Below the pieces are notes generated by a model. It had not been told where the DNA came from. It worked only from the letters and a program-made list of their open reading frames with translations, and did no database searches. Below, one piece after another: positions 1-64,000 of a DNA stretch of 64,000 nucleotides; position 1 is the first letter of the stretch, and each line of letters opens with the position of its first letter. Source of the stretch: Thermus brockianus (lineage in GTDB: Bacteria > Deinococcota > Deinococci > Deinococcales > Thermaceae); contig NZ_CP016312.1 in the NCBI RefSeq assembly GCF_001880325.1, positions 1,860,001-1,924,000 on the forward strand, read 5' to 3'. The position numbers and the translations under genes are program-made.

Positions 1-1197
1 GTCCCTTACGTTCCGAAGCCAGTCCAGGTTCACCTTTTTCCAGCGCTCGGGCACGAAGGCGATATCCCCCCGCTCCAGGCCCTGGATGACCTTTTCCGCC
101 AGGGGCTTCATGGAAAGCCACCACTGGGGGAAGATGGCGTACTCAATGGGGGTGCCGCAGCGGGAGCAGGTGGCGAGGCTTATGCTGTAGTCCTCCTCCT
201 TGACCAGGTGCCCCGCTTCCCGGAAGAGCTCCACCGCCTTCTTGCGGGCCTCAAAGCGGTCTAGGCCCCTTAGGGGTGGGGGCACCCTTTCCCCCTCCAT
301 CCTCCCCTCCAGGTTGATGACGGACACCGCCTCCAGGCCGTGGCGCTCGCCGATCTCGTAGTCCAGGGGGTCGTGGGCGGGGGTCACCTTGAGGGCCCCG
401 GTACCGAACTCCCTCTCCACGGCGCTGTCGGCCACGATGGGGATCCAGAGGTCCGTGAGGGGGATGCGGGCTTTCCGGCCAATCAGGCCTTGGTAGCGCT
501 CGTCCTCGGGGTGGACGGCGATGGCCTGGTCGGCGAAAACCGTTTCCGGGCGCACCGTGGCGATTTCTATAAAGCCACCCCCCTCCACCTCATAGCGCAG
601 GGTGTAGAGCTTGCCCGGGGTGGGTTCGGTTTCCACCTCCAGGTCCGAAAGGGTGGTTTCGCACCGGGGGCACCAGTTCACGAGCCTGGGGGCGCGGTAG
701 GCCAGGCCCTCGTGGTAGTAGCGGGAGAAGGCGTAGCGCACCGCCTTGGAGCGCTTTTCGTCCATGGTGAAGGCTTCCCGGCTCCAGTCGGCGCTGGCCC
801 CGAGGCGCTTGAGCTGGCGCAGGATGGTCCCCCCCGATTCCTCCTTCCACTGCCAGACCCGGGCCAGGAAGGCTTCCCGCCCCAGGTCGTGCCGGGTCTT
901 GCCCTCCTTGAGGAGGAGGCGCTCCACCACCACCTGGGTGGCGATGCCGGCGTGGTCGGTGCCGGGGAGCCAGACCGCCTCGTAGCCCCGCATGCGCTTG
1001 TAGCGGATGAGGGCGTCCTGGAGGGAGTTGTCCAGGGCGTGGCCCATGTGCAAGGAGCCCGTGACGTTGGGGGGCGGCATGAAGATGACGAAGGGGGGCT
1101 TGCCGCTTTTGGGGTTGGCCACGAAGGGGTTCTTCGCCCACTTCTCCGCCCACTTGGGTTCCACCGCTTTGGGATCGTAGGCCTTGGGTAGGTCCAT
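1..1197 (-). CDS. valS: Valyl-tRNA synthetase, N-terminal part
   Basis: Charges tRNA-Val with valine in the cytoplasm. The visible 399 codons begin MDLPKAYDPKAVEPKW and carry the class I HIGH-type motif in PPNVTGSLHMGHA near residue 47, then the editing-domain region with zinc-type cysteine pairs (CPRC and CSRCG). The gene runs off the left edge, so the KMSKS motif and anticodon-binding domain are not seen. The ATG at 1195-1197 gives the usual Thermus-type short N-terminus. Family identity is clear from the motif order. Confidence 0.95.
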   Translation of the reverse strand, partial: MDLPKAYDPKAVEPKWAEKWAKNPFVANPKSGKPPFVIFMPPPNVTGSLHMGHALDNSLQDALIRYKRMRGYEAVWLPGTDHAGIATQVVVERLLLKEGKTRHDLGREAFLARVWQWKEESGGTILRQLKRLGASADWSREAFTMDEKRSKAVRYAFSRYYHEGLAYRAPRLVNWCPRCETTLSDLEVETEPTPGKLYTLRYEVEGGGFIEIATVRPETVFADQAIAVHPEDERYQGLIGRKARIPLTDLWIPIVADSAVEREFGTGALKVTPAHDPLDYEIGERHGLEAVSVINLEGRMEGERVPPPLRGLDRFEARKKAVELFREAGHLVKEEDYSISLATCSRCGTPIEYAIFPQWWLSMKPLAEKVIQGLERGDIAFVPERWKKVNLDWLRNVRD

Positions 1198-1247
1198 GCT
1201 ACCCATCACTTTACCCGGGAGGGCTCGGAACAGGCCACCCGATGGGG

Positions 1248-1835
1248 TTAGGGGAGGGCGTAAAGGTAGTAGCGACCGTTTTCCAGGTGGAAAAAAGCCT
1301 CCTCAAAGGCGAGGCCTTCCACGAGGGTTTCCTCGGGGATGGCAAGGGCGAACGCCCCCACCCGGATCCCCCCGGGGAGGAGTTCCAGGGTCCCCGTGGC
1401 GAGTTCCTGGCTTTCCGCCTCCGGGTCGTTTAGGGGGGTGTGGAGGAGGCGCACGGGAAGCCCCTCGAGGCTAAAGAGCACGTTGCTCGGGTCGCGGAAG
1501 GGGGCCCGGTGGAGGAGGCGTTCCTCCACCTCCGCCACCTCGCCCAAGAGGGCGTAGCGGTCCAGGGGCAAAAGGGCCTTGCCGCTTTCCAGAAGGAGGT
1601 GGAACCGGGCGCGGTCCTCCTCCGAGAGGAGGATGGGGGCCTTGTGGGGGCCCACTTTCGGGTCCTGGTCCAGGCGCCCCTTGAGGAGTTCCTTGGCCGC
1701 TTCCAGGGCCTCTTCCCGCGTGGGGTAGAGGCTGTAGGGGTTTACCTTGAAGAGAAGCTCGTAGCCCTTGGGCCCTTGGATGAGCCAGGCCAGGTGGAGC
1801 TCATAGAAGCGGCGCTTCTGCCAGGCGGGGTACAT
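1248..1835 (-). CDS. Conserved hypothetical protein, 195 aa
   Basis: I do not recognise a family. The protein is soluble, acidic and leucine-rich, without signal peptide or membrane segment. It starts MYPAWQKRRFYELHLAW and ends in a compact beta-rich stretch (ENGRYYLYALP). It is transcribed toward valS with a 50-base gap, so the two may be co-transcribed. The start is supported by a TATACT -10 box seven bases upstream of the ATG. No function is proposed. Confidence 0.7.
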   Translation of the reverse strand: MYPAWQKRRFYELHLAWLIQGPKGYELLFKVNPYSLYPTREEALEAAKELLKGRLDQDPKVGPHKAPILLSEEDRARFHLLLESGKALLPLDRYALLGEVAEVEERLLHRAPFRDPSNVLFSLEGLPVRLLHTPLNDPEAESQELATGTLELLPGGIRVGAFALAIPEETLVEGLAFEEAFFHLENGRYYLYALP

Positions 1836-1842
1836 AGGGAGG

Positions 1843-1848
1843 AGTATA
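1843..1848 (-). promoter_or_regulatory. -10 box of a leaderless promoter for the 1248-1835 gene
   Basis: Read on the minus strand this is TATACT, seven bases before the ATG at 1835. The short spacing implies an mRNA with almost no 5' leader. I see no convincing -35 box. Confidence 0.55.
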
Positions 1849-1871
1849 CGCTCTCATTGTGCCTTCACCCC

Positions 1872-1898
1872 TTGCCCAAAGCTATCGCCGGGTATACT
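1872..1898 (+). promoter_or_regulatory. Promoter of the mrp-like gene
   Basis: A TATACT -10 box at 1893-1898 lies 11 bases before the ATG at 1910, with a weak TTGCCC -35 at 1872-1877. It is divergent from the neighbouring -10 at 1843-1848. The position of the -10 decides the start codon: upstream in-frame ATGs would lie in or before the promoter. Confidence 0.55.
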
Positions 1899-1909
1899 CT
1901 AGGCCCGGT

Positions 1910-2962
1910 ATGGCGCTATCGGAAGAGCGGGTCCTCGAGGCCCTGCGCACGGTGATGGACCCCGAGCTCGGGAAGGACCTGGTGTCCTTGGGCATGGTGG
2001 GGGAGGTGCGGCTGGAGGGGACTCGGGTGGACCTCCTTATCCACCTCACCACCCCCGCCTGCCCCCTGAAGGGGCAGATTGAGGCGGACATCCGCAAGGC
2101 CCTGGCCCCTTTGGGCCTGGAGGAGGTGCGGGTCCGGTTCGGCGGCGGGGTGAAGGCCCCGGAGCAGTACCCCATCCCCGGGGTGAAGCACGTGGTGGCG
2201 GTGGCCTCGGGCAAGGGCGGGGTGGGGAAGAGCACCGTGGCTGCCAACCTGGCCCTGGCCCTGAGCCGGGAGGGGGCCAAGGTGGGGCTTTTGGACGCCG
2301 ACCTCTACGGGCCAAGCCAGGCCAAGATGTTCGGCCTGGAGGGGCAGAGGCTCAAAGTGGACCAAAACCGGAAAATCCTCCCCTTGGAGGCCTATGGCAT
2401 CAGGGTCCTCTCCATGGCCAACCTCGTCCCCCCGGGCCAGGCCATGGTTTGGCGCGGGCCCATCCTCCACGGTACCCTGAAGCAGTTTTTGGAGGAGGTG
2501 AACTGGGGGGAGCTGGACTACCTGGTGGTGGACCTGCCCCCGGGCACCGGGGACGTGCAGCTAAGCCTGGCCCAGCTCACCAAGGTTTCGGGGGGGGTGA
2601 TCGTCACCACCCCCCAGGAGGTGGCCCTCATTGACGCCGAGCGGGCGGCGGACATGTTTAAAAAGGTGCAGGTGCCCATCCTGGGCGTGGTGGAGAACAT
2701 GAGCGCCTTCCTCTGCCCCCACTGCGGCAAGCCCACCCCCATCTTCGGGGAGGGGGGCGGCAGGCGGCTTGCCGAGAAGCTCAAGGCCCGCTTCCTGGGG
2801 GAGATCCCCCTCACCCTTTCCTTGCGGGAAAGCGGGGACCAGGGGATGCCCGTGGTGGTCAAGGACCCGGAGGGCCTCGAGGCCCAGGCCTTCCGCAAGG
2901 CGGCCCAGGAGCTCGCCGCCGCCTTGAGCGTCCAGACCTTCATCGCTTTGCCCATGGCCTGA
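1910..2962 (+). CDS. apbC: Mrp/ApbC-type iron-sulfur cluster carrier ATPase
   Basis: A 350-residue P-loop NTPase that in this family binds and delivers Fe-S clusters to apoproteins. An N-terminal MIP18/DUF59 domain (about residues 1-75, with TTPACPLKGQIE) is followed by the Mrp ATPase core: deviant Walker A GKGGVGKST near residue 105, a VDLPPGTGD segment, and the CPHCG cysteine pair that binds the cluster. The start at 1910 is set by the promoter. The stop lies one base before the downstream SufR-like regulator, so both are in one Fe-S-related operon. Confidence 0.93.
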   Translation: MALSEERVLEALRTVMDPELGKDLVSLGMVGEVRLEGTRVDLLIHLTTPACPLKGQIEADIRKALAPLGLEEVRVRFGGGVKAPEQYPIPGVKHVVAVASGKGGVGKSTVAANLALALSREGAKVGLLDADLYGPSQAKMFGLEGQRLKVDQNRKILPLEAYGIRVLSMANLVPPGQAMVWRGPILHGTLKQFLEEVNWGELDYLVVDLPPGTGDVQLSLAQLTKVSGGVIVTTPQEVALIDAERAADMFKKVQVPILGVVENMSAFLCPHCGKPTPIFGEGGGRRLAEKLKARFLGEIPLTLSLRESGDQGMPVVVKDPEGLEAQAFRKAAQELAAALSVQTFIALPMA

Positions 2963-2963
2963 C

Positions 2964-3560
2964 ATGGCCCTTCTCCTGGAAGGCACCAAGGAGCGGGTTT
3001 TGGACCTCTTAAGGGTCAAGCCCCGCACCGCCAAGGAGGTGGCGGAAGCCCTAGGCATCAGCCGGGTGGCGGCCCAGAAGCACCTGGAAGACCTGGAGGC
3101 CCGGGGTCTGGTGCGCTCGGAGGTGCGCCGCTGTCCTGGCCGGGGCCGTCCCTACCGGCTTTACCAGGCCCAGGACGTGGGGGCGCCCTACGCCGCCCTG
3201 TGCGGGGATGTGCTCAGGGGCCTCGAGGGGGCTTTGGGGAAGGAGGGGGTGGTGCGGCTCCTTTTGGAAAGGAACCGGAAGCTCTTGGCACCCCTCAACC
3301 TCCAGGGGCTTCCCCTCAAGGAAAAGCTGGAGCGCCTCGCCGCCTTCCTCCGGACCCAGGGCTACGAGGCGGAGGTGGTGGAGGAGGGGGGAAGGCTCTA
3401 CCTCTGCCAGCACCGATGTCCCAAGCTCGCCCTCTCCCGCGAGCACGAGGCCCTTTGCCAAAGCGAGCTTCTCGCTTACCAGGAGCTTTTGGGCCTGCCC
3501 CTCCATCGGGAGGAGCGCCTGGCCGAGGGGGGAAGCTGCTGCCGCTACCGCGTAGAATAG
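2964..3560 (+). CDS. SufR-like winged-helix regulator with C-terminal cysteines
   Basis: A 198-residue transcription factor. The N-terminal winged helix (residues 5-60, TAKEVAEALGISRVAAQKHL) is of the ArsR/DeoR type found in SufR. The C-terminal third carries CQHRCP, a later cysteine in HEALCQSE and a terminal GGSCC, a spacing resembling the Fe-S ligands of SufR repressors. Its coupling to the upstream Fe-S carrier gene supports Fe-S homeostasis as its role. Whether it represses or activates cannot be read from the sequence. Confidence 0.8.
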   Translation: MALLLEGTKERVLDLLRVKPRTAKEVAEALGISRVAAQKHLEDLEARGLVRSEVRRCPGRGRPYRLYQAQDVGAPYAALCGDVLRGLEGALGKEGVVRLLLERNRKLLAPLNLQGLPLKEKLERLAAFLRTQGYEAEVVEEGGRLYLCQHRCPKLALSREHEALCQSELLAYQELLGLPLHREERLAEGGSCCRYRVE

Positions 3561-3564
3561 CGGC

Positions 3565-4329
3565 GTGTGGATCTACCGGCTAAAGGGCACGGCCTGGGAG
3601 CTGGATCCCATCCTCCCCGAACTCTTTGACCGGGGGGCGAGGGGCCTGGAGGAACGGGAAGGGGAGGTCCTCGCCTACTTCCCCGCCCCCCTGGACCTGC
3701 CCTACGGGGGGGTCTGGGAGGAGGTGCCCGACGAGGACTGGCTTTCCGCTTGGCGGCGCGACCTCAAGCCCGCCTTGGCCCCACCCTTCGTGGTCCTGGC
3801 CCCTTGGCACCTTTGGGAGGGGCCGGAAATTCCCTTGGTCATTGAGCCCGGCATGGCCTTCGGCACCGGGCACCACGAGACCACCCGCCTGGCCCTCATG
3901 GCCCTGGCCCGCCACCTCCGCCCCGGGGAGAAGGTGCTGGACCTGGGTACGGGAAGCGGCATCCTGGCCATCGCCGCCGCCAAGCTGGGGGGAGAGGCCC
4001 TGGGGGTGGACATAGACCCTTCCGTCCTCCCCCAAGCGGAGGCCAACGCCCGGCAGAACGGGGTGGCGGTGCGCTTCCTAGAGGGAAGCCTCACGGACGC
4101 CCTTCCCTATGGCCCCTTTGACCTCGTGGTGGCCAACCTCTTTGCCGAGCTCCACCAGGCCTTCGCCCCCCGCTACCGGGAGGCCCTGGCCCCTGGGGGG
4201 AGGCTTCTTGCCACCGGCATCCTCCAGGAGAAGGCCCCCATGGTCCGGGAGGCCCTTTGGGGCGCGGGCTTTACCCCCTTGGAGGAGGCGGGGGAGGGGG
4301 AGTGGGTCCTCCTCGCCTACCGGAGGTAA
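3565..4329 (+). CDS. prmA: Ribosomal protein L11 methyltransferase
   Basis: An AdoMet-dependent enzyme that methylates ribosomal protein L11. The 254-residue protein has an N-terminal L11-recognition domain (1-55), a linker, and a Rossmann methyltransferase domain with motif I LDLGTGSGILAIAA near residue 128 and the post-motif NLFAELH. FGTGHHETT precedes motif I as in PrmA. It starts with GTG four bases after the upstream stop. The sequence closely resembles T. thermophilus PrmA as I remember it. Confidence 0.96.
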   Translation: MWIYRLKGTAWELDPILPELFDRGARGLEEREGEVLAYFPAPLDLPYGGVWEEVPDEDWLSAWRRDLKPALAPPFVVLAPWHLWEGPEIPLVIEPGMAFGTGHHETTRLALMALARHLRPGEKVLDLGTGSGILAIAAAKLGGEALGVDIDPSVLPQAEANARQNGVAVRFLEGSLTDALPYGPFDLVVANLFAELHQAFAPRYREALAPGGRLLATGILQEKAPMVREALWGAGFTPLEEAGEGEWVLLAYRR

Positions 4330-4332
4330 TCC

Positions 4333-5019
4333 ATGCGCCCCCACCGCGCCTATAGCCCAGGCCTTACCGGGGTGCTCTCCCATCGGGAAAGCCACCACCT
4401 CCTGGAGGTGCTTAGGGTTCGGGTGGGGGACCGGTTCACCGTCTTTGACGCCGAGCGGGAGGCCCTGGCGGAGGTGGTGGACCTGGGCCCCCCGGTGCGC
4501 TACCGCATCCTGGAGGAGCGCCGCCCCGAGCGGGAGGTGGGGGTGGAGGTGGTCCTCTACGTGGCCCTCCTCAAAGGGGACAAGCTGGGCGAGGTGGTGC
4601 GGGGGGCCACGGAGCTCGGGGCTACCCGCATCCAGCCCCTTATCACCCGGCACAGCGTCCCCAAGGAGATGGGGGAGGGGAAGCTTAAGCGCCTCCAGAC
4701 CATTGCCGTGGAGGCGGCGAAGCAGTCGGGGAGGCTAAGGGTTCCCGAGGTCCTTCCCCCCATCCCCCTAAAGGCGGTGCCTGAGGTGCCCCAAGGCCTC
4801 GTGGCCCACGTGGGGGCAAGCCGCCGGGTGCGGGAGGTTTTGGACCCCGAAAAACCCCTGGCCCTCGCCGTGGGGCCCGAAGGGGGTTTCGCCGAGGAGG
4901 AGGTGGCGCTTTTGGAGGATAAGGGCTTTATCCCCGTCACCTTGGGGCGGAGGATCCTTCGGGCGGAGACCGCCGCCCTCGCCCTCCTGGCCCTCTGCAC
5001 CAGCGGGGAGGGAAGGTGA
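4333..5019 (+). CDS. rsmE: 16S rRNA m3U1498 methyltransferase
   Basis: RsmE methylates U1498 of 16S rRNA. The 228-residue protein has an N-terminal PUA-like domain (MRPHRAY...LSHRESHHLLEVLRVRVGD) and a C-terminal SPOUT knot with the AdoMet-binding GPEGGFAEEEVALL and LGRRILRAETAA motifs. It directly follows prmA, a common pairing, and overlaps the next gene by four bases. Confidence 0.95.
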   Translation: MRPHRAYSPGLTGVLSHRESHHLLEVLRVRVGDRFTVFDAEREALAEVVDLGPPVRYRILEERRPEREVGVEVVLYVALLKGDKLGEVVRGATELGATRIQPLITRHSVPKEMGEGKLKRLQTIAVEAAKQSGRLRVPEVLPPIPLKAVPEVPQGLVAHVGASRRVREVLDPEKPLALAVGPEGGFAEEEVALLEDKGFIPVTLGRRILRAETAALALLALCTSGEGR

Positions 5020-5384
5020 GGGCCTTTTTCCTTTTCCTCCTTCTCCTTTCCGCTTGCCGCTATACCTTTTTGCCCCTGGACCCCGGAAAGCCCCTCCCTC
5101 CCGAAAGGCCCTTCGTGGTGGCGCGGCTGGTCCCGGTGGAAAGGGAGGCGAGGCTTGCCCTGAGGGTAGAAAGGCTACCCCGTCCCGGCTACCTTCACCT
5201 CCGTTGGTACCGGGAAGAAACCCTTCTCCTGGAGAAGGCGCTTTTCCTGGAAGGACCTGGGGAATACCAGGCCCTCTTCCCCTTGGGAGAGGGGTACCAC
5301 CGCCTGGTGGGGCTTTTGGAAGGGGAGGCCATATTCCAGCTGGACCTAGGTACGCCGGGCCTACCGGACCCCGATGAACCATAG
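5016..5384 (+). CDS. Small lipoprotein
   Basis: A 122-residue exported protein. A short signal peptide ends in a lipobox (LLLLSAC, cysteine near residue 14). The remainder is a single beta-rich domain of unknown function. The GTG start overlaps the rsmE stop, so it is translationally coupled. Its end overlaps the convergent transporter gene by 24 bases. I do not recognise a family. Confidence 0.75.
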   Translation: MRAFFLFLLLLSACRYTFLPLDPGKPLPPERPFVVARLVPVEREARLALRVERLPRPGYLHLRWYREETLLLEKALFLEGPGEYQALFPLGEGYHRLVGLLEGEAIFQLDLGTPGLPDPDEP

Positions 5385-6263
5385 GACCATGGGGATGGTG
5401 AGGAAGGCCAAAAAGGTGGAAACCACCACGCTCCGCGCCACCCTTATGGCGTCCCCGCCAAACTCCCGCGTCATGAGGAAGGCGTTCACCGCCACAGGGG
5501 TGGCGGACTGGAGGACGAGGACCTGGTGTTCCAGTCGGGGAAGCCCCAAGGCAAGCCCCACCCCGTAGGCGAGGAGGGGGGCGAGGAGGAGGCGGAGGGC
5601 GCTGGCCGTGGCCTCAAAGGGGCCCACCTGGAAACGGGTCTGGCCCATCTGCATCCCCAGGGTGAGGAGGAGGACGGGGATGGCCGCCTGGCCCATGAGC
5701 CGCACCCCTTCGTCCAGGCGGAAGGGGAGGGAGATCCCTAAGGCCTTGAGGAATAGGCCAAGGAGAAGGGCGTAGAAGAGGGGAAGCCTTAGGGTGAAAA
5801 GGAGCCCCTCCCGAAGCCCTCCGCCCCGGATAAAGGCCGGTCCCAGGCCGAACATGACCACGCTGGAGAGGATGAAGTAGACCACGGCCCGCCGGAGGCC
5901 CTCCTCCCCCAGGGCGAAGTAGGTGAGGGAAAGGCCCATGTTGCCGGAGTTGGGGAAAAGGCTACAGACCACGAGGCCCTTAAGCCCTTCCGGAGAGAGC
6001 CCAAGAAGCCTTCCCGCTCCTTGGATGAGGAGGAAGAGGAGGGCATAGGTGAGGGTAAACCCCAAGAGGAGCCCCCAAAGCCCTTCCCGGGTGTACTCGG
6101 CCCGGTACATGGCGTCAAAGATGAGGGCGGGCACCAGAAGGTAGAGGGTGAGGCGGCTTAGGGTGGTGAGGTCCATGGGCACGCGTCGGCCTAGAAGGTA
6201 GCCGGAAAGGACCACCAGGGCCACGGGGACCACGGTGTTGAGGAGGGCCTGCATGTGGGGCAT
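5361..6263 (-). CDS. Auxin efflux carrier (AEC) family transporter
   Basis: A polytopic inner-membrane protein of about 300 residues with roughly ten hydrophobic segments. The N-terminus LLNTVVPVALVVLSGYLLGRR and the mid-protein LFPNSGNMGLSL are typical of the AEC/malonate permease family, which exports or imports small organic anions. Starts at 6263 and 6254 are both possible; the divergent gene begins only nine bases away. The substrate is unknown. Confidence 0.85.
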   Translation of the reverse strand: MPHMQALLNTVVPVALVVLSGYLLGRRVPMDLTTLSRLTLYLLVPALIFDAMYRAEYTREGLWGLLLGFTLTYALLFLLIQGAGRLLGLSPEGLKGLVVCSLFPNSGNMGLSLTYFALGEEGLRRAVVYFILSSVVMFGLGPAFIRGGGLREGLLFTLRLPLFYALLLGLFLKALGISLPFRLDEGVRLMGQAAIPVLLLTLGMQMGQTRFQVGPFEATASALRLLLAPLLAYGVGLALGLPRLEHQVLVLQSATPVAVNAFLMTREFGGDAIRVARSVVVSTFLAFLTIPMVLWFIGVR

Positions 6264-6272
6264 TCTAGGGGT

Positions 6273-7094
6273 ATGCCGAGCTATAGGGAACTGGCGGAGG
6301 CCATCCGCAAGGTCCTGCTGGATGGGGCCGTGGCCCCTAGGCGGCAGGTGTTGTCCCTCCCCTGGGGGCAGTTTCTGGCCATGCCGGCTGCGGACGAAGA
6401 GGTGGCGGTGTGCAAGCTGGTGACCGTGGCGCCGGGGAAGACCCCCATGGTCCAGGCGGAGGTGTGGGCCAAGCGCCTGGGCACGGGGGAGGTCTTCCAC
6501 CTGCCGGGGGAGGAGCTCACCAAGAGGCGCACCGCCGCCCTTTCCCTCCTGGCTGCTACCCTCCTTGCCCCTAGGCGGGAGGGGGCCCTCCTGGTGGTGG
6601 GGCCGGGGGCCCAAGGGGAGGCCCACCTCGAGGCCTTCGCCGAGGGCTTTCCCCTGACCCGGGTCCTGGTGCGGGGGAGGGGCCGGGAAAGGGTCTTAGC
6701 CTTCTTGGAGCGGGCGAGGGCCCTTGGGCTAGAGGCCTCCGAGTGGCGGGAGGAGGAGGTTCCCGAGGACGTGGCCTTTATCGTCACCGCCACCCCAAGC
6801 CCCACCCCTGTCCTGCCCTCCCAGGTGCCCGAGGGGGTCTTCCTGGCGGCGGTGGGGAGTTTCCGCCCGGGGATGCGGGAGGTGCCAGAGGCCCTGGTGG
6901 CCCAGGCAGCCCTCTACTGCGACACGGAGGACGCCCTCGTGGAGGCCGGGGAGCTTCAGGGGCTAGACCGCCCCGTAATCCCCTTGCGGGAGGCCCTTCG
7001 GGGCAGGCGCGCGGAAGGGCGCTTTGTCCTCTTCAAGAGCGTGGGCCACGCCCTCTTTGACCTGGCGGCGGTGCGGGCCTACTTGGGCCTATAG
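6273..7094 (+). CDS. Ornithine cyclodeaminase / mu-crystallin family protein
   Basis: A 273-residue NAD(P)-dependent family member. The N-terminal dimerisation half contains KLVTVAPGKTPMVQAEV; the Rossmann half begins VVGPGAQGEAHLEAF near residue 104. Members include ornithine cyclodeaminase and ketimine (delta-1-pyrroline-2-carboxylate) reductases; the sequence alone does not separate these. The ATG at 6273 is chosen because upstream in-frame starts would overlap the divergent start. Confidence 0.85.
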   Translation: MPSYRELAEAIRKVLLDGAVAPRRQVLSLPWGQFLAMPAADEEVAVCKLVTVAPGKTPMVQAEVWAKRLGTGEVFHLPGEELTKRRTAALSLLAATLLAPRREGALLVVGPGAQGEAHLEAFAEGFPLTRVLVRGRGRERVLAFLERARALGLEASEWREEEVPEDVAFIVTATPSPTPVLPSQVPEGVFLAAVGSFRPGMREVPEALVAQAALYCDTEDALVEAGELQGLDRPVIPLREALRGRRAEGRFVLFKSVGHALFDLAAVRAYLGL

Positions 7095-7997
7095 CCGGAC
7101 CACCACCTTTCCCGTGTGGCTGCGGTCCAGGAGGGCCCGGAAGGCGGCCTCCGCTTCCGCAAAGGGGAAGACCTGGCCCACCATGGGCTTGAGCTCCTTC
7201 CCAAGCCGGGGGAGGAGGAAGCCCAAGGCCTCCTCCACGAGGGGCCTTTCCCCGAGGAGGGGCGCAAGCCAAAAGCCTAGAACGGTGAGGTTTCTGCGCA
7301 TGAGCCGCAAGGGGGGGATGGGCGCCACCTCCCCCTCCGCCGCCCCGATGTAGACGAGGCGGCCTTGGGGCTTGAGGAGGGCGAGGCTTTCCTCTATGGC
7401 CTTGCCCCGCACCTCCAAGACCAGGTCCACCCCGCCCAAGGCCCTCACCCTTTCCGGCAGTTCCTCGTAGGTGGCCGCCACCTCCGCCCCCAAGGAAAGG
7501 GGTAGGGCGAGCTTTTCCCGCCTCGAGGCCGCCGCCACCACCCTTAGGCCTAAGGCCCTCGCCACCTGCACCGCCGCCGTGCCCAAGGCCCCCGCTGCCG
7601 CCTGCACCAGCACCCTTTCCCCGGGCTTCGCCCCCGCCCGCCTTAGGGCCAGGTAGGCGGTGAGGAAGGAAACGGGGTAGGCCGCCGCCTCTTCCGGGGA
7701 AAGCCCCTCGGGCACGGGCAAGAGGGCCGCTTCCGGCACCGCCACCCGCTCCGCCAGGCCGCCCTGGCCCACCAAGGCAGCGTAGCGCCCATTCCCCGCC
7801 CGCCCCACCACCTCCATCCCCGGGATGAAGGGCGGGTGGAGCCGGGTGAGGTAGGCCCCAAGCCGCAAGAGGTGGTCGGCGAAGTTCAGGCCCACCGCCT
7901 CCACCTCGAGGAGGACTTCCCCGGGCCCGGGCTTGGGTTCTTCCACCTCCTTGAGGACCAAAGGGGCCCCTAGCTTCTCTTGTACCCAGGCTTGCAT
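7089..7997 (-). CDS. NADPH:quinone oxidoreductase-like MDR protein
   Basis: A 302-residue zinc-independent medium-chain dehydrogenase/reductase. The GroES-like N-terminal domain (PGPGEVLLEVEAVGLNFAD) is followed by a Rossmann domain with VQAAAGALGTAAVQVAR near residue 143. The catalytic zinc cysteines of alcohol dehydrogenases are absent, which favours the quinone/enone reductase branch. Its 3' end overlaps the convergent cyclodeaminase-family gene by six bases. Start ATG at 7997 lies six bases after a TAAACT box. Confidence 0.88.
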   Translation of the reverse strand: MQAWVQEKLGAPLVLKEVEEPKPGPGEVLLEVEAVGLNFADHLLRLGAYLTRLHPPFIPGMEVVGRAGNGRYAALVGQGGLAERVAVPEAALLPVPEGLSPEEAAAYPVSFLTAYLALRRAGAKPGERVLVQAAAGALGTAAVQVARALGLRVVAAASRREKLALPLSLGAEVAATYEELPERVRALGGVDLVLEVRGKAIEESLALLKPQGRLVYIGAAEGEVAPIPPLRLMRRNLTVLGFWLAPLLGERPLVEEALGFLLPRLGKELKPMVGQVFPFAEAEAAFRALLDRSHTGKVVVRL

Positions 7998-8003
7998 GGA
8001 CGA

Positions 8004-8009
8004 AGTTTA
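8004..8009 (-). promoter_or_regulatory. -10 box of a leaderless promoter for the quinone oxidoreductase gene
   Basis: TAAACT on the minus strand, six bases upstream of the ATG at 7997. No clear -35 is visible. Confidence 0.45.
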
Positions 8010-8033
8010 GCCCATTTTGGTAGTTTGGGGTTC

Positions 8034-8633
8034 GTGACGGAGAAGAACCTCGCCCGCTTCTACCAAATCGCCCAGGAGATCTGGAGCCAGCTCCCTTCCC
8101 AAGCCCGTTTCCGCCCCTTGGAGGACGGAAAGGTCCTCTCCCGGTATGCCCCTTTGATGGAGGGCTTTACCGAGGAGGTGGTTCAGGGGTTTTACGATAC
8201 GCTTTTTGGCCATTCCGCCACCCGGAGGATCTTCCGCGAAGGGGAGAGGCCCGCCCGGGAGAAGACCCTAAGGGACTGGTACCTGCGCACCCTAAGGGGT
8301 CCCTTTAATGGCCAGTACTTCGCCTGGCAGGCCTTGGTGGGCCTTGTCCACGTGCGCCGGGGGGTGACCAATGCCATGATGGCCGCCATGTGGAACTGGC
8401 TCACCGAGGAGGTGGCCCGAAGGGCCCGGGCGGCCCTTCCCCCGGAGGAGGCGAGGGCGCTGGAGGACGCCTGGCGGCGCCTGGCCTTCACCGTCATGGC
8501 CCTCATCGCCGAGGAGTACCTGGAGGCTTACTTGGAGGCCCTGGCCCTTGCCAAAGGCGAAGACCCCCGGGCCTTCCTCGAGGAAGCCCAGGAGGCTGCC
8601 GCCAGGCTCTTGGAAAAGCTCAAGCCCGCCTAG
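8034..8633 (+). CDS. Protoglobin-type heme protein
   Basis: A 199-residue single-domain globin of the protoglobin/globin-coupled-sensor class, likely binding O2, CO or NO. The family signature around the proximal histidine is visible in [10 protein letters not shown] (His106). No output domain follows, so it is a stand-alone protoglobin. A GTG at 8034 is chosen as start; an ATG at 7980 would extend it over the divergent gene's start. The stop overlaps the convergent permease gene. Confidence 0.82.
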
Positions 8634-9436
8634 CCCTTTACCGACCCGGCCAGGAGCCCCCGCAGGAAGTAGCGGCCCAGGAAGATGTAGACCAAAAGGG
8701 TGGGCAGGGCGGCCAGGATAGCGCCGGCCATGGGCAGGTTCCACTTCACCGCCTCGCCTCCGGCGAGCTGGGCCAGGGCCACGGTGATGGGCTGGCTTTC
8801 GGGCCGGGTCAAGGTCACGGCGAAAAGGAACTCGTTCCAGATCTGAGTAAACTGCCAGATGGCCACCACCACGAACGCGGGGGCGGATAGGGGCAGGATC
8901 ACGTGGCGGAACACGCCGAAGAAGCCCGCCCCGTCAATGCGGGCGGCCTCCACCAGCTCGTCGGGGATTTCGCTGTAGTAGTTCTTGAAGATCAGGGTAA
9001 CGATGGGGATGCCGTAGACCACGTGCACCAGGATGAGGCCGAGAAGGGTGCCGTAGAGCCCGATGGCCTTCACGAACTGGAAAAGGGGGATGAGGACGCT
9101 CTGGTAGGGGATGAACATGCCGAAAAGCATGAGGGCGAAGAGGAGGTTGGCGCCGGGGAAGGGCCACTTGGCCAGGACGTAGCCGTTTAAGGCCCCCACC
9201 ATGGCGGAAAGCAGGGTGGCGGAGATGGCCAGGACCAGGGAGTTTTGGAACTTGGGCCGGAAGGCCTCCCAAGCGATCCGGAAGCTTTCCCAGTAAATGG
9301 GGTCAGGCCAGTACCAGACGGTGTCCAGGGTGATCTTGGCGGGTTCCTTGAGCGCCGTGAGGATCACCAGGTAGACGGGCAGGAGGAAAAACGCCGTCAT
9401 GAGGAGGAGGAAGGCGTAGAGGAGGGCCCGGCCCAT
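8630..9436 (-). CDS. Sugar ABC transporter permease, MalG type
   Basis: A 268-residue inner-membrane permease with six predicted membrane segments. The EAA loop that contacts the ATPase is visible as [20 protein letters not shown]. It is co-transcribed with the MalF-type permease (one-base overlap at 9436) and the upstream binding protein. It forms the second half of a carbohydrate channel. Confidence 0.93.
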
Positions 9437-10545
9437 CAGCGCCGCACCTCCTTCCTAAGCTGGCTCGCCAGGTAAGGGATGACCACGAGGGCCACGAGGA
9501 GGAGGAGCAGGATGCCGATGGCCGCCCCTTTGGCGAACTGGTTGCCCCGGAAGGCCAAAAGGTACATGTAAATGGCGGGCACGTCCGTGGGCGCGTAGTC
9601 CAGGCCGGCCATGGCGAAGATGAGGTCAAAGATCTTCAGGGCGATGTGGCCCAGGACGATCATGGCCGAAAGGGTGATGGGAGCGAGGAGGGGGAGGATG
9701 ACGTACCGGTAGGTCTGCCAGGGGCTAGCCCCGTCCACCTTGGCGGCTTCCAGGACCTCCACGGGGATGCCCCGAAGCCCTGCCAGGTAAAGGGCCATGG
9801 TGTACCCCGACATCTGCCACACCGCCGCCAGGATCACCCCCACCAGGGCCAGGCTGAAGCCGTGGGGCTCGGGGTAGGGGAGGAGGTGCACCCTTGGTCC
9901 AAAGGCGAAGGCCCAAAGGAGGAGCACCCCGCCCGAAAGGAGGGCAAAAAGGCGCCGCTTCCTTTCCCCTTCCCGGTGGGCCCGGTAGGCCACGTAAAGG
10001 AAGACGAGCCCCACCACGAGGGCGGTGTAAAAGGGGAGCTGGTTCCAGTCAAAGACCAGGACCTGCTCCCGGGTGGTCAGCCAGGGAAAGGACAAGGGGG
10101 GTAGGCCAAAGAGGGTGGGCAGGACGTTCACCCCGCCTTGGGGTTGGAGAAGCCAGCGCCAGATGGTCCCCGTGACCACGAAGGAGAGGGCCATGGGGAA
10201 GAGGAAGACGGTACGGAAAAAGCCTTCCCCCTTGGGGCTTTGGTCCAAAGCCACCGCTAGGAGAAGGCCGAGGCCCAGGCTTCCCGCCATGAAGAAGAAG
10301 GTGAAGAAGATCAGGTTCACCGCGCTTTGGCGGAAGCGCACGTCCACGAACCCCGTGAAGAGCTCGCGGTAGTTGGCGAGGCCCACAAAGTGGAGCTCGG
10401 GCCTTTGGGCCAAGGCTTGGGCGGGGTTCTTGCCCCAGTCGGTGAGGGAAACGTAAAGGTTCTGCCCGATGAAGCCGTAGACGAAGATGCCCACCGCCAC
10501 CAGGGAGGGGAGGAGGACCAAGAAGGCTGTGATGCGGTCGCGCAT
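9436..10545 (-). CDS. Sugar ABC transporter permease, MalF type
   Basis: A 369-residue permease, longer than the usual 300 because of a loop between membrane segments (around [12 protein letters not shown]). The EAA motif reads [20 protein letters not shown]. It partners the MalG-type permease and the glucose/mannose-type binding protein. No ATP-binding subunit is encoded here; in Thermus this importer type is known to borrow a shared MalK-like ATPase. Confidence 0.92.
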
Positions 10546-10561
10546 GTTTCCTCGGGGAAAA

Positions 10562-10589
10562 CCCCGTGGGGGCTTAAACCCCCACGGGG
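10562..10589 (-). terminator. Intercistronic hairpin between binding protein and permeases
   Basis: A perfect 11-bp stem (CCCCGTGGGGG / CCCCCACGGGG, loop of six) in the 54-base gap after the binding-protein gene, followed on the minus strand by TTTTCCCC. It probably acts as a leaky terminator or 3'-end stabiliser that lets more binding protein than permease be made. Confidence 0.6.
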
Positions 10590-10599
10590 GAAAGGGCCT

Positions 10600-11835
10600 T
10601 TAGCGGCCCAGGCCCACCTGGTCGGCGATGGCCTGGGCGGCGTTGGCCGCTGCCTGCGGGCTCTTGGTCTGGAGGAAGATCTCCATCACCGTGCCGAACT
10701 GGCTCATGAAGCTCTCCGGCGCCACGGCCCCGTGGACCAGGGAGCCCACGATGCGGTTGGACTTCCAGTCCCGCATGGCCGCCTGGCCGTAGGCGTTGTA
10801 CTTGGCGGGGTCGGAGTCCAGGCGGGCGGCGATGGAGCCCTTGAGGGGGTTGAAGGTGTCCTGCCCCTCCTTGGAGCCCACCAGCCTAAGCCAGTTGAGG
10901 GCGTTTTGGCGGTTCTTGGCCCCCTTGGGCAGGCCGAAGGAGTCGGAAAGCATCATGAAGATCCCTTGGGTGCCCGGGGAGGGTGCCCAGGCGAAGTCCG
11001 TGCCGGGGCGAAGCTTCAGGGTAGTGGCCATGTAGCCCGCGGCCCAGTCGCCCATGATGTTGAAGGCGGCCTGGCCCTGGACCACCCGGTCCACCGCCTG
11101 CTGCCAGGAAAGCCCGGCAGCGTCCCTGTTGGCGCAGTCCAGCACCTTGCCGAAGGTTTCCCAGACCGCCACCGCCTTGGGGTCTGTGAACTTCAGCTTG
11201 CCGTTCCAGAGGTTGTTCCAGCCCTCCGCCCCCAGCATGGCCAGGGCCACGCTCTCCCACAGGTGCTGCTGCGTCCAGTTCTCGCCCAGGGCCAAGGGGG
11301 CCTGGAGGCCTTTGCGCTTAAGGGTTTCGCAGGTGGCGAGGAACTCGGCCCAGGTCCTAGGCGGGTTCACCCCCCACTCCCTGAGCTTCGCCGGGATGTA
11401 CCACATGACGTTGGAGCGGTGGATGTTCACCGGCACGCTCCAGATGCCCCCCTTGTAGGAGATGAGGTCAATGAGGCCCTTGGGGAAAGCCTGGAGCCAG
11501 CCCTCCTGGCGGAAGAGGGAGGTCAGGTCTTCCATGCGGTTGGCCACCACCCAGGTGCCGATGAGCTCCATGCCGGCGTGGACCTGGAAGGTGTCCGGGG
11601 GGTCGCCCCCAAGCATCCGGGTCTTCAGGACCGCTTTGGCGTTGACCCCGGCCCCCCCGGTGACCGTGGCGTTGATGACCTCCACGCCCGGGTACTTCTG
11701 CTTGTAGAGCCGGATGAGGGCCTCGAGGGCCGGCCCCTCGTCCCCCGCCCACCAGGAGAAGATCTCCAGCTTGCCCGTCTGGGCCAGGGCGCTAAGCCCC
11801 AAGGCCATGCCGAGTACCCAAAGCCACTTCCTCAT
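10600..11835 (-). CDS. Glucose/mannose-type ABC transporter substrate-binding protein
   Basis: A 411-residue exported family 1 binding protein. The signal peptide [19 protein letters not shown] precedes the mature start [15 protein letters not shown]. It is very similar to the T. thermophilus glucose/galactose-binding protein as I remember it, including [13 protein letters not shown] and the ligand-region tryptophans (ENWTQQHLW). The ATG at 11835 is preceded by GGAGG at five bases, so the longer MEVG start is rejected. It feeds the two permeases downstream. Confidence 0.94.
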
Positions 11836-12985
11836 ACCTACCTCCATTGCGACGTGGGCTTTCCGCCCACAGGCCGCCTAGCTCAAAGAAGCGCGCCAAG
11901 AAGAGGCTCGCCCCACCCACCGCCGCCGCCAGGTGCCCGTAGGAGGAGGGCTGGACCGGTAGGGCGCGGTGGGTTTCCAAAAAAGCGTGCTCCGCCAGGG
12001 CGCGGCGCAAGGGGGCTTCCAGGAAAGGGAATAGCTCCGCCGCCTTCCCCCCCACCACCACCCGAGCGGGGTCGTAGGCCACGGCCAGGTTGGCCAAGAA
12101 CTTCCCTAGGTGTTCGCCCAGGTGGGCTAAGGCGGCTTGGGCCGAGGGGTTTCCCGCTTGGGCCTTGGCCAAGAGGGCCTCGAGGCCCTCCGCCTCGCCC
12201 CCAAGGGCCCGGTGGTGGCGCAAGAGGGCTCCGAGGCCGAGCTCGGTTTCCAAACACCCCTTGCGCCCGCAGGCGCAAGGGCGTTCCTCGGGGCCGAGCC
12301 AGTGGCCCACCTCCCCCGCAGCCCCGTTTGTGCCCCTCAGGAGGCGGCCTTCCGAAACCACCCCCACGCCGAGGCCGGTGCTTAGCACCAGGTAGGCCAG
12401 GTTCTCTTCCCCGTGGAAGAAGACCTCGGAGAGGGCCGAGGCTTTGGCGTCGTTCTCCGCCAGGGCGGGTAGGGGGAAGGAGGCCAGGTAGGGGTTCAGG
12501 TCCAGATCCCGCCAGCCCAGGTTAGGGGCGTAGAGGAGCTTGTTCCCCACCACCACCCCGGGCAGGGTGAAGCCGAGGCCCAAGGCCCCATGGGCCTGGG
12601 GCAGGGCTTCCTGGAGGAGCCGGGCAAAGCGCTCTTCCGGCCCCGCCTCCTTGGGGTGGGCCCACTCCCTGGCCCAAAGGACCTCTCCCCGCCAGTCCAA
12701 GGCGAGGAGTACCGTCCCCTCCACCCCAATTTCGGCGCCTAGGGCGAAGCGGGCCCCTGGACGGAGGTGCAGGAGGGTGCCCGGACGGCCCAAGGGAGGT
12801 GAGGTGAGCGTCCCCTCTTCCAAGAGCCCTTCCTTAAGGAGTTCGTCCACAAGCCGGCTCACGGCGCTTTTGGCCAGGCCCGTGAGCCGGGAGAGGTCAG
12901 CCCGGGTAAGGGGGCCCCGCCTCAGGTGGGCCAGGATGGCCCGGCGGTTGAGCCTGCGGATTTCCTGCGCATCCCCCTTACGCAC
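11792..12985 (-). CDS. ROK-family transcriptional repressor
   Basis: A 397-residue NagC/XylR-type repressor. An N-terminal winged helix ([20 protein letters not shown]) is joined to a ROK sugar-kinase-like domain with the zinc motif [10 protein letters not shown] and GLGVGVV. It presumably senses a sugar and controls the glucose ABC operon, whose first gene it overlaps by 44 bases. The start is the GTG at 12985, preceded by AAGGAGG at five bases; the long upstream in-frame extension is non-coding. Confidence 0.9.
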
Positions 12986-12996
12986 CCTTGCCTCCT

Positions 12997-13045
12997 TTAG
13001 TTCGTTCTCGGGACTAAGTAAACCATCCTCCCCGTCCTCTGTCAA
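12997..13045 (-). promoter_or_regulatory. ROK gene promoter and probable auto-operator
   Basis: On the minus strand a consensus TTGACA (13045-13040), a 17-base spacer and TTTACT (13022-13017). Overlapping the -10 is an inverted repeat with TTAGT (12997-13001) and ACTAA (13013-13017) half-sites. A repressor bound there would block the ROK-glucose ABC operon, so autoregulation is inferred. A second TTGACA lies at 13056-13051. Confidence 0.7.
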
Positions 13046-13139
13046 GCCCTTGTCAATCCGGCCCAAGCGCCTTAGCCTAAGGGCAAGGCCCGCTAGGGCC
13101 TCAAAGCCAGGTCCGTTGCCCTGGTGCCTGGGCGCGTAG

Positions 13140-13250
13140 TCCAGGCTTAAAGTGGGGAAGTCCGGTGCAAGTCCGGCGCTGTCCCGCAACGGTAACCGGC
13201 CAAGCTACGCGGTTCGCTTCGCAGGCCGGAAGCCCGAATACCTGCCAGGG
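13140..13250 (+). ncRNA. Cobalamin riboswitch
   Basis: The conserved B12-box core is easily read: GGTGCAAGTCCGGC, GCTGTCCCGCAACGGTAA, then GGAAGCCCGAATACCTGCC. It stands about 155 bases upstream of a B12 importer operon, in the sense orientation. Adenosylcobalamin binding should switch off the operon through the downstream hairpins. Confidence 0.95.
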
Positions 13251-13252
13251 CC

Positions 13253-13275
13253 GCCCGCCTTGCCCCAAGGCGGGC
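13253..13275 (+). terminator. Expression-platform hairpin 1 of the B12 riboswitch
   Basis: A perfect 10-bp stem, GCCCGCCTTG / CAAGGCGGGC with a three-base loop, starts three bases after the aptamer. It lacks a U-run, so it may be an anti-terminator arm or a Rho-assisted stop. Confidence 0.55.
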
Positions 13276-13320
13276 ACCTCACGCGGATGGGGGAGCGTTG
13301 GGGGCTTGCTTGGCTTTTCC

Positions 13321-13346
13321 CGCCCCTGCCGCTTCAGGCAGGGGCG
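13321..13346 (+). terminator. Expression-platform hairpin 2 of the B12 riboswitch
   Basis: A perfect 10-bp stem, CGCCCCTGCC / GGCAGGGGCG with a six-base loop, about 50 bases before the ribosome-binding site of the binding-protein gene. It is a second candidate control element of the leader. Confidence 0.5.
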
Positions 13347-13405
13347 TTGCCCTACCTCCCCCGGGCCCGGTGCCCCTGGCCCTAGCGGCCTTAAGGGAGG
13401 TAGGC

Positions 13406-14260
13406 ATGAAGAAGCTTGCGGCGTTTTTGTCGGTTCTGTTGGCCTTAGCCTTCGCCTTTCCCCTCACCCTCACGGACGACCTGGGGCGCCAGGTCACGCT
13501 CAAAGCCGCGCCCAAGCGCATCGTTTCCATGCTGCCCTCGGTGACGGAGACGGTGTGCGCCCTCGGGGCCTGCGACCGCCTGGTGGCCACGGACGACTAC
13601 TCCGACTGGCCGGAGGGCGTGAAGCGGCTGCCCAAGGCGGGGGGGCTTTACAACCCGAACCCCGAGCTCATCGTCTCCCTGAAGCCGGACCTGGTCCTGG
13701 CTTCCCGCTACGGTAGGCTTTACGAAACCCTGGAACGGGCGGGGCTTACCGTGTTCGTGGTGCGCACGGAAACCTACGAGGACATCTTCAAGACCGTGCG
13801 CACCCTGGCCCAGCTCCTAGGGCTTCCCGCCCAGGGGGAGAGGTTGGTGGCCCAGATCCAGCGGGAGGTCTACGGGGAGGAGGCCCGGGCGGCCAAGGCC
13901 AAGGCCCGGCCTCGGGTCTATTACGAGATTGACCCTACCCCCTACACCGTGGGCCCGGAAAGCTTCATCGGGGTCCTCATCCAGAAGGCCCGGGGGGTGA
14001 ACATCGTCCCCAAGGAGCTCGGGCTTTTCCCCAAGATCGCTCCCGAGTTCGTGGTGGAGAAAAACCCCGAGGTCATCGTGGCCACCTACCCGGGTGCCCG
14101 AGAAACTATCCAAAGCCGGCCCGGCTGGAGCCGGGTGAGGGCGGTGCAGGCGGGAAGGATTTGCGTCTTTACCGGCGGCGAGGATAACCTCCTTTCCCGC
14201 CCCGGCCCCCGCGTGGCCCAGGGCCTGCGGCTCCTCGTGGACTGCTTCCACGGGCGTTAG
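13406..14260 (+). CDS. btuF: Cobalamin ABC transporter substrate-binding protein
   Basis: A 284-residue periplasmic binding protein. The signal peptide MKKLAAFLSVLLALAFAFP precedes a class III fold with TDDLGRQVTLKAAPKRIVSM, typical of BtuF/FhuD proteins. The riboswitch and the following BtuC and BtuD genes make vitamin B12 or a corrinoid the likely ligand. The ATG at 13406 has GGGAGG six bases upstream. Three bases separate it from the permease gene. Confidence 0.92.
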   Translation: MKKLAAFLSVLLALAFAFPLTLTDDLGRQVTLKAAPKRIVSMLPSVTETVCALGACDRLVATDDYSDWPEGVKRLPKAGGLYNPNPELIVSLKPDLVLASRYGRLYETLERAGLTVFVVRTETYEDIFKTVRTLAQLLGLPAQGERLVAQIQREVYGEEARAAKAKARPRVYYEIDPTPYTVGPESFIGVLIQKARGVNIVPKELGLFPKIAPEFVVEKNPEVIVATYPGARETIQSRPGWSRVRAVQAGRICVFTGGEDNLLSRPGPRVAQGLRLLVDCFHGR

Positions 14261-14263
14261 GCC

Positions 14264-15292
14264 ATGACCCTTTCCCTGCCCCTGGCCCTCCGGCGGAGCC
14301 TGGTCTTCGCCTGGCTCCTCGGCCTCTTGGCCTTGGCCTTGGTGCTAGGGCTCGCCCTGGGGGCGGTGGTGGTGCCCCCAGGGGAGGTGGTGCGCGCCCT
14401 TTTGGGCCTCGAGGCTAACCCCATCGTCACCGAGCTCCGCCTCCCCCGGGTCCTCGGGGGGATGCTGGTGGGGGCGGCCTTGGGGGTGGCGGGGGCCGCC
14501 TTCCAGGGGCTATTCCGCAACCCCTTGGCCGACCCTTACCTGATGGGGGCGGCCTCGGGAGCGGCCTTTGGCGTGACCCTCTTGGCCGTCCTCCTTGGGG
14601 GGCTTTCCCCCGCCTTCGCCCAGCACGCCGTCTTCCAGGGCCTTCCCCTCTCCGCTACCCTTTTCGGCTTCCTGGGGGCCGTCTTCGCCACCCTCCTCAC
14701 CCTGGTCCTGGCCGGCGGGGTGGCGCGGACCGGGGAGCTGGTCTTGGCGGGGGTGGTGGTGGGGAGCGTCCTCACGGGGCTCACCACCTACCTCATGCTC
14801 CAGGACGCCGACCGGGTGCGGGCGGTCTTCGCCTATACCCTGGGGAACCTGGCCTTTTTGGGGTGGCCCTCGGTGAAGGCGCTAACCCTCTTCCTTCTCC
14901 TCGCCCTGCCGCCCCTTCTCCTCCTGGGCCGGGTGCTGAACGCCCTGCAACTCGGGGAGGAGGTGGCGCAGAGCTTGGGGCTTCCCCTAAGCGCCCTGAA
15001 ACTCCTCCTCCTCGCCGCGGCCAGCCTCCTCACCGCAGCCAGCGTGGCCCAAGCGGGGATCATCGGCTTCGTGGGCCTTGTCACCCCCCATGCCTTGCGG
15101 CGCCTTCTGGGGGAGGACTACCGGGTGCTTCTCCCGGCCAGCGCCCTGGGCGGGGCCGCCCTTTTGGCGCTGGCCGACCTCCTGGCCCGCACCCTCACGC
15201 GGCCCGCCGAGCTTCCTGTGGGCGTGGTGACCACCCTTCTGGGGGGGCCTTTTTTCCTCTACCTCCTTTGGAGGCGCCGTGGCCGGGCTTGA
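14264..15292 (+). CDS. btuC: Cobalamin ABC transporter permease
   Basis: A 342-residue polytopic FecCD/BtuC-family permease with about ten membrane segments. Family landmarks are RLPRVLGGMLVGAALGVAGA, FQGLFRNPLADPYLMG and the C-terminal GFVGLVTPHALRRLLGEDYR. It forms the homodimeric channel for the BtuF ligand. Its end overlaps the ATPase gene by 14 bases. Confidence 0.93.
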   Translation: MTLSLPLALRRSLVFAWLLGLLALALVLGLALGAVVVPPGEVVRALLGLEANPIVTELRLPRVLGGMLVGAALGVAGAAFQGLFRNPLADPYLMGAASGAAFGVTLLAVLLGGLSPAFAQHAVFQGLPLSATLFGFLGAVFATLLTLVLAGGVARTGELVLAGVVVGSVLTGLTTYLMLQDADRVRAVFAYTLGNLAFLGWPSVKALTLFLLLALPPLLLLGRVLNALQLGEEVAQSLGLPLSALKLLLLAAASLLTAASVAQAGIIGFVGLVTPHALRRLLGEDYRVLLPASALGGAALLALADLLARTLTRPAELPVGVVTTLLGGPFFLYLLWRRRGRA

Positions 15293-16031
15293 AGCCAGGG
15301 GCATCGTGGGGCCCTTTGCCCTAAGGGGGGTGGACCTCCTCGTGCGCCCGGGGGAGTGGGTGGCCCTCCTGGGGCCCAATGGCTCCGGCAAGAGCACCCT
15401 CCTTAGGGTGATGGCGGGGCTTCTTAGGCCCAAGGGGGGAGGGGTGTACCTGGAGGGAAAGCCCCTTAGGGCCTACGGGAGCTACGCCCGGGGCCGGCTC
15501 CTCGCCTACCTGCCCCAAGGGGGGCCGTACCCGGAGGGGCTCGTGGTGGAGGAGGTGGTGCGCCTGGGAAGGCTTCCCTACCTTGGCTTATGGGGTAGGG
15601 AAGGGGGGGAGGACCGGGAGGCGGTGGCCTGGGCCCTGGAGGTGGCGGGGGCGGCCCACCTAAGGGGCCGGTTTCTGGGCACCCTCTCTGGGGGCGAGAG
15701 GCAACGGGTCCTCCTGGCCCGCGCCCTGGCGGCGAGGCCCCGCTACCTCCTCCTGGACGAGCCCACCACCTACCTGGACCTGGCGCACCAGGCCGAGGTG
15801 GTGGCCCTCCTTAGGGGCCTTGCGGAACGGGGGGTAGGGGTGCTTTCCGTTCTGCACGATCCCAACCAGGCGGCTTTGGCCCACCGGGTGGCGGTCTTGC
15901 GGGATGGCCGGCTGCTTTCGGAGGGGCCGCCCGGGGCCGTGCTGACGGAGCCCCTTCTCCGGGGGCTTTACGGGCCCCGGGTGCGGGTGGCCCTCTTGGA
16001 GGGGAGGCCCCATGTCTACCTGGACGGATAG
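15279..16031 (+). CDS. btuD: Cobalamin ABC transporter ATP-binding protein
   Basis: A 250-residue ABC ATPase. Walker A GPNGSGKST (near residue 32), signature LSGGERQR, Walker B LLLDEPTTYLD and the switch histidine in VLHDPN are all present. It starts with GTG inside the end of btuC. It powers the B12 importer. Confidence 0.94.
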   Translation: MAGLEARGIVGPFALRGVDLLVRPGEWVALLGPNGSGKSTLLRVMAGLLRPKGGGVYLEGKPLRAYGSYARGRLLAYLPQGGPYPEGLVVEEVVRLGRLPYLGLWGREGGEDREAVAWALEVAGAAHLRGRFLGTLSGGERQRVLLARALAARPRYLLLDEPTTYLDLAHQAEVVALLRGLAERGVGVLSVLHDPNQAALAHRVAVLRDGRLLSEGPPGAVLTEPLLRGLYGPRVRVALLEGRPHVYLDG

Positions 16032-16344
16032 GGCCAGGCTCTACGTGCGGGGCCGGGCCCTTCTCCTAGACCTGGGAAGGGAGGCCCTTTTCTACACGGA
16101 AAGCGGCCCGAGGCGGGCCCGCTACCTCCTGGTGGGGCGGCTTTCCCCCCCGGAGTGGCTTCGGCTCGCCCTGCCCCGGCAAGGGGTGCTCCACTACCCC
16201 CTTTCCGTGGACCCCTTGGCCTTTGAGTGGGAGGGGGATACCCTCCTCCTGCCGGGCCTGAGGGTGTACCTGGGAGGGCCACCCCCCTTCGTGGAAACCC
16301 CCTACTACGCCTGGTGCTTGACGGAAGGGGCGGGAAAGGAGTAG
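16012..16344 (+). CDS. Hypothetical protein at the end of the B12 operon
   Basis: A 110-residue soluble protein, overlapping btuD by 20 bases and thus translationally coupled to it. No recognisable domain; the sequence is beta-rich with a proline-rich C-terminal part (GGPPPFVETPYY). Its place under the cobalamin riboswitch suggests a role linked to corrinoid uptake or use, but nothing in the sequence shows one. Confidence 0.6.
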   Translation: MSTWTDRARLYVRGRALLLDLGREALFYTESGPRRARYLLVGRLSPPEWLRLALPRQGVLHYPLSVDPLAFEWEGDTLLLPGLRVYLGGPPPFVETPYYAWCLTEGAGKE

Positions 16345-16352
16345 GGTGGCCT

Positions 16353-16368
16353 TACCGACCGTTCGGTC
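16353..16368. promoter_or_regulatory. TetR-family operator, PfmR-like
   Basis: TACCGACCGTTCGGTC, with perfect CGACCG/CGGTCG arms around a central TT, 15 bases upstream of the FabG-like gene's start. It fits the consensus I recall for T. thermophilus PfmR (TACCGACCGNTNGGTN), a repressor of phenylacetate and fatty-acid metabolism genes. Confidence 0.7.
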
Positions 16369-16383
16369 GTGAGGAGGTGCGCC

Positions 16384-17121
16384 GTGCGGCTCAAGGACAA
16401 GGTGGTCCTCATCACCGGGGCGGCCCACGGGATCGGCCGGGCCACCCTGGAGCTCTTTGCCCGGGAAGGCGCCAGGCTGGTGGCGGTGGACATAGAGGAA
16501 GGCCCTTTGGAGGAGGCGGCCTCCGCCACGGGGGCCATGCCCCTCAGGATGGACGTGGCCGACCCCGCCTCCGTGGAGCGGGGCTTCGGGGAGGCCTTGG
16601 CCCGGTTCGGGCGGCTGGACGGGGTGGTGCACTACGCCGGCATCACCCGGGACAACTTCCACTGGAAGATGCCCCTGGAGGACTGGGAGCTGGTCCTTAG
16701 GGTGAACCTCACGGGGAGCTTCCTGGTGGCGCGGGCGGCGAGCGAGGCCATGCGGGAGCGGAACCCGGGGAGCATCGTGCTCACGGCGAGCCGGGTGTAC
16801 CTGGGGAACCTGGGGCAGGCGAACTATGCGGCTTCCAAGGCGGGGGTGGTGGGGCTTACCCGGACCCTGGCCTTGGAGCTTGGGCGGTACGGGATCCGGG
16901 TGAACGCCTTGGCGCCGGGGTTTATTGAGACGCGGATGACGGCCAAGGTGCCGGAGAAGGTGCGGGAGAAGGCCATCCAGGCCACGCCTTTAGGGCGGGC
17001 GGGAAGCCCGTTGGAGGTGGCCTATGCGGCGCTTTTCCTCGTTTCCGACGAGTCTAGCTTCATCACCGGCCAGGTGCTTTTCGTGGACGGGGGTAGGACC
17101 ATCGGGGCGGCGCCCGCTTAG
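16384..17121 (+). CDS. Short-chain dehydrogenase, 3-oxoacyl-ACP reductase-like
   Basis: A 245-residue NAD(P)-dependent SDR. It has the cofactor motif TGAAHGIG, a catalytic serine in TASRVYLG and the YAASK active site, plus the C-terminal GQVLFVDGG. FabG/PhaB-like activity on beta-ketoacyl or hydroxyacyl substrates is likely. The GTG at 16384 is preceded by GAGGAGG. The TetR-type operator directly upstream points to control by a fatty-acid or aromatic catabolism repressor. Confidence 0.88.
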   Translation: MRLKDKVVLITGAAHGIGRATLELFAREGARLVAVDIEEGPLEEAASATGAMPLRMDVADPASVERGFGEALARFGRLDGVVHYAGITRDNFHWKMPLEDWELVLRVNLTGSFLVARAASEAMRERNPGSIVLTASRVYLGNLGQANYAASKAGVVGLTRTLALELGRYGIRVNALAPGFIETRMTAKVPEKVREKAIQATPLGRAGSPLEVAYAALFLVSDESSFITGQVLFVDGGRTIGAAPA

Positions 17122-17148
17122 GGGCCGTGCCCAAGGGGGTGGTGGGGG

Positions 17149-18309
17149 ATGGACTTTAGCGGGCTGGACGGGCTTTTCCGCCGATTGACGGAGGAGGGTT
17201 TCCTGCCCGGGGCGGTCGTCCTGGTGGCCCGGGAGGGGGAGGTGGTCTTCCAGGGGACCTACGGCTTCCTGGACCCAGAGAAGGGCCTACCCATGGGGGA
17301 AGACGCCCTTTTCCGGGTCTACTCCATGACCAAGCCCTGGGTTTCCGCCCTGGCCCTAAGCCTGGTGGAGGAGGGCACGTTAAGCCTGCTGGACCCTGTG
17401 GAGAAGTATCTGCCCGAGCTCGGTGCGTTGCGGGTGGGGCGGGAGGTGAACGGAGGGGTGCGGGACGAGCCCCTTCGGGCTCCCGTCACCGTTTACGAGC
17501 TTTTGCGCCACACCGCTGGCTTCACCTACGGGGTCTTCTTCGCTTCTCCCGTGAAGCGGCTTTACCTGGAGGCCGGTGTGGACCGCTTTGACCTGAGCCG
17601 GGAGGCCTTTTTGGAACGGCTTGCGGCCCTACCCCTCCGTTTCCAGCCGGGCGAGGCCTTTGAGTACGGGCTTTCCACGGACGTGCTGGGCCACCTCCTC
17701 GAGGCGGCCACGGGGAAGAGCCTGGCGGACCTCCTGGAGGAGCGGGTCTTTGCCCCTTTGGGCATGAAGGACTCGGGCTTCCAGGCCAAGGACCCCGCCC
17801 GCCTGGCCAAGCCCTTCCCCAAGGACCCGGAGACGGGTAGGCGCATCGCCCTCATCCCCGTGGAGGCCCCGCCCCCGAGGTACGCTGGGGGGATGGGCGG
17901 GGTGAGCACGGCTTCCGATTACCTGCGCTTCCTGGAGGCGTTGCGCACGGGGAAAGGCCTCCTCCACCCGCGCCTTGCCCGGCTCATGACCGAGGACCAC
18001 CTGGGTCCCCTCTACGCCGAGGGGCTCAAGCGGGGGCCCGAGTACCTCCCGGGCCCCGGGTACGGGTTTGGCTTGGGGGTGGCGGTGCGCCTTGGGGCGG
18101 GGCTCTCCCCGGGAACCCCTGGGGAGTTCAACTGGGCGGGGTTTGGCGGCACCTACTTCTTCGTAGACCCCTCCTTGGCCCTAAGCGCTCTTTACATGAG
18201 CCAGGCTCCTAACCTGCTTTCCGTTTTGGAGCCCTCGAGGGCCCTTCACTCCCGCTTGGGGGCCAGGCTCCAGCACGCTTTCCGCACCCAGGTCTACCGG
18301 GCTTTTTAG
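17149..18309 (+). CDS. Beta-lactamase-family serine hydrolase
   Basis: A 386-residue class C-like hydrolase. The SxxK nucleophile motif is SMTK (Ser59, Lys62), with a possible tyrosine motif in EYGLSTD. There is no signal peptide, so it is probably cytoplasmic, as in EstB-type esterases. It lies 27 bases after the SDR gene and may share its transcript. Substrate unknown: an ester rather than a beta-lactam is more likely. Confidence 0.85.
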   Translation: MDFSGLDGLFRRLTEEGFLPGAVVLVAREGEVVFQGTYGFLDPEKGLPMGEDALFRVYSMTKPWVSALALSLVEEGTLSLLDPVEKYLPELGALRVGREVNGGVRDEPLRAPVTVYELLRHTAGFTYGVFFASPVKRLYLEAGVDRFDLSREAFLERLAALPLRFQPGEAFEYGLSTDVLGHLLEAATGKSLADLLEERVFAPLGMKDSGFQAKDPARLAKPFPKDPETGRRIALIPVEAPPPRYAGGMGGVSTASDYLRFLEALRTGKGLLHPRLARLMTEDHLGPLYAEGLKRGPEYLPGPGYGFGLGVAVRLGAGLSPGTPGEFNWAGFGGTYFFVDPSLALSALYMSQAPNLLSVLEPSRALHSRLGARLQHAFRTQVYRAF

Positions 18310-18315
18310 CACGGG

Positions 18316-18975
18316 TTATGGAAGGGGCTCCACCCCCACAACCTTGGCGAGCTCGTGGGGAAGGAGGAGAACTTCCCCTTCCACTTGGATGCGCACGTTT
18401 TCTGCCTGCTCAAGAACTTTGAAATGTGTGCCCGGGGTTAACCCCAATCGGGCTAAGAGGTTTAAGGTACCTGGGTCCTGGACCAAAGCCCGTACCACCC
18501 GCACTTCTCCTAGGGGAGCTTCGCAGAGAGGCAGAGCGGGTGCTTCTGGGAGCTCGAGGTCCTTGGTGGGAATGGGATCCCCATGGGGGTCAAAGGGAGG
18601 ATGCCCTAGAAGCTCGGCGATTTTATCCTCAAGCGATTCGCTTATGGCGTGTTCTAAGCGCTCGGCTTCCTGGTGTACCTCTTCCCAGCCAAAACCCAGG
18701 GCCTGGTGCAGATAGGCTTCCAGGAGCCGGTGGCGGCGTAGAATCTCCAAGGCAACCTTCCGCCCCAAAGGGGTTAGGTTTGCCCCTTGGTACGGTTGGT
18801 GATGGACGAGCCCTAGAAGGGCGAGTTTCTTTAGCATTTCCGTTGCCGAAGGAGGACGTACGCCCATCCGGTTGGCCAAGGCCTGGGTGGGAACCGGTCC
18901 TTTGCCTTCAAGTTCCAAGAGGAGAAGGTTCTTTAGGTAATCTTCTTGGGCTTCGGAAAGCGGGGGGCGTTTCAT
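18316..18975 (-). CDS. mntR: DtxR/MntR-family metal-dependent repressor
   Basis: A 219-residue regulator. It has an N-terminal winged helix (LSEAQEDYLKNLLLLE, then MGVRPPSATEMLKKL), a metal-binding dimerisation domain with RRHRLLEAYL and LEHAISESLEDKI, and a C-terminal FeoA/SH3-like domain. It is likely a manganese- or iron-responsive repressor. The ATG at 18975 is used; the upstream extension lies within the promoter. Codons are noticeably richer in A/T than in the surrounding genes, as in the divergent neighbour. Confidence 0.88.
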   Translation of the reverse strand: MKRPPLSEAQEDYLKNLLLLELEGKGPVPTQALANRMGVRPPSATEMLKKLALLGLVHHQPYQGANLTPLGRKVALEILRRHRLLEAYLHQALGFGWEEVHQEAERLEHAISESLEDKIAELLGHPPFDPHGDPIPTKDLELPEAPALPLCEAPLGEVRVVRALVQDPGTLNLLARLGLTPGTHFKVLEQAENVRIQVEGEVLLLPHELAKVVGVEPLP

Positions 18976-18999
18976 AGGGGACACGGTTTGGCCACATCC

Positions 19000-19005
19000 A
19001 GTATA
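19000..19005 (-). promoter_or_regulatory. -10 box of the mntR promoter
   Basis: TATACT on the minus strand, 24 bases upstream of the mntR ATG. No consensus -35. Confidence 0.45.
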
Positions 19006-19034
19006 GCCCAAAGGGGCTTGTATGCGCGTTCTGG

Positions 19035-19063
19035 TTGGGGGTGTCTTGTAAGATTGGTATACT
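19035..19063 (+). promoter_or_regulatory. Promoter of the diguanylate cyclase gene
   Basis: TTGGGG (19035-19040), a 17-base spacer and TATACT (19058-19063), 13 bases before the ATG at 19077. It is divergent from the mntR promoter. Confidence 0.55.
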
Positions 19064-19076
19064 AGGGGCCAAGGTG

Positions 19077-20057
19077 ATGGATTCTACGTTTCGTTTCCTC
19101 TATGCGCTAAGTTGGGTGGGTCTTCTGAGCGGTTTGGTTGTGCGGTTCGTCACCCTTCCCCCTAAGGGGTGGGAGCTTCTTGGCTATTTGGCAGTGGTCG
19201 CTGTGTTTGCTTACGCCTATGCCCAGGGGCCCAGACGGGCTCCTAGGTACTTGGTACACGGGGCAGGGCTTTATTTTTTATTGGAAATAGTTCGCTCGTT
19301 ATACCGAGGGGTTGAAGGTTGGCAGTTCCTCTTGCTTGGTCCTTGGATTCCTGCTCTCTACGTTTTAGCGGCCTTCGCCCATACCGTATCGGCGGCTTGG
19401 CGCTATTCCCTAGGGTGGACCCTTTTGCTATATGGCCTGGTGGCCTTAGGCCTAGCGCAGAGGGAAGGGAGCGGCATTTTACCGTACGTGGCCATTGCGC
19501 TTTTGGGTCAACTTACGGTGGCGTCCCTTATCATCCTTCTGGCGCGTTTTCGCGAGATGTATGGTCAGACGCGATTTTGGAGAGAGCAGGCCCTTACATG
19601 CACCCTCACCGGTCTTCCCAATAGGCGGGCTTTCTCCCTGGCTCTCACGCGGGAGATTTCACGGGCAGAGCGGTATGGAACGCCGTTTAGCTTGGTCCTC
19701 ATGGATCTAGACCACTTTAAAAAGATCAACGATACCCTAGGCCACGACCATGGCGATGAACTTCTACGCCGCGTTGCCCGGCTGCTTGTGGACCAAGTAC
19801 GCCGGGAGGATGTGGTGGCCCGTTGGGGTGGGGAAGAGTTTGCTCTTTTACTTCCCTCCACGCATTTAGAGGATGCGAAGCGCTTGGCTGAGCGCCTAAG
19901 GCAGGTGCTTGAGGCCCAACACTGGGGTGTAACGGCCAGCTTTGGCGTGGCGGAGTATGTGCTTGGTGAGGAAGAGGAAAACCTCTTTCGCAGAGCGGAT
20001 CAAGCCCTTTACCGGGCTAAAAATGCGGGTAGGAATCGGGTAGAAATGGCCGAGTGA
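19077..20057 (+). CDS. Membrane-bound diguanylate cyclase (GGDEF)
   Basis: A 326-residue protein that should make cyclic di-GMP from two GTP. The N-terminal half holds about five to six membrane segments, perhaps a sensor; a GGDEF domain follows (LTGLPNRRAF ... ARWGGEEF). The inhibitory I-site RRED stands five residues before GGEEF, so product inhibition is expected. Base composition is visibly less GC-rich than in most of the window. A GTG three bases upstream is an alternative start. Confidence 0.92.
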   Translation: MDSTFRFLYALSWVGLLSGLVVRFVTLPPKGWELLGYLAVVAVFAYAYAQGPRRAPRYLVHGAGLYFLLEIVRSLYRGVEGWQFLLLGPWIPALYVLAAFAHTVSAAWRYSLGWTLLLYGLVALGLAQREGSGILPYVAIALLGQLTVASLIILLARFREMYGQTRFWREQALTCTLTGLPNRRAFSLALTREISRAERYGTPFSLVLMDLDHFKKINDTLGHDHGDELLRRVARLLVDQVRREDVVARWGGEEFALLLPSTHLEDAKRLAERLRQVLEAQHWGVTASFGVAEYVLGEEEENLFRRADQALYRAKNAGRNRVEMAE

Positions 20058-20072
20058 TGGGAGAATCTGGAT

Positions 20073-21660
20073 ATGGACCTCACCCACTACCCCTACCCTT
20101 CCCGCCGCCATGTGGTCTTGGGCCGCTGGGGGGCGGTGGCCACGAGCCAGCCCTTGGCGGCGTTGGCGGGGATGGAGATGCTCCTGAAAGGGGGAAGCGC
20201 CGTGGACGCCGCCCTTGCCATGGCCGCTTGCCTCACCGTGGTGGAGCCTACCTCCAACGGCATTGGGGGTGACCTCTTCGCCCAGGTCTGGGACGGGAAG
20301 CTCCACGGCCTGAACGCTTCGGGGAGAAGCCCCTTGGCCCTTACCCCCGAGCGGCTTCCCCAAGGCCGGATGCCCGAGCGGGGCTGGCTTCCCGTGACGG
20401 TCCCGGGGGCGGTCTCGGGGTGGCGGGCCCTGCACGAGCGCTGGGGAAGGCTCCCCTTTCCCGAGGTTCTGGCCCCCGCCATCCGCTACGCCGAGGAGGG
20501 CTTCCCCGTGGGGCCGGAAACGGCGCGGGCCTGGAAGCGGGCAGAAGGGGTCTACCTTCCCCTCCAGGGCCCGGAGTTCGCTGCCTTCCAGGAGGTCTTT
20601 TTCCCTGGGGGCAGGGCGCCCCGCGCGGGGGAGGTGTGGCGTAGCCCCCTCCACGCCAAGACCCTTAGGGAGATCGCCGAGACCTACGGGGAAAGCCTCT
20701 ACCGGGGGGCTTTGGCCGAGGCCCTGGCCCGCTTTAGCGCCGACACGGGGGGCCTCCTCACGGGGGAGGACCTCAAGGCCCACGCCCCGGAGTGGGTGGA
20801 GCCCCTTTCCCTGGACTATAAGGGCCTCACGGTGCACGAGCTTCCCCCCAACGGCCAAAGGGGTGGCGGCCCTCCTCGCCCTGGCCATCCTGGAGGGGTT
20901 TGAGCTAAGGCCCGAGGACCCTTGGAGCTACCACCTGCAGGTGGAGGCCATGCGCTTGGCCTTGGCGGACGCCTTCCGCTTCGTGGCCGACCCCCGGTAC
21001 ATGGAGCTCGCTCCTCAGGCCTTCCTCTCCAAGGCCTATGCGGCGGAGAGGAGGCGCCTCATAGGGGAGAGGGCCCTGCCCAAGGTGCTTCCGGGCCTGA
21101 GGCCGGAGGGGACCGTCTACCTGGCGGCGGCGGACGGGGAGGTGATGGTCTCCCTCATCCAGTCCAACTACCAAGGGTTTGGCGCGGGGGTTTTGGTGCC
21201 GGGGACGGGGATTGCCCTGCACAACCGGGGCCTGGGCTTCGCCTTGGAGGAGGGCCACCCGAACCGGGTGGGGCCGGGCAAAAGGCCCTACCACACCATC
21301 ATCCCGGGCTTCCTCACCCGGGAGGGGAAGCCCCTAGGGCCCTTTGGGGTGATGGGGGGGTTTATGCAACCCCAGGGGCACGTGCAGGTGGTGGTGGCCC
21401 TGGCGGACTTCGGCCTAAACCCCCAGGCGGCCCTGGACCGGCCCAGGTGGCAGGTGGTGCCGGGGAAGGAAGGGGACGAGGTGCTTTTGGAGCCGGGCAT
21501 TCCTCAGGCCACGGCCCTTTTCCTCAAGGACCTGGGCCACCGGGTGCGGTACGAGGCGGAGTATGGGCTTTTTGGCCGGGGGCAGGTGGTCCTGAGGGCG
21601 GGGGAGGCCTTGGTGGCGGCCAGCGACCCTAGGGCCGAAGGCTTGGCCTTGGCGCGCTAG
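20073..21660 (+). pseudogene. Gamma-glutamyltransferase-family protein, frameshifted
   Basis: Reads as one YwrD-like Ntn-hydrolase in two frames. Residues up to VHELPPNGQ are in frame 1; VAALLALAILEGF onward, including the probable nucleophile threonine in GTVYLAAADGE and SLIQSNYQGFG, is in the frame that opens at 20863. One extra base in AAAGGGG at 20857-20863 separates them. Removing one A gives a continuous protein of about 528 residues, normal for the family. It may be a real pseudogene or a sequencing error. It would cleave gamma-glutamyl compounds such as glutathione. Confidence 0.8.
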
Positions 21661-22565
21661 AGAAGGGGGTCCGCCCAAGGAGGGGCGCCCAGGCCGAGGA
21701 GGCGTTTGAGCCCCAGGGCGGCCTCCACCCCTTGGGTGCCGTAGTTGTTGTTGAAGATAACAAAGACTTTCTCGGCCCTTTCCGCTAGGGTCCGGGTGGC
21801 CTGGGCCAGGTCTTGGAGCTCGTCCTCGGAATAGCGCCAGTTGAAGCGCTCGTAGGGCTTGGTGTGGGGGCCCTTCCAGGTTTCTGCGTTCCGGCCGTGG
21901 CAGCGGAGGACGCTCACGGGGTGGGTGGGCTCGAGGACCCTCGGGGGGGCCTCGGGGTGGGGCGGGGCGTCCACGCTCACGTGGATCAGGCCCAAACGCC
22001 CGAGCTCCTTCTTCACGAACCCCCAGGCCACATACCACTTGGGGTTGCGGAACTCCACCGCCACCCAGTAGCCCCGGGTCCTTTCCGCCAGGCGCTCCAG
22101 GTACTGGAAGCTCCTCGGTTTGGGCTCCGTCCAGGGGGGGAGGCCGAAGTGGAGGTAGCCCAGCTTGCCCGTCTGCCTAAGGGGTTCTAGGGCAGCGAAA
22201 AAGCGGTTCCAAGCTTCCTCCACCACCTCTTCGGGCACCTCCCGCTGGGCCAGATGGCCCTCCTGGCGGGGTAGGAGGGCGCGGATGTCCTTGGGAAGGG
22301 CCTGGGCCTCGAGGCCGTGCCCGGTAAAGGCGGAGAAGGCCTTCACGTGAAAGAGAAAGCCTTCCGGGGTCCTCTCCGCCCACTTTCCCACCACCTCGGG
22401 TCGGGGAAGGGCGTAGAAGGTGCTGTCCACCTCCACAGTGTCAAAGTGCTTTGCGTAGTGGCGGAGGCGCTTTTCCGGATTTCCCCGCACCTCGGGCGGG
22501 TACCAGCCCGAGGCCAGGAGGGTTTCGTCCGTCCAGCTGGCGGTGCCCACCCGGATTTCCGCCAT
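21657..22565 (-). CDS. DUF72 family protein
   Basis: A 302-residue YecE-like TIM-barrel protein. Family features include RVGTASWTDETLL at the N-terminus, the DTVEVDSTFYALPRPE motif, HVKAFSAFTGHG and FNNNYGTQGVEAA near the end. The biochemical role of the family is not established to my knowledge. It overlaps the end of the convergent transferase gene by four bases. It is probably its own transcription unit. Confidence 0.88.
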   Translation of the reverse strand: MAEIRVGTASWTDETLLASGWYPPEVRGNPEKRLRHYAKHFDTVEVDSTFYALPRPEVVGKWAERTPEGFLFHVKAFSAFTGHGLEAQALPKDIRALLPRQEGHLAQREVPEEVVEEAWNRFFAALEPLRQTGKLGYLHFGLPPWTEPKPRSFQYLERLAERTRGYWVAVEFRNPKWYVAWGFVKKELGRLGLIHVSVDAPPHPEAPPRVLEPTHPVSVLRCHGRNAETWKGPHTKPYERFNWRYSEDELQDLAQATRTLAERAEKVFVIFNNNYGTQGVEAALGLKRLLGLGAPPWADPLL

Positions 22566-22581
22566 GCCCCCATGGTACGCC

Positions 22582-23784
22582 CTAGGCGGCGGGGACCCGT
22601 TGCCCTTCCCCCTCGTTTTCCAGACGGCAGGCGGGGCGGAGCCTGAGGCCTAGGGCCGTGCCCAGAAGGGCGAAGACACCCCAAAGGGGCCCGTGGAGGC
22701 TAAAGGAGGCGGTGCCCCCCAAGTAGGCCCCGATGTTGCACCCCGCGGCAAGCCTTGCCCCGTAGCCCATGAGCACGCCCCCCAGGAAGACCCCGAGGTG
22801 GGTGGTCCAAGGGATCCGCCAAAGGTTCCGGAAGCGGAGCGCCCCACCCAAAGCGGCTCCCAGGAAGGCCCCCAGGAAGAGGCCAAAGTTGGTGACGCTG
22901 GTGGCGTCCTGGAGAAGGCTTTGCTGTAGCTTTTCGGCGAAGGCGGGGTTGTGGAAGAGGGCCCAGTCTAGAACCCCAAAGCCCAAAGCCTCCGCCAACT
23001 TTCCCCCCCACAGGGCAAAGGCCGCCGTAACCCCCCAAGGCCGGCCTTGGAGGAGGAGCAGGGCTAGGCTTCCCAAGGCCAAAACCGCCGCGCCGGTCAC
23101 CAAGCTCCAAGGGCCCCAAAGGGGATGGGTGGCCTCCCGGCGAAAGAGGGGCTCCACCCTTCCCCGCCGCTTCCTCTCCACGGCAGCCACCCCTAGGTAG
23201 AGGGCCAGGAGGAGGAGAAGCCAAAGGACGAGGCCCAGGTATGGGGTGGGGAACCAGGTAAGGGCGCTCCCCACGGAGAGGGCGGGAAGCCCCTGCCAAA
23301 AGGGAAGGTGGTAGACCCCCAGCAAGGAACCCACCATGAACCCCAAAAGGACCAGCACCCCGCGCGTGTCCCCGCTACCCGTGTGGTAGAGGGTTCCCGA
23401 GGCGCACCCGTCCCCAAGCTGCATGCCCACCCCAAAGAGGAAGGCGCCCACCAGGAGGGCTACCCCCAAGGGCGCCACGAACCCTTGCACCGGCTGCCCC
23501 AAGACCTCGCCCTGGGAAAGGAAAGGGAAGAAGAGGAGGCTCGTGAGGGCAAAAAGGAGAAAATGGGCCCTAAGAAGGCGGCTTTCCCCTAAGAGGAGGA
23601 AGCGGCGAAAGCCGGAGGCGAAGCCGAACCTGGCGTGGAACAGGGCTAACCCCAGGACCACCGCTACCCAGAAGGCCAGGAACAGCCTGGCACCCGAACC
23701 TTGCCAAATAAGCCAGGATAGGCCCCCGGCCATGAGGGCAAAGGCCAGGAGGGGCCAAGGTTGGGGGCGCAACGGGCGCTCCAT
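22582..23784 (-). CDS. YeeE/YedE-family transporter, TsuA-like
   Basis: A 400-residue membrane protein with about ten or more hydrophobic segments. The two conserved cysteine motifs of YeeE/YedE proteins are present: GDGCASGTLYHTGSG and AAGCNIGAYLGG. Relatives transport thiosulfate (TsuA) or other sulfur compounds. Its place next to a tetrathionate-reductase-like operon supports a sulfur substrate. The start at 23784 follows from the promoter: the longer upstream ATGs lie in or before the -10. Confidence 0.88.
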   Translation of the reverse strand: MERPLRPQPWPLLAFALMAGGLSWLIWQGSGARLFLAFWVAVVLGLALFHARFGFASGFRRFLLLGESRLLRAHFLLFALTSLLFFPFLSQGEVLGQPVQGFVAPLGVALLVGAFLFGVGMQLGDGCASGTLYHTGSGDTRGVLVLLGFMVGSLLGVYHLPFWQGLPALSVGSALTWFPTPYLGLVLWLLLLLALYLGVAAVERKRRGRVEPLFRREATHPLWGPWSLVTGAAVLALGSLALLLLQGRPWGVTAAFALWGGKLAEALGFGVLDWALFHNPAFAEKLQQSLLQDATSVTNFGLFLGAFLGAALGGALRFRNLWRIPWTTHLGVFLGGVLMGYGARLAAGCNIGAYLGGTASFSLHGPLWGVFALLGTALGLRLRPACRLENEGEGQRVPAA

Positions 23785-23791
23785 GCCCTCC

Positions 23792-23819
23792 ATATTACCC
23801 ATGAGCTTATTAGAGTCAA
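23792..23819 (-). promoter_or_regulatory. Leaderless promoter of the YeeE/YedE gene
   Basis: TTGACT (23819-23814), a 16-base spacer and TAATAT (23797-23792) on the minus strand, then seven bases to the ATG. A good match to the sigma-A consensus. Confidence 0.7.
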
Positions 23820-23842
23820 GGGTATGTTACGGAAGAAAGGAA

Positions 23843-23865
23843 CAACCCGGGAACCTCCCGGGTTG
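23843..23865 (-). terminator. Terminator after the DOMON gene
   Basis: A perfect 10-bp stem (CAACCCGGGA / TCCCGGGTTG, three-base loop) 13 bases after the stop, followed on the minus strand by a pyrimidine-rich TTCCTTTCTTCC. It ends the reductase operon before the YeeE promoter. Confidence 0.7.
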
Positions 23866-23878
23866 CCTTGTGTCTAGC

Positions 23879-24433
23879 TTAGAAGGCGAAGTCTTCCAGG
23901 TACCAGCGCTCCGTCTTCTTGTGCTCCTCCTTGGGGTCCATCTTTTCCGAGTGGGCCAAGAGGACAAAGAGCTTCCGCCCGGGGACGATTTCCACGTCCG
24001 TGGGTTCCCCGGTTTTCAGCTTCCGGCTGAACTCCACGCTCCACTTGCCCCCTTCGTAGCTGGCGTTGGCGGCCAGGATAGAGTTCTTCCCGCCCTCCTT
24101 CTCGTCCGGGGAAGGGGCCCCGGTGCGCTTCACCTGGTACATGTCCAAGGCCACCAGCTTGCCGCCCTCCATGTAGAAGAGGTACTGGTCAGCGCCCTTT
24201 TTCTTGTCGCTCTTTTCCGGCAGGAAACCGATGCCGATCCAGCCCTTGCTTTCGCCCTCGAGGGCCAGATAGAGCGTATCCCCCACCACGCTCCAGTAGA
24301 GCGTGATGCCGCTTTTCTCGTGTTTGTAGCTCTTGGCGTATTCCCCAGGGGCGATCTTCCCGTCCACCTTGGGCGCCTGCGCCAGCGCCACGCCTAGGGC
24401 CAAAACCATGAGACCTACGATGCCTCGCTTCAT
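23879..24433 (-). CDS. Exported DOMON-domain protein
   Basis: A 184-residue periplasmic protein. Signal peptide MKRGIVGLMVLALGVALAQA, then a DOMON-type beta sandwich (KVDGKIAPGEYAKSYKHE, WSVVGDTLYLALEGESKGWIG, WSVEFSRKLKTGE). DOMON domains bind heme b or sugars. Heme-b subunits of some molybdoenzymes, such as ethylbenzene dehydrogenase gamma, have a similar fold. As last gene of the molybdoenzyme operon it is a candidate electron-transfer subunit; heme binding is inferred only. Confidence 0.8.
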   Translation of the reverse strand: MKRGIVGLMVLALGVALAQAPKVDGKIAPGEYAKSYKHEKSGITLYWSVVGDTLYLALEGESKGWIGIGFLPEKSDKKKGADQYLFYMEGGKLVALDMYQVKRTGAPSPDEKEGGKNSILAANASYEGGKWSVEFSRKLKTGEPTDVEIVPGRKLFVLLAHSEKMDPKEEHKKTERWYLEDFAF

Positions 24434-24445
24434 CTTGCACCTCCC

Positions 24446-24889
24446 TTAGTCCCTTATGGTGATTCCCACCACGAAGGCTACAGCGCCCACGTGGGTATGG
24501 GCCAAAGCCGCCAACACCGGCCGGCTTCCCTCAAAGGCCTCCAAGAAGCCCTGAAGGGTGAAGAGGCTTACCTCCGCATCCTGGGCGTTCCAAACCAGGT
24601 GGAAGTAAGCCCCCGCCACCCCTGTAGCCACGCTTACGAGCATCCATAGGAGGAAGGGGTAGCGCACCCACTTCCCCCGGTGGAAGAACATAAGGAGGGT
24701 TAGGGGGAAGCCTACCAGGGAAACGTAGAAGGGGATCCTGCTCTGCCAGCTTTCCGTCCAGTGGTCCAGCACCCAGTGCTCCATGCCGTAGAAGGCAAAC
24801 CCCACCATGGCGATGAGAAGGAAGATGGTGCGGAGGAACTCAAGAAGCCTTTCCTCCTCGGTCTTGGCGCGAATAAGGGCTTCAATCAC
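24446..24889 (-). CDS. Four-helix membrane protein B of the reductase operon
   Basis: A 147-residue protein with four hydrophobic segments, clearly paralogous to the next gene upstream. Shared motifs are HWTESWQSRIPF after helix 1, GAYFHLVWN at the end of helix 3 and SRPVLAALAHTHVG in helix 4. The histidines in FHL and THVG are conserved in both copies and could ligate heme. It starts with GTG behind a GGAGG that overlaps the previous stop. I do not recognise the family; a quinol-oxidising membrane anchor is a guess from context. Confidence 0.7.
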   Translation of the reverse strand: MIEALIRAKTEEERLLEFLRTIFLLIAMVGFAFYGMEHWVLDHWTESWQSRIPFYVSLVGFPLTLLMFFHRGKWVRYPFLLWMLVSVATGVAGAYFHLVWNAQDAEVSLFTLQGFLEAFEGSRPVLAALAHTHVGAVAFVVGITIRD

Positions 24890-24899
24890 GGCGCACCTC

Positions 24900-25337
24900 C
24901 TAGCGGGCCCGGTAGATGGAAAGGAGCCCCGTCACCCCCATGTGGGTGAAGGCCAGGGCTGCCAGCACCGGGCGGCTTCCGGCCATGGCCTCCATGGCCG
25001 CCTCAAACTCCCACGCCACCTCGCCCTCAAAGTTCCAAAGCAGGTGGAAGTAGGCGCCCAAAACTCCCGTGAAGACCGAGGCCCACATGGTGAGGAGGAA
25101 GGCCAGGCGCACCCAAGGGGTCTTCCGGTCAAAAAGGACCCAAAGGGTGAAGACAAAGCCCGGTACGGCCACCAAGAAGGGGATCTTGCTCTGCCAGCTC
25201 TCCGTCCAGTGGCCCAAGAGGAGGAGCTCTAAGGGGTACATCACCCAGCCCACCAGGCAGAGGAGGAGCATCACCAGGCGGATGAATTCTAGCGCCCACT
25301 GGGTCGGGTTGCTTGCGCTTCTAAAAGCGGGTATCAC
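24900..25337 (-). CDS. Four-helix membrane protein A of the reductase operon
   Basis: A 145-residue paralogue of the neighbouring downstream gene, with the same four-helix layout and motifs HWTESWQSKIPF, GAYFHLLWN and SRPVLAALAFTHMG. It starts with GTG at 25337 behind AAGGAGG. It follows the catalytic subunit gene, in the position where NrfD-type membrane anchors usually sit. No NrfD-like protein is encoded here, so this pair may replace it. Confidence 0.7.
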   Translation of the reverse strand: MIPAFRSASNPTQWALEFIRLVMLLLCLVGWVMYPLELLLLGHWTESWQSKIPFLVAVPGFVFTLWVLFDRKTPWVRLAFLLTMWASVFTGVLGAYFHLLWNFEGEVAWEFEAAMEAMAGSRPVLAALAFTHMGVTGLLSIYRAR

Positions 25338-25388
25338 CCTTCACCTCCTTACCCCCATCATGACCTTATCACAGGTATTGGGGAGGTT

Positions 25389-25416
25389 TGTCCCCCCGGG
25401 TCTCCCCGGGGGGACA
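25389..25416. repeat. Long perfect hairpin after the catalytic subunit gene
   Basis: A 12-bp perfect stem (TGTCCCCCCGGG / CCCGGGGGGACA, four-base loop) just beyond the catalytic-subunit stop. It lacks a T-run on either strand, so it is more likely an mRNA-processing or stabilising hairpin than a full terminator. Confidence 0.55.
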
Positions 25417-25419
25417 GCC

Positions 25420-28400
25420 TTACACCGGCAGCAGGTTCACCTTGGTTTCGTAGAAGACCACGCTACCGCCCACCACGTCCGTCAGGGCGGTGTCCTTTAG
25501 GTACGGGTCCAGGCGCATGGCGGCGTTGGCGTGCACCCCCGTGGCCCGCCTGGGGTCGCCCTTCACCACCTGGCCGTTGATGACCAGGTCGCTTGCCCCA
25601 TAGGCCCAGTGGCCCCAGCCCAAGGGGAAGGCCACGCACCCTGGCCTCAGGCCCTGCACCACCTTCACCCGGCCCACCATGGGCTTCTTGCCAAAGGGCC
25701 CCAGGTCCCACTCGCCTTTGGGGTTGGTGGCGGAGACCACCTTGACCATCTGCCCGTCCTTCAGCCCAAGCCGCTCGGCGTCCGGGGCGCTCACCAGGAT
25801 CTCGTTTTCCGGCTTCACCGCCAAGAGCCAGTAGTTGCTGATGGTGCGGCTCTTGGTCTGCAGGATGCTCCGGTGGGTCAGGAGGGTTAAGCCGTAGCCG
25901 GGGTCCCGGAGTTGCCGCCCCAGAACGTCCTGGTAGGGCGGGAAGTAGGTGGGAAGGGGCCAGTAGGGCTTCCCGGTCATGGGGTGGAGGGAGAGGGCCT
26001 GCTTTTCCAGGAAGAGGTTGACCTGCCGGCCATACCGGTTTGCCACCAGGTCGTTGGCGGCGTAAGCCTTGGGGAACTCCTGGAACCGCCCACCCCGGTT
26101 GAGGAGGTAGACGGTACGGCGGAAAAGCCCTTCGTCGCCGATGGCCTCACGCCAGCGCTTCTCGTCAAAGACCGAGGGAGGAAGGTGGCGGCGGGCTTGG
26201 CGGAAGACGGTGAGCTCCCTCTCGTCCGCCTCGGGCAGGGCCTCGGAGCCGTCGGCCTTCTCCCCGAAGGCCAGGTTGGCCGCAAGCTTCAGGTAGAAGT
26301 GGTCGGGGTGGCTGAAGGGCATCCCGTTAGCGAAGCCTTTGGCCCCACAACCAGGCAGGCCCAGGTGCTCACCCAGGGCGAGGAGGAAGCTTTCCAGGGA
26401 GATGGGCATCTTTTGCCCGAAGACCTCCACCTCCTCGGGGATGGGTGGGATGGCGGGCTGCCGCACGGGCTGGACCTTCCAGATGATGGAGGGGTGGCTT
26501 CCGTGGAACTCCCAGCGCTCCAGGTAGGAGAGGTCGGGGATGATGTAGTCGGCGTAGAGGTAAGTGTCCCCCACCACGATGTCAAAGGCCACGATGAGGG
26601 GGATCTTGTCCGGGTCCAGCATGGCCTGGATCTGCTCGTGGCCGCCCGGCAGGGCGTAGGCGGGGGAGCCCATGTAGTGGAAGAGGATCTTGATGGGGTA
26701 AGGATACCCCTGGGCGGCGGAGGGGAGGATCTCCTGATAGACGTCGGAGGCATGGGGGTACCAGGGGCGCTTGGCGGGGAAGCCTTGGAAGAGGGTGGTG
26801 TCCTCGTACTTCACCTCGTGGCGGATAAGGGAGATGCCGAAGGGGTTTAGGGGCCTGGGGTGGAGCTTGCTGAGGACAAAGGGACCTCCCGCCTTGCCGC
26901 CGGTGATGTCGTAGGTGCTGGCCTGGACGAAGCCACCCTGGTGGTCCACGTTCCCCAAGAGGGCGTTCACGGTGAACCAGGCGAAGCAGTTGTAAAAGCC
27001 GTTGGTGTGCTGGCTGGCGCCCCGGTGTACGTCCACCACCGCCTTCTTGCCGTACTGGGCGAGCTTCTCCGCCAGGAAGCGGATGTCCTCCTCGCTTACC
27101 CCGGCCAAGGCGGCCCAGGTCTTCACCTGGTGGCGGAAGGCTTCCTCCTTGATGAGCGTGAGGGCGCTCTTCACAGGGGTGCCCTGGAAGACGGTATCCA
27201 CGAAGAGGTCGCCGAAAACCGCCTGGTTTTCGTCGTTGGGGTTGAAGGCCACGGGCTTGCCCTGGGCTAGGACCACAGGGGCGTCCAGTTCCACCTCCTT
27301 GTCCCCCACCTTGGCCTTGGGTTTGGGAAGGCCCAGGTCGCTTGCCCGCAGTAGCCGTTCCGGCTTGCCGTCTTTCAGCTTCACAAGCCAAGCGGCGTTG
27401 GTCCAGCTGGCCTCGCCGATGGCTTTGGCCGCCGCCTTGTTGGCGGCGGAGAGGAAGCGGCTGTCCACCTTGCCCCACTCCAGGAGGAGGCGGATGACCC
27501 CAAGGGCGATGGCGGCGTCGTGCCCCGGCTTGGGCGCGATCCAGCGGCTGGCTCCTTTCACTGCCTTTTGCGCCCGTGGGTCAACCACGGCGTATTCCAG
27601 CTCCCCACGGCTTGCCCGCTCCGTGATCCAGCCCACGCGGAGGGGTGGCCCGTAGTTGCCCTCAAAGACGTTGGCCCCCACGAAGACCACGAAGCGGGCT
27701 TTGGAAAGGTCTGCCTGCCAGTAGAACTTGGCCCCGCCCGACCAGGAGAGCTTGCCCGTGGCGTCAAAGGTGGGCTGCTCGCTCATGGCCTTGCCGGTGA
27801 AGTACATGGAGCCCTGGCAGACGGTGGTGTGGCCATGAAGGTTTACCGTGCCGAAGCTTTGCCCGAAGAACCAGCGGATAAACTCGGAGCGGCCCGCCTT
27901 GAGCCGGCCCCAGGCGAAGACCACTTGGTTGTTCTTGGGGCCCAGGTCGGGATGGTTGGGGTCAATGAGGGTGTGGAGGTAGTCCTTGAAGTCTTCCTTG
28001 AACTTGGCCACCAGGGCTTTCTTTTTCTCCCGGTCCTTCTCGGCCCAGATGGCCCTTACCGCCTGGGCCATGCGGTTCATGACCTCGGGGTCCCGCAGGG
28101 CCCAAAGCTCCTTAAGCCCGGGGTAGTGGCGCTCGTCCCCCAGGTGGGCGAAGAGCTTGCCCCCCTCCACGATCTCCTTCACCGCCTGGTGGAAGGGGAT
28201 TTCCTCCCACTTGCCGCTTCCCCTGGGGCCGGCCCGCTTGAGCACCCTGCGGATGCGGTAGGGATCGTAGGCGGTCTGAATACCCGCCTGGCCCTTGGGG
28301 CAAAGCGCCCCGTCCACCTGGGCCAACGTGTCCACGGGGGTGTTGAGGGGCAGGTGGGGGCGGAAGGTCCAGGGGGAGAGGGGGTTGCCGTCAATCTTGC

Positions 28401-28605
28401 TCGCCACGCCCTCGTAGAGCTTCACCTTGATGGGGCAGCCGGTGTTGCACTGGAGGCAAGAGGAGTAAATGGTGTTTTCGGGTAGCTGGATCTCGTAGGC
28501 CTCCATGCCTTGGGCGCTGGCCTCCTGCAGGCTAAAGGCCAAGGGGCCCAAGAGGGCACCTGCGCCAGAAAGCTTCAAGAGCTCACGCCGGGAAAGCTTT
28601 TCCAT
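25420..28605 (-). CDS. ttrA: Tetrathionate reductase-like molybdopterin subunit
   Basis: A 1061-residue DMSO-reductase-superfamily enzyme, exported by the Tat route (SRRELLKLSG at residues 6-15). The [4Fe-4S] ligands are C50, C53, C57 and C102; the likely Mo ligand is Cys263 in TTVCQGS. Size and layout resemble the TtrA/SrrA/ArrA group. The adjacent TtrB-like subunit and the divergent sensor genes favour tetrathionate or another sulfur oxyanion as substrate. The ATG at 28605 follows AGGAGG by five bases. Substrate is not proven. Confidence 0.82.
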   Translation of the reverse strand: MEKLSRRELLKLSGAGALLGPLAFSLQEASAQGMEAYEIQLPENTIYSSCLQCNTGCPIKVKLYEGVASKIDGNPLSPWTFRPHLPLNTPVDTLAQVDGALCPKGQAGIQTAYDPYRIRRVLKRAGPRGSGKWEEIPFHQAVKEIVEGGKLFAHLGDERHYPGLKELWALRDPEVMNRMAQAVRAIWAEKDREKKKALVAKFKEDFKDYLHTLIDPNHPDLGPKNNQVVFAWGRLKAGRSEFIRWFFGQSFGTVNLHGHTTVCQGSMYFTGKAMSEQPTFDATGKLSWSGGAKFYWQADLSKARFVVFVGANVFEGNYGPPLRVGWITERASRGELEYAVVDPRAQKAVKGASRWIAPKPGHDAAIALGVIRLLLEWGKVDSRFLSAANKAAAKAIGEASWTNAAWLVKLKDGKPERLLRASDLGLPKPKAKVGDKEVELDAPVVLAQGKPVAFNPNDENQAVFGDLFVDTVFQGTPVKSALTLIKEEAFRHQVKTWAALAGVSEEDIRFLAEKLAQYGKKAVVDVHRGASQHTNGFYNCFAWFTVNALLGNVDHQGGFVQASTYDITGGKAGGPFVLSKLHPRPLNPFGISLIRHEVKYEDTTLFQGFPAKRPWYPHASDVYQEILPSAAQGYPYPIKILFHYMGSPAYALPGGHEQIQAMLDPDKIPLIVAFDIVVGDTYLYADYIIPDLSYLERWEFHGSHPSIIWKVQPVRQPAIPPIPEEVEVFGQKMPISLESFLLALGEHLGLPGCGAKGFANGMPFSHPDHFYLKLAANLAFGEKADGSEALPEADERELTVFRQARRHLPPSVFDEKRWREAIGDEGLFRRTVYLLNRGGRFQEFPKAYAANDLVANRYGRQVNLFLEKQALSLHPMTGKPYWPLPTYFPPYQDVLGRQLRDPGYGLTLLTHRSILQTKSRTISNYWLLAVKPENEILVSAPDAERLGLKDGQMVKVVSATNPKGEWDLGPFGKKPMVGRVKVVQGLRPGCVAFPLGWGHWAYGASDLVINGQVVKGDPRRATGVHANAAMRLDPYLKDTALTDVVGGSVVFYETKVNLLPV

Positions 28606-28614
28606 AGGCACCTC

Positions 28615-29454
28615 CTACACCAAGTAGTAGACCCGGGGCTTGGTCCCCGCCTCTTCCTTGAGGCGCATGACGTTGGGTTTCTTCACCAGTTCGGCCACCA
28701 AGGACTGGGGGTCTTCCAGGTCCCCGAAGTACGTGGCCCGGCCGATGCAGGTCACCACGCACTGGGGCAAGAGCCCCCGCTCAATGCGGTGCAGGCAGAA
28801 GTGGCACTTGCGCACCTTGTCCATGGGACCCGCCTCGTCTTCCCGGTCCACCTTCTTGCCCCACTCGTAAACCGGTAGGGTTTCGTAGGGCATCTTCCCT
28901 TGGCCTGGGGTGTTTTCCGTCCAGAAGTAGCCGTCGTCCTTGTGGCGGGAGTTGTAGGGGCAAGCGGGCACGCACTTTTCGCAACCCACGCAGAGCTCGT
29001 AATCAATCTCTACGATGCCGTCCTTGCGCTTCCAGGTGGCGTCGTAGGGGCAGGCGGGGACACAAGGGGGCTCGTCGCACTGCATGCAGGGCCGGGGGAC
29101 GAAGCGGTACGTGACGTGGGGGTACGTGCCCACCTCCTCCTCGCTCACCGGGCGGTAGACCACGCCCGGGGGGAGGCGGTTTTCCGCCATGCAACTGACG
29201 GTGCAGGCGTGGCAACCCACGCACTTCCGAAGGTCAATGACCATGCCCCACTTGCGGTTGGGATTCTTGAGCGCCCGCTCCAGGTCCTTTTGCATGCGCA
29301 GGAGGACATCCTCCTCCGCCCCGCTTTCAGACGGAGCCGCCATGGGCACGCCTTGGGCCAAGCCCGGGGCCACCACGGAGGCGAAGATGGCGCTCGCCAT
29401 CTTGGCGAGAAAGCGCCGGCGGTCCTCCGCACCGGTGAGGGGTTCTTTTTCCAT
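28615..29454 (-). CDS. ttrB: Tetrathionate reductase-like [4Fe-4S] electron-transfer subunit
   Basis: A 279-residue ferredoxin-like subunit with cysteine groups for four [4Fe-4S] clusters: [35 protein letters not shown] and CHFC...CVVTC. A Tat-like RRRFLAKM lies near the N-terminus, consistent with export as a complex with the catalytic subunit. It is the first gene of the operon; the ATG at 29454 is placed by AGGAGG eight bases upstream. Confidence 0.9.
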
Positions 29455-29491
29455 CTGCCCCACCTCCTTTCCCTTCCCAAACTAGGGCCCT

Positions 29492-29553
29492 GGTAGGGCG
29501 GCCGGTAGCGGTAGGGTGGCGGACGGCCCTGTCGGAAAACCTCCCGACAGGGC
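29492..29553. promoter_or_regulatory. Control region between the reductase operon and its sensor genes
   Basis: The divergent intergenic region holds an 11-base direct repeat, GGTAGGGCGGC (29492-29502) and GGTAGGGTGGC (29510-29520), spaced 18 bases apart. It also holds a 10-bp inverted repeat GCCCTGTCGG / CCGACAGGGC (29526-29535, 29544-29553). No gene ends here, so the inverted repeat is not a terminator. These are candidate binding sites for the adjacent response regulator. Confidence 0.5.
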
Positions 29554-29563
29554 CCGGGACATC

Positions 29564-29569
29564 TATACC
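29564..29569 (+). promoter_or_regulatory. -10 box of the sensor operon promoter
   Basis: TATACC, 26 bases before the ATG of the PhnD-like gene and 10 bases after the inverted repeat. The -35 is unclear. Confidence 0.4.
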
Positions 29570-29595
29570 CCTCGGCGCCACCTATCCTGGGGTAG

Positions 29596-30429
29596 ATGCG
29601 AAAGCTCCTGGCCCTTCTTCTCCTTGCCGCCTGCGCCAGGCCGCCCGAGGTGCACCTAGGCCCCCCGTATGCCAAGGAAGCGGAGGAGGGCGGGGTGCGC
29701 ATCGTGGTGGCGGGGATGCGTTCTCCCGAGGAGGCAGAGCCTTACCGGGAGTTTTTAGGGGGCTTAGAGGAGCTTCTGGGGGAAAAGGTGGAGGTGTTTG
29801 GGCGCCGCACCTACCGGGAGGTCCTGGAGGTGTTGCGCCAAGGGGAGGCGGAGCTTGGCTTCCTCTGCACCTTGGCGGCGGGGCTTGGGGTAGAGGAAGG
29901 GTTTGTGCAGGTCTTGCTGGCGGCGGACACGGTGGTGCCTTACCAGAGCCTTGTTGTGGTGCGGGAAGATGCGCCCTACCAAAGCCTGGCCGAGTTAAGA
30001 GGGCGCCCTTTCGCCTTTACCGACCCGCTTTCCAACACGGGGCATGCGTGGCCTAGGCTTCTTGCACGGGATTTGGGGGAGGATTTCTTTGCCCGGGCTT
30101 TTTTCACCTATGGCCACGACAGGGCCCTTTGGGCCGTACGGGAGAGGTTGGCGGAAGGGGCGGCGGTGGATAGGGTGGTCTATGCCACGTTGGGCATCCA
30201 GGGGCTCAGGGTCCTGGCCATGGGCCCCGCCGATCCCCCTCCGCCCGTGGTGGTGCCCAAGGACCTTCCGGAAAGGGAAAGGGAGCGGCTTATGAGGGCG
30301 CTCCTTGCCCTGGCAGCCAGGCCCGAAAGCACAAGGGTCCTAAGGGCCTTGGGTCTTAGGGGGTTCCGCAAGGCGGAGGACGCCCCTTACCGGTCGGTGT
30401 ACCGAAGGGCGCGGGAGGTGCTTCCGTGA
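29596..30429 (+). CDS. PhnD-like periplasmic binding lipoprotein
   Basis: A 277-residue lipoprotein (signal LLALLLLAACA, lipobox cysteine near residue 14) of the phosphate/phosphonate-binding PhnD superfamily. Landmarks are VVPYQSLVVVREDAPYQSL and FTDPLSNTGH. In TtrS-type kinases a PhnD-like domain is fused to the kinase and senses tetrathionate. Here it is a separate protein whose stop overlaps the kinase start, so it is probably the ligand-binding part of a three-component sensor. Confidence 0.82.
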   Translation: MRKLLALLLLAACARPPEVHLGPPYAKEAEEGGVRIVVAGMRSPEEAEPYREFLGGLEELLGEKVEVFGRRTYREVLEVLRQGEAELGFLCTLAAGLGVEEGFVQVLLAADTVVPYQSLVVVREDAPYQSLAELRGRPFAFTDPLSNTGHAWPRLLARDLGEDFFARAFFTYGHDRALWAVRERLAEGAAVDRVVYATLGIQGLRVLAMGPADPPPPVVVPKDLPERERERLMRALLALAARPESTRVLRALGLRGFRKAEDAPYRSVYRRAREVLP

Positions 30430-32113
30430 GGCTTGGGGCCCAGCTTCTCTTGACCGTGCTCTTGGCGGCCACGGCCACGGGGGGGGCCCTCATCCTGGGT
30501 GGCGGCGCCTTCCTCTACGCTGAGGGGGAACAGGCTTTGTGGCAGCAAACCCGCTCGGCGGCCCGGGACCTCGCCACCTTGCTTACGGACGACCTCCTTC
30601 TCCAGGACCGCTTGGCGGTGTGGGAGAAGCTTGGGGCGGCTAGGGAGCGCTATCCGGGCTTTGTGTACGCCTACGTCCTCTCCCCCAAGGGGGAGGTGTT
30701 GGCCCATACCTTTACCGAGGGGGTACCGGAGGCCCTCCTCGGCTTGGCAGGTGAGCGGACCTTGCGTCTTGGGGGCAGGTTGGTGTACCAGGGAGAGGCC
30801 CCGGTGTATGGGGGGGCGGCGGGGGTGGTGCGGCTAGGCCTGGCCCAGGACCCCTTAAGGGAGGAGCTGGCGCAGGTTCTGCGCACCGGGTTTTTTGGCT
30901 TGCTTTGGGCCGTGGGGCTTGGGGTAGGGCTCGGTTACCTCCTTCTGGAGCGGGTGCTGGAACCCCTCAAGGAGATGGCGGAGCGGGTTTCCCTCCTGGG
31001 CAAAGGGGGGAAGGTGGCCTTTCCTGAGCCCAAAAACGAGCTCGGCGCCCTGGGGCGTGCCCTCAACCGCATGGGGGAGGAGGTGGAAAGGCGGGAGCGG
31101 GAACTCACCCTCTTAAACCGCCTTTTGGCGGAAAGCCAAGCCCTAAGGCTGGATGAGCTGGCTGAGCGGGTGCTTTCCCTCTTGGTGCGGGAGCTTGGCT
31201 TTTCCTGCGGCGATTTCTGGGTGGAGGGGCGGGTGGTCCACTGCCGCGCCTGCCAAGCCTTGTGCCCCTTGGGGGGTGTGGAGGGGCTGGCGGAGGAAGC
31301 CTTGCGGGAGGGGCGGGTGGTGGTGGGCCAAGGGGGGTAGCGGTGCCCGTTCCCCCCAAGGCCGCTTTGGTCCTTTACGGGAAGCCCAAGGTGGATGAGG
31401 CTTGGCTTACGGGTTTCCTCACCGCCCTTTCGGGGCCCTTGGCCACCGCCTTGGAAAACGCAAGGCTCTACAGCCTTTTGGAGGAAAAGGAGAGGCAGCG
31501 GGCCGAGCTCTTAAAGGCCTGGCTTAGGGCCCAGGAGGAGGAAAGGGCGCGCATCGCCCGGGAACTCCACGATGAGGTGGGCCAGGCCCTCACCGGCTTG
31601 ATCCTGGGCCTCGAGGGCCTCCCGGGGGAAAGGGCCCTGGCGCTCAAGGAGTTGGCCCGCTTTACCCTGGCCGAGGTGCGGCGCCTGGCCTTAGACCTTA
31701 GGCCTTCCCTCTTGGACCACTTGGGGCTGGAGGCCGCTTTGGTGCGGTACGTGCGGGAATTTGCCGACCGCACGGGGATTGAGGTGGACCTTTCCTTCCA
31801 CCTCCGCCAGCCTTTGCCCAAGGAGCTGGAAACCGTGGTCTACCGGGTGGTGCAGGAGGCGCTGACCAACGTGGCCCGCCACTCGGGAAGCCCCCGGGCG
31901 GCGGTGGGGGTCTTGGAGGCGGAAGGGGAGGTACGGGTCTTCGTGGAGGACGAGGGCCGGGGGTTTGACCCTAGGGCGGTGGGCCCCGGGCACCAAGGCC
32001 TTTTGGGCATGCGGGAGCGGGTGGAGCTTTTGGGGGGGCGGTTTCTTTTGGAAAGCGCTCCTGGCGAGGGCACCCGGGTACAGATTAGGCTTCCTTTAGA
32101 GGTGGTGGCGTGA
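30426..32113 (+). CDS. Sensor histidine kinase, TtrS-like, frameshifted
   Basis: Two overlapping frames make one kinase of about 562 residues. Part 1 (from the GTG at 30426): transmembrane helices near 8-30 and 155-173, a HAMP segment, and a GAF-like region with Cys261, 273, 276 and 280. It stops at a TAG right after G6 (31332-31337). Part 2: HisKA_3 box RIARELHDEVGQALTG, then ATPase motifs EALTNVARHSGS and DEGRGF. One extra G, or a -1 slip on the G-run, joins them. The four cysteines could bind an Fe-S cluster. It overlaps the regulator gene by GTGA. Confidence 0.82.
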
Positions 32114-32739
32114 TCCGGGTGGTCTTGGTGGAGGACCATATCCTGGTGCGCTCGGGCATCCGCCATCTTCTGGAAGCCCGGGGGCCCATCCGGGTGGTGG
32201 GGGAGGCGGGGAGCGGCCGGGAGGCTTTGTCCCTCTTGGAGCGCCTCGAGGCCGACCTGGCCATCCTGGACGTTTCCCTTCCCGACTGCACCGGCATTGA
32301 CCTATGCCGGACCCTGAAGGCCCGCTTTCCGAATCTCCGCCTTCTCGCCCTTTCCATGCACGAAGACCCCGAGTACGTGCGGGGCTTTTTGCAGGCGGGG
32401 GGTGAGGGTTACGTGAGCAAGGCGGCGGTGGACCACGAGCTCGTGGACGCCGTTTTGGCGGTGGCCCGGGGAGAGCGGTACCTCAACCCGAGCCTGGCCA
32501 TGCGCCTGGCCATGGAGATGGTCCAGGGGGAGGTGCAGGAGGAAAGCCTTTCCCCTCGGGAGGAGGAGGTGTTGCGCCTCCTCGCCCAAGGCCTCTCCCA
32601 CAAGGAGGTGGCCGAGCGCTTGGCCATCTCGGAAAAGACCGTGGCCACCTATCGGGAACGGGGCATGGAGAAGCTTGGCCTGAAAACCCGGAGCGACCTC
32701 TTGCGCTACGCTGTGCGCCGGGGCTGGCTTTCGGGTTAA
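32110..32739 (+). CDS. NarL/FixJ-type response regulator, TtrR-like
   Basis: A 209-residue two-component regulator. The receiver domain has the acidic pair EDH (8-9) and phospho-acceptor Asp54 (AILDVSLPDC); a LuxR-type HTH follows (LSPREEEVLRLLAQGLSHKEVAERL). GTG start overlapping the kinase stop. It most likely activates the divergent reductase operon. Its end overlaps convergent ruvC by four bases. Confidence 0.9.
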   Translation: MIRVVLVEDHILVRSGIRHLLEARGPIRVVGEAGSGREALSLLERLEADLAILDVSLPDCTGIDLCRTLKARFPNLRLLALSMHEDPEYVRGFLQAGGEGYVSKAAVDHELVDAVLAVARGERYLNPSLAMRLAMEMVQGEVQEESLSPREEEVLRLLAQGLSHKEVAERLAISEKTVATYRERGMEKLGLKTRSDLLRYAVRRGWLSG

Positions 32740-33236
32740 AGGGGCTTGGCGGCCTTGAGCCGGGCGTAGAAGGCGTGGGTGAGGGCGATGGCCAGGGCGT
32801 CCGCCAAGTGGCTTGGGCTTGGGGTTTCTTTAAGGCCCAAAATCCCCCGCACCATGAGGGCCACCTCCTCCTTGGCGGCGTGGCCGTGTCCGGCCAGCGC
32901 CTGCTTCACCTGCATGGGCCCGTAGGCGTAGACCGGGACCCCTGCCTCAAAGGCGGCCACCAACACCGCCCCCAAGGCCCAGCCCACCTTGTAGGCCAAC
33001 TCGTTTTGCCGGTAAAAGAACTGCTCCTCCACCGCCAGGGCCTCGGGCCGGAAGCGGAGGAGGGCTTCCTGCACCCGGGCGTGGATCCGGCCCACCCGCA
33101 CCTCTGCTTTTTCCTTGTGGGAAGTCCTCACCACCTCCCCGTGGAGGAGATGGGCCTTCAAGGCCCCTTTACCCTCCACCGCCACCACCCCCAGGCCCAG
33201 GTGGGTGATCCCGGGGTCAATGCCCGCCACCACCAC
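32736..33236 (-). CDS. ruvC: Holliday junction resolvase RuvC
   Basis: A 166-residue endonuclease that cuts Holliday junctions. Catalytic acidic residues are visible in AGIDPGITHLG, AVEEQFFYRQN and HLADALAIA. It starts with the first of three GTG codons, one base after the ftsZ stop, giving the same length as T. thermophilus RuvC. It is the last gene of the division cluster transcript. Confidence 0.95.
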   Translation of the reverse strand: MVVAGIDPGITHLGLGVVAVEGKGALKAHLLHGEVVRTSHKEKAEVRVGRIHARVQEALLRFRPEALAVEEQFFYRQNELAYKVGWALGAVLVAAFEAGVPVYAYGPMQVKQALAGHGHAAKEEVALMVRGILGLKETPSPSHLADALAIALTHAFYARLKAAKPL

Positions 33237-33237
33237 G

Positions 33238-34293
33238 TCAGTTGCCCCGCTTAGGGGGGTAATCCCCGTCCCCGTAGCGGATGAAGGCGGGGATGTCAAA
33301 GTTATAGGGGTCGGCGTGGGTGGGGAAGTCCACGGGGCGGAGGGGCTTGGGCACCACGCTGCTCTCCCCAAAGCCCGCAGCGATGAGGATGACCCTGAGT
33401 TCGTCCTGGGCGCGGTCGTCGTAGGTGACGCCGTAGAGGATGTCCACGTCCTCGTGGCCCGTGGCCTCGCGAATCCTCTCCACCACCTCCGCCGCCTCCA
33501 TAAGGGAAAGGTCCTCCGAGCCCACCACGTTGAGGAGGAGCCTCCGCGCCCCTTCCACGGAGCGCTCCAGCAGGGGGCTATGGGTGGCGGTCTTGGCCGC
33601 CTCCTCCACCCGGTTTTCCCCACGGCCGGCCCCAATCCCCATGAGGACCTGGCCAGCGCCCTCCAAAAGGGCCTTGACGTCGGCAAAGTCCACGTTGATG
33701 AGGCCGGGTAGGTTGATGACGTCGGTGATGCCTTTGACGCCGTGGTAAAGGACCCGGTCGGCGATGAGGAAGGCGTCCTTTAGGGTCATCTTCTTGTCCA
33801 CGGCGGAGAGGAGGCGGTCGTTCTGCACCACCACCATGGCGTCCACCCGTTCTTTAAGGCGCCGGATGCCCTCTTCCGCCGCCTTTTGCCGCTTGGGACC
33901 CTCAAAGCTAAAGGGCCGGGTGACCACGGCCACGGTAAGGGCGCCCAGGCGTTTGGCGATCTCGGCCACCACGGGGGCGCTTCCCGTGCCGGTGCCGCCC
34001 CCCATCCCGGCGGTGATGAAGACCAGGTCTGCCCCTTCCAAAGCCTCGGCGATGAGGTCCTCCGCCTCCTGGGCCGCCTTTTCCCCGATCTCGGGGTTGG
34101 CCCCCGCCCCCAGGCCCCGGGTGAGCTTCTCCCCAAGCTGGATGCGCACGTCCGCCAGGCTCTTGGCCAGGACCTGGGCGTCGGTGTTGGCAGCGATGAA
34201 CTCCACCCCCTGAAGCCCTGCCTCAATCATGCGGTTCACGGCGTTGTTCCCCGCCCCCCCGAGCCCGATTACCTTGATGATGGCTCCTTCCAT
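33238..34293 (-). CDS. ftsZ: Cell division protein FtsZ
   Basis: The tubulin-like GTPase that forms the Z ring. The 351-residue protein has the GTP-binding signature [17 protein letters not shown] and the N-terminal [15 protein letters not shown]. The T7 loop region reads [12 protein letters not shown] conserved-type C-terminal tail ([17 protein letters not shown]) for FtsA binding is present. It follows ftsA by 27 bases. Confidence 0.97.
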
Positions 34294-34320
34294 TTCTGCC
34301 CCCTCTCCCTTTAATCGCCT

Positions 34321-35562
34321 TTAGAATAAATTATTCAGAATTTCCTTAATGCGGGCCCAAAGGCCTTCGGTCTTGGTGCCTTCGTCTTTCTTTTCCCGCT
34401 TGTGCGGGCGCTTGGGTTCTGCCGCCCGGGCGGGCAGGGTGGCCCCGTAACGGACCAGGCCCACGGCCGTGGCGTGGGCGGGGGTGGCCACCACGTCGGT
34501 GAGGCCAGAAACCCCTTGGGGTTTGCCCAGGCGTACCGGGAGGCCGTACTGCTGCCGGGCCAAGAGGTCAAAACCCCGCAGGAGGGCCGTGCCCCCGGTG
34601 AGGACCACCCGGTTCACCTTGATCTCCAAGGGCCCTAAGGCCTCGTCCACGGATTGGCGGGCCAGGTGAAGGATTTCCCGGAGCCTGGGCCGGATGATGC
34701 GGGCGAGCTCCGGGGCCGGCACCTCGCCCAAGGAACCACCCTCTTGGTTGATTTCCAGAACCAGTTCGGGATCGGCCAGCTCCGGAAGCGCTGCCCCGTA
34801 CTTGCGCTTGACCCGCTCCGCCTCTTCAAAGGGAATCTTGAGGAGCTGGGCGATGTCCTGGCTCACATGGTCCCCCCCGAGGGGCAAGACGGCGGAGTGG
34901 GCGAGCCGGCCTTCCCGGAAAACGGCCACGTCCGTGGTGCCCCCGCCCACGTCCAAAAGGAGGATGGTCATGTGCTCCTCTTCCGGGCCCAGGACGCCGA
35001 GGCCGCTCGCCAGGGGCTGGGCCACCAGGGCCTCCACCTCGAGCCCTGCCGCTTCCACCGCCCGGCGGAGGTTGGCCAAAGGCCCCCGTCCGGCGGCGAT
35101 GAGGTGGACGTCCACCTCGAGGCGCACCCCCGCCATGCCCACGGGGTCCCGGATCCCTTCCTGCCCGTCCACCTTGAACTCCAGGGGCAGGGCGTGGAGG
35201 AGTTCTTGCTCGGCGTCAAAGGGATAGGCTTTGGCCTGCTCCACGGCCCGCTCCACGTCCGCCTCGGTGATGCTTTGGCCCCGGCGGATGGCTGCCAGGC
35301 CGTGGCTGGTGACGCTCCTAAGGTGGGGCCCCCCCACGGAGAGGACCACCCGCTCCACCCGTACCCCGGCCACCCGTTCCGCCTGATGGACGCTTTGCCG
35401 GATGGCTTCCGTGGTGCGCTCCAGGTTGACCACCACGCCCCGCCGCAAGCCTTGGGAAGGGGCGGTGCCCTCGCCGATGATGTCCAGGACGCCATCGGGG
35501 GCCAGTTCCCCGATGACGGTGGTAACCTTGCTGGTGCCGACGTCCAATCCTGCGATAATCAT
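34321..35562 (-). CDS. ftsA: Cell division protein FtsA
   Basis: An actin-like ATPase of 413 residues that anchors FtsZ to the membrane. It begins MIIAGLDVGTSKVTTVIGEL, has the phosphate-2 motif LLLDVGGGTTDVAVF, and ends in an amphipathic membrane-binding helix (LWARIKEILNNLF). The ATG at 35562 overlaps the ftsQ stop (ATGA); the longer in-frame extension upstream is within ftsQ. Confidence 0.96.
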   Translation of the reverse strand: MIIAGLDVGTSKVTTVIGELAPDGVLDIIGEGTAPSQGLRRGVVVNLERTTEAIRQSVHQAERVAGVRVERVVLSVGGPHLRSVTSHGLAAIRRGQSITEADVERAVEQAKAYPFDAEQELLHALPLEFKVDGQEGIRDPVGMAGVRLEVDVHLIAAGRGPLANLRRAVEAAGLEVEALVAQPLASGLGVLGPEEEHMTILLLDVGGGTTDVAVFREGRLAHSAVLPLGGDHVSQDIAQLLKIPFEEAERVKRKYGAALPELADPELVLEINQEGGSLGEVPAPELARIIRPRLREILHLARQSVDEALGPLEIKVNRVVLTGGTALLRGFDLLARQQYGLPVRLGKPQGVSGLTDVVATPAHATAVGLVRYGATLPARAAEPKRPHKREKKDEGTKTEGLWARIKEILNNLF

Positions 35563-36143
35563 GGGCGTAAACTCACCCCCCAAGAATACAGGTACACGTG
35601 GCCCTGGGGCCAGGTCGCTTGGGCATACTCTAGCAGAAGCTCGGCGCTTGCGGCAAAGAGGGTGGTGCCGGGAAGGTCCACGTAGAAGCCCGCCGGGGTG
35701 TAGCGGATGCGTTTCGCCTTCGGGTAGGCGCGGGCTAGGGCCAAAAGGGCCTCCTTGGGAAGGGGGCCCTTCCCCTCTACCCAAGGCCCCGGCGCATACG
35801 GGGCCCCACCCGGGAGGAGGGTGCCGTCTTTGGCCAGGGCGGCGCCGTCCGCCAGGGGCAAAAAGGGTTCCCGCTCCCGCACAATAAGGCGCACCACCCC
35901 GGGTTTGGGCTTCTCCAGGTGCGCTTCCGCCACCCAGGGGTCCTCCAGGAGAGGGGAGAGGCGGGTGGGGAGGACCCAAAGCCACGGGTCTCCCGGGTGG
36001 AGGCGGGCCTTGGCCAAAACGGCCTCCTCCTTCAGGTGGCGTAGGCCCACCACCTCCACCTTCTCCACGGGGAAAAGGACCAGGCTTCCCACGTAAAGGG
36101 TACCGAGGAGGAGGAGAAGGAAGAGGGTGCGCACTGGCTTCAT
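35559..36143 (-). CDS. ftsQ: Cell division protein FtsQ
   Basis: A 194-residue bitopic membrane protein. A single N-terminal helix (TLFLLLLLGTLYVGSLVLF) is followed by a POTRA domain (VEKVEVVGLRHLKEEAVLAK). Short for the family but placed correctly between murB and ftsA. It links the early and late divisome proteins at the septum. Confidence 0.88.
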   Translation of the reverse strand: MKPVRTLFLLLLLGTLYVGSLVLFPVEKVEVVGLRHLKEEAVLAKARLHPGDPWLWVLPTRLSPLLEDPWVAEAHLEKPKPGVVRLIVREREPFLPLADGAALAKDGTLLPGGAPYAPGPWVEGKGPLPKEALLALARAYPKAKRIRYTPAGFYVDLPGTTLFAASAELLLEYAQATWPQGHVYLYSWGVSLRP

Positions 36144-36176
36144 CTTACCCCCTTGCGCTTGCGTGCGGCTTAACCT

Positions 36177-36973
36177 TCAGGGCCACACCTCCCACTCCAG
36201 CTCCAAGGGAAGCTCCTCCCGGATGCGCCGGACAAGCTCCAGCACGTCCTTGGCCGTGGCCTGCCCCAGGTTGACGATGAAGTTGCCATGTTCCAGGGAG
36301 ACCATGGCGTCCCCGACCCTTAGGCCTTTTAGCCCCCTTTGGTCAATGAGCCGCCCCGCCGATTGGCCCGGAGGGTTTTTGAAAGCGCACCCGGCGCTTT
36401 TCCGTTTGGGCTGGCCCTTGCGGGCGGCGTCCACCTCGGCCATGCGCTTGAGGATTTCCTCCTTGGGCCGCTCCCTAAGCTTGAGCCGCACCCGGGTCAC
36501 GATGCCCCCTGGGGGCAGGCGGCTTTGCCGGTAGCCGAAGCCGAGCTCCTCCGGCCGGTAGAGGTGGAAGGCCCCGTCGTGGAAGATTTCCACCACCTCC
36601 AGGGCGTCCGCCATCTCGCCGAAGCGGGTGCCGGCGTTCATCTTCACCGCTCCGCCCACCTGGGCAGGGATGCCGAGAAGCCCCTCTAGCCCGGAAAGCC
36701 CGGCCCGGGCCGCCTCTTGGACGAGGAGGGGAAGGAGCGCGCCCGCCCCCACCCACCCCTTTAGGTCGTAAGCCTGGAACTCCCCCCCAGGCGGAGGACC
36801 CTTTCCGGTACTCCCTCGTCCATCACGAGGAGGTTGGAGCCGTTTCCCAGGATGCGGTAAGGGGCCTCGGTGGCCCGCTTTAGCTCCTCCCGGGTTTCCA
36901 GCGTCCAAAGCTCCGCCGGCCCCCCCACGCCCAGGGTGGTGTAGTCCTTTAGGAGGACCCTTTCAACCTTCAT
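36177..36973 (-). pseudogene. murB: UDP-N-acetylenolpyruvoylglucosamine reductase, frameshifted
   Basis: MurB reduces UDP-GlcNAc-enolpyruvate to UDP-MurNAc with FAD and NADPH. The N-terminus (DYTTLGVGGPAELW, ILGNGSNLLV) is in one frame; GEFQAYDLKGWVGAGA to the end, including GIPAQVGGAVKMNAG and the active-site SAGCAFKNP, is in another. A G7 run (36782-36788 on the plus strand as C7) that should be G8 causes the break. The repaired protein has about 265 residues. As murB is essential, a base-call error or slippage is likelier than loss of function. SAGC has cysteine where many MurBs have serine. Confidence 0.88.
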
Positions 36974-38303
36974 GGACGAGCCTCCGGGCGAGTTCCGTCA
37001 CGTCCCCCGCCCCCAAGGCGAGCCACAGGTCCTGGGGGCTTGCGGTGGCCTTGGCGTAGGCGAGGGCTTCCTCCGGGTAGAGGAAACGGGCTTCCTTTCC
37101 CGAGGCGGCAAGGCGCTCGGCGATCCTTTGGGAGAGGGCCTCGGGGGAGACCTCGCCCCTTTCCCCCGCCGTGTACACGGGGAGGACCACCACCTCCTCC
37201 GCCCCCTCCAGGGCCTTGGCGAAGTCCTCCCAGAGCTCCAGGGTGCGGAAGAGGCGGTGGGGTTGGAAGAGGACCCTTACCCGTCGGCCCAGGAGCTTGG
37301 CGGCGCTCAGGGTGGCCCGTACCTCGGTGGGGTGGTGGGCGTAGTCGTCCACCACCCATGCGCCCCGCACCTCGCCCAGGCGCTCAAACCGCCGGCCCAC
37401 CCCGGGGAAGCGGGCGAGGCCCCGCAGAATGGCCTCCTCGGGCACGCCAAAGGCCAAGGCGGCCAGGGCGGCGGCCAGGGCGTTGTGCACGTTGTGGGCC
37501 CCGGGCACCCTTAGCTCGGCCTCCCCTAGGGCCTTGCCCCGGTAGACCAGGCGGAACCGGCTCCCCGTGGGGAAGAGCGCCACCCTTTCCGCCCACAGGT
37601 CTCCCCCTTCTCCAAAGCGGAGGGGGTTGAGGCCTTGGGCGGCCTCCGCCAAGAGGGGGTCCTGGACGGGGAGGACGGCCACGGCCGCTTTCCTCAGGAA
37701 GCCCGCCATGGCGGCGAGGAGGGCCTCGAGGCTCTCGTGGTAGTTGGGGGCCCTCTTCCCCTCGGGGGCCACGTGCTCCTTCTCCAGGTTGGTGGCCACC
37801 GCCACCCCTACCCCTACCCCTTGGAAGAGGGGGTCCGACTCGTCCACCTCCGCCAGCCGTGGGCCTAGGCCGAAGCGGGCGTTCCCGGGAAGGAGGGAAA
37901 GCTCCCCTCCAAGGAGCACCCAGGGGTCCAGCCCCGCCTCCAGGAGGATGCTCGCCAGCATCCCCGTGGTGGTGGTCTTGCCGTGGGTGCCCGTGACGCC
38001 CAAGGAGGGTTTTTGCGCAAGGAGGTGGGCGAGGAGCTCCATGCGCCTTAGGATGCGCATCCCCCGCCTCCGCGCCTCCAGGACTTCCGGATGGTCCAAG
38101 GGTATGGGGGTGGGGACGATGAGGGTGTCCTCCTCCCCCAGGTGGGCGGGGTCGTGGCCCGGCCAGACGGGAACCCCGAGGGCTTTGGCCCGCTTCCCAG
38201 GGGCCAGGTCGCACCCCGTGACCTCTACCCCCTCCGCCCGGAGGAGGCGGGCTAGGGCGCTCAGCCCCACCCCCTCAATGCCCATGACGTGTGCCCGCTT
38301 CAT
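36963..38303 (-). CDS. murC: UDP-N-acetylmuramate--L-alanine ligase
   Basis: A 446-residue Mur ligase that adds L-Ala to UDP-MurNAc. The ATP-binding motif GVTGTHGKTTTTGML lies near residue 106, and HNVHNALAAALAAL marks the central domain. The ATG at 38303 overlaps the murG stop (ATGA). Its end overlaps murB by 11 bases. Confidence 0.96.
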   Translation of the reverse strand: MKRAHVMGIEGVGLSALARLLRAEGVEVTGCDLAPGKRAKALGVPVWPGHDPAHLGEEDTLIVPTPIPLDHPEVLEARRRGMRILRRMELLAHLLAQKPSLGVTGTHGKTTTTGMLASILLEAGLDPWVLLGGELSLLPGNARFGLGPRLAEVDESDPLFQGVGVGVAVATNLEKEHVAPEGKRAPNYHESLEALLAAMAGFLRKAAVAVLPVQDPLLAEAAQGLNPLRFGEGGDLWAERVALFPTGSRFRLVYRGKALGEAELRVPGAHNVHNALAAALAALAFGVPEEAILRGLARFPGVGRRFERLGEVRGAWVVDDYAHHPTEVRATLSAAKLLGRRVRVLFQPHRLFRTLELWEDFAKALEGAEEVVVLPVYTAGERGEVSPEALSQRIAERLAASGKEARFLYPEEALAYAKATASPQDLWLALGAGDVTELARRLVHEG

Positions 38304-39319
38304 AGGAATTCCTCCAGCCAATCCGCGATGCGGCCCGCCGCCCCTTCGGGGGAGAGGCGGGCCATGCCCCGCTGGTAGGCTTCCCGCCTTTCCAGGAGGC
38401 TCGCCACCTGACCAGGGAGCCTTTCGTACTCCCCAAGCTCCGCCCCCCCCGCCTTCTGGTAGGCCCGGGCGTTGGCCGCCTGCGCCCCCCCGTCCAGGCT
38501 TGGGGGAAGGGGGAAGAGGAGGGCGGGCAGGCGGTGGAAGGCGGCCTCCGCCAAGGTGCCCGCCCCCGCCCGGGAGAGGAGGAGGTCGGCGGCGCTCATG
38601 GCCAGGGGGGCGTCCAGGAAGCCGGCGATGCGGTAGTCTTCGGTCTCCAGGAAGCGGTAGCGCTCCACCCACCGCTCCCCCACCTGGTGGAGCACGGACA
38701 GGCCCAGGGGCTTGAGGAGGGGGGGGAGCTTCTCGTTAAGTTCCAGGCTCCCCTGGCTTCCCCCCAGGACAAGGAGGAGGGGCTTTTGGGGGTCAAAGCC
38801 CAGGCGGGCCTTGGCCTCCGCCTGGGGGTAGCGCACCTCCCGCACAGGGTAGCCCAGCACCCGGGCCTTCTTGCCAAGCCCAGGGGGAAGGTCCGCGGGA
38901 ACGCTTAGGGCGAGGCCCTTGGCCCAGGGGGAGAGGGCCTGGATGGCCAGGCCCAGCTTGGCGTTCTGTTCGTGGAGGAGAAGGGGGATGCCCTTGAGCC
39001 CCGCTAGGAAGGCCCCGGGGAAGCCAGCATACCCCCCGGTGGAGAGGACGGCCTTGGGGGGGTGCTCCCGGAGGACCCGCCAGGCGCCCCTAAGCCCTTG
39101 GAGGAGCTTGAGGGCCTCCTTGGGCCTGAAGGCGCTCCGGTCCAGCTTGCCTGCGGGGATGAGGGCGTGGGGGATGGGGGTTTGGGGGAGGAGGCGGGCC
39201 TCGAGGCCCTCCTGGCTTCCCAGGTAGAAGACGGCGTGCCCCCGTTTCCGCAACTCCTCGGCCAAGGCCAGGGCGGGGAAAAGGTGCCCCCCCGTGCCCC
39301 CTCCCGTCAGGAGGACCAC
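38300..39319 (-). CDS. murG: UDP-GlcNAc:lipid I N-acetylglucosaminyltransferase MurG
   Basis: A 339-residue peripheral membrane GT28 enzyme that converts lipid I to lipid II. It opens with VVLLTGGGTGGHLFPALALA and has the HEQN motif and GGSQGS. The GTG at 39319 lies within the end of ftsW. The long in-frame extension upstream is ftsW sequence in another frame. Confidence 0.95.
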   Translation of the reverse strand: MVLLTGGGTGGHLFPALALAEELRKRGHAVFYLGSQEGLEARLLPQTPIPHALIPAGKLDRSAFRPKEALKLLQGLRGAWRVLREHPPKAVLSTGGYAGFPGAFLAGLKGIPLLLHEQNAKLGLAIQALSPWAKGLALSVPADLPPGLGKKARVLGYPVREVRYPQAEAKARLGFDPQKPLLLVLGGSQGSLELNEKLPPLLKPLGLSVLHQVGERWVERYRFLETEDYRIAGFLDAPLAMSAADLLLSRAGAGTLAEAAFHRLPALLFPLPPSLDGGAQAANARAYQKAGGAELGEYERLPGQVASLLERREAYQRGMARLSPEGAAGRIADWLEEFL

Positions 39320-40365
39320 GCCGCCACCCCCTTTCCCCTGGCCTCCCTGGCCAGGCGCAGGAGCACCCCCAGGGCGAGGCCGGAAACGAGGAGCGAACTC
39401 CCCCCGTAGGACACGAAGGGCAAGGGTACCCCCGTCACCGGGAGGAAGCCCACCGTCACCCCGATGTTGATGGCGGCCTGGAGGGTGAGGTAGAGGGTGA
39501 GGCCCAAGGCGAGGAGGCTTAAGGGACCCTTGAGGGTAAGGGCCAGGGAAAGCCCCCGGAGGAAGAGGAAGAGGTAAAGGAAGAGGACCATGAACCCCCC
39601 AAGCCACCCCGTGGCGAAGACCACGCTGGCGAAAACCATGTCGTTGTGGGCTTCGGGGAGGTGGGGAAGGTTCCCCCCGGGGCCCTGCCCCATGGGCCCC
39701 GCCAGGAGGATGGCCTTCTGCGCCTGGAGCACCTGGTAGGCGGTGTGGGCGGGGCTGGCTTCCCCTTGCAGGTAATCCAGGAAGTTCGTGAAGCGTTCGG
39801 AAACGTACCGGAATCGGTTCAGGTAGTAGCCGGAGAAGGGGGCGACCGTGAGGACCCCAGCGAGCCCCACCATGATGAGCCTCCGCCAGGGCACGCCCGC
39901 CAGGATGAAAAGCAAGGCCGCCAGGGTGACGAGGAACAGGGCGGTGGCGAAGTCGGGTTCTATCAGGACCAGGCCGGCGGTGACCCCGGAGAGGATGGCG
40001 GCCCCCAGGATGGGGGTGTCGTTCCCCTTTCGCCCCACGAAGGAGGCCAGGTAGAGGACCAAGGCCACCTTGGCTAGCTCCGAAGGCTGGAAGGCAAGGG
40101 GTCCCAGGTAGAACCAGCGCCTTACCCCTCCGGGCCCATCTCCCAAGAAGAGGACCAGGAGGAGAAGCCCCAGGGTGAGGGCGAGGAGCCCAAGGGCGTG
40201 GCGGAGAAGCCTTTCCGGGGGTAGGAGGAAGCCGAGGAGCAGGGCGGCGAGCGCCAAGCCTACCCGCAGGAGGTGGCCTTGGAGGAGGTCGGGTTCCGCC
40301 ACCCCCACGCCAAGGAGGCCAAAGGCCATGAGGAGGAGCCCGCTTAGGAGGAAGACGGGGTCCAC
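39307..40365 (-). CDS. ftsW: SEDS peptidoglycan polymerase FtsW
   Basis: A 352-residue polytopic SEDS protein that polymerises glycan strands at the septum together with the FtsI-like protein. Family motifs are GVRRWFYLGPLAFQPSELAK, EPDFATA and FVSYGGSSLL. About ten membrane segments. It overlaps murD upstream by 22 bases and murG downstream by 13. Confidence 0.94.
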   Translation of the reverse strand: MDPVFLLSGLLLMAFGLLGVGVAEPDLLQGHLLRVGLALAALLLGFLLPPERLLRHALGLLALTLGLLLLVLFLGDGPGGVRRWFYLGPLAFQPSELAKVALVLYLASFVGRKGNDTPILGAAILSGVTAGLVLIEPDFATALFLVTLAALLFILAGVPWRRLIMVGLAGVLTVAPFSGYYLNRFRYVSERFTNFLDYLQGEASPAHTAYQVLQAQKAILLAGPMGQGPGGNLPHLPEAHNDMVFASVVFATGWLGGFMVLFLYLFLFLRGLSLALTLKGPLSLLALGLTLYLTLQAAINIGVTVGFLPVTGVPLPFVSYGGSSLLVSGLALGVLLRLAREARGKGVAAWSS

Positions 40366-41597
40366 GGCTCACCTCCTAGGTCAAAGACCGCTTCCCGGAA
40401 GGCCTGGGCGCGGTCCTTGTAGTCCTTGAACTGGTCAAAGCTGGCGGCGAGGGGGGCAAGGAGGACGCTTCCCTGCTCCAGCCGGGCCAGGGCCTCGGCC
40501 ACGGCCTGGCGCATGGCCTTATACCCATCCTTTTCCCCGATGACCACCACCTCTGCGCCGCCGCCCAGGGCCTCGGCCATCCTGGGGCCGTCCCGGCCCA
40601 GGGCCAGGATGACCCGCACCCGGGAGAGGAGGGGCCTTAGGGGGGCAAGGTCTGCCCCCTTGTCCTCCCCGCCCAGGATCCAGGCGATGGGGGCAGGGGC
40701 GGCCCGTAGGGCGGCGGCCACGGCGGGGGTGCGGGTGGCGATGGAGTCGTCAATGAAGACCACCTTCCCCTTCCTGGCAAAGGTTTGGAAGCGGTGGGGG
40801 GCGTGGGGCAGGGTGCGGAGGCTTTCCCGTAGGGCCTCCTCGTCCAGGGGCCTTCCGAGAAGGTCCAGGTAGGCCTGGGTGGCAGCCAAGGCCGCCCGCA
40901 GGTTGCTCTCCCGGGGGTCTTCCGCCGGCTGAAAGGGGTAGAGGCGGGCGGGGCTTTTTTCCGCCGCCTGCCGCACCTTGGCGTCTTGGGCGTTGTAGAC
41001 CAGGGCGTCCTCTGGGGTGAGGTTCTTGAGGAGGTTGAGCTTGGCGGCGTGGTAGGCCTCGAGGCTCCCGTGCCGGTCCAGGTGGTCCACGCCCAGGTTG
41101 AGGAGGACCGCCACCCGGGGCCGGAAGGTGGAAACCCTTTCCAGCTGGAAGCTGGATAGCTCCGCCACCGCCACCTCCGCCTCGTCCACCACGCTCACCA
41201 GAGGGGGGTCCACGTTGCCCCCCTCCAGGGCCCTTATCCCTTGCCCCCTCAGGAGGTGGGCGGTGAAGAGGGTGGTGGAGGTCTTCCCGGCAGTGCCGGT
41301 GACGCCGAGGATGGGGGTTTTGCTTAGGCGGTAGGCCAGCTCCACCTCGCCCAAGACCTCGGCCCCCTCCTCGCGCAACCGCTTTAGGTGGGGGTGGTCT
41401 AGGGGTACCCCGGGGGCCGCGACCACCTGGGTGTAGCGCCCCTCCAGGCCGAAGTCGGGGGCAAAGCCGAGGGCCAGGGCAGTGCGCACGTCCGGCTCCT
41501 TGGGGTGGTCGTCATAGAAGCGGGCGGCAAGGCCCCGTGCCCTTAGGAAGCGCAAGACCCCAAGCCCGCTTCGGCCAAGCCCAAAGACCAGGATCAC
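40344..41597 (-). CDS. murD: UDP-N-acetylmuramoylalanine--D-glutamate ligase
   Basis: A 417-residue Mur ligase. The N-terminus has the dinucleotide-like GLGRSGLGVLRFL; the ATP loop reads LGVTGTAGKTSTT; NVDHLDRH-type central motif is seen as LGVDHLDRHGSLEAY. The ATG overlaps the mraY stop by four bases. It adds D-glutamate to the growing precursor. Confidence 0.95.
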   Translation of the reverse strand: MILVFGLGRSGLGVLRFLRARGLAARFYDDHPKEPDVRTALALGFAPDFGLEGRYTQVVAAPGVPLDHPHLKRLREEGAEVLGEVELAYRLSKTPILGVTGTAGKTSTTLFTAHLLRGQGIRALEGGNVDPPLVSVVDEAEVAVAELSSFQLERVSTFRPRVAVLLNLGVDHLDRHGSLEAYHAAKLNLLKNLTPEDALVYNAQDAKVRQAAEKSPARLYPFQPAEDPRESNLRAALAATQAYLDLLGRPLDEEALRESLRTLPHAPHRFQTFARKGKVVFIDDSIATRTPAVAAALRAAPAPIAWILGGEDKGADLAPLRPLLSRVRVILALGRDGPRMAEALGGGAEVVVIGEKDGYKAMRQAVAEALARLEQGSVLLAPLAASFDQFKDYKDRAQAFREAVFDLGGEPWTPSSS

Positions 41598-42451
41598 GCC
41601 CCACCTCCAAGCCCAAAGGCCAGGGCCGTGGCCAAGGCGGTAAGGACGGCGAAGCGGAAGACGATCTTGGCCTCTTCCCAGCCCAGAAGCTCAAAGTGGT
41701 GGTGCAGGGGGCTCATGCGGAAAAGCCTTTTGCCCGTGCGGCGGAAGTAGGCCACCTGGGCTACCACGGAAAGCACCTCCAGCACGGGGACGATGGCGGC
41801 CAGGGGCAGGAGCCAAAGCTTCCCCGTGAGCACAAAAAGCCCCGCCACCATGGCCCCTAGGGCCTGGCTTCCCGTATCCCCCATGAAGACCTTTGCCTTG
41901 GGGGCGTTGTGCCAGAGGAAGCCCAAGAGGCTTCCCAGGAGCGTTTGGGCGAAGGGGTAAGGGTAAAAGGGCAGAAGCAGGATGGCGGTGACGCTGGCGA
42001 GGAGCCCGTCCAGGCCATCCGTGAAGTTGAAGGCGTTGGCGGCGCCCACCACGGCCAGGAAGATGAGGAGGACGTCCAGGATGGGCCAAGGGGTGTAGGC
42101 CACCTGCCTGGCGGCGAAAAGGGCGAAGACCAGGGCCATGAGCCCCTGCAGGGCTAGCTTTTCCCGGGCCTTTAGGGGCCGGGCCAGGCTGTTGCCCAGG
42201 TCATCCAATAGCCCAAGGAGGGCGAAGCCGAGCCCCAAGAGCCATAGCCCCAGGAAGGGGTCCTTGCCCAGGGCCCAGTAGGCCAGGAAGGCGGCGAGGA
42301 GGAAGGCCACCCCTCCCATGCTGGGGGTCCCCTCCTTGGCCAGGTGGGACTGGGGGCCATCCTGGCGTACCCGTTTGCCCAGCCCCAAGCCCCGCATGAA
42401 GGTGACCCAGATGCCGGTGAATAGCCAGGATAAAAGGAGGGCTAAGGCCAT
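41594..42451 (-). CDS. mraY: Phospho-MurNAc-pentapeptide transferase
   Basis: A 285-residue integral membrane enzyme that makes lipid I on undecaprenyl phosphate. Catalytic motifs are GLLDDLGN, NAFNFTDGLDGL and FMGDTGSQALG. Roughly ten membrane helices. Somewhat shorter than E. coli MraY, as usual in Deinococcus-Thermus. Confidence 0.95.
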   Translation of the reverse strand: MALALLLSWLFTGIWVTFMRGLGLGKRVRQDGPQSHLAKEGTPSMGGVAFLLAAFLAYWALGKDPFLGLWLLGLGFALLGLLDDLGNSLARPLKAREKLALQGLMALVFALFAARQVAYTPWPILDVLLIFLAVVGAANAFNFTDGLDGLLASVTAILLLPFYPYPFAQTLLGSLLGFLWHNAPKAKVFMGDTGSQALGAMVAGLFVLTGKLWLLPLAAIVPVLEVLSVVAQVAYFRRTGKRLFRMSPLHHHFELLGWEEAKIVFRFAVLTALATALAFGLGGGA

Positions 42452-43137
42452 ACCACCTCCCTACAGGACAGAACGCGCTCCCCGGGCACCAGGTAGACCC
42501 ATTCCCCAAAGGCGGCAAAGTCCTGGGCCTCGGCCAAGGGCTTCGCCCCTTCCTGGCGCACCAGGTAAACCGCCTTCCCCAAAAGGGCCACCACCCCACA
42601 CACCCCCGCCTGGGCCTTGAGGGCGGGGGCGGGGAGGGGAAGGGTTTTCCCCTCGGGGTAGAAGAAGGCCTCCTTCCCCAAGGCCACCACCCCCTCCCAG
42701 GCCACCACCTGGCCGTAGCTTCCCCTCTGGAGCAGGGTCCTTTCCCGGTAAAGCCCTTCCTTGCCCACCCAGAAAAGCCCCTCCTCGCCTAGGACGGCGT
42801 CCTGGGCCGGGTAAGGGAGGAGGTTCCCTTCCGCCCACACCGCCCCGTCCAGGCCCACCACGGGCCTCGGGCGGGCGCGGAGGAACCGGGGAACGCCGGG
42901 GAGGGGGAGGCTTTCCAGGACGCCTCCCTTAAGCACCAGGAGCTGGTAGGGGTATGCGGCGTAGAGGGTGTCCTCCCCGGCGTCCAGGAAGAGGGGCGGG
43001 CCAGGGAGGATGGCTTGGAAGCGGCCTTCCACCAAGCCCCCGCGGGCGAAGCCCCCGGGGTAGGGGAGGGTAGGGAGGGAGGCTTCCAGGGGGGCGCAGG
43101 CGGCGAGGAGCAGGAGGAGGGGGCTCAGGCGTCCCAT
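42442..43137 (-). CDS. Lipoprotein inserted in the dcw cluster
   Basis: A 231-residue exported protein. A signal peptide with lipobox LLLLLAAC (cysteine near residue 13) is followed by repeated short beta units (for example LLVLKGGVLESLPLPG, AVLGEEGLFWVGKEG) suggestive of a propeller. Its start overlaps the murF end and its stop overlaps the mraY start, so it belongs to the operon. I know no standard division gene at this position; function unknown. Confidence 0.75.
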   Translation of the reverse strand: MGRLSPLLLLLAACAPLEASLPTLPYPGGFARGGLVEGRFQAILPGPPLFLDAGEDTLYAAYPYQLLVLKGGVLESLPLPGVPRFLRARPRPVVGLDGAVWAEGNLLPYPAQDAVLGEEGLFWVGKEGLYRERTLLQRGSYGQVVAWEGVVALGKEAFFYPEGKTLPLPAPALKAQAGVCGVVALLGKAVYLVRQEGAKPLAEAQDFAAFGEWVYLVPGERVLSCREVVWP

Positions 43138-44435
43138 AGCTCCAGGATCCTTTCCAGGCCCACGGCCCTCGAGGCCTTCAGGTAAACGAGATCCCCCGGG
43201 GCCACGCGGGCCTTGAGCCAGGCCATGGCCTCTTCCAGCGTTTCCGCCGCCTCGCCCCCGAGGGCGGCCTGGGCCTTGGCGTAGGGGCCCAGGTAGAGGG
43301 GCCTTAGCCCAAGCCGGGCCGCTTCCTCCGCCACCTCTAGGTGGAGGGGCTCCGCCAGGGCCCCAAGCTCCCGCATCTCCCCTAGGACCACCCACTTCCG
43401 GCCAGGTTGGGCGGCAAGCCAGGCGAGGCCGGCCTTTACGGAGAGGGGGTTGGCGTTGTAGGCATCGTTCAGGAAGACCACCCCTCCCAGGACCCGCCGC
43501 TCCATGCGCCCCGGGGGTAGGCGTAGGCCGGCAAGCCTTTCCGCCACCCCTTCCAGGTCCTTTCCCAGGAGCTCCGCCACCGCCAAGGCGGCCAGGGCCC
43601 CTAAGGCGGGGCCGAGGCCGGGATAGGGGACCTCCACCCGGAGGTGGCGGTAGCGGAAGCGCGTCCTTTCGGGCAGAAGTTCCAACTCCCTTCCTTGGAA
43701 GGTAGCCTCCCCGAAGCCGTAGGTGGGCTCCCCCTTATAACGGCCGAAGGCCAGGAGCACCTCCTTGGCCCGGAGGCTCACCAGGGCCTGTGGGGCATCC
43801 AAGAGCTTGGCCTCTTCCTCCACCACGCCCCTAAGGCTCCCGAAGGCCTGGAGGTGCTCCTCCCCCAAGGCGGTGAGGACGGAAAGGGCGGGCTCGGAAA
43901 GGGCCATGAGCTCCGCCATCTCCCCCACCCGGTCTACCCCAAGCTCCACCACCGCCCCTTCCGCCCTGGGGTCCAGGTGGAAAAAGAAGCGGGTGAGAGG
44001 GGGAGCGGTGTTCTGGTTGCCGAAGGGGGCGGGAAAACCCAGGCCCTGGGCCAGGGCCTCCTTGGTGGTGGTCTTGCCGGAGCTTCCGCCCACCGCCACC
44101 ACGACCCCGGGGAAAAGCCGCCTCAGGGCCTTGCCCAGGCGGACTAGCCCCTGGCCAGGGTCTTCCACCTCCACCGTGGCCTCGCCAGGGACGTCCGCCA
44201 GGACGAGGTTTGCCCCCTTGGCCCGGGCCTCGGGGATGAAGGTGCGCCCGTGGGTCCGGGTTCCGGGAAGGGCCACGAAGAGGCTTAAGGGGGTCACCTC
44301 CCGGCTATCCCAGTGGAGGTCCCGCACCGGTCCGCCTCCAGGGTGGAGCCGCCCCCCGGTGGCCTCCGCCACCCATTCCGGCGTTACTTCCCTAACATGA
44401 GCAAGATACACAAGACCCTCACCGCCCTTCAGCAT
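43125..44435 (-). CDS. murF: UDP-N-acetylmuramoyl-tripeptide--D-Ala-D-Ala ligase
   Basis: A 436-residue Mur ligase completing the pentapeptide. The ATP loop is VGGSSGKTTTKEAL near residue 120; NDAYNANPLSVKAGL is a MurF hallmark. The ATG at 44435 overlaps the end of the FtsI-like gene. A GTG at 44411, closer to the conserved REVTPEWVAEATGG, is an equally plausible start. Confidence 0.93.
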   Translation of the reverse strand: MLKGGEGLVYLAHVREVTPEWVAEATGGRLHPGGGPVRDLHWDSREVTPLSLFVALPGTRTHGRTFIPEARAKGANLVLADVPGEATVEVEDPGQGLVRLGKALRRLFPGVVVAVGGSSGKTTTKEALAQGLGFPAPFGNQNTAPPLTRFFFHLDPRAEGAVVELGVDRVGEMAELMALSEPALSVLTALGEEHLQAFGSLRGVVEEEAKLLDAPQALVSLRAKEVLLAFGRYKGEPTYGFGEATFQGRELELLPERTRFRYRHLRVEVPYPGLGPALGALAALAVAELLGKDLEGVAERLAGLRLPPGRMERRVLGGVVFLNDAYNANPLSVKAGLAWLAAQPGRKWVVLGEMRELGALAEPLHLEVAEEAARLGLRPLYLGPYAKAQAALGGEAAETLEEAMAWLKARVAPGDLVYLKASRAVGLERILELWDA

Positions 44436-45734
44436 AGGGGGGGATGCCCCGGTAGGCCAAGAGATGGCTGGCGATCTCCCGGAAGATGGGGGCCGCCACC
44501 TGGCTCCCATGGACCTCGCCCTTGGGGTGGTGCACGGCCACCACCACGGTGTAAAGGGGATTGTCCCCGGGGACGAAGCCGGCGAACCAGGCGGTGAAGA
44601 CCTCGCGGGAGTACCGCCCGTTCACCACCACCTGGGCGGTGCCCGTCTTGCCCGCTAGGCGGTACCCCGGGAGGTGGGCCCGGGGAGCGAGGCCCTCCAT
44701 GAGGGCTTGGCGTACGGCCTTGGCCGTGGCCTCTGAGAAAACCCTTTGTCCTTGGCGTTGGCTTCCGGCGAAAAGAACCGGCGGGCGGTACACGCCGTCC
44801 ACCAAGGCGCCGAAGGCGGCGGCCAGGTGCAGGGGGGTTATCAGGAAGCCCTGGCCAAAGGTGTGGTTGGCGTAAGCGGCCTGGCTCCACTCCCTAGGGG
44901 GCTTGACCAGGGGGGCTGCCACCCGGATCCCGGGAAGGAGTTCGGGGTCAGTGAGGTGGAGGCGTTCCATGTAGCGGAAGAATACGTCCTTGGGCAAGGC
45001 CTCGGCCAGCAGGCTGATGCCCACGTTGGAGGAGTACTTGAGCACCTCCGCCAGGGAGAGCACGGGAGGGTGGGGGACCACGTCGCGGATGGTCCAGCCA
45101 TCCACCACCCGGTGCATGGGGGCTTCCACCCGGGTGGTGAGGCTTGCCGCCCCTTCCTCCAGGAGCATGGCGGCGGTGAGGGCTTTCATGGTGGAGCCGG
45201 GCTCCAAGGGCACCAAGAAGGCGTGGTTGCGCCACGAGAGGTCCTTTTCCGGGTCCTTGCGCGGGGCCAAGGGGTCAAAGGCGGGGCCGTTGGCCACGGC
45301 GAGAAGCCTTCCTTCGCGGTCTAGGACGAGGGCAGTGGCAAAGCTTCCCCGGCTCCTCTCCAGGCCCTGCCACAGGGCTTGCTCCGCCATGGCCTGGATC
45401 CAGGGGTCTAGGGTAAGGGAGAAGGAGCGCCCTTCGGCGAGGGCGGCGTTGAGGTCGCGTTCCAGCCCCTCTAAGCCCCTGCCTGAGCTCCGTTCCCCGA
45501 AGCCGAGGAGTTGGCTAGCGCTTTGCCCTAGGGGGTAGGAGCGGCCGGATTGCAGGGTGACGGCCAAGGGCGTGCCGTCGTGGGCGTAGAGGGCCCCTCG
45601 AGGGGGAGGTGGGGCGGGAGGGGGAGGGGCCAGGCGGGGCGGGTGGGTGAGGAGGGCATAAACCCCCAGGGCGAAGAGGACCAACCAAAGGAACAAGCCA
45701 GCAAAGACCAAAGGGACCCGGCTTACCCCGGTGG

Positions 45735-45738
<4 letters not shown>
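44419..45738 (-). CDS. ftsI: Septal class B penicillin-binding protein (FtsI-like)
   Basis: A 439-residue transpeptidase that crosslinks septal peptidoglycan. A single N-terminal helix (VPLVFAGLFLWLVLFALGVYAL) and a proline-rich linker precede the transpeptidase domain with STMK (in LEPGSTMKAL), YSSN and KTGTAQ. It is compact compared with E. coli FtsI (about 590). The GTG start overlaps the ftsL-like stop. murE, often next to ftsI, is not found here. Confidence 0.93.
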
Positions 45739-47277
<1,539 letters not shown>

Positions 47278-47279
47278 CT

Positions 47280-47293
47280 CCCACCTGCTCCCA
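47280..47293 (-). promoter_or_regulatory. MraZ boxes at the mraZ start codon
   Basis: Two TGGG motifs (CCCA at 47280-47283 and 47290-47293), exactly 10 bases apart, within AAGGTGGGAGCAGGTGGGAG next to the mraZ ATG. They may serve both as MraZ sites and as the ribosome-binding region, giving a second level of autoregulation. Confidence 0.5.
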
Positions 47294-47363
47294 CCTTCCG
47301 GGGCTTAGGCCCAAGGGGCTAGGGGATGTGGCCGCCGTGCCCGTGGAAGGCTTTGCTGGCGGC

Positions 47364-47425
47364 AGTATACCACGGAAGTCCCACAGTTTTCCACCATCTC
47401 CCACCTATGACCCACCTATGTCCCA
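47364..47425 (-). promoter_or_regulatory. dcw promoter with MraZ-box array
   Basis: A TATACT -10 (47369-47364, minus strand) is preceded by four TGGG motifs (CCCA at 47380, 47400, 47411, 47422) and one variant (TCCA at 47390). All are spaced 10-11 bases, one helical turn, as expected for an MraZ ring on DNA. The promoter lies 87 bases before the mraZ ATG. Confidence 0.75.
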
Positions 47426-47436
47426 CCTTGCCCAAG

Positions 47437-47463
47437 AAAAAAACCCCGAGCCGAAGCTCGGGG
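47437..47463 (-). terminator. Intrinsic terminator of rnpB
   Basis: Stem CCCCGAGC / GCTCGGGG with a four-base loop, followed on the minus strand by seven T. It directly follows the 3' end of the RNase P RNA and insulates the dcw promoter. Confidence 0.88.
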
Positions 47464-47465
47464 TC

Positions 47466-47646
47466 CGGGACAGGGCGTAAGCCGGGTTCTGTTTCTGCGG
47501 TCATCTCTCTGGGACCGGTGTCGCCACCGGCCTCAAGCGGCCCATCCCAGGGGTTCTGGCGGGCCGGGCAAGCCCTTCCCCTCTACTGGGCCTTGCACCG
47601 GGTGGGGTTTGCCGTGCCCCAGCCTGTTACCAGGCCAGGCGGTGGG
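47466..47646 (-). ncRNA. rnpB: RNase P RNA, 3' half only, interrupted by prophage
   Basis: Minus-strand sequence with conserved RNase P elements: GGCAAACCCCACCCGG with GCAAGGCCCAGTAGAG (P10-P11 region), AGAGAGATGACCGC (CR-V) and ACAGAACCCGGCTTACG at the 3' end, then a terminator. Upstream of CCCACCGCCTGGCC the RNA similarity stops at 47646 and phage sequence begins. The 5' half (P1-P8 with GGAAAGUCCGGGC) is absent from the window. The break falls in the P8/P9 region of the specificity domain. Confidence 0.85.
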
Positions 47647-47655
47647 TGTAATAGA

Positions 47656-47932
47656 GCGTGCTTTTAGGATAGTTGGGCTGGACCCGACTAAAGGCGAAGG
47701 AAGGCGATAAAGAAGGCGAAAAAAGGCGGCGGGCTCCCGAAAAAAGGCGGCGGTTTGGCGGAGGGCGGCCGATCACGCTTTCAGGACAGTAATGCGGGTC
47801 AGTACGATGCTGATCGGAAAAGGACGCTGTGCCAGGTTAATTTTTGCCGACCTGGAGCCGCTGACCGGGGCAATCTTTGACCGAGGTCAGTCATGCTTTT
47901 GGGGCAAATCGCTCACGCTTTTAGGACAGTAA
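47656..47932 (+). repeat. Phage left-end transposase-binding repeats
   Basis: Related 18-20-base sites at 47656 (GCGTGCTTTTAGGATAGT), 47773 (TCACGCTTTCAGGACAGTAA), 47891 (TCATGCTTTTGGGGCAAAT) and 47913 (TCACGCTTTTAGGACAGTAA). The last two are spaced 22 bases, the size of Mu A-binding sites. Their place within 290 bases of the end matches an attL-type transposase assembly region. Confidence 0.75.
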
Positions 47933-48064
47933 AAGAGGGCGATGAGGAAGGCAAAAGCGCCCGTTGATGTAAGCCCACTTTATAGCAAACCGCGCAAAGT
48001 TGATGAGAGGAGTAAAGCGGCTACAGGAGCCGGGAAATGCCGCTATGCAGTCGTTTGTATAGGC

Positions 48065-48213
48065 TGAGACAGCGTGAGACAGCGTGAAGGGGGTACTTGA
48101 GACAGCGTGAGACAGCGTGAGACAGCGTGAGACAGCGTCCGAAAGTGGCGAGAAGCCCTTCGTTATCGTGTTATGCACCTTTTGCATAACTGAGACACCG
48201 TGACGCTGTCTCA
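48065..48213. repeat. TGAGACAGCG decamer array
   Basis: Two direct copies of TGAGACAGCG (48065-48084), a 13-base gap, four more copies (48098-48137), then a degenerate copy (48191-48200) facing an inverted copy CGCTGTCTCA (48204-48213). The 10-base period puts all sites on one face of the helix. Probably a protein-binding array near the phage end, such as an operator or transposition enhancer. The region 47647-48321 holds no convincing gene. Confidence 0.8.
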
Positions 48214-48321
48214 GCCCAAAATCTAAAGGATAGCTTAGTGTATGCTAATGAAAAACTCATCTGGTGTACCATAATGTTTCGCCTACCCCCTCCTCCTGGT
48301 AGCCCCGCCCCCAAAGCGCAA

Positions 48322-48343
48322 CCCCCAGGCCTTCACCTGGGGG
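48322..48343 (-). terminator. Putative terminator of the left structural operon
   Basis: Perfect 8-bp stem CCCCCAGG / CCTGGGGG, loop of six, overlapping the stop codon of the frameshifted tail-chaperone extension. Only a short T-rich stretch (TTGCGCTTT) follows on the minus strand. Confidence 0.55.
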
Positions 48344-48742
48344 TCTGCCGGAGGTAGCGCCTTTCCAGCCAAAGGGCCTGGCGGGCCAGCTCTAGGAAGT
48401 CTTCCGGGTCCTCGGGAGGCTCGCGGTGGAGCCAGTGGCGGATGAGGGCGGAAAGCTGGGCGAGGGGTGGAGGGTCACGCTCCAGCTCCGCTAACCGGCC
48501 TGGAAACCCAGGGCCTCCAGGATGCCGTTGGCGGCGGTGAGGGCGAGGCCGGGCTTCTCCGCGGTGGCGCGGGCCCAGGCCTCCTGGTCCAGGGCGAGCT
48601 CACGGGTGAAGTCCAGGGCGGCGCTCAAGGGCGCCCGGGCCATGCGGCTGGTGAAGCGGTCCACCTGGGCGATGTCGGGCCTGCGGAAGGCGAAGGTGCT
48701 CTCGCCGTGGGTGAAGGTGTAGAAGGGCTTTTCCCGTTCCAT
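48333..48742 (-). CDS. Tail assembly chaperone, -1 frameshift fusion (gpG-T type)
   Basis: The short form (48491-48742, 83 aa, Mu gp41-like) begins MEREKPFYTFTHGESTF. Four codons before its TAG lies the canonical slippery heptamer G_GGT_TTC (48509-48503). A -1 slip there adds 56 codons (PGRLAELERDPPPLAQL to ERRYLRQTPR) and ends at 48333, giving 136 residues. Tail chaperones of long-tailed phages commonly make such a minor fusion to guide tape-measure folding. Position after sheath and tube genes supports the assignment. Confidence 0.78.
48491..48742 (-). CDS. Tail assembly chaperone, short form
   Basis: The unshifted 83-residue product of the gene above, similar in size and place to Mu gp41. 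It should be the major product, with the fusion in minority. RBS-like sequence precedes the ATG at 48742, eight bases from the tube gene stop. Confidence 0.78.
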   Translation of the reverse strand: MEREKPFYTFTHGESTFAFRRPDIAQVDRFTSRMARAPLSAALDFTRELALDQEAWARATAEKPGLALTAANGILEALGFQAG

Positions 48743-48750
48743 CTAGCCTC

Positions 48751-49167
48751 CTAGCCGTGCTGGATCTCCCCGAGCACCACGAACTCCAGCTCCACGGTGA
48801 TCCGCTCCGTGTCCTGCTCCACCCCGCCGAAGGAGCGCTTGGTGAAGAGGCAGTCCTTCAGGGTGTCGGTGACGGCGGTGCCGTTGCCCTTGTCGTAGGA
48901 GATGACGATGTCAAAGGGGTCAAGCTTGTAGACGTTTCCCTCGGGGGCGGCGGCCCGGAGGCGGTCGTACTCCTCCCGGAGGAGGGTGAGCTTCCCCGAG
49001 GCCTCCCAGTTGCCCTTGGTGTAGCCCCTGGGGGTGCGGCCCTTGCCGTAGATGGCGTTGACCTTCTCGGAGTCCTCGTAGTCAATGGAGAGGACGTCCG
49101 CCAGGGGCACGCCCTTCACCTGGATGCTGATGTGCTCCCAGTCGTAGTAGCGGCCGTTAATGGGCAT
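48751..49167 (-). CDS. Contractile tail tube protein (Mu gpM-like)
   Basis: A 138-residue protein, beginning MPINGRYYDWEHISIQVKG, with VNAIYGKGRTPRGYTKGNWE typical of Mu-like tail tube proteins. It lies between sheath and tail-chaperone genes as in Mu. Start supported by GAGGAGG six bases before the ATG. It polymerises into the inner tube of the tail. Confidence 0.88.
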   Translation of the reverse strand: MPINGRYYDWEHISIQVKGVPLADVLSIDYEDSEKVNAIYGKGRTPRGYTKGNWEASGKLTLLREEYDRLRAAAPEGNVYKLDPFDIVISYDKGNGTAVTDTLKDCLFTKRSFGGVEQDTERITVELEFVVLGEIQHG

Positions 49168-49178
49168 GCTTCACCTCC

Positions 49179-50590
49179 TCACCCCACCAGGAAGGGGTTT
49201 TCAAAGCCGATGTCCATGACGATCTCCCGCAGGTAGCCCAGAGGGACGATGCGGATCTGGAGGCGAAGGGTCTGGGAGGCCAGGATGTCCTGGCCGGGAG
49301 GGGCCACCACGCGGCCCCGGGCGATCTCCCCGGCGGCCTGCATGAGGCGGAGGGGGGTGTTGGCCCGGGCCAGGAGGCTCGCCAGGCTGGCCTTGAGGTC
49401 GGTCGGGTCCACGTGCCACTGCACGAAGTCCAGGAGGGCCTGGCGCACCTGGTAGGTGGCCTTGTCCATGACCCGGCGGTTCTGAATCACCTTGTAATCG
49501 CTGGTGGGGGCGGCGGCGGTGCGGCCGTCCACGAGGAACCAGCCGTCCCGGCCGATGAGGCGGTAGACGGTGGTGAAGCCCGCCTGGTCCAGGGCCAGGG
49601 CGTGGGCGTTGTTGAAGAGGCTCTGTTTGCCGAAGGGGGTGTCCACGAAGGGGGCCACCTGGACCACCCCGCTCAGGGGCCCGAGCTGGACCCAGGCGGG
49701 GGAGACGTGGACCCGCTGGCTGGAGATGCGGGCCCCCACGCGGGAGGCGAGGCTCTGCACTTCCAGCCTGCCCGTGAGGGTGTCCACCACCTCCCCCCAG
49801 GCGGCCACGATCATCACCCGTTTGTGGCTGAAGCTCGCCTTCTCGCTCAAGCGGGCGTTGACCCAGGCGTCGGGGTCGTTCCCCGGGGGCAGGGTCTCGG
49901 TGAGGAAGAAGATGTAGCGGAAGTTCGCCTCGGCCTCGTCGGCCAGGGCGCCCAGGGCGGCCCACATGGCGGGGCCGGTGGGCTGGGCCACCTGGATGTA
50001 CTCGTACTGCAGGTTGGTGTTGAGGGCGGCGCGGACGGCGGCCTGGACGCTAGAGACGCTGGCCTGGGGGCGGTGGCCTGGAAGCGGTAGGTGGCCCCCG
50101 CGGCGTAGGTGCCGGTGGCGAAGTTCAGGGTGAGCCCCGTCCCCGGCAGGGTGTAGGTGGCGGCGGTGGCGATCTCCTGGCTGGTGGTGTCCCCGCCGTC
50201 CAGGCTGTAGGTGAAGGTGGCCGTGCCCAGGGCCCCTCCCTTGGCTATCCTTACCACGATCTCGTAGGCGTCCAGGGGGCTTCCCGTGATGGTGACGGCG
50301 GGGGAAGAGGGGTTGCCGCTGTCCGCGGCCACGCTCCCCGCGATGTCGGCTTGCGCCCGCACCGCGTAGACCTGGCCGCCCCCGTAGGCCAGCTGGTCGG
50401 CCACGGCCCGGGCCAGGGGGCCGGTGCCCAGGACGCCGGGGACGGCGGCGAGGTCGCTGAAGGCCAGGACCTGGTCCACCGGCCCCTGGCTGGAGACGCC
50501 CACCACCACCCGCTGGCCCTCGCCGCTCGGGGCCACGATGCCCAGGCCCCCGTCTTGGATCTCTGGGTAGACGCCGGGTAGCCTTGCCAT
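49179..50590 (-). pseudogene. Contractile tail sheath protein (Mu gpL-like), frameshifted
   Basis: The first part (MARLPGVYPEIQDGGLGIVAP to YRFQATAPQ) and the second (ASVSSVQAAVRAALNTNLQ to DIGFENPFLVG) are joined by adding one C to a run of five (G5 on the plus strand, 50066-50070). The repaired protein of about 470 residues fits Mu-type sheath proteins, with a beta-rich insert domain (about 100-170). A base-call error is likely, since tail sheath is indispensable for an active contractile phage. Confidence 0.85.
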
Positions 50591-50604
50591 CTTCTATCTA
50601 CCTC

Positions 50605-50802
50605 CTACCTGTGGGTGGGCCCCTGGAGGAACTCCTTCAGGGCCTTCTCAAACTGGGCGCGGGAGACCCGGGTCCCCTCGGCCCAGCCCGCGTAGACCTT
50701 GAGCCCCGCGAAGGCCCACGGGGGCACCCCCAGGGCCTGGGCGTGCTCTTCAATCGTGGGAAGGGCTTCTTGCGCTTGGACCTTTTCCTCTTCCTTGGGC
50801 AT
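50605..50802 (-). CDS. Small phage protein between gp37-like and sheath genes
   Basis: A 65-residue acidic protein (MPKEEEKVQAQEALPTIEEH) at the position of Mu gp38. It contains GLKVYAGWAEGTRVSRAQFEKAL. The ATG at 50802 overlaps the upstream gene's end region; the longer in-frame start is rejected as shadow. Function unknown. Confidence 0.65.
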   Translation of the reverse strand: MPKEEEKVQAQEALPTIEEHAQALGVPPWAFAGLKVYAGWAEGTRVSRAQFEKALKEFLQGPTHR

Positions 50803-50803
50803 C

Positions 50804-51295
50804 CTAGACCTCCTCTTCGAGGACCGCCTCCTCCACCTCCACGGCGATGGGCACCCAGGCGGTGTCCTCGTAGAGGGCAATCTCCACGGGGACTTCCAGG
50901 GCCAGGGCGTTTTCCCCCACCAGGAGGCCTTCCTCGTCCAGATAGGAGAGGGCGATATCGTTCAGCTTGGCGTGATAGTCCTCCCCCACGTGCAGGGGGG
51001 TGTCCCACATATAGAGGAGAACCCCGGCGAGGAGCTGGTCCAGCTCCTCGCTGGAGCGGGCATAAAGCTCCAGGCGGATACGTAAGGTGCCTCCATAGAG
51101 CCTGCGCCGGGTCTTGACGGGCCCGGCCACTACCCGGCTCCCGTCCCGCTTGAGGGCGCCGGTGAGGGGCTGGATCAGGGCGGCGGGGGCCATCCGGTAG
51201 GCCTCCTCCCGGCTCCGGCCCACCAGGACCCGGGTGGGGGGAAGGCCCGCGTGGGCGCAGGCCGCCTTGAGGTACTCCAGCACCGGGGCGATCAC
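50804..51295 (-). CDS. DUF1834 / Mu gp37-like tail completion protein
   Basis: A 163-residue protein with features of Mu gp37: an N-terminal VIAPVLEYLKAAC and later YGGTLRIRLELYARS. Such proteins act at the tail terminus. The GTG at 51295 overlaps the preceding stop (GTGA) and has AAGGAGG seven bases upstream. Confidence 0.72.
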   Translation of the reverse strand: MIAPVLEYLKAACAHAGLPPTRVLVGRSREEAYRMAPAALIQPLTGALKRDGSRVVAGPVKTRRRLYGGTLRIRLELYARSSEELDQLLAGVLLYMWDTPLHVGEDYHAKLNDIALSYLDEEGLLVGENALALEVPVEIALYEDTAWVPIAVEVEEAVLEEEV

Positions 51296-51789
51296 CGCGT
51301 CGCCTCCTTCATCCACTCCAGGAGGAGGGCCTTGGCCTCCTCGCGGTCTTCCTCGGTGAGGCCCAGGAAGGGGCGGGCGGGGATGTAGACCTTCCGCCCC
51401 CTCCCGGCGTAGCCCCCGAACTGGTGGATGCGGGCGTACTCCAGGTTAGTGCCCACGTAGATGCGGCTTCCCGCCACCTTCCAGGAGATGGAGTTCTTCA
51501 GGCGGGCCGTGACGACCAGGGGCTTGCGCAGGGCCACGCGCCTCTGGGCGGCGGCGGAGATCCCGCCCCGCTTGAGCCGGTCCCTGGGCCGCACCTCCTT
51601 CGCCAGGGTGGCGGGGGAGAGGGGCGGCCAGGGGGAGCCGTCCGGGGCCCGGCTCTCCTCAAAGCGGCGGTGGGTGCGGGCGAGGATCCCCTCGGCGATG
51701 GCCTCCTTGACCTTCTGGGGGACGCCCCGCCCGAGCTTTCTCAGGGCCTCGTTTAGCTCCCGCCAGTCCCCTTTGAGGCGCACGCCCAT
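51292..51789 (-). CDS. Phage virion morphogenesis protein (Mu gpG-like)
   Basis: A 165-residue protein. It resembles Mu gpG/gp31-type tail completion proteins: LKGDWRELNEALRKL at the start, THRRFEESRAPDGSPWPPLSPATL in the middle and YARIHQFGGYAGRGRKVYIPARPFLG at the end. ATG start overlapping the previous stop. Confidence 0.85.
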   Translation of the reverse strand: MGVRLKGDWRELNEALRKLGRGVPQKVKEAIAEGILARTHRRFEESRAPDGSPWPPLSPATLAKEVRPRDRLKRGGISAAAQRRVALRKPLVVTARLKNSISWKVAGSRIYVGTNLEYARIHQFGGYAGRGRKVYIPARPFLGLTEEDREEAKALLLEWMKEATR

Positions 51790-52226
51790 CAGAAGTCCTC
51801 CAGGCTCTCCCGGGAGAAGACCCGCTTCCCCCGGACGGCGGCCCCGCCCTTGGGCCTCGCGGGCTCCCCCGTGGGGGGGAGGGGCAGGGAGGCCTTGCCC
51901 ACGGCCACGTCCCGAAGGAAGGCCACGGCGTCCCGGTATCGGGTGAGGGCGGCCTCGTCGGCGGTGCCGGGCCGGATGCCCCGGCGGAGCATGAGGCGGT
52001 AGACGGCGATGTCCACCGCCTTGGCCTTCAGCACCTCGGGGAGGGAGGGGAGGGGGAGGGCGTAGCGCTGGGCGAGGTAGCTTTCCACCTCGGCCCAGGC
52101 CTCCCTCAGGGCGGCTTCGGCCCGGGCCTGGCCCTCGGGCGTGAGGACCCCCGCCCCCTCCTCGTCCACCAGGTAGAGGAGGACGTCTAGGGGGAGGGCT
52201 TGGCGGAGGTCCTCGAGGGTGATCAT
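51789..52226 (-). CDS. DUF1320 / Mu gp36-like head-tail protein
   Basis: A 145-residue protein with the DUF1320 pattern: an N-terminal LEDLRQALP, then AEVESYLAQRYALPL and KAKAVDIAVYRLMLRRG. It is a head-tail connector candidate between capsid and tail genes. ATG overlaps the major capsid stop. Confidence 0.85.
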   Translation of the reverse strand: MITLEDLRQALPLDVLLYLVDEEGAGVLTPEGQARAEAALREAWAEVESYLAQRYALPLPSLPEVLKAKAVDIAVYRLMLRRGIRPGTADEAALTRYRDAVAFLRDVAVGKASLPLPPTGEPARPKGGAAVRGKRVFSRESLEDF

Positions 52227-53131
52227 GCGCCGGTGCCGGTGCCGGTGGAGCCGTAGGCCAGCTGCCAGAAGAGGTAGCCCGCCGCTTTACGCTCGTAGAC
52301 CCCGTAGATGAAGACGTTGCGCTTGAAGACCTCGTCGGAGGTCTCGGGGTCGTCCTTCGCCACCCACTCGGGGCGGCTCCGCCGCTGGAGGACGAAGGGG
52401 CGGATGGCCTGGCTCCCATCCACCAGGAACCAGTAGGTCTCGTACTCCTCCACCAGCCAGGGGCTGACCAGGATCTCGGCCTTCCCGTAGTCGGGGTTGG
52501 CCCCGCCCGAGGGCAGGGTGGGCACCCCCACGATCTCGTAGGCGGTGCTCTCCAGCCCGGGGCCCACCACCAGGTAGATGGGCTTTTGCAAGAAGAAGCC
52601 CAGGGGGTAGCCTCGGGCGTCGGTGAGCTGCCTCATCTGGCTCAGGGCCTGACGGAAGGCCTCCCGGGTCAGGGGAGCATTGCTCGCGTTCTGGAAGGTC
52701 CGCTTCCCCACCGTGTGGGAGCCGAAGAAGGGGCGGCCGTCGTAGCCCTTCTGCTGGAACCCCTTGCGCAGGAGGTCGGCGATGAGGAGGTCGTCGTGCT
52801 CGGCCCACCTCCGGGCGTACTGGAGGGCGGTGATGCGGATGAGGTCCATCTGGTCGTCCTCCGCGTCCGTGCGGGACACGGCGAAGGTGGCCTCCCAGTC
52901 GGCGTTGGCGATGGCGAAGGTCTCGGCGGTGAGGTTCTGGACCTGCCGCTCCCCCTCCCAGAGGCGCATGGTGGGCATGTTCTCCATCCAGGCGTAGTAG
53001 TTGGCCCGGCCGTTGGACTGGACCTCCAGGGCCAGCTTCGGCCAGAGGGGGGTGTACCCCTCCTTGGCCTCAAAGACCAGGGCCTTGAGGGTCCGGCTGA
53101 GGGCGCTCAGGTTCTCGCGGTTCAGGATCAT
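52223..53131 (-). CDS. Major head protein (Mu gpT-like)
   Basis: A 302-residue capsid protein of the Mu gpT family. Landmarks: RTLKALVFEAKEGYTPLWPKLA near the start, then NYYAWMENMPTMRLWEGER and DAEDDQMDLIRITALQYARR. It follows the decoration and protease/scaffold genes in normal head-gene order. Confidence 0.92.
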   Translation of the reverse strand: MILNRENLSALSRTLKALVFEAKEGYTPLWPKLALEVQSNGRANYYAWMENMPTMRLWEGERQVQNLTAETFAIANADWEATFAVSRTDAEDDQMDLIRITALQYARRWAEHDDLLIADLLRKGFQQKGYDGRPFFGSHTVGKRTFQNASNAPLTREAFRQALSQMRQLTDARGYPLGFFLQKPIYLVVGPGLESTAYEIVGVPTLPSGGANPDYGKAEILVSPWLVEEYETYWFLVDGSQAIRPFVLQRRSRPEWVAKDDPETSDEVFKRNVFIYGVYERKAAGYLFWQLAYGSTGTGTGA

Positions 53132-53518
53132 CTACCACACCTCCACCCAGACGTAGTCCGGTTCCACCTTCAGGGCCCGGCCCGCCTTGGAGCGGCCCGT
53201 GCCCGTTTTGCCCACGGTGTTGGGCCCGGTGGCATAAACGTCCTTTCCCAGCTCCGTGGGGCCCACGGGGTCGGCGGGGTCGTTCTCAAAGCGGAACACT
53301 CCCCGGCGCACCAGGACCTTCTTCGCGCCGTCCGTCCCCCCGGTGTTGTCCACCGTCTCCTGGGCCACGCCCAGGGCGATCTTCCCGGTGCCGGGGGCCG
53401 CCTCCTCGGCGTAGCCCCCGCTCACCATCACCAGGGCTCCCTGCCGGATGACGGCGTTCGCCTTCACCGGGAGGGGGATGAGGTACTCGTCCGCCCAGCG
53501 CTCGGTGTCAAACATCAC
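53132..53518 (-). CDS. DUF2190-type capsid decoration protein
   Basis: A 128-residue beta-rich protein with VKANAVIRQGALVMVSGGYAEEAA, resembling small capsid-cement proteins of the DUF2190 type. It lies between the protease and major head genes. ATG overlaps the protease stop (ATGA); a second ATG follows directly. Confidence 0.75.
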   Translation of the reverse strand: MMFDTERWADEYLIPLPVKANAVIRQGALVMVSGGYAEEAAPGTGKIALGVAQETVDNTGGTDGAKKVLVRRGVFRFENDPADPVGPTELGKDVYATGPNTVGKTGTGRSKAGRALKVEPDYVWVEVW

Positions 53519-54528
53519 TCACCTCCAAACCGCTTCAGGGCCTCCTCGGAAACCCTGAAGACCTGGGCGAGCCTGCGCAGAGGCTCGTCCTCCTCCAAGG
53601 CCTTCCGCTCCGCCTTGGGCAGCTCCACGGGCACCAGCCGGGGCATCCCCTCCAGGGCCTTGCGGGCGGCCTCGAGGTCGGCCCGGGCCTGGGCGAGCCA
53701 GAACTCCCGCTGGTGGGGGAGGATGCGCCCTTCCTCCAGGGCCTTACGCACCAGGGCCTGGGCCTTCTCCTCCCGGGTCTGGACCTTGATGGCTTCCAGC
53801 TCCTTCCGGGTGCGCTCCAGCTCCTCCAGGGCGTCCTGCGCGGCCAGGAGGCGCAGGAGCTTGGCCTTGAGCTCCGTGGGGTCCTCGGCCCCGAGCCCCA
53901 CCTCCAGGACCACCCGGCCCACGGCGGCCTCTCGCTTGAGGTCCTCCAGGGCCTGGAGGGCCGCCTCCTCGGTGGCCTCCGGGTCCAGTCCTAGGGCCTG
54001 CCTGAGCTTTTCCAGCATGTCCGCCTCCGCTTCTATGCGCTTTTGGAACCGGATGCCGGGGTTGTTGGTGAGGGCGAAGGAGTGGTAGCCCAGCACCCGG
54101 TGCCTGCCCATCTCGTCCGGGGTGGGGTCGTAGTAGAAGACCGGGGAGACGTAGGCGTACTCCCCCCGGCTCACCCGCTCCCGCCCCGTCTCCGACCACT
54201 CCACCAGGCCGTAGACGAAGCCGTCCTCCCCCACCACCAGCCCGGTGATGAACCCCGCCGCGGGGGCCTCCTGGGCCTGGCCCTCCTCCACCCGCACCGT
54301 CTGGTGGTGGAAGTCCAGGACCCAGGGCACGCCCCGGGTCCTAAGGTCCTCCAGGGCCGCCTGGAGGCTCTCCTCGTCGTAGAGGAAGACCGTCCCGTTC
54401 CCCACGAACTCCCCGAAGGGATGGAGGGGGATGCGGTCAGGCGCCTCGGCCAAGGCGGCGCGCAGCGTGCCGGAAAAGGTCGGGGTGGAGGTATCGGTAT
54501 TCTTGGGGAAGCCGGTCAAACTCGTCAT
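53515..54528 (-). CDS. Mu I-type head protease and scaffold
   Basis: A 337-residue protein. The N-terminal protease half has PLHPFGEFVGNGTVFLYDEE, VLDFHHQTV and AYVSPVFYYDPT as in Mu gpI; the C-terminal half (residues 180-310) is a charged coiled-coil scaffold. It cleaves itself and shapes the prohead. The ATG at 54528 is uncertain: another frame is open over its first 30 codons. Confidence 0.85.
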   Translation of the reverse strand: MTSLTGFPKNTDTSTPTFSGTLRAALAEAPDRIPLHPFGEFVGNGTVFLYDEESLQAALEDLRTRGVPWVLDFHHQTVRVEEGQAQEAPAAGFITGLVVGEDGFVYGLVEWSETGRERVSRGEYAYVSPVFYYDPTPDEMGRHRVLGYHSFALTNNPGIRFQKRIEAEADMLEKLRQALGLDPEATEEAALQALEDLKREAAVGRVVLEVGLGAEDPTELKAKLLRLLAAQDALEELERTRKELEAIKVQTREEKAQALVRKALEEGRILPHQREFWLAQARADLEAARKALEGMPRLVPVELPKAERKALEEDEPLRRLAQVFRVSEEALKRFGGE

Positions 54529-54547
54529 AGGGCCGCCTCAGCACCAC
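54437..54547 (-). CDS. Possible small overlapping ORF before the protease gene
   Basis: A 36-codon frame from a GTG (54547) overlapping the start of the protease gene. Its product (LRRPYDEFDRLPQEYRYLHP, ending ARRLGRGA) reads like genuine protein. Upstream it stays open (SPETARAENRAYWG) without a start codon, so it may be the tail of a truncated gene or joined by frameshift to the gene at 54600. Confidence 0.3.
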   Translation of the reverse strand: MVLRRPYDEFDRLPQEYRYLHPDLFRHAARRLGRGA

Positions 54548-54599
54548 CCCCCAGTAGGCGCGGTTCTCTGCCCTCGCGGTCTCCGGGGAGAGGGGCCAG

Positions 54600-54869
54600 C
54601 TAGGCCCCGGCCCCTTGAGGCTGAGCGTCCGCGCCCTTGCGAAAGGTGCCGTCCCGGTTGAAGAGCGCCACGATCTGGTCAATGGCCCACCCCAGGATGG
54701 GGTCCGGGATCCAGGCGGGCCAGAAGCCGAGGATGGCGTTCACCACCTCCTTGACCCGCTTCATGGCCTCCTCCTTCTTCTGGAGGCCCGGGACCCCGTC
54801 CATGAGGTCCTCCACCACCAGGACCGCGAGCCCGAGGGCGAAGTAGGCGATACGGATGACCTTGAGCAT
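54600..54869 (-). CDS. Small membrane protein, first gene of left late operon
   Basis: An 89-residue protein with one N-terminal hydrophobic helix (IRIAYFALGLAVLVVEDLMDG), a charged segment and an amphipathic region (ILGWAIDQIVALFNRDG). It could be a holin-like lysis protein or a membrane-associated late protein. ATG at 54869, five bases after GGAGG. It directly follows the conserved promoter-hairpin leader. Confidence 0.65.
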   Translation of the reverse strand: MLKVIRIAYFALGLAVLVVEDLMDGVPGLQKKEEAMKRVKEVVNAILGFWPAWIPDPILGWAIDQIVALFNRDGTFRKGADAQPQGAGA

Positions 54870-54889
54870 CCTTCCCTCCAAAAGGTTTT

Positions 54890-54961
54890 GCCCCCGGGCT
54901 TCCCCGGGGGCACGTTTCCCACCTTAGCCCCAGTTTAACCCAGGGGGTGGGGGGGTGTCAA
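54890..54961 (-). promoter_or_regulatory. Left late promoter and hairpin leader
   Basis: Minus strand: TTGACA (54961-54956), an 18-base C-rich spacer, TAAACT (54937-54932), the phrase CTAAGGTGGGAAAC, then a hairpin GCCCCCGGG / CCCGGGGGC with GAAG loop (54911-54890), and CTTTTGGAGGG before the ATG. The same arrangement stands at 63415-63488. Confidence 0.75.
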
Positions 54962-54963
54962 AC

Positions 54964-55641
54964 CTAGAGCCTGCTCCGCACCTCCACCACCCGGCCCACG
55001 ATCTCCGCCACCTGGTCCAGGGGAATGACGGGAGGCCCGTTCTCCTCGGGGTTGGTGGAGTAGAGGGCCCCGTTCTTGAGGAGCTTCACCACGTACTCCC
55101 CGTTCTCCAGCCGGGCCACCACGATGGCCCCTGGGTGGCCCTTGTCCTCGGTGTTGACGATGATGACGTCCCCGTGGCAGATGGGGCGCTTCCCGGCGCA
55201 CATGGAGTTGCCCCGCACCTTGAAGGCCGCGAGGTGCCGGGCGTCCCCCTTCACCCGCACGGGGACGGTGCGCTCCTCAATCTCCTCCAGCTGGGAGGGG
55301 CCGCCGCCCACGTAGCCCACCACGGGGACGTGAACCTCCTCCCGTTGCCCTAGGGTGGGTACCTCGTCTTCGTAAAGCTTGGCGATAAGGTCTTCCACGG
55401 GGATGTTAAGGGCCAAGGAGAGGCGGACCACGGTGTCTAAGGAGGGTTTGATCCACTTATTCCCCACTTTGCGGCCCAGGACAAGGTTGTAGACGGTGGT
55501 ACGACCCAGACCGAAGGCGTCGGCGAACTCTTCCAGGCGCCGCATGCCGAGGCGCTTCATGGCGGCCAGGATTTCCTCGGCGAAGGGGCCTTCCAACCGC
55601 GCTTTCTCTTTTTTCAGTTTTGCGAGTTGGCTGTTTCGCAT
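54964..55641 (-). CDS. Phage repressor, CI/LexA-like with S24 peptidase domain
   Basis: A 225-residue repressor that should keep the prophage silent. The N-terminal HTH includes LEEFADAFGLGRTTVYNLVLG (residues 36-56). The S24 domain has Ser146 in RGNSMC and Lys186 in YVVKLL, 40 residues apart as in self-cleaving repressors. The hinge reads GYVGGGP, not the usual Ala-Gly, so cleavage may differ. The ATG at 55641 is used; the upstream extension covers the operator. It is divergent from the Cro-like gene. Confidence 0.9.
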   Translation of the reverse strand: MRNSQLAKLKKEKARLEGPFAEEILAAMKRLGMRRLEEFADAFGLGRTTVYNLVLGRKVGNKWIKPSLDTVVRLSLALNIPVEDLIAKLYEDEVPTLGQREEVHVPVVGYVGGGPSQLEEIEERTVPVRVKGDARHLAAFKVRGNSMCAGKRPICHGDVIIVNTEDKGHPGAIVVARLENGEYVVKLLKNGALYSTNPEENGPPVIPLDQVAEIVGRVVEVRSRL

Positions 55642-55649
55642 AGCCCCCC

Positions 55650-55697
55650 TTGACGCACATGCGAGAACAGAGTAAACTTCTCGCAGGTGCGTGTAAA
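55650..55697. promoter_or_regulatory. Lysis-lysogeny switch: overlapping promoters and operator
   Basis: Rightward promoter: TTGACG (55650-55655), 17 bases, TAAACT (55673-55678). Leftward promoter: TTTACA (55697-55692), 17 bases, TACTCT (55674-55669). Both are covered by one inverted repeat: ACGCAC, one base, TGCGAGAA, 10 bases, TTCTCGCA, one base, GTGCGT (55653-55692). A repressor dimer pair here would control both directions. Confidence 0.82.
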
Positions 55698-55708
55698 GGG
55701 GCACGGAT

Positions 55709-55933
55709 ATGGTGAACCGGGACCGACTCATAACCCTGATGCGGAGTAGGGGGCTGCGCCCCTCGGACTTGGCCCGCCTCAGTGGCCTTTCTACCGGACA
55801 TGTGTCCCAGATCCTTAAGGGGGAGCGCACCCGCCTCGAGGTGCGTACCTTGGTGCGTTTGGCGAAGGCCCTAGACGTGCCCGTTCAGGAGTTGCTCTTG
55901 GAGGAAAGCGATGCCCTGGCTTCCCGTAGATGA
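55709..55933 (+). CDS. Cro/Ner-like HTH protein
   Basis: A 74-residue XRE-type DNA-binding protein: LRPSDLARLSGLSTGHVSQILKG is a clear helix-turn-helix. As first gene of the rightward early operon, opposite the repressor, it fits Mu Ner or lambda Cro. It overlaps the transposase gene by 23 bases. Confidence 0.85.
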   Translation: MVNRDRLITLMRSRGLRPSDLARLSGLSTGHVSQILKGERTRLEVRTLVRLAKALDVPVQELLLEESDALASRR

Positions 55934-57842
55934 GGCCGCGGAAAGATTAGGAGTTTCGCGCGCTTCGGCGTGGAGGCTCATTCAGCGCCACGGCATTCCC
56001 ACCCGCAAGGAGAAGCGCGGCCGCACCTGGCGCACCCTGGTGGACGCCGACCTCCTGGCTCTGGCCCTGGGGCGGGAGGCCCCTCCTGAACCCCGGCCCG
56101 TGGAGGCCTCCTCCGCCTCCCAGCCCGCCCTCGAGGCCCACCTCTCCCGGATCGCCGCGGAGGCCCGGGACCTCCCCCGGGGGCTCAAGTGGGACCTCAT
56201 CAAGGAGGAGGCGCAGCGGCTCGGCGTCACGCCCAACTACCTGGCCCGGCTCCTCCGCCGCTATGAAGCGGGGCAACTCCTGTATGCACGGCGCCCTCGG
56301 CGGGACCGGGGAACTCACCGGGTGCCCGCGGAGCTGAGGAAGCTCGTGGTGGGCCTCAAGCTCGCCCATCCCCGGGCGAGCGCCCGGCGGATCCTGCGCA
56401 TCGTGGAGGCCAACGACCCGGGCCTCCTCCTCTACCGGCCCTACTCCACCGAGACCCTGTTCCGGCTCTCCGAGGCCACGGTACGGCGCATCCTGCGGAA
56501 GGCCGAGGAGAACCCCGCCTTCCGCTACGCCCTCCTCTCCGAGGAGGGGAGGCGGGAGTTCGCCCGCACCTGGGCGGGGCACGTCCTGGCCGAGTACCCC
56601 ATGCAGATGGTCATGGTGGACATGACCCGATGCGACACCTTCGTCTACCTCCCCGAGGAGGACCGCATGGTCCGCCTCCGCATCCACGTGGCCCTGGACG
56701 TCTACTCGGGGGCGGTGCCCTCCCTGGTGTTCAGCCGGGAGGAGAGCCAGGTCCCCACGGACCAGCTCCTTATCCTCATGACCCAGGACAAGACGGCCAT
56801 CGTGCCCGACTGGGACGTGCGGGGCGTGCCCGAGCGCATCTACTGGGACAACGGCAAGGTCTACCGCTCGGAGAAATCGGAGCACTGGGCCCGCACCCTG
56901 GGGATTGAGCTCGTCTACTCCCGGCCCCACGTCTCCCACACCCGGGGGAAGGTGGAGCGCTTCTTCGGGGCCTTCCACCAGACTTTTGAGGCCCTGCTCC
57001 CCGGCTACGCGGGCTCGGACGCCACGGAGCGGGACTCCTCCGAGCTCCGCCGCCTCCTCCAGAACACCCGGCGCTGGGTAGCGGAGGGGATGCCCCCCGA
57101 GCGGGACCCCTACCCCGACCGCCTCCTCCTGGAGGAGGAGTACAAGGGCCGCGCCCTCCAGTGGCTCCTCGGCACCTGGCACCGGGAGCCCCTGGAGGAC
57201 GGCCTCACCCGTCTGGACCTCTTCCGGGCCTTCGTCCCCCGGCACCGGCTCGCGGACTTCCGCCTGGAGGACCTGTACCTGGCCGCGGCCTACCAGGTGG
57301 AGCGGGTGGTGCGGGGGAACGGCACCGTGCAGTACCGGGGGCGCACCTGGTACTTGGACCCCCGCCACGGGAGCCTCCTGCCCTGGCAGGGGCAGAAGGT
57401 GGTGCTCCTGGACGTGCAGGTCCTCCCGGGCCAGCCCCTCCGGGTGGCCCTCAAGAACCCGGACGGCACCCTGCGGGTCCTCGGGGAGCTCCTCCCCGAG
57501 CCCCTGCGGGCGGACAGCCTCGAGGCCCGCGCCAAGCGGGCGGCCGACCGGGCGGCCATCCGCGCCCTGCAGGAGGAGGCGCGCCGCCTGGTGGAGGAGC
57601 TTTCCCCCGCCATGCGGCTGGAAGACATGCTGGAGCGCCTCTCCGGCCTCGCCCCCCTGCCCCGGCGGGAGCGCATCACCCTCCGGGCCCAGGAGCTCCC
57701 CGCCCCTTCCCCGGAGGAGATCGCCCGCGGGGTGGAGGAGCTCGCCGCCGAGCTGGAGGACGACCTGGTTCTGGACCCCATCGCCCTGGGGGAGCAGTGG
57801 CTAAAGGAGCGCGGCCTGCTGCCCCGGGGCGAGGAGGAATAG
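55911..57842 (+). CDS. Phage transposase, MuA-like
   Basis: A 643-residue DDE recombinase that integrates and replicates the phage by transposition. An N-terminal HTH (VDEAAERLGVSRASAWRLIQ) and further DNA-binding domains precede the catalytic core with Asp237 (MVMVDMT), Asp313 (IYWDNG) and Glu349 (GKVERFFG), a D-D-35-E arrangement. A Mu-type C-terminal domain follows (beta-barrel near 450-530, then a helical tail). The ATG overlaps the upstream gene. Confidence 0.94.
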   Translation: MPWLPVDEAAERLGVSRASAWRLIQRHGIPTRKEKRGRTWRTLVDADLLALALGREAPPEPRPVEASSASQPALEAHLSRIAAEARDLPRGLKWDLIKEEAQRLGVTPNYLARLLRRYEAGQLLYARRPRRDRGTHRVPAELRKLVVGLKLAHPRASARRILRIVEANDPGLLLYRPYSTETLFRLSEATVRRILRKAEENPAFRYALLSEEGRREFARTWAGHVLAEYPMQMVMVDMTRCDTFVYLPEEDRMVRLRIHVALDVYSGAVPSLVFSREESQVPTDQLLILMTQDKTAIVPDWDVRGVPERIYWDNGKVYRSEKSEHWARTLGIELVYSRPHVSHTRGKVERFFGAFHQTFEALLPGYAGSDATERDSSELRRLLQNTRRWVAEGMPPERDPYPDRLLLEEEYKGRALQWLLGTWHREPLEDGLTRLDLFRAFVPRHRLADFRLEDLYLAAAYQVERVVRGNGTVQYRGRTWYLDPRHGSLLPWQGQKVVLLDVQVLPGQPLRVALKNPDGTLRVLGELLPEPLRADSLEARAKRAADRAAIRALQEEARRLVEELSPAMRLEDMLERLSGLAPLPRRERITLRAQELPAPSPEEIARGVEELAAELEDDLVLDPIALGEQWLKERGLLPRGEEE

Positions 57843-57852
57843 GAGGTAGCGC

Positions 57853-58647
57853 ATGGGAAGGAAGGCGAACGGCGACCAGACCTTGGCCCTCATTGACGAG
57901 GCCCTGGGCATCGTCATGGGGGAGGCGGAGCTCTGGAAGGACCCCCGGGACGGGTTCATCCCCACGGAGGGGGCGAAGGCCCTCTTGGGGCACCTCCACC
58001 TGGTGGCCCAGGAGGGCTTCCCCCTGGCCCTGGTGGTGGGCCCGGCGGGGGTGGGGAAGACCCTCACCTGCCGCTACTGGGCCCGGGAGCACGAGGCCCC
58101 CTGGGTGCGGGCCCAGCCCAGCTACTCCCCGGCGGCCCTCCTGGAGGACCTGGCGGTGGAGCTCCGCATCACCCGCACCAAGACCTTCCGCGTCCTCCTC
58201 AGCATGGTGCGGGACGCCCTCCTCATGAGCCCCAGGGTGATCTTCGTGGACGAGGCCCAGCTCCTGGACCGCCCAACCCTGGAGACGGTGAAGTACCTGG
58301 CGGACGAGACCGGGAGCTCCTTCGTCCTCATCACCTCGGAGGAGTTTGAGGGACAGATCCGGCGCCACCGGGACATTGAGAGCCGCATCGGCACCGTGGC
58401 CCGGATAGGCCCCATCTCCCTCCAGGAGACCCAGGCCATCTACAAGGACTCCGGCTACTCCCCGGAGGTCCTGGCCGAGGTCCACACCCTCACCGGGGGG
58501 ATCCTGCGGGACATCGTGCGGCTCATGCGGCAGATGGACCGGGTGGTGGAGTGGAGCGGCGAGCGGGGCCTCACCAAGGCCGCCTTCACCCCGGCCCACG
58601 TGCGCCGGGTGGCGAGCCGCCTGAACCTCGCGGGGGGTGCGCGGTGA
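57853..58647 (+). CDS. Transposition target ATPase, MuB-like
   Basis: A 264-residue AAA+ protein that binds target DNA and activates the transposase. Walker A VVGPAGVGKTLTC, Walker B RVIFVDEAQLL, and a sensor region LITSEEFEGQIRR are present. It directly follows the transposase gene, as in Mu, with an AGGAGG-type site upstream of the ATG. Confidence 0.93.
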   Translation: MGRKANGDQTLALIDEALGIVMGEAELWKDPRDGFIPTEGAKALLGHLHLVAQEGFPLALVVGPAGVGKTLTCRYWAREHEAPWVRAQPSYSPAALLEDLAVELRITRTKTFRVLLSMVRDALLMSPRVIFVDEAQLLDRPTLETVKYLADETGSSFVLITSEEFEGQIRRHRDIESRIGTVARIGPISLQETQAIYKDSGYSPEVLAEVHTLTGGILRDIVRLMRQMDRVVEWSGERGLTKAAFTPAHVRRVASRLNLAGGAR

Positions 58648-58979
58648 GGTCCAAGAAGCCCCCGGAGATACCTGCCGTTAAAGCGGAGGGCACGTACATC
58701 TACGTGGCGGAGGAAGGGAAGTGGCCGGAGAAGCCCTACGTCATCCTGACCACGGCCCTCTTCTGGCTCCAGGAGGGGATGCTTTTGGAGCTTCAAGACC
58801 TGCGGCCTTCTTCGGCGATGGGCACACTCATGCGTGTGAGAGTCTTGGAAGTTCGCCCGCAAGTGCGTGTCTTCCCCGGCTGGTACGGGCAGGTGGTGGT
58901 GCACGTTCTGGTGGAGCCCTTCCCGGAAGGGGAGGAGGCCCTTCGGCTCGTTGAGGAGGTCCTTCGTGAACAGGGTTGA
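58644..58979 (+). CDS. Early phage protein, 111 aa
   Basis: Hypothetical soluble protein coupled to the MuB gene by GTGA overlap. It contains EGTYIYVAEEGKWPEKPYVI and a conserved-looking VVVHVLVEPFPEGEEALRL end. The middle (58823-58875) uses codons unusual for Thermus (ACA, CGT, AGA, GTT, CAA), perhaps because it embeds a binding site. Function unknown. Confidence 0.7.
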   Translation: MRSKKPPEIPAVKAEGTYIYVAEEGKWPEKPYVILTTALFWLQEGMLLELQDLRPSSAMGTLMRVRVLEVRPQVRVFPGWYGQVVVHVLVEPFPEGEEALRLVEEVLREQG

Positions 58980-59391
58980 TTACACCCTCGAGGCCGCCCG
59001 CCTGGTCATGCGCATTCTGGAGCTCCCCGGGCTCATCGGGGAGGTGAAGCGGCAGATGACCGCGCTCCGGGCGGAGAGGCGGGAGCTGGAGCGGTGGATG
59101 GAGGCCCGGGAGGCCCAGGCCTACCTCGAGGCCCCCGGCAAGACGGAGCGGGAGCGCCAGGCCCGGGTAAAGGTGGCCCTTGCCCAGGACCCGGAGTGGC
59201 AGAAGGCGGAGCGGCGCCTGCAGCAGATCCTGGTCCAGCTGGACAAGCTCCAGGCGGAGCTTGAGGTCCTGGAGCACGAGCGAAAGGCGGTCTACGGGGC
59301 GCTGGTGGCCCGGCACGCGGAGGCCCTGGAGGCGGCCCTCGCGGCGGGGCTCTTCGGGGCGAAGCCCCCGGCGCCCCGGGGAGGGAACTGA
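58966..59391 (+). CDS. Early phage coiled-coil protein, 141 aa
   Basis: Starts with GTG (VNRVDYTLEAARL), overlapping the previous gene by 14 bases. Mostly helical and highly charged, with heptad-like stretches (RRLQQILVQLDKLQAELEVLEHERKAV), suggesting a coiled coil. No similarity to Mu Gam that I can see. Function unknown. Confidence 0.72.
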   Translation: MNRVDYTLEAARLVMRILELPGLIGEVKRQMTALRAERRELERWMEAREAQAYLEAPGKTERERQARVKVALAQDPEWQKAERRLQQILVQLDKLQAELEVLEHERKAVYGALVARHAEALEAALAAGLFGAKPPAPRGGN

Positions 59392-59576
59392 TGACGCGGG
59401 AAGAGCTCATTCGGCTCCTCAGGGAGGACCCGGAGGTCCGGGCCGCCCTTCAGGAAGCCCTCCAGGGGGCGCGCCCCCGCCCCCTGGAGGAGGCGGGAAG
59501 GGGCATCCAAGCCGTCCTTGCCGAGGCCGAGCGGGAGTGGCTGGCCCGGCACGAGGAGGTGCGCCGTGAAGGGTAA
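59391..59576 (+). CDS. Small early phage protein, 61 aa
   Basis: MTREELIRLLREDPEVRAAL onward; acidic, all-helical. ATG overlaps the previous stop (TGATG pattern) and its end overlaps the next GTG start, so it is translationally coupled. Function unknown. Confidence 0.65.
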   Translation: MTREELIRLLREDPEVRAALQEALQGARPRPLEEAGRGIQAVLAEAEREWLARHEEVRREG

Positions 59577-59847
59577 GCGGACCAAGCTGGAGGAGTTGGT
59601 GGACGAGCTGGCGGAGGAGGGGCTTCCCCGGCACATGCGGGTGGCCTACGCCCTCTACGACCTGGCCCGGGACATGGTGCGGGCCGCCAACGAGGCCCGG
59701 GACACGGAGGCGGTGGACCAGGGGGAGCTGGAGCGCCTGGCCCGCAGGGCCCTGGCGGTGGTGGCCGCCGCCCAGGCGGAGAACGACGCCAAGGCGAGGG
59801 AGCTCCTCTCCCACCCGCACCGCATGAAGGGGGTGGCCTGTCCATGA
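59566..59847 (+). CDS. Small early phage protein, 93 aa
   Basis: Begins with GTG (VKGKRTKLEELVDELAEEG) inside the end of the previous gene. Helical, with MRVAYALYDLARDMVRAANE. No recognised domain. Confidence 0.65.
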   Translation: MKGKRTKLEELVDELAEEGLPRHMRVAYALYDLARDMVRAANEARDTEAVDQGELERLARRALAVVAAAQAENDAKARELLSHPHRMKGVACP

Positions 59848-60119
59848 GGCCCCGGCCGTTCCGTAGCGTCCTGGACACCATCCGGGGCCACGGCCTCACC
59901 CCGGCGGAGCTCCGGGAGCGGGCCCGCCTGGCCTACGCCCACGGCCAGACCTTCCTGGCCCAGCTCTACCTGGACGAGGCCGAGGCCCAGGAGGTGGTCC
60001 TGAGGCTCCGCCCCTGCGGCCTCTGCGGGGGCACGGGGCGCGTCGCCGACGGCATCCCCTGCTGGCGGTGCGACCCCGGGCTCTCCCGGGCCTGGGTGGA
60101 GGTGCGCCGTGACGCCTGA
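59844..60119 (+). CDS. Small phage zinc-finger protein
   Basis: A 91-residue protein with a DnaJ-like zinc-binding pair, CGLCGGTGRVADGIPCWRC (residues 58-76). The N-terminal part is helical. Zinc ribbons of this type occur in small phage regulators and recombination helpers. Coupled by overlap on both sides. Confidence 0.7.
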   Translation: MRPRPFRSVLDTIRGHGLTPAELRERARLAYAHGQTFLAQLYLDEAEAQEVVLRLRPCGLCGGTGRVADGIPCWRCDPGLSRAWVEVRRDA

Positions 60120-60354
60120 GGCCGTGATCCGCCTGGCCCGGGCAAACCCTGGGACCCCCGTCCGCCTCGCCATCGTGGGGCGGACGGGCCGGGGGGAGGT
60201 GAGGGTGAAGTGGGAGGACGGGGGCCTCAAGTTCTGGCTGAGGCCCCTGCGCCTCTGGGACGGGCCCAAGGCGGAGCCCGAGGCCCTTCGCGTCATGGAG
60301 CCCTGGCGGATCCTGGAGGCCTGGCTGGAGGGGGAGGATGGGGGAGCGGTCTAA
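60109..60354 (+). CDS. Small early phage protein, 81 aa
   Basis: GTG start (VTPEAVIRLARANPGTPVRL). A small beta-rich domain (VGRTGRGEVRVKWEDGGLKF) ends in a helical tail. Function unknown; coupled to neighbours by short overlaps. Confidence 0.62.
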   Translation: MTPEAVIRLARANPGTPVRLAIVGRTGRGEVRVKWEDGGLKFWLRPLRLWDGPKAEPEALRVMEPWRILEAWLEGEDGGAV

Positions 60355-60571
60355 GGGACCGGTGCTCGTGCCCTGCCCGGTGGAAGGGTGCGAGAGGGCC
60401 CTCACTGTTCCAGCGCTGGCCCCTGACGGGGCGGTGGGGCTTTGCGTCTGCCTGGCCGTGCGGCTCCGGCTCACGTGGATCTACGGGGGGCCGCCCGAGT
60501 ACGGGCGCACGCCGCACTTGACCGTCGTGGGGCCTGCAAGGGGGAGGACGTATGATCCGGGAGCGGCTTAG
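60338..60571 (+). CDS. Small early phage protein with cysteine pair, 77 aa
   Basis: MGERSKGPVLVPCPVEGCERAL: a CPVEGC knuckle and a later CVC could form a zinc site. Low-confidence coding call, supported by overlap with genes on both sides in an otherwise gapless operon. Confidence 0.5.
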   Translation: MGERSKGPVLVPCPVEGCERALTVPALAPDGAVGLCVCLAVRLRLTWIYGGPPEYGRTPHLTVVGPARGRTYDPGAA

Positions 60572-60931
60572 AGAGATGGGCCTGGACCGCCCCCTCCTCA
60601 CCCCCGCCCAGGCGGCGGCGGTGCTGGAAGTGGGGCGGCCCACCGTGGAGCGCCTCATTAGGGAGGGGCGGGTCCGCACCGTGCGCGTGGGGCGCAAAGT
60701 CTACATCACCGCCGCCAGCCTGGAGCGCCTGGTGGAGGGGGGTGTGCCCGCGGCCCAGGCCGCCTGGCTCGCCCTCCGCCTCATGGAGCGGGCGGGCCTG
60801 CGGGTGGAGCTTTTCACGGACCCAAAGGGTGGCTTCCGCGCTTCGGCCGGGGGAAGGAGGCCCTTGGGGTCTCCCCCGAGGAGGCCCTCCTCGCCCTGGC
60901 CGAGGCCTTGGCGAAGGAGGAGGAGGCATGA
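60552..60931 (+). CDS. Excisionase-like HTH protein with -1 frameshifted C-terminus
   Basis: Residues 1-92 contain a MerR/excisionase-type helix-turn-helix (LTPAQAAAVLEVGRPTVERLIREGR). The unshifted frame continues as an implausible arginine/proline-rich tail to 60962. A -1 shift at the canonical heptamer C_CCA_AAG (60821-60827) gives a natural tail (GWLPRFGRGKEALGVSPEEA, ending ALAKEEEA) and a stop overlapping the next ATG. The product is 126 residues. Programmed frameshift or a missing G are both possible. Confidence 0.7.
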
Positions 60932-61311
60932 AGGTCCCCAAGATCACGGACGGGGAGCTTAGGGCCGCGGTGGACCTCCTGCTCATGCGGGGGGCGTGGG
61001 GGGTGCCGCGGGAGGAGTTTGGGCGCCACTTCGGCGGGGATCGCCGGGGCCGGGCCATCATCGCCGAGCTCCGTAAGCGCGGGGTGCTCCCCGTGGTGGT
61101 GGCCGAGTCCCCCGCCGGGGACGAGGTCTACAAGGTGGCGGACTCGGAGGAGGAGCTTCGCGCTTACCGCCAGAGCCTCCTCTCCCGCATAGAGGAGCTG
61201 CACGCGGCGGTGCGGGGTCTGGACCTGGCCTGGCGGCACTGGAAGGCCCACCGCTCCCCCCGCTGGGCCCAGCCCGGCCTGTTTGAGGTGGCCGATGGAG
61301 GAGGGCGATGA
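60928..61311 (+). CDS. Early phage protein, 127 aa
   Basis: MKVPKITDGELRAAVDLLLM onward. A possible winged-helix N-terminal half (WGVPREEFGRHFGGDRRGRAIIAELRKRG) and a helical C-terminal half. ATGA overlap with the upstream frameshifted gene. Function unknown. Confidence 0.7.
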   Translation: MKVPKITDGELRAAVDLLLMRGAWGVPREEFGRHFGGDRRGRAIIAELRKRGVLPVVVAESPAGDEVYKVADSEEELRAYRQSLLSRIEELHAAVRGLDLAWRHWKAHRSPRWAQPGLFEVADGGGR

Positions 61312-61510
61312 GGTCCTGGCCTTCCTGGAGGGGCTTTTGGCGCGCTACCCGCGCGAGCGCGGGGGGCTTCTGGTGTGGGCCTTCCTGGACGAGGAGGGGC
61401 GCTGGACGCTGGCCCTCTTCCGGGGGGAGGACCTTTTGGAGCTGGACTGGGGCTACGACCTCGAGGCGGTAGAGGAGGCCCTGTGGCGGCGCTACTCAAG
61501 CTCACGCTGA
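61295..61510 (+). CDS. Small early phage protein, 71 aa
   Basis: MEEGDEVLAFLEGLLARYPR onward; acidic, mixed alpha/beta. Overlaps both neighbours. No recognised domain. Confidence 0.6.
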   Translation: MEEGDEVLAFLEGLLARYPRERGGLLVWAFLDEEGRWTLALFRGEDLLELDWGYDLEAVEEALWRRYSSSR

Positions 61511-61673
61511 TCTACGTGGCGGCGGCCCAGGTGGGGCTTCTCCTCCTCCTCGCCTACCTGGCCCTTTCCCGGCGGGGCCCCCTCCCTGAGGGGCCTCCGT
61601 GGGCCTCCTGCTCCTGGCCTCCCTCTTCGGTCTTCTGGGGGTCGTTCTGGCCCTGGTCTGGAGGTGGGTATGA
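61483..61673 (+). pseudogene. Small two-helix membrane protein, frameshifted
   Basis: From a GTG at 61483, helix 1 reads LIYVAAAQVGLLLLLAYLAL. A second helix VGLLLLASLFGLLGVVLALV lies in the -1 frame and ends at a TGA overlapping the next ATG. One missing base near GAGGGGCC (61589-61595) would join them into a protein of about 63 residues. A holin-like or membrane regulatory role is possible. Confidence 0.5.
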
Positions 61674-61908
61674 GGCGCGAAGACCATTTCCGCCCCTTTT
61701 TCTCGTGGCTTTCGGACCTAGAGCGCGAGGTGGCCCGCCGCACCCAGGCGGTGCCCCTCTTCTCCGGCATCACCGCCCAGGGGTGGCCCTACTGCCCCGG
61801 GGTGGGGCGGCTTTCCGCCTCCTTCCGGGTGCCCGGGGGCTGGTGTGGTGGGGAGAGCAGAGGGGGCGGGCCTACTGGATGTGGCAGCCCTTGAAGCCGG
61901 AGGGGTGA
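61670..61908 (+). pseudogene. Small early phage protein, frameshifted near its end
   Basis: MRREDHFRPFFSWLSDLERE to SASFRVPGG is in one frame, and LVWWGEQRGRAYWMWQPLKP in the next. The run of five G at 61835-61839 needs a sixth. The repaired stop overlaps the following ATG (TGATG), like its neighbours, which supports the correction. About 79 residues. Function unknown. Confidence 0.6.
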
Positions 61909-62168
61909 TGGAGCCCAAGGATGCCCTGACCATCCTCACGCAAGCCGCCCTCGAGGGGGCGGCGGGCGGGGAGATCCTGCGGGTCTACCAGGCCCAGGAG
62001 ACCCTGGCCGAGGCCCTCAGGCTCCTGGAGGAGCGCCGCCGGGCCCTGGAGGCCCTGGAAGCCCGCCACCGGGCGCTGGAGGCCCGCTTCCGCCAGCTGG
62101 ACGAGGCCCGGGGCCGGGCCCTCCTCCTGCTCCTGGAGGCCCACAGCCTGCTCAGGAGGCAAGCATGA
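61908..62168 (+). CDS. Small early phage coiled-coil protein, 86 aa
   Basis: MEPKDALTILTQAALEGAAG, then a long heptad-rich helix (LRLLEERRRALEALEARHRA). Overlaps the next gene by four bases. Function unknown. Confidence 0.65.
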   Translation: MEPKDALTILTQAALEGAAGGEILRVYQAQETLAEALRLLEERRRALEALEARHRALEARFRQLDEARGRALLLLLEAHSLLRRQA

Positions 62169-63007
62169 GGAACCTTTTGCTTTTCCTGCTGATCCTGGCC
62201 TATCTCAGCACCCTGGCCATGAGCACCGGACATTTGGCCCAGTGGTACGCCCTCACCCTGGGGGGGCTTCCCCCCTGGCTGGCCTGGGGCCTGGCCGCCA
62301 GCCTGGAGTTCACCGCCTTCCTCCTCTCCCTCCTCTCCAACTCCCTCCTTCGGGGCTCGGCGTGGGCGGGGGGTGGGGCCCTGGCCGCCCTGGGGCTGGT
62401 CTGGATGGGCAACGCCCTCTCCATGCACCGGGGGGCCCCGGGGGTGCCCCTCTGGGAGACCCTGGCCATGAGCCTCTTTGTGCCCGTGGGCACCTACGTG
62501 GTGGGGAAAGTGGTGGGGGAGATGCTGCGGTACCGCGGGGGTGCCGGGGGGTACCGTGAGGACACGGGGGGTGTGCCGCAGGGTGTACCGCGGGTGGGCT
62601 TGCCGGTGGCCCGGGTGTACCGCAAGGCGGCACCCCCTTCCGGCACCCTGGCACCCCAGGGGTCCCACTTCGCAGGGGTGGAGGACCGCTTGGTGGCACC
62701 GGGCGGCACCCTTGTTGGCACCGGTACCGGTACCCCGGTGCCGGGGGAAACCTCCCAAACGGACGGGCGTACCACCTTGAAGCTCACGGAGTCCCGCACC
62801 CTGGAGTGGACCGTGGAGGGCAAGGGGGCCGAGCTATTGGAGGCCCTGGCCCGGTACCGCGGTCCCGTGACCCTCGGCACCCTGGTCCGGGACCTGGGGT
62901 GGCCCAAGACCACGGTCCGCCGCTGGCTGGACCGCTTGGAGGACCAGGGGCTGGTCCACCGGACTGGGGAAGGATGGACCCTGAAGGAGGAGGGCCGCTA
63001 TGCATGA
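62165..63007 (+). CDS. Membrane-anchored winged-helix protein
   Basis: A 280-residue protein with an unusual plan. About four membrane helices (residues 3-120, beginning LLLFLLILAYLSTLAMSTG) are followed by a Gly/Pro/Thr-rich linker (about 125-200) and a cytoplasmic winged helix (LGTLVRDLGWPKTTVRRWLDRL, near residues 235-275). It could be a membrane-tethered regulator. The linker DNA is crowded with GTACCG and GGCACC hexamers. Confidence 0.7.
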   Translation: MRNLLLFLLILAYLSTLAMSTGHLAQWYALTLGGLPPWLAWGLAASLEFTAFLLSLLSNSLLRGSAWAGGGALAALGLVWMGNALSMHRGAPGVPLWETLAMSLFVPVGTYVVGKVVGEMLRYRGGAGGYREDTGGVPQGVPRVGLPVARVYRKAAPPSGTLAPQGSHFAGVEDRLVAPGGTLVGTGTGTPVPGETSQTDGRTTLKLTESRTLEWTVEGKGAELLEALARYRGPVTLGTLVRDLGWPKTTVRRWLDRLEDQGLVHRTGEGWTLKEEGRYA

Positions 63008-63446
63008 ACCCCTGGACCTCTGGCGGGCGGCCTGGGTGGCCCTGGCCCTCTGGCGGGTGGAACACGGGGAGGCCCGCTGGGTCCCGGTCCACCCCCAGGA
63101 CCCCAGGCCCGGGGCCTTCGGGGGCCGCGCCGACCTCCACGCCCGCCCCCCCGAGGCCCCGGCCTTCCTGCCCATTTACGTCCCCCCGGTCCCGCCCCTG
63201 GGCATAGAGGCCCACAACCTGCGCCTGTGGCGGCACGACGCCCGGGCCTTCGTCCGGGGGCTGGGATACGGGGAACGGCAGCTCATGGAAGCCTACCTGG
63301 GCAAGGGGAAGCCCAGTACCCTGGTGAGCTACAACCCCTCGGCCGGTCGGCTTCAGACCCACGCCCCCCTGGACCTCCTGGACCTCTTCGTGCGCCTCGC
63401 CCGCCGGGCCGAGGTAGACACCCCCCCACCCCCCGGGGTAGAATAG
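63000..63446 (+). CDS. Phage protein upstream of the right late promoter, 148 aa
   Basis: MHEPLDLWRAAWVALALWRV onward. A C-terminal part (GIEAHNLRLWRHDARAFVRG, ERQLMEAYLGKGKPSTL) is basic. It occupies the place where Mu has its late activator C, but I see no clear Mor/C signature. The right late promoter overlaps its 3' end. Confidence 0.6.
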   Translation: MHEPLDLWRAAWVALALWRVEHGEARWVPVHPQDPRPGAFGGRADLHARPPEAPAFLPIYVPPVPPLGIEAHNLRLWRHDARAFVRGLGYGERQLMEAYLGKGKPSTLVSYNPSAGRLQTHAPLDLLDLFVRLARRAEVDTPPPPGVE

Positions 63447-63488
63447 ACCTAAGGTGGGAAACCTGCCCCCGGAGGAAGCTCCGGGGGC
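63415..63488 (+). promoter_or_regulatory. Right late promoter and hairpin leader
   Basis: TAGACA (63415-63420), an 18-base C-rich spacer and TAGAAT (63439-63444), then CTAAGGTGGGAAAC and a hairpin GCCCCCGGAG / CTCCGGGGGC with GAAG loop (63465-63488). It matches the left copy base for base over long stretches, with a paired change in the stem. Confidence 0.78.
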
Positions 63489-63506
63489 CAAGCTTTTGGG
63501 GGTGCC

Positions 63507-63755
63507 GTGGATGAACGCGATCTGGAGCTGGAGCTCTGGCAGGAGGCCCTCGCCCTCCTCGCCCGCCTGGGGGCCTCAGAGGCGGACCTTCGCCCTCTCA
63601 GGGAGCGCCTTTGGGCCCTCCGCCTCTACCGCATGATGCCCAAGCCCCAGGCCCCTTCCCTCTGGAGCCGCCCCCTCTTCTGGACGGTCCTGGCCCTCCT
63701 CCTCGGCATCGTGGCCAGCCTCCTGGGCCTTCCCGTCCACAAGCTCTTCCCGTGA
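63507..63755 (+). CDS. Small membrane protein, first gene of right late operon
   Basis: An 82-residue protein: a charged helical N-terminal part (LELELWQEALALLARLG) and one C-terminal membrane helix (FWTVLALLLGIVASLLGL). GTG start behind GGGGGTG. It could belong to a lysis or head-assembly module. It is followed by a Mu-type gene that runs off the window. Confidence 0.68.
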   Translation: MDERDLELELWQEALALLARLGASEADLRPLRERLWALRLYRMMPKPQAPSLWSRPLFWTVLALLLGIVASLLGLPVHKLFP

Positions 63756-63765
63756 AAGGAGCGCC

Positions 63766-64000
63766 ATGTTCAGGGATCCAAACCGCCAGCGCTTGATCCG
63801 AGGCACGATCCTCCAGGCCCTGTACCTGAACGCCTTCGGGGTGGACGCCCCCGTCAACATCCACGACCCCTACGCCATGCCGAGAGGCGTCCTGGCCCGG
63901 GTCATGGAACTCTCCCACGTCCTCCCCGCCCGCTCCGAGATGAACGCCGCCGTGCGCTACCTGCAGCAGAAGGGCTACGTGGAGGCGGTTTGGGACGAGG
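63766..64000 (+). CDS. Mu-like late phage protein, partial
   Basis: The first 78 codons of a gene starting MFRDPNRQRLIRGTILQALY, with a winged-helix-like end (MNAAVRYLQQKGYVEAVWD). Genes of this kind precede the terminase genes in Mu-like phages (Mu gp26 region); this is from memory and unconfirmed. It continues beyond the window. Confidence 0.6.
   Translation, partial: MFRDPNRQRLIRGTILQALYLNAFGVDAPVNIHDPYAMPRGVLARVMELSHVLPARSEMNAAVRYLQQKGYVEAVWDE

Follow-up and report, generated by a model that had tools for sequence, protein, structure and literature searches.

An S1-S2-DOMON triad beside a TtrC-less TtrBA-like cassette in Thermus: a candidate autonomous membrane redox module

Two paralogous four-helix membrane proteins, here termed S1 and S2, and a secreted DOMON protein form a conserved triad that in Thermus brockianus follows a TtrB/TtrA-like molybdoenzyme pair. 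The data obtained from the window, a stretch of 64,000 nucleotides, and from related genomes are best explained as a whole by an autonomous three-subunit membrane redox module beside which, in a Thermus clade, a TtrBA pair without a C subunit is sited; the probability of this reading is roughly 0.45. S1 and S2 would assemble into an eight-helix heterodimer of a four-helix family, a site around H43 and H98 at the periplasmic face would bind quinol or heme b, and electrons would be handed to the secreted DOMON cytochrome and from there to periplasmic acceptors, in the direction of flow that we infer. A TtrBA-like cassette with an ArrX-type sensor system, having lost TtrC, would have come to adjoin the triad in the Thermus clade, where the triad probably supplies TtrBA with electrons, either directly or via the DOMON protein.

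Gene organisation of the locus

The features of the locus, in window coordinates, are the following.

22582..23802, minus strand: YeeE/YedE-type sulfur transport protein
23879..24433, minus strand: secreted DOMON protein with the fold of the ethylbenzene-dehydrogenase gamma subunit and the cellobiose-dehydrogenase (CDH) cytochrome
24446..24889, minus strand: S2, four-helix membrane protein paralogous to S1, 147 aa
24900..25337, minus strand: S1, four-helix membrane protein, 145 aa
25367..25394, minus strand: conserved S1 leader (GGGACA, about 10-13 nt, ATACCYRTGWTA), a candidate promoter
25389..25416, minus strand: 12-bp GC-rich hairpin immediately 3' of ttrA, an inverted repeat that every aligned ttr+ genome contains
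25420..28611, minus strand: TtrA-like molybdopterin catalytic subunit with a Tat motif; type 1, no TtrC
28615..29463, minus strand: TtrB-like four-cluster iron-sulfur subunit with an RRxFL Tat motif (best PDB matches PsrB, E=3.7e-46, and ArrB, E=5.9e-43)
29596..30429, plus strand: ArrX/AioX-like periplasmic oxyanion-binding lipoprotein, divergent from ttrB
30426..32113, plus strand: sensor histidine kinase, with a frame disruption at a G run near 31331
32110..32739, plus strand: LuxR-type response regulator

The genes of the minus strand are read in the order TtrB-like, TtrA-like, S1, S2 and DOMON, followed by the YeeE-type transporter, and the sensor lipoprotein, histidine kinase and response regulator constitute a divergent set upstream of ttrB. 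Loci nearly identical to this one were found in Thermus. The initial annotation, which had described a TtrB/TtrA-like pair followed by two paralogous membrane proteins and a DOMON protein, is thus confirmed, all five genes lying on the minus strand at the coordinates given above. Its designation of the group as an operon is less certain: the 82-nt gap between ttrA and S1 contains the 12-bp GC hairpin and S1 is preceded by a conserved leader of its own. The hairpin, located between ttrA and the S1 leader (z -2.9), is not called a terminator because it is devoid of a T run. The leader extends from about 58 to about 30 nt upstream of S1 and is common to most genomes with and without ttrBA as well as to G071, which belongs to another genus, and a diverged version occurs in G001 and G002. 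Since a sigma-70 promoter scan found no match at S1, this element is termed conserved rather than a proven promoter.

The triad occurs independently of TtrBA

A profile of S1/S2 matches 32 of 111 Deinococcota genomes, 31 of which hold both genes and one (G030) a single distant relative only. S1 and S2 are in tandem in every genome where both are resolved, and the DOMON gene lies directly downstream of the pair in 28 of 29 loci, the 29th stopping at a contig edge. Although the pair had initially been assigned to a molybdoenzyme, the search of other genomes revealed that it mostly stands without an adjacent molybdoenzyme, the outcome named in the initial annotation as refuting its proposal, TtrA adjoining S1 in only 10 of the 32 positive Deinococcota genomes. 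Five genomes (G004, G012, G019, G023 and G024) have the triad but yield no TtrA match at E<=1e-100, and in two (G004 and G007) the triad is next to ruvC, at the place that the 7-kb regulator-ttrBA cassette occupies in the window. Purifying selection on S1 and S2 is similar with or without ttrBA, at dN/dS of about 0.10-0.15 (medians for S1 and S2 of 0.149 and 0.125 with ttrBA and of 0.095 and 0.101 without). Judged from this distribution, from the similar selection and from the leader shared by both groups, S1-S2-DOMON is a module of its own, independent of TtrBA; that most triad genomes are without TtrBA at the same time counts against the preferred reading.

No match to S1 and S2 was found on plasmids. 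In most of the Thermus genomes examined, including ones without ttrBA, the YeeE-type transporter gene adjoins the triad, and it does not do so in other genera; this link to the triad is an association only. Two Trueperaceae genomes encode proteins with ten CXXCH motifs in the vicinity of the triad (L011:11984-14257 and L012:14170-16413).

The TtrBA-like cassette and the missing TtrC anchor

The TtrB-like and TtrA-like subunits score best against TtrB and TtrA, respectively, in NCBIfam, with 181 bits (equivalog cut-off 416) and 403 bits (equivalog cut-off 1750), which leaves the TtrA-like protein outside its equivalog. The pair resembles the TtrABC tetrathionate reductase in its TtrB- and TtrA-like subunits with Tat motifs and differs from it in these scores, far under the cut-offs, in the absence of the C subunit and in a sensor that is ArrX-like instead of TtrS-like. 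No NrfD gene is present in the cluster, as originally proposed, and a search of the genome turned up no TtrC relative; the NrfD-type matches encountered in it belong to alternative complex III and to PsrC of PsrABC.

Type-1 clusters, such as that of the window, carry no C gene between the B and A genes. In contrast, type-2 Thermus clusters, whose TtrA is about 70% identical to type 1, retain the order TtrB-TtrC-TtrA, and TtrC was found in exactly six Thermus genomes, those with type-2 TtrA. A C subunit was also seen in five examined genomes of other genera, and the order B-C-A extends to haloarchaeal (Halomicrobium) and Azospirillum clusters and to Citrobacter (middle protein of 336 aa, unannotated). 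As read from these gene orders, the type-1 TtrBA cassette is one that has lost TtrC.

Type-1 TtrA is found in 12 genomes, in ten of them beside the triad, in G020 on separate contigs and in G071 at another locus (L119). The triad is present in 12/12 genomes with type-1 TtrA compared with 2/15 genomes that have other TtrA types only (P=5e-6, unadjusted and with no phylogenetic correction, a value that overstates the case because the genomes are related, the correlation of C-less TtrBA with the triad being that of one clade). Use of the triad by TtrBA is plausible because of this distribution, and service of the triad to TtrBA is a reasonable, if unproven, extension of the preferred reading.

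The same co-occurrence, in which G071 is included, opposes the view that the neighbourhood is accidental, the TtrBA cassette having been inserted between ruvC and a resident triad, with TtrBA either soluble and fed by cytochrome c or borrowing PsrC. Several observations would suit such an origin: in G004 and G007 the triad borders ruvC without the cassette, the cassette has its own regulators, S1 is set apart by a separate leader and hairpin, and both PsrABC and alternative complex III are available in the genome. The location of the C-less TtrBA of G071 away from the triad fits it equally, and stands against the preferred reading. G024, however, carries remnants of the kinase and regulator genes at the cassette position together with a DOMON frame that is broken too, S1 and S2 being intact (L004 / L082), and these remnants are a case of cassette decay. 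An accidental neighbourhood is considered doubtful, and the co-opted redox module is retained as the preferred reading.

Conserved residues and predicted topology of S1 and S2

S1 and S2 are about 49% identical. Neither has a family match in Pfam or NCBIfam or a relative by sequence in the PDB, and no paper describing the pair was found in the literature searched. Across 29 genomes the invariant residues of S1 are Glu-37, His-43, Trp-44, Asp-70, Arg-71, Arg-77 and His-98, while those of S2 are Glu-37, His-38, His-43, His-97, Asp-104 and His-131. The motifs HWTESWQ, GAYFHL and TH(M/V)G, noted in the initial annotation, are all found in both window proteins, but the histidine of the last motif is not a family feature, since in S1 it is replaced by N or Y in 8/29 genomes. 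The suggestion that the histidines of GAYFHL and THxG bind heme was therefore half wrong: H98 (GAYFHL) is invariant, whereas H132 (THxG) varies and for that reason was dropped as a ligand, the invariant pair being H43 and H98. These residues, located at the ends of helix 1 and helix 3, respectively, are predicted by the positive-inside rule to face the periplasm.

Each S model displays four long helices and, preceding helix 4, a short one that the predicted topology places in the periplasm. A model of the S1-S2 fusion reaches pLDDT 77.2 and pTM 0.64, and that of an in-frame S1-S2-DOMON read-through from a relative pLDDT 75.5 and pTM 0.52; these pTM values are low, and the relative placement of subunits in the fused models is unreliable. 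The best fold match of S1/S2 (VIA Z 12.4) was to a soluble helical protein, and it was left unused because such a score is ordinary among helical bundles. The low-pTM models, the lack of a significant fold match for S1/S2 and the fact that no heme or quinone site is demonstrable from sequence all weigh against the preferred reading.

NrfD-like anchors such as TtrC, PsrC and ActC consist of two four-helix repeats, a helix count equal to that of the two four-helix proteins S1 plus S2 (PMC8076601). Together with TtrBA lacking TtrC and the position of S1-S2 immediately behind it in 10 genomes, this likeness would fit S1-S2 standing in physically for the NrfD/TtrC anchor, as a dedicated replacement that binds TtrB directly. 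Such a substitute is nevertheless unlikely, and the least likely of the alternatives weighed here: most genomes with the pair have no molybdoenzyme adjacent to it, G071 keeps its C-less TtrBA elsewhere, and the wider relatives of S1/S2 have other partners (helix-hairpin-helix proteins and cytochromes). Moreover, hhalign of S1/S2 against Thermus TtrC returned a probability of 0.1% and no Pfam NrfD match was obtained, so that split-NrfD homology was rejected for want of profile similarity. Fold searches with the S1-S2 model gave no NrfD chain among the matches listed, an absence that does not count against an NrfD fold. The shared invariant histidines of S1/S2 at the predicted periplasmic face are a further difference from the NrfD-like anchors.

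The DOMON protein

The DOMON protein matches Pfam DOMON with 70.8 bits (cut-off 32.7), which assigns it to this fold, and its EB_dh match in Pfam is also above the cut-off of that family. The model aligns with dopamine beta-hydroxylase (Z 14.3, rmsd 2.7, 139 residues), EbdC (Z 13.7, rmsd 2.9, 156 residues) and the CDH cytochrome (Z 12.0, rmsd 2.9, 145 residues), followed by CBM9 modules (Z 9.0-9.6). The heme b of EbdC is ligated by a lysine and a methionine (PMC8840923). Lys-78, Met-165 and His-171 are invariant in 27 sequences of the DOMON protein and are at most candidate heme ligands. The DOMON fold is held in common with EbdC, the CDH cytochrome and CYBDOM, and a W-x-V-x-F-x-R-x-L-x-TG stretch is shared with NXR subunit C. 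In contrast to the gamma subunit of type II DMSO reductases, the protein is encoded with S1-S2 and not with a type II enzyme.

A wider four-helix family

Membrane subunits connecting the quinone pool to periplasmic enzymes belong to few known families, namely NrfD-like, NapC/NirT-like and cytochrome b types. Sampling beyond Deinococcota uncovered distant relatives of S1/S2, a broader profile matching 72/395 genomes of one other phylum (about 18% of those sampled) and 6/82 of another. Four helices and residues H43, G91, G94, H98 and P123 are present across the aligned members, and on sequence grounds S1 and S2 belong to a widespread four-helix family that is absent from Pfam and apparently unnamed.

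Two natural tandem fusions represent the doubled form outside Deinococcota (L162:4148-6352 and L118:1-2699). The two-repeat fusion of G487 (308 aa) begins 3 nt downstream of the gene for an octahaem cytochrome c. That of G282 (670 aa) carries an NnrS domain at its C-terminus and lies behind a related multihaem cytochrome, which is truncated at the contig end; the two cytochromes are 48% identical. These neighbours support a redox role for the doubled form, and it is mainly the partners of doubled forms that back a redox function. Because eight predicted helices are conserved as a two-protein unit and fused relatives stand behind multihaem cytochromes, a membrane redox module, as the initial annotation had suggested, is a good reading, and its dedication to a molybdoenzyme is the part that is not supported.

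A different picture emerges from the single-copy members. In 22 of 25 examined non-Deinococcota loci a single-copy family gene neighbours one for a secreted helix-hairpin-helix (HHH_3) protein, mostly directly adjacent, and these partners, which have no evident redox role, count against the preferred reading. They would fit a family of membrane partners for a secreted binding protein, acting on metal, heme or another ligand or in sensing rather than in electron transfer, the DOMON or HHH protein providing the ligand-binding part. DOMON folds also bind sugars, in keeping with the CBM9 alignment, and a Fur-like regulator gene lies directly upstream of S1 in two genomes that belong to one taxonomic order (L088:8197-8667 and L090:10115-10585). 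The model of the DOMON protein is, however, nearest to heme-type DOMON proteins and dopamine beta-hydroxylase, and the doubled form accompanies multihaem cytochromes in two other lineages, in one of them fused to NnrS; a binding role without electron transfer seems rather improbable. HHH_3 repeat proteins regularly follow the single-copy relatives (L163-L181 and L114-L117).

Returning to the redox module, it is tentatively proposed that the doubled form could be a quinol:periplasmic-cytochrome oxidoreductase of a new type that shares no sequence relationship with NrfD. Its partner would be a DOMON cytochrome b in Deinococcota and a multihaem cytochrome c in other lineages, and in Thermus it would have been co-opted as electron donor to a molybdoenzyme that has lost NrfD. 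If so, the four-helix family would add to the quinone-linking subunits a new type, missing from Pfam, with a concrete two-histidine site.

Sensor and likely substrate

The best PDB match of the sensor lipoprotein is ArrX (E=2.7e-33), with AioX at about 1e-15 and PhnD at 4e-11, and no similarity was detected between it and a TtrS from an E. coli ttr operon. The AioX pocket is formed by Tyr, Cys, Tyr, Ser, Ser/Thr, His and Asp (PMC5908839). These residues are found at matching spacing in the window sensor (counted by hand); as in AioX, the Cys is 18 residues C-terminal to the first pocket Tyr, and the second Tyr follows 25 residues further on. In contrast to AioX, ArxX and ArrX, the window sensor adjoins a TtrA-like enzyme and not a classical ArrA or ArxA.

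The likeness of the neighbouring sensor to ArrX makes arsenate a possible substrate in place of tetrathionate, and tetrathionate, suggested by the TtrA name alone, was set aside since this sensor argues otherwise. A TtrA-like enzyme has been proposed as an arsenate reductase in Pyrobaculum (PMC9751042), and a TtrB/TtrA-like cluster on a Citrobacter plasmid sits within an ars gene group (L111:4013-9408). The ArrX-like sensor, the Citrobacter context and the Pyrobaculum proposal favour, without proving, an arsenic oxyanion as the substrate. A C-less TtrBA with an ArrX-type sensor would bear on the unsettled matter of how arsenate is respired where ArrAB is lacking. Within the sensor system, the G run near 31331 at which the histidine kinase frame is broken differs in length in close relatives, and the break may reflect either an error in sequencing or a true loss of gene function.
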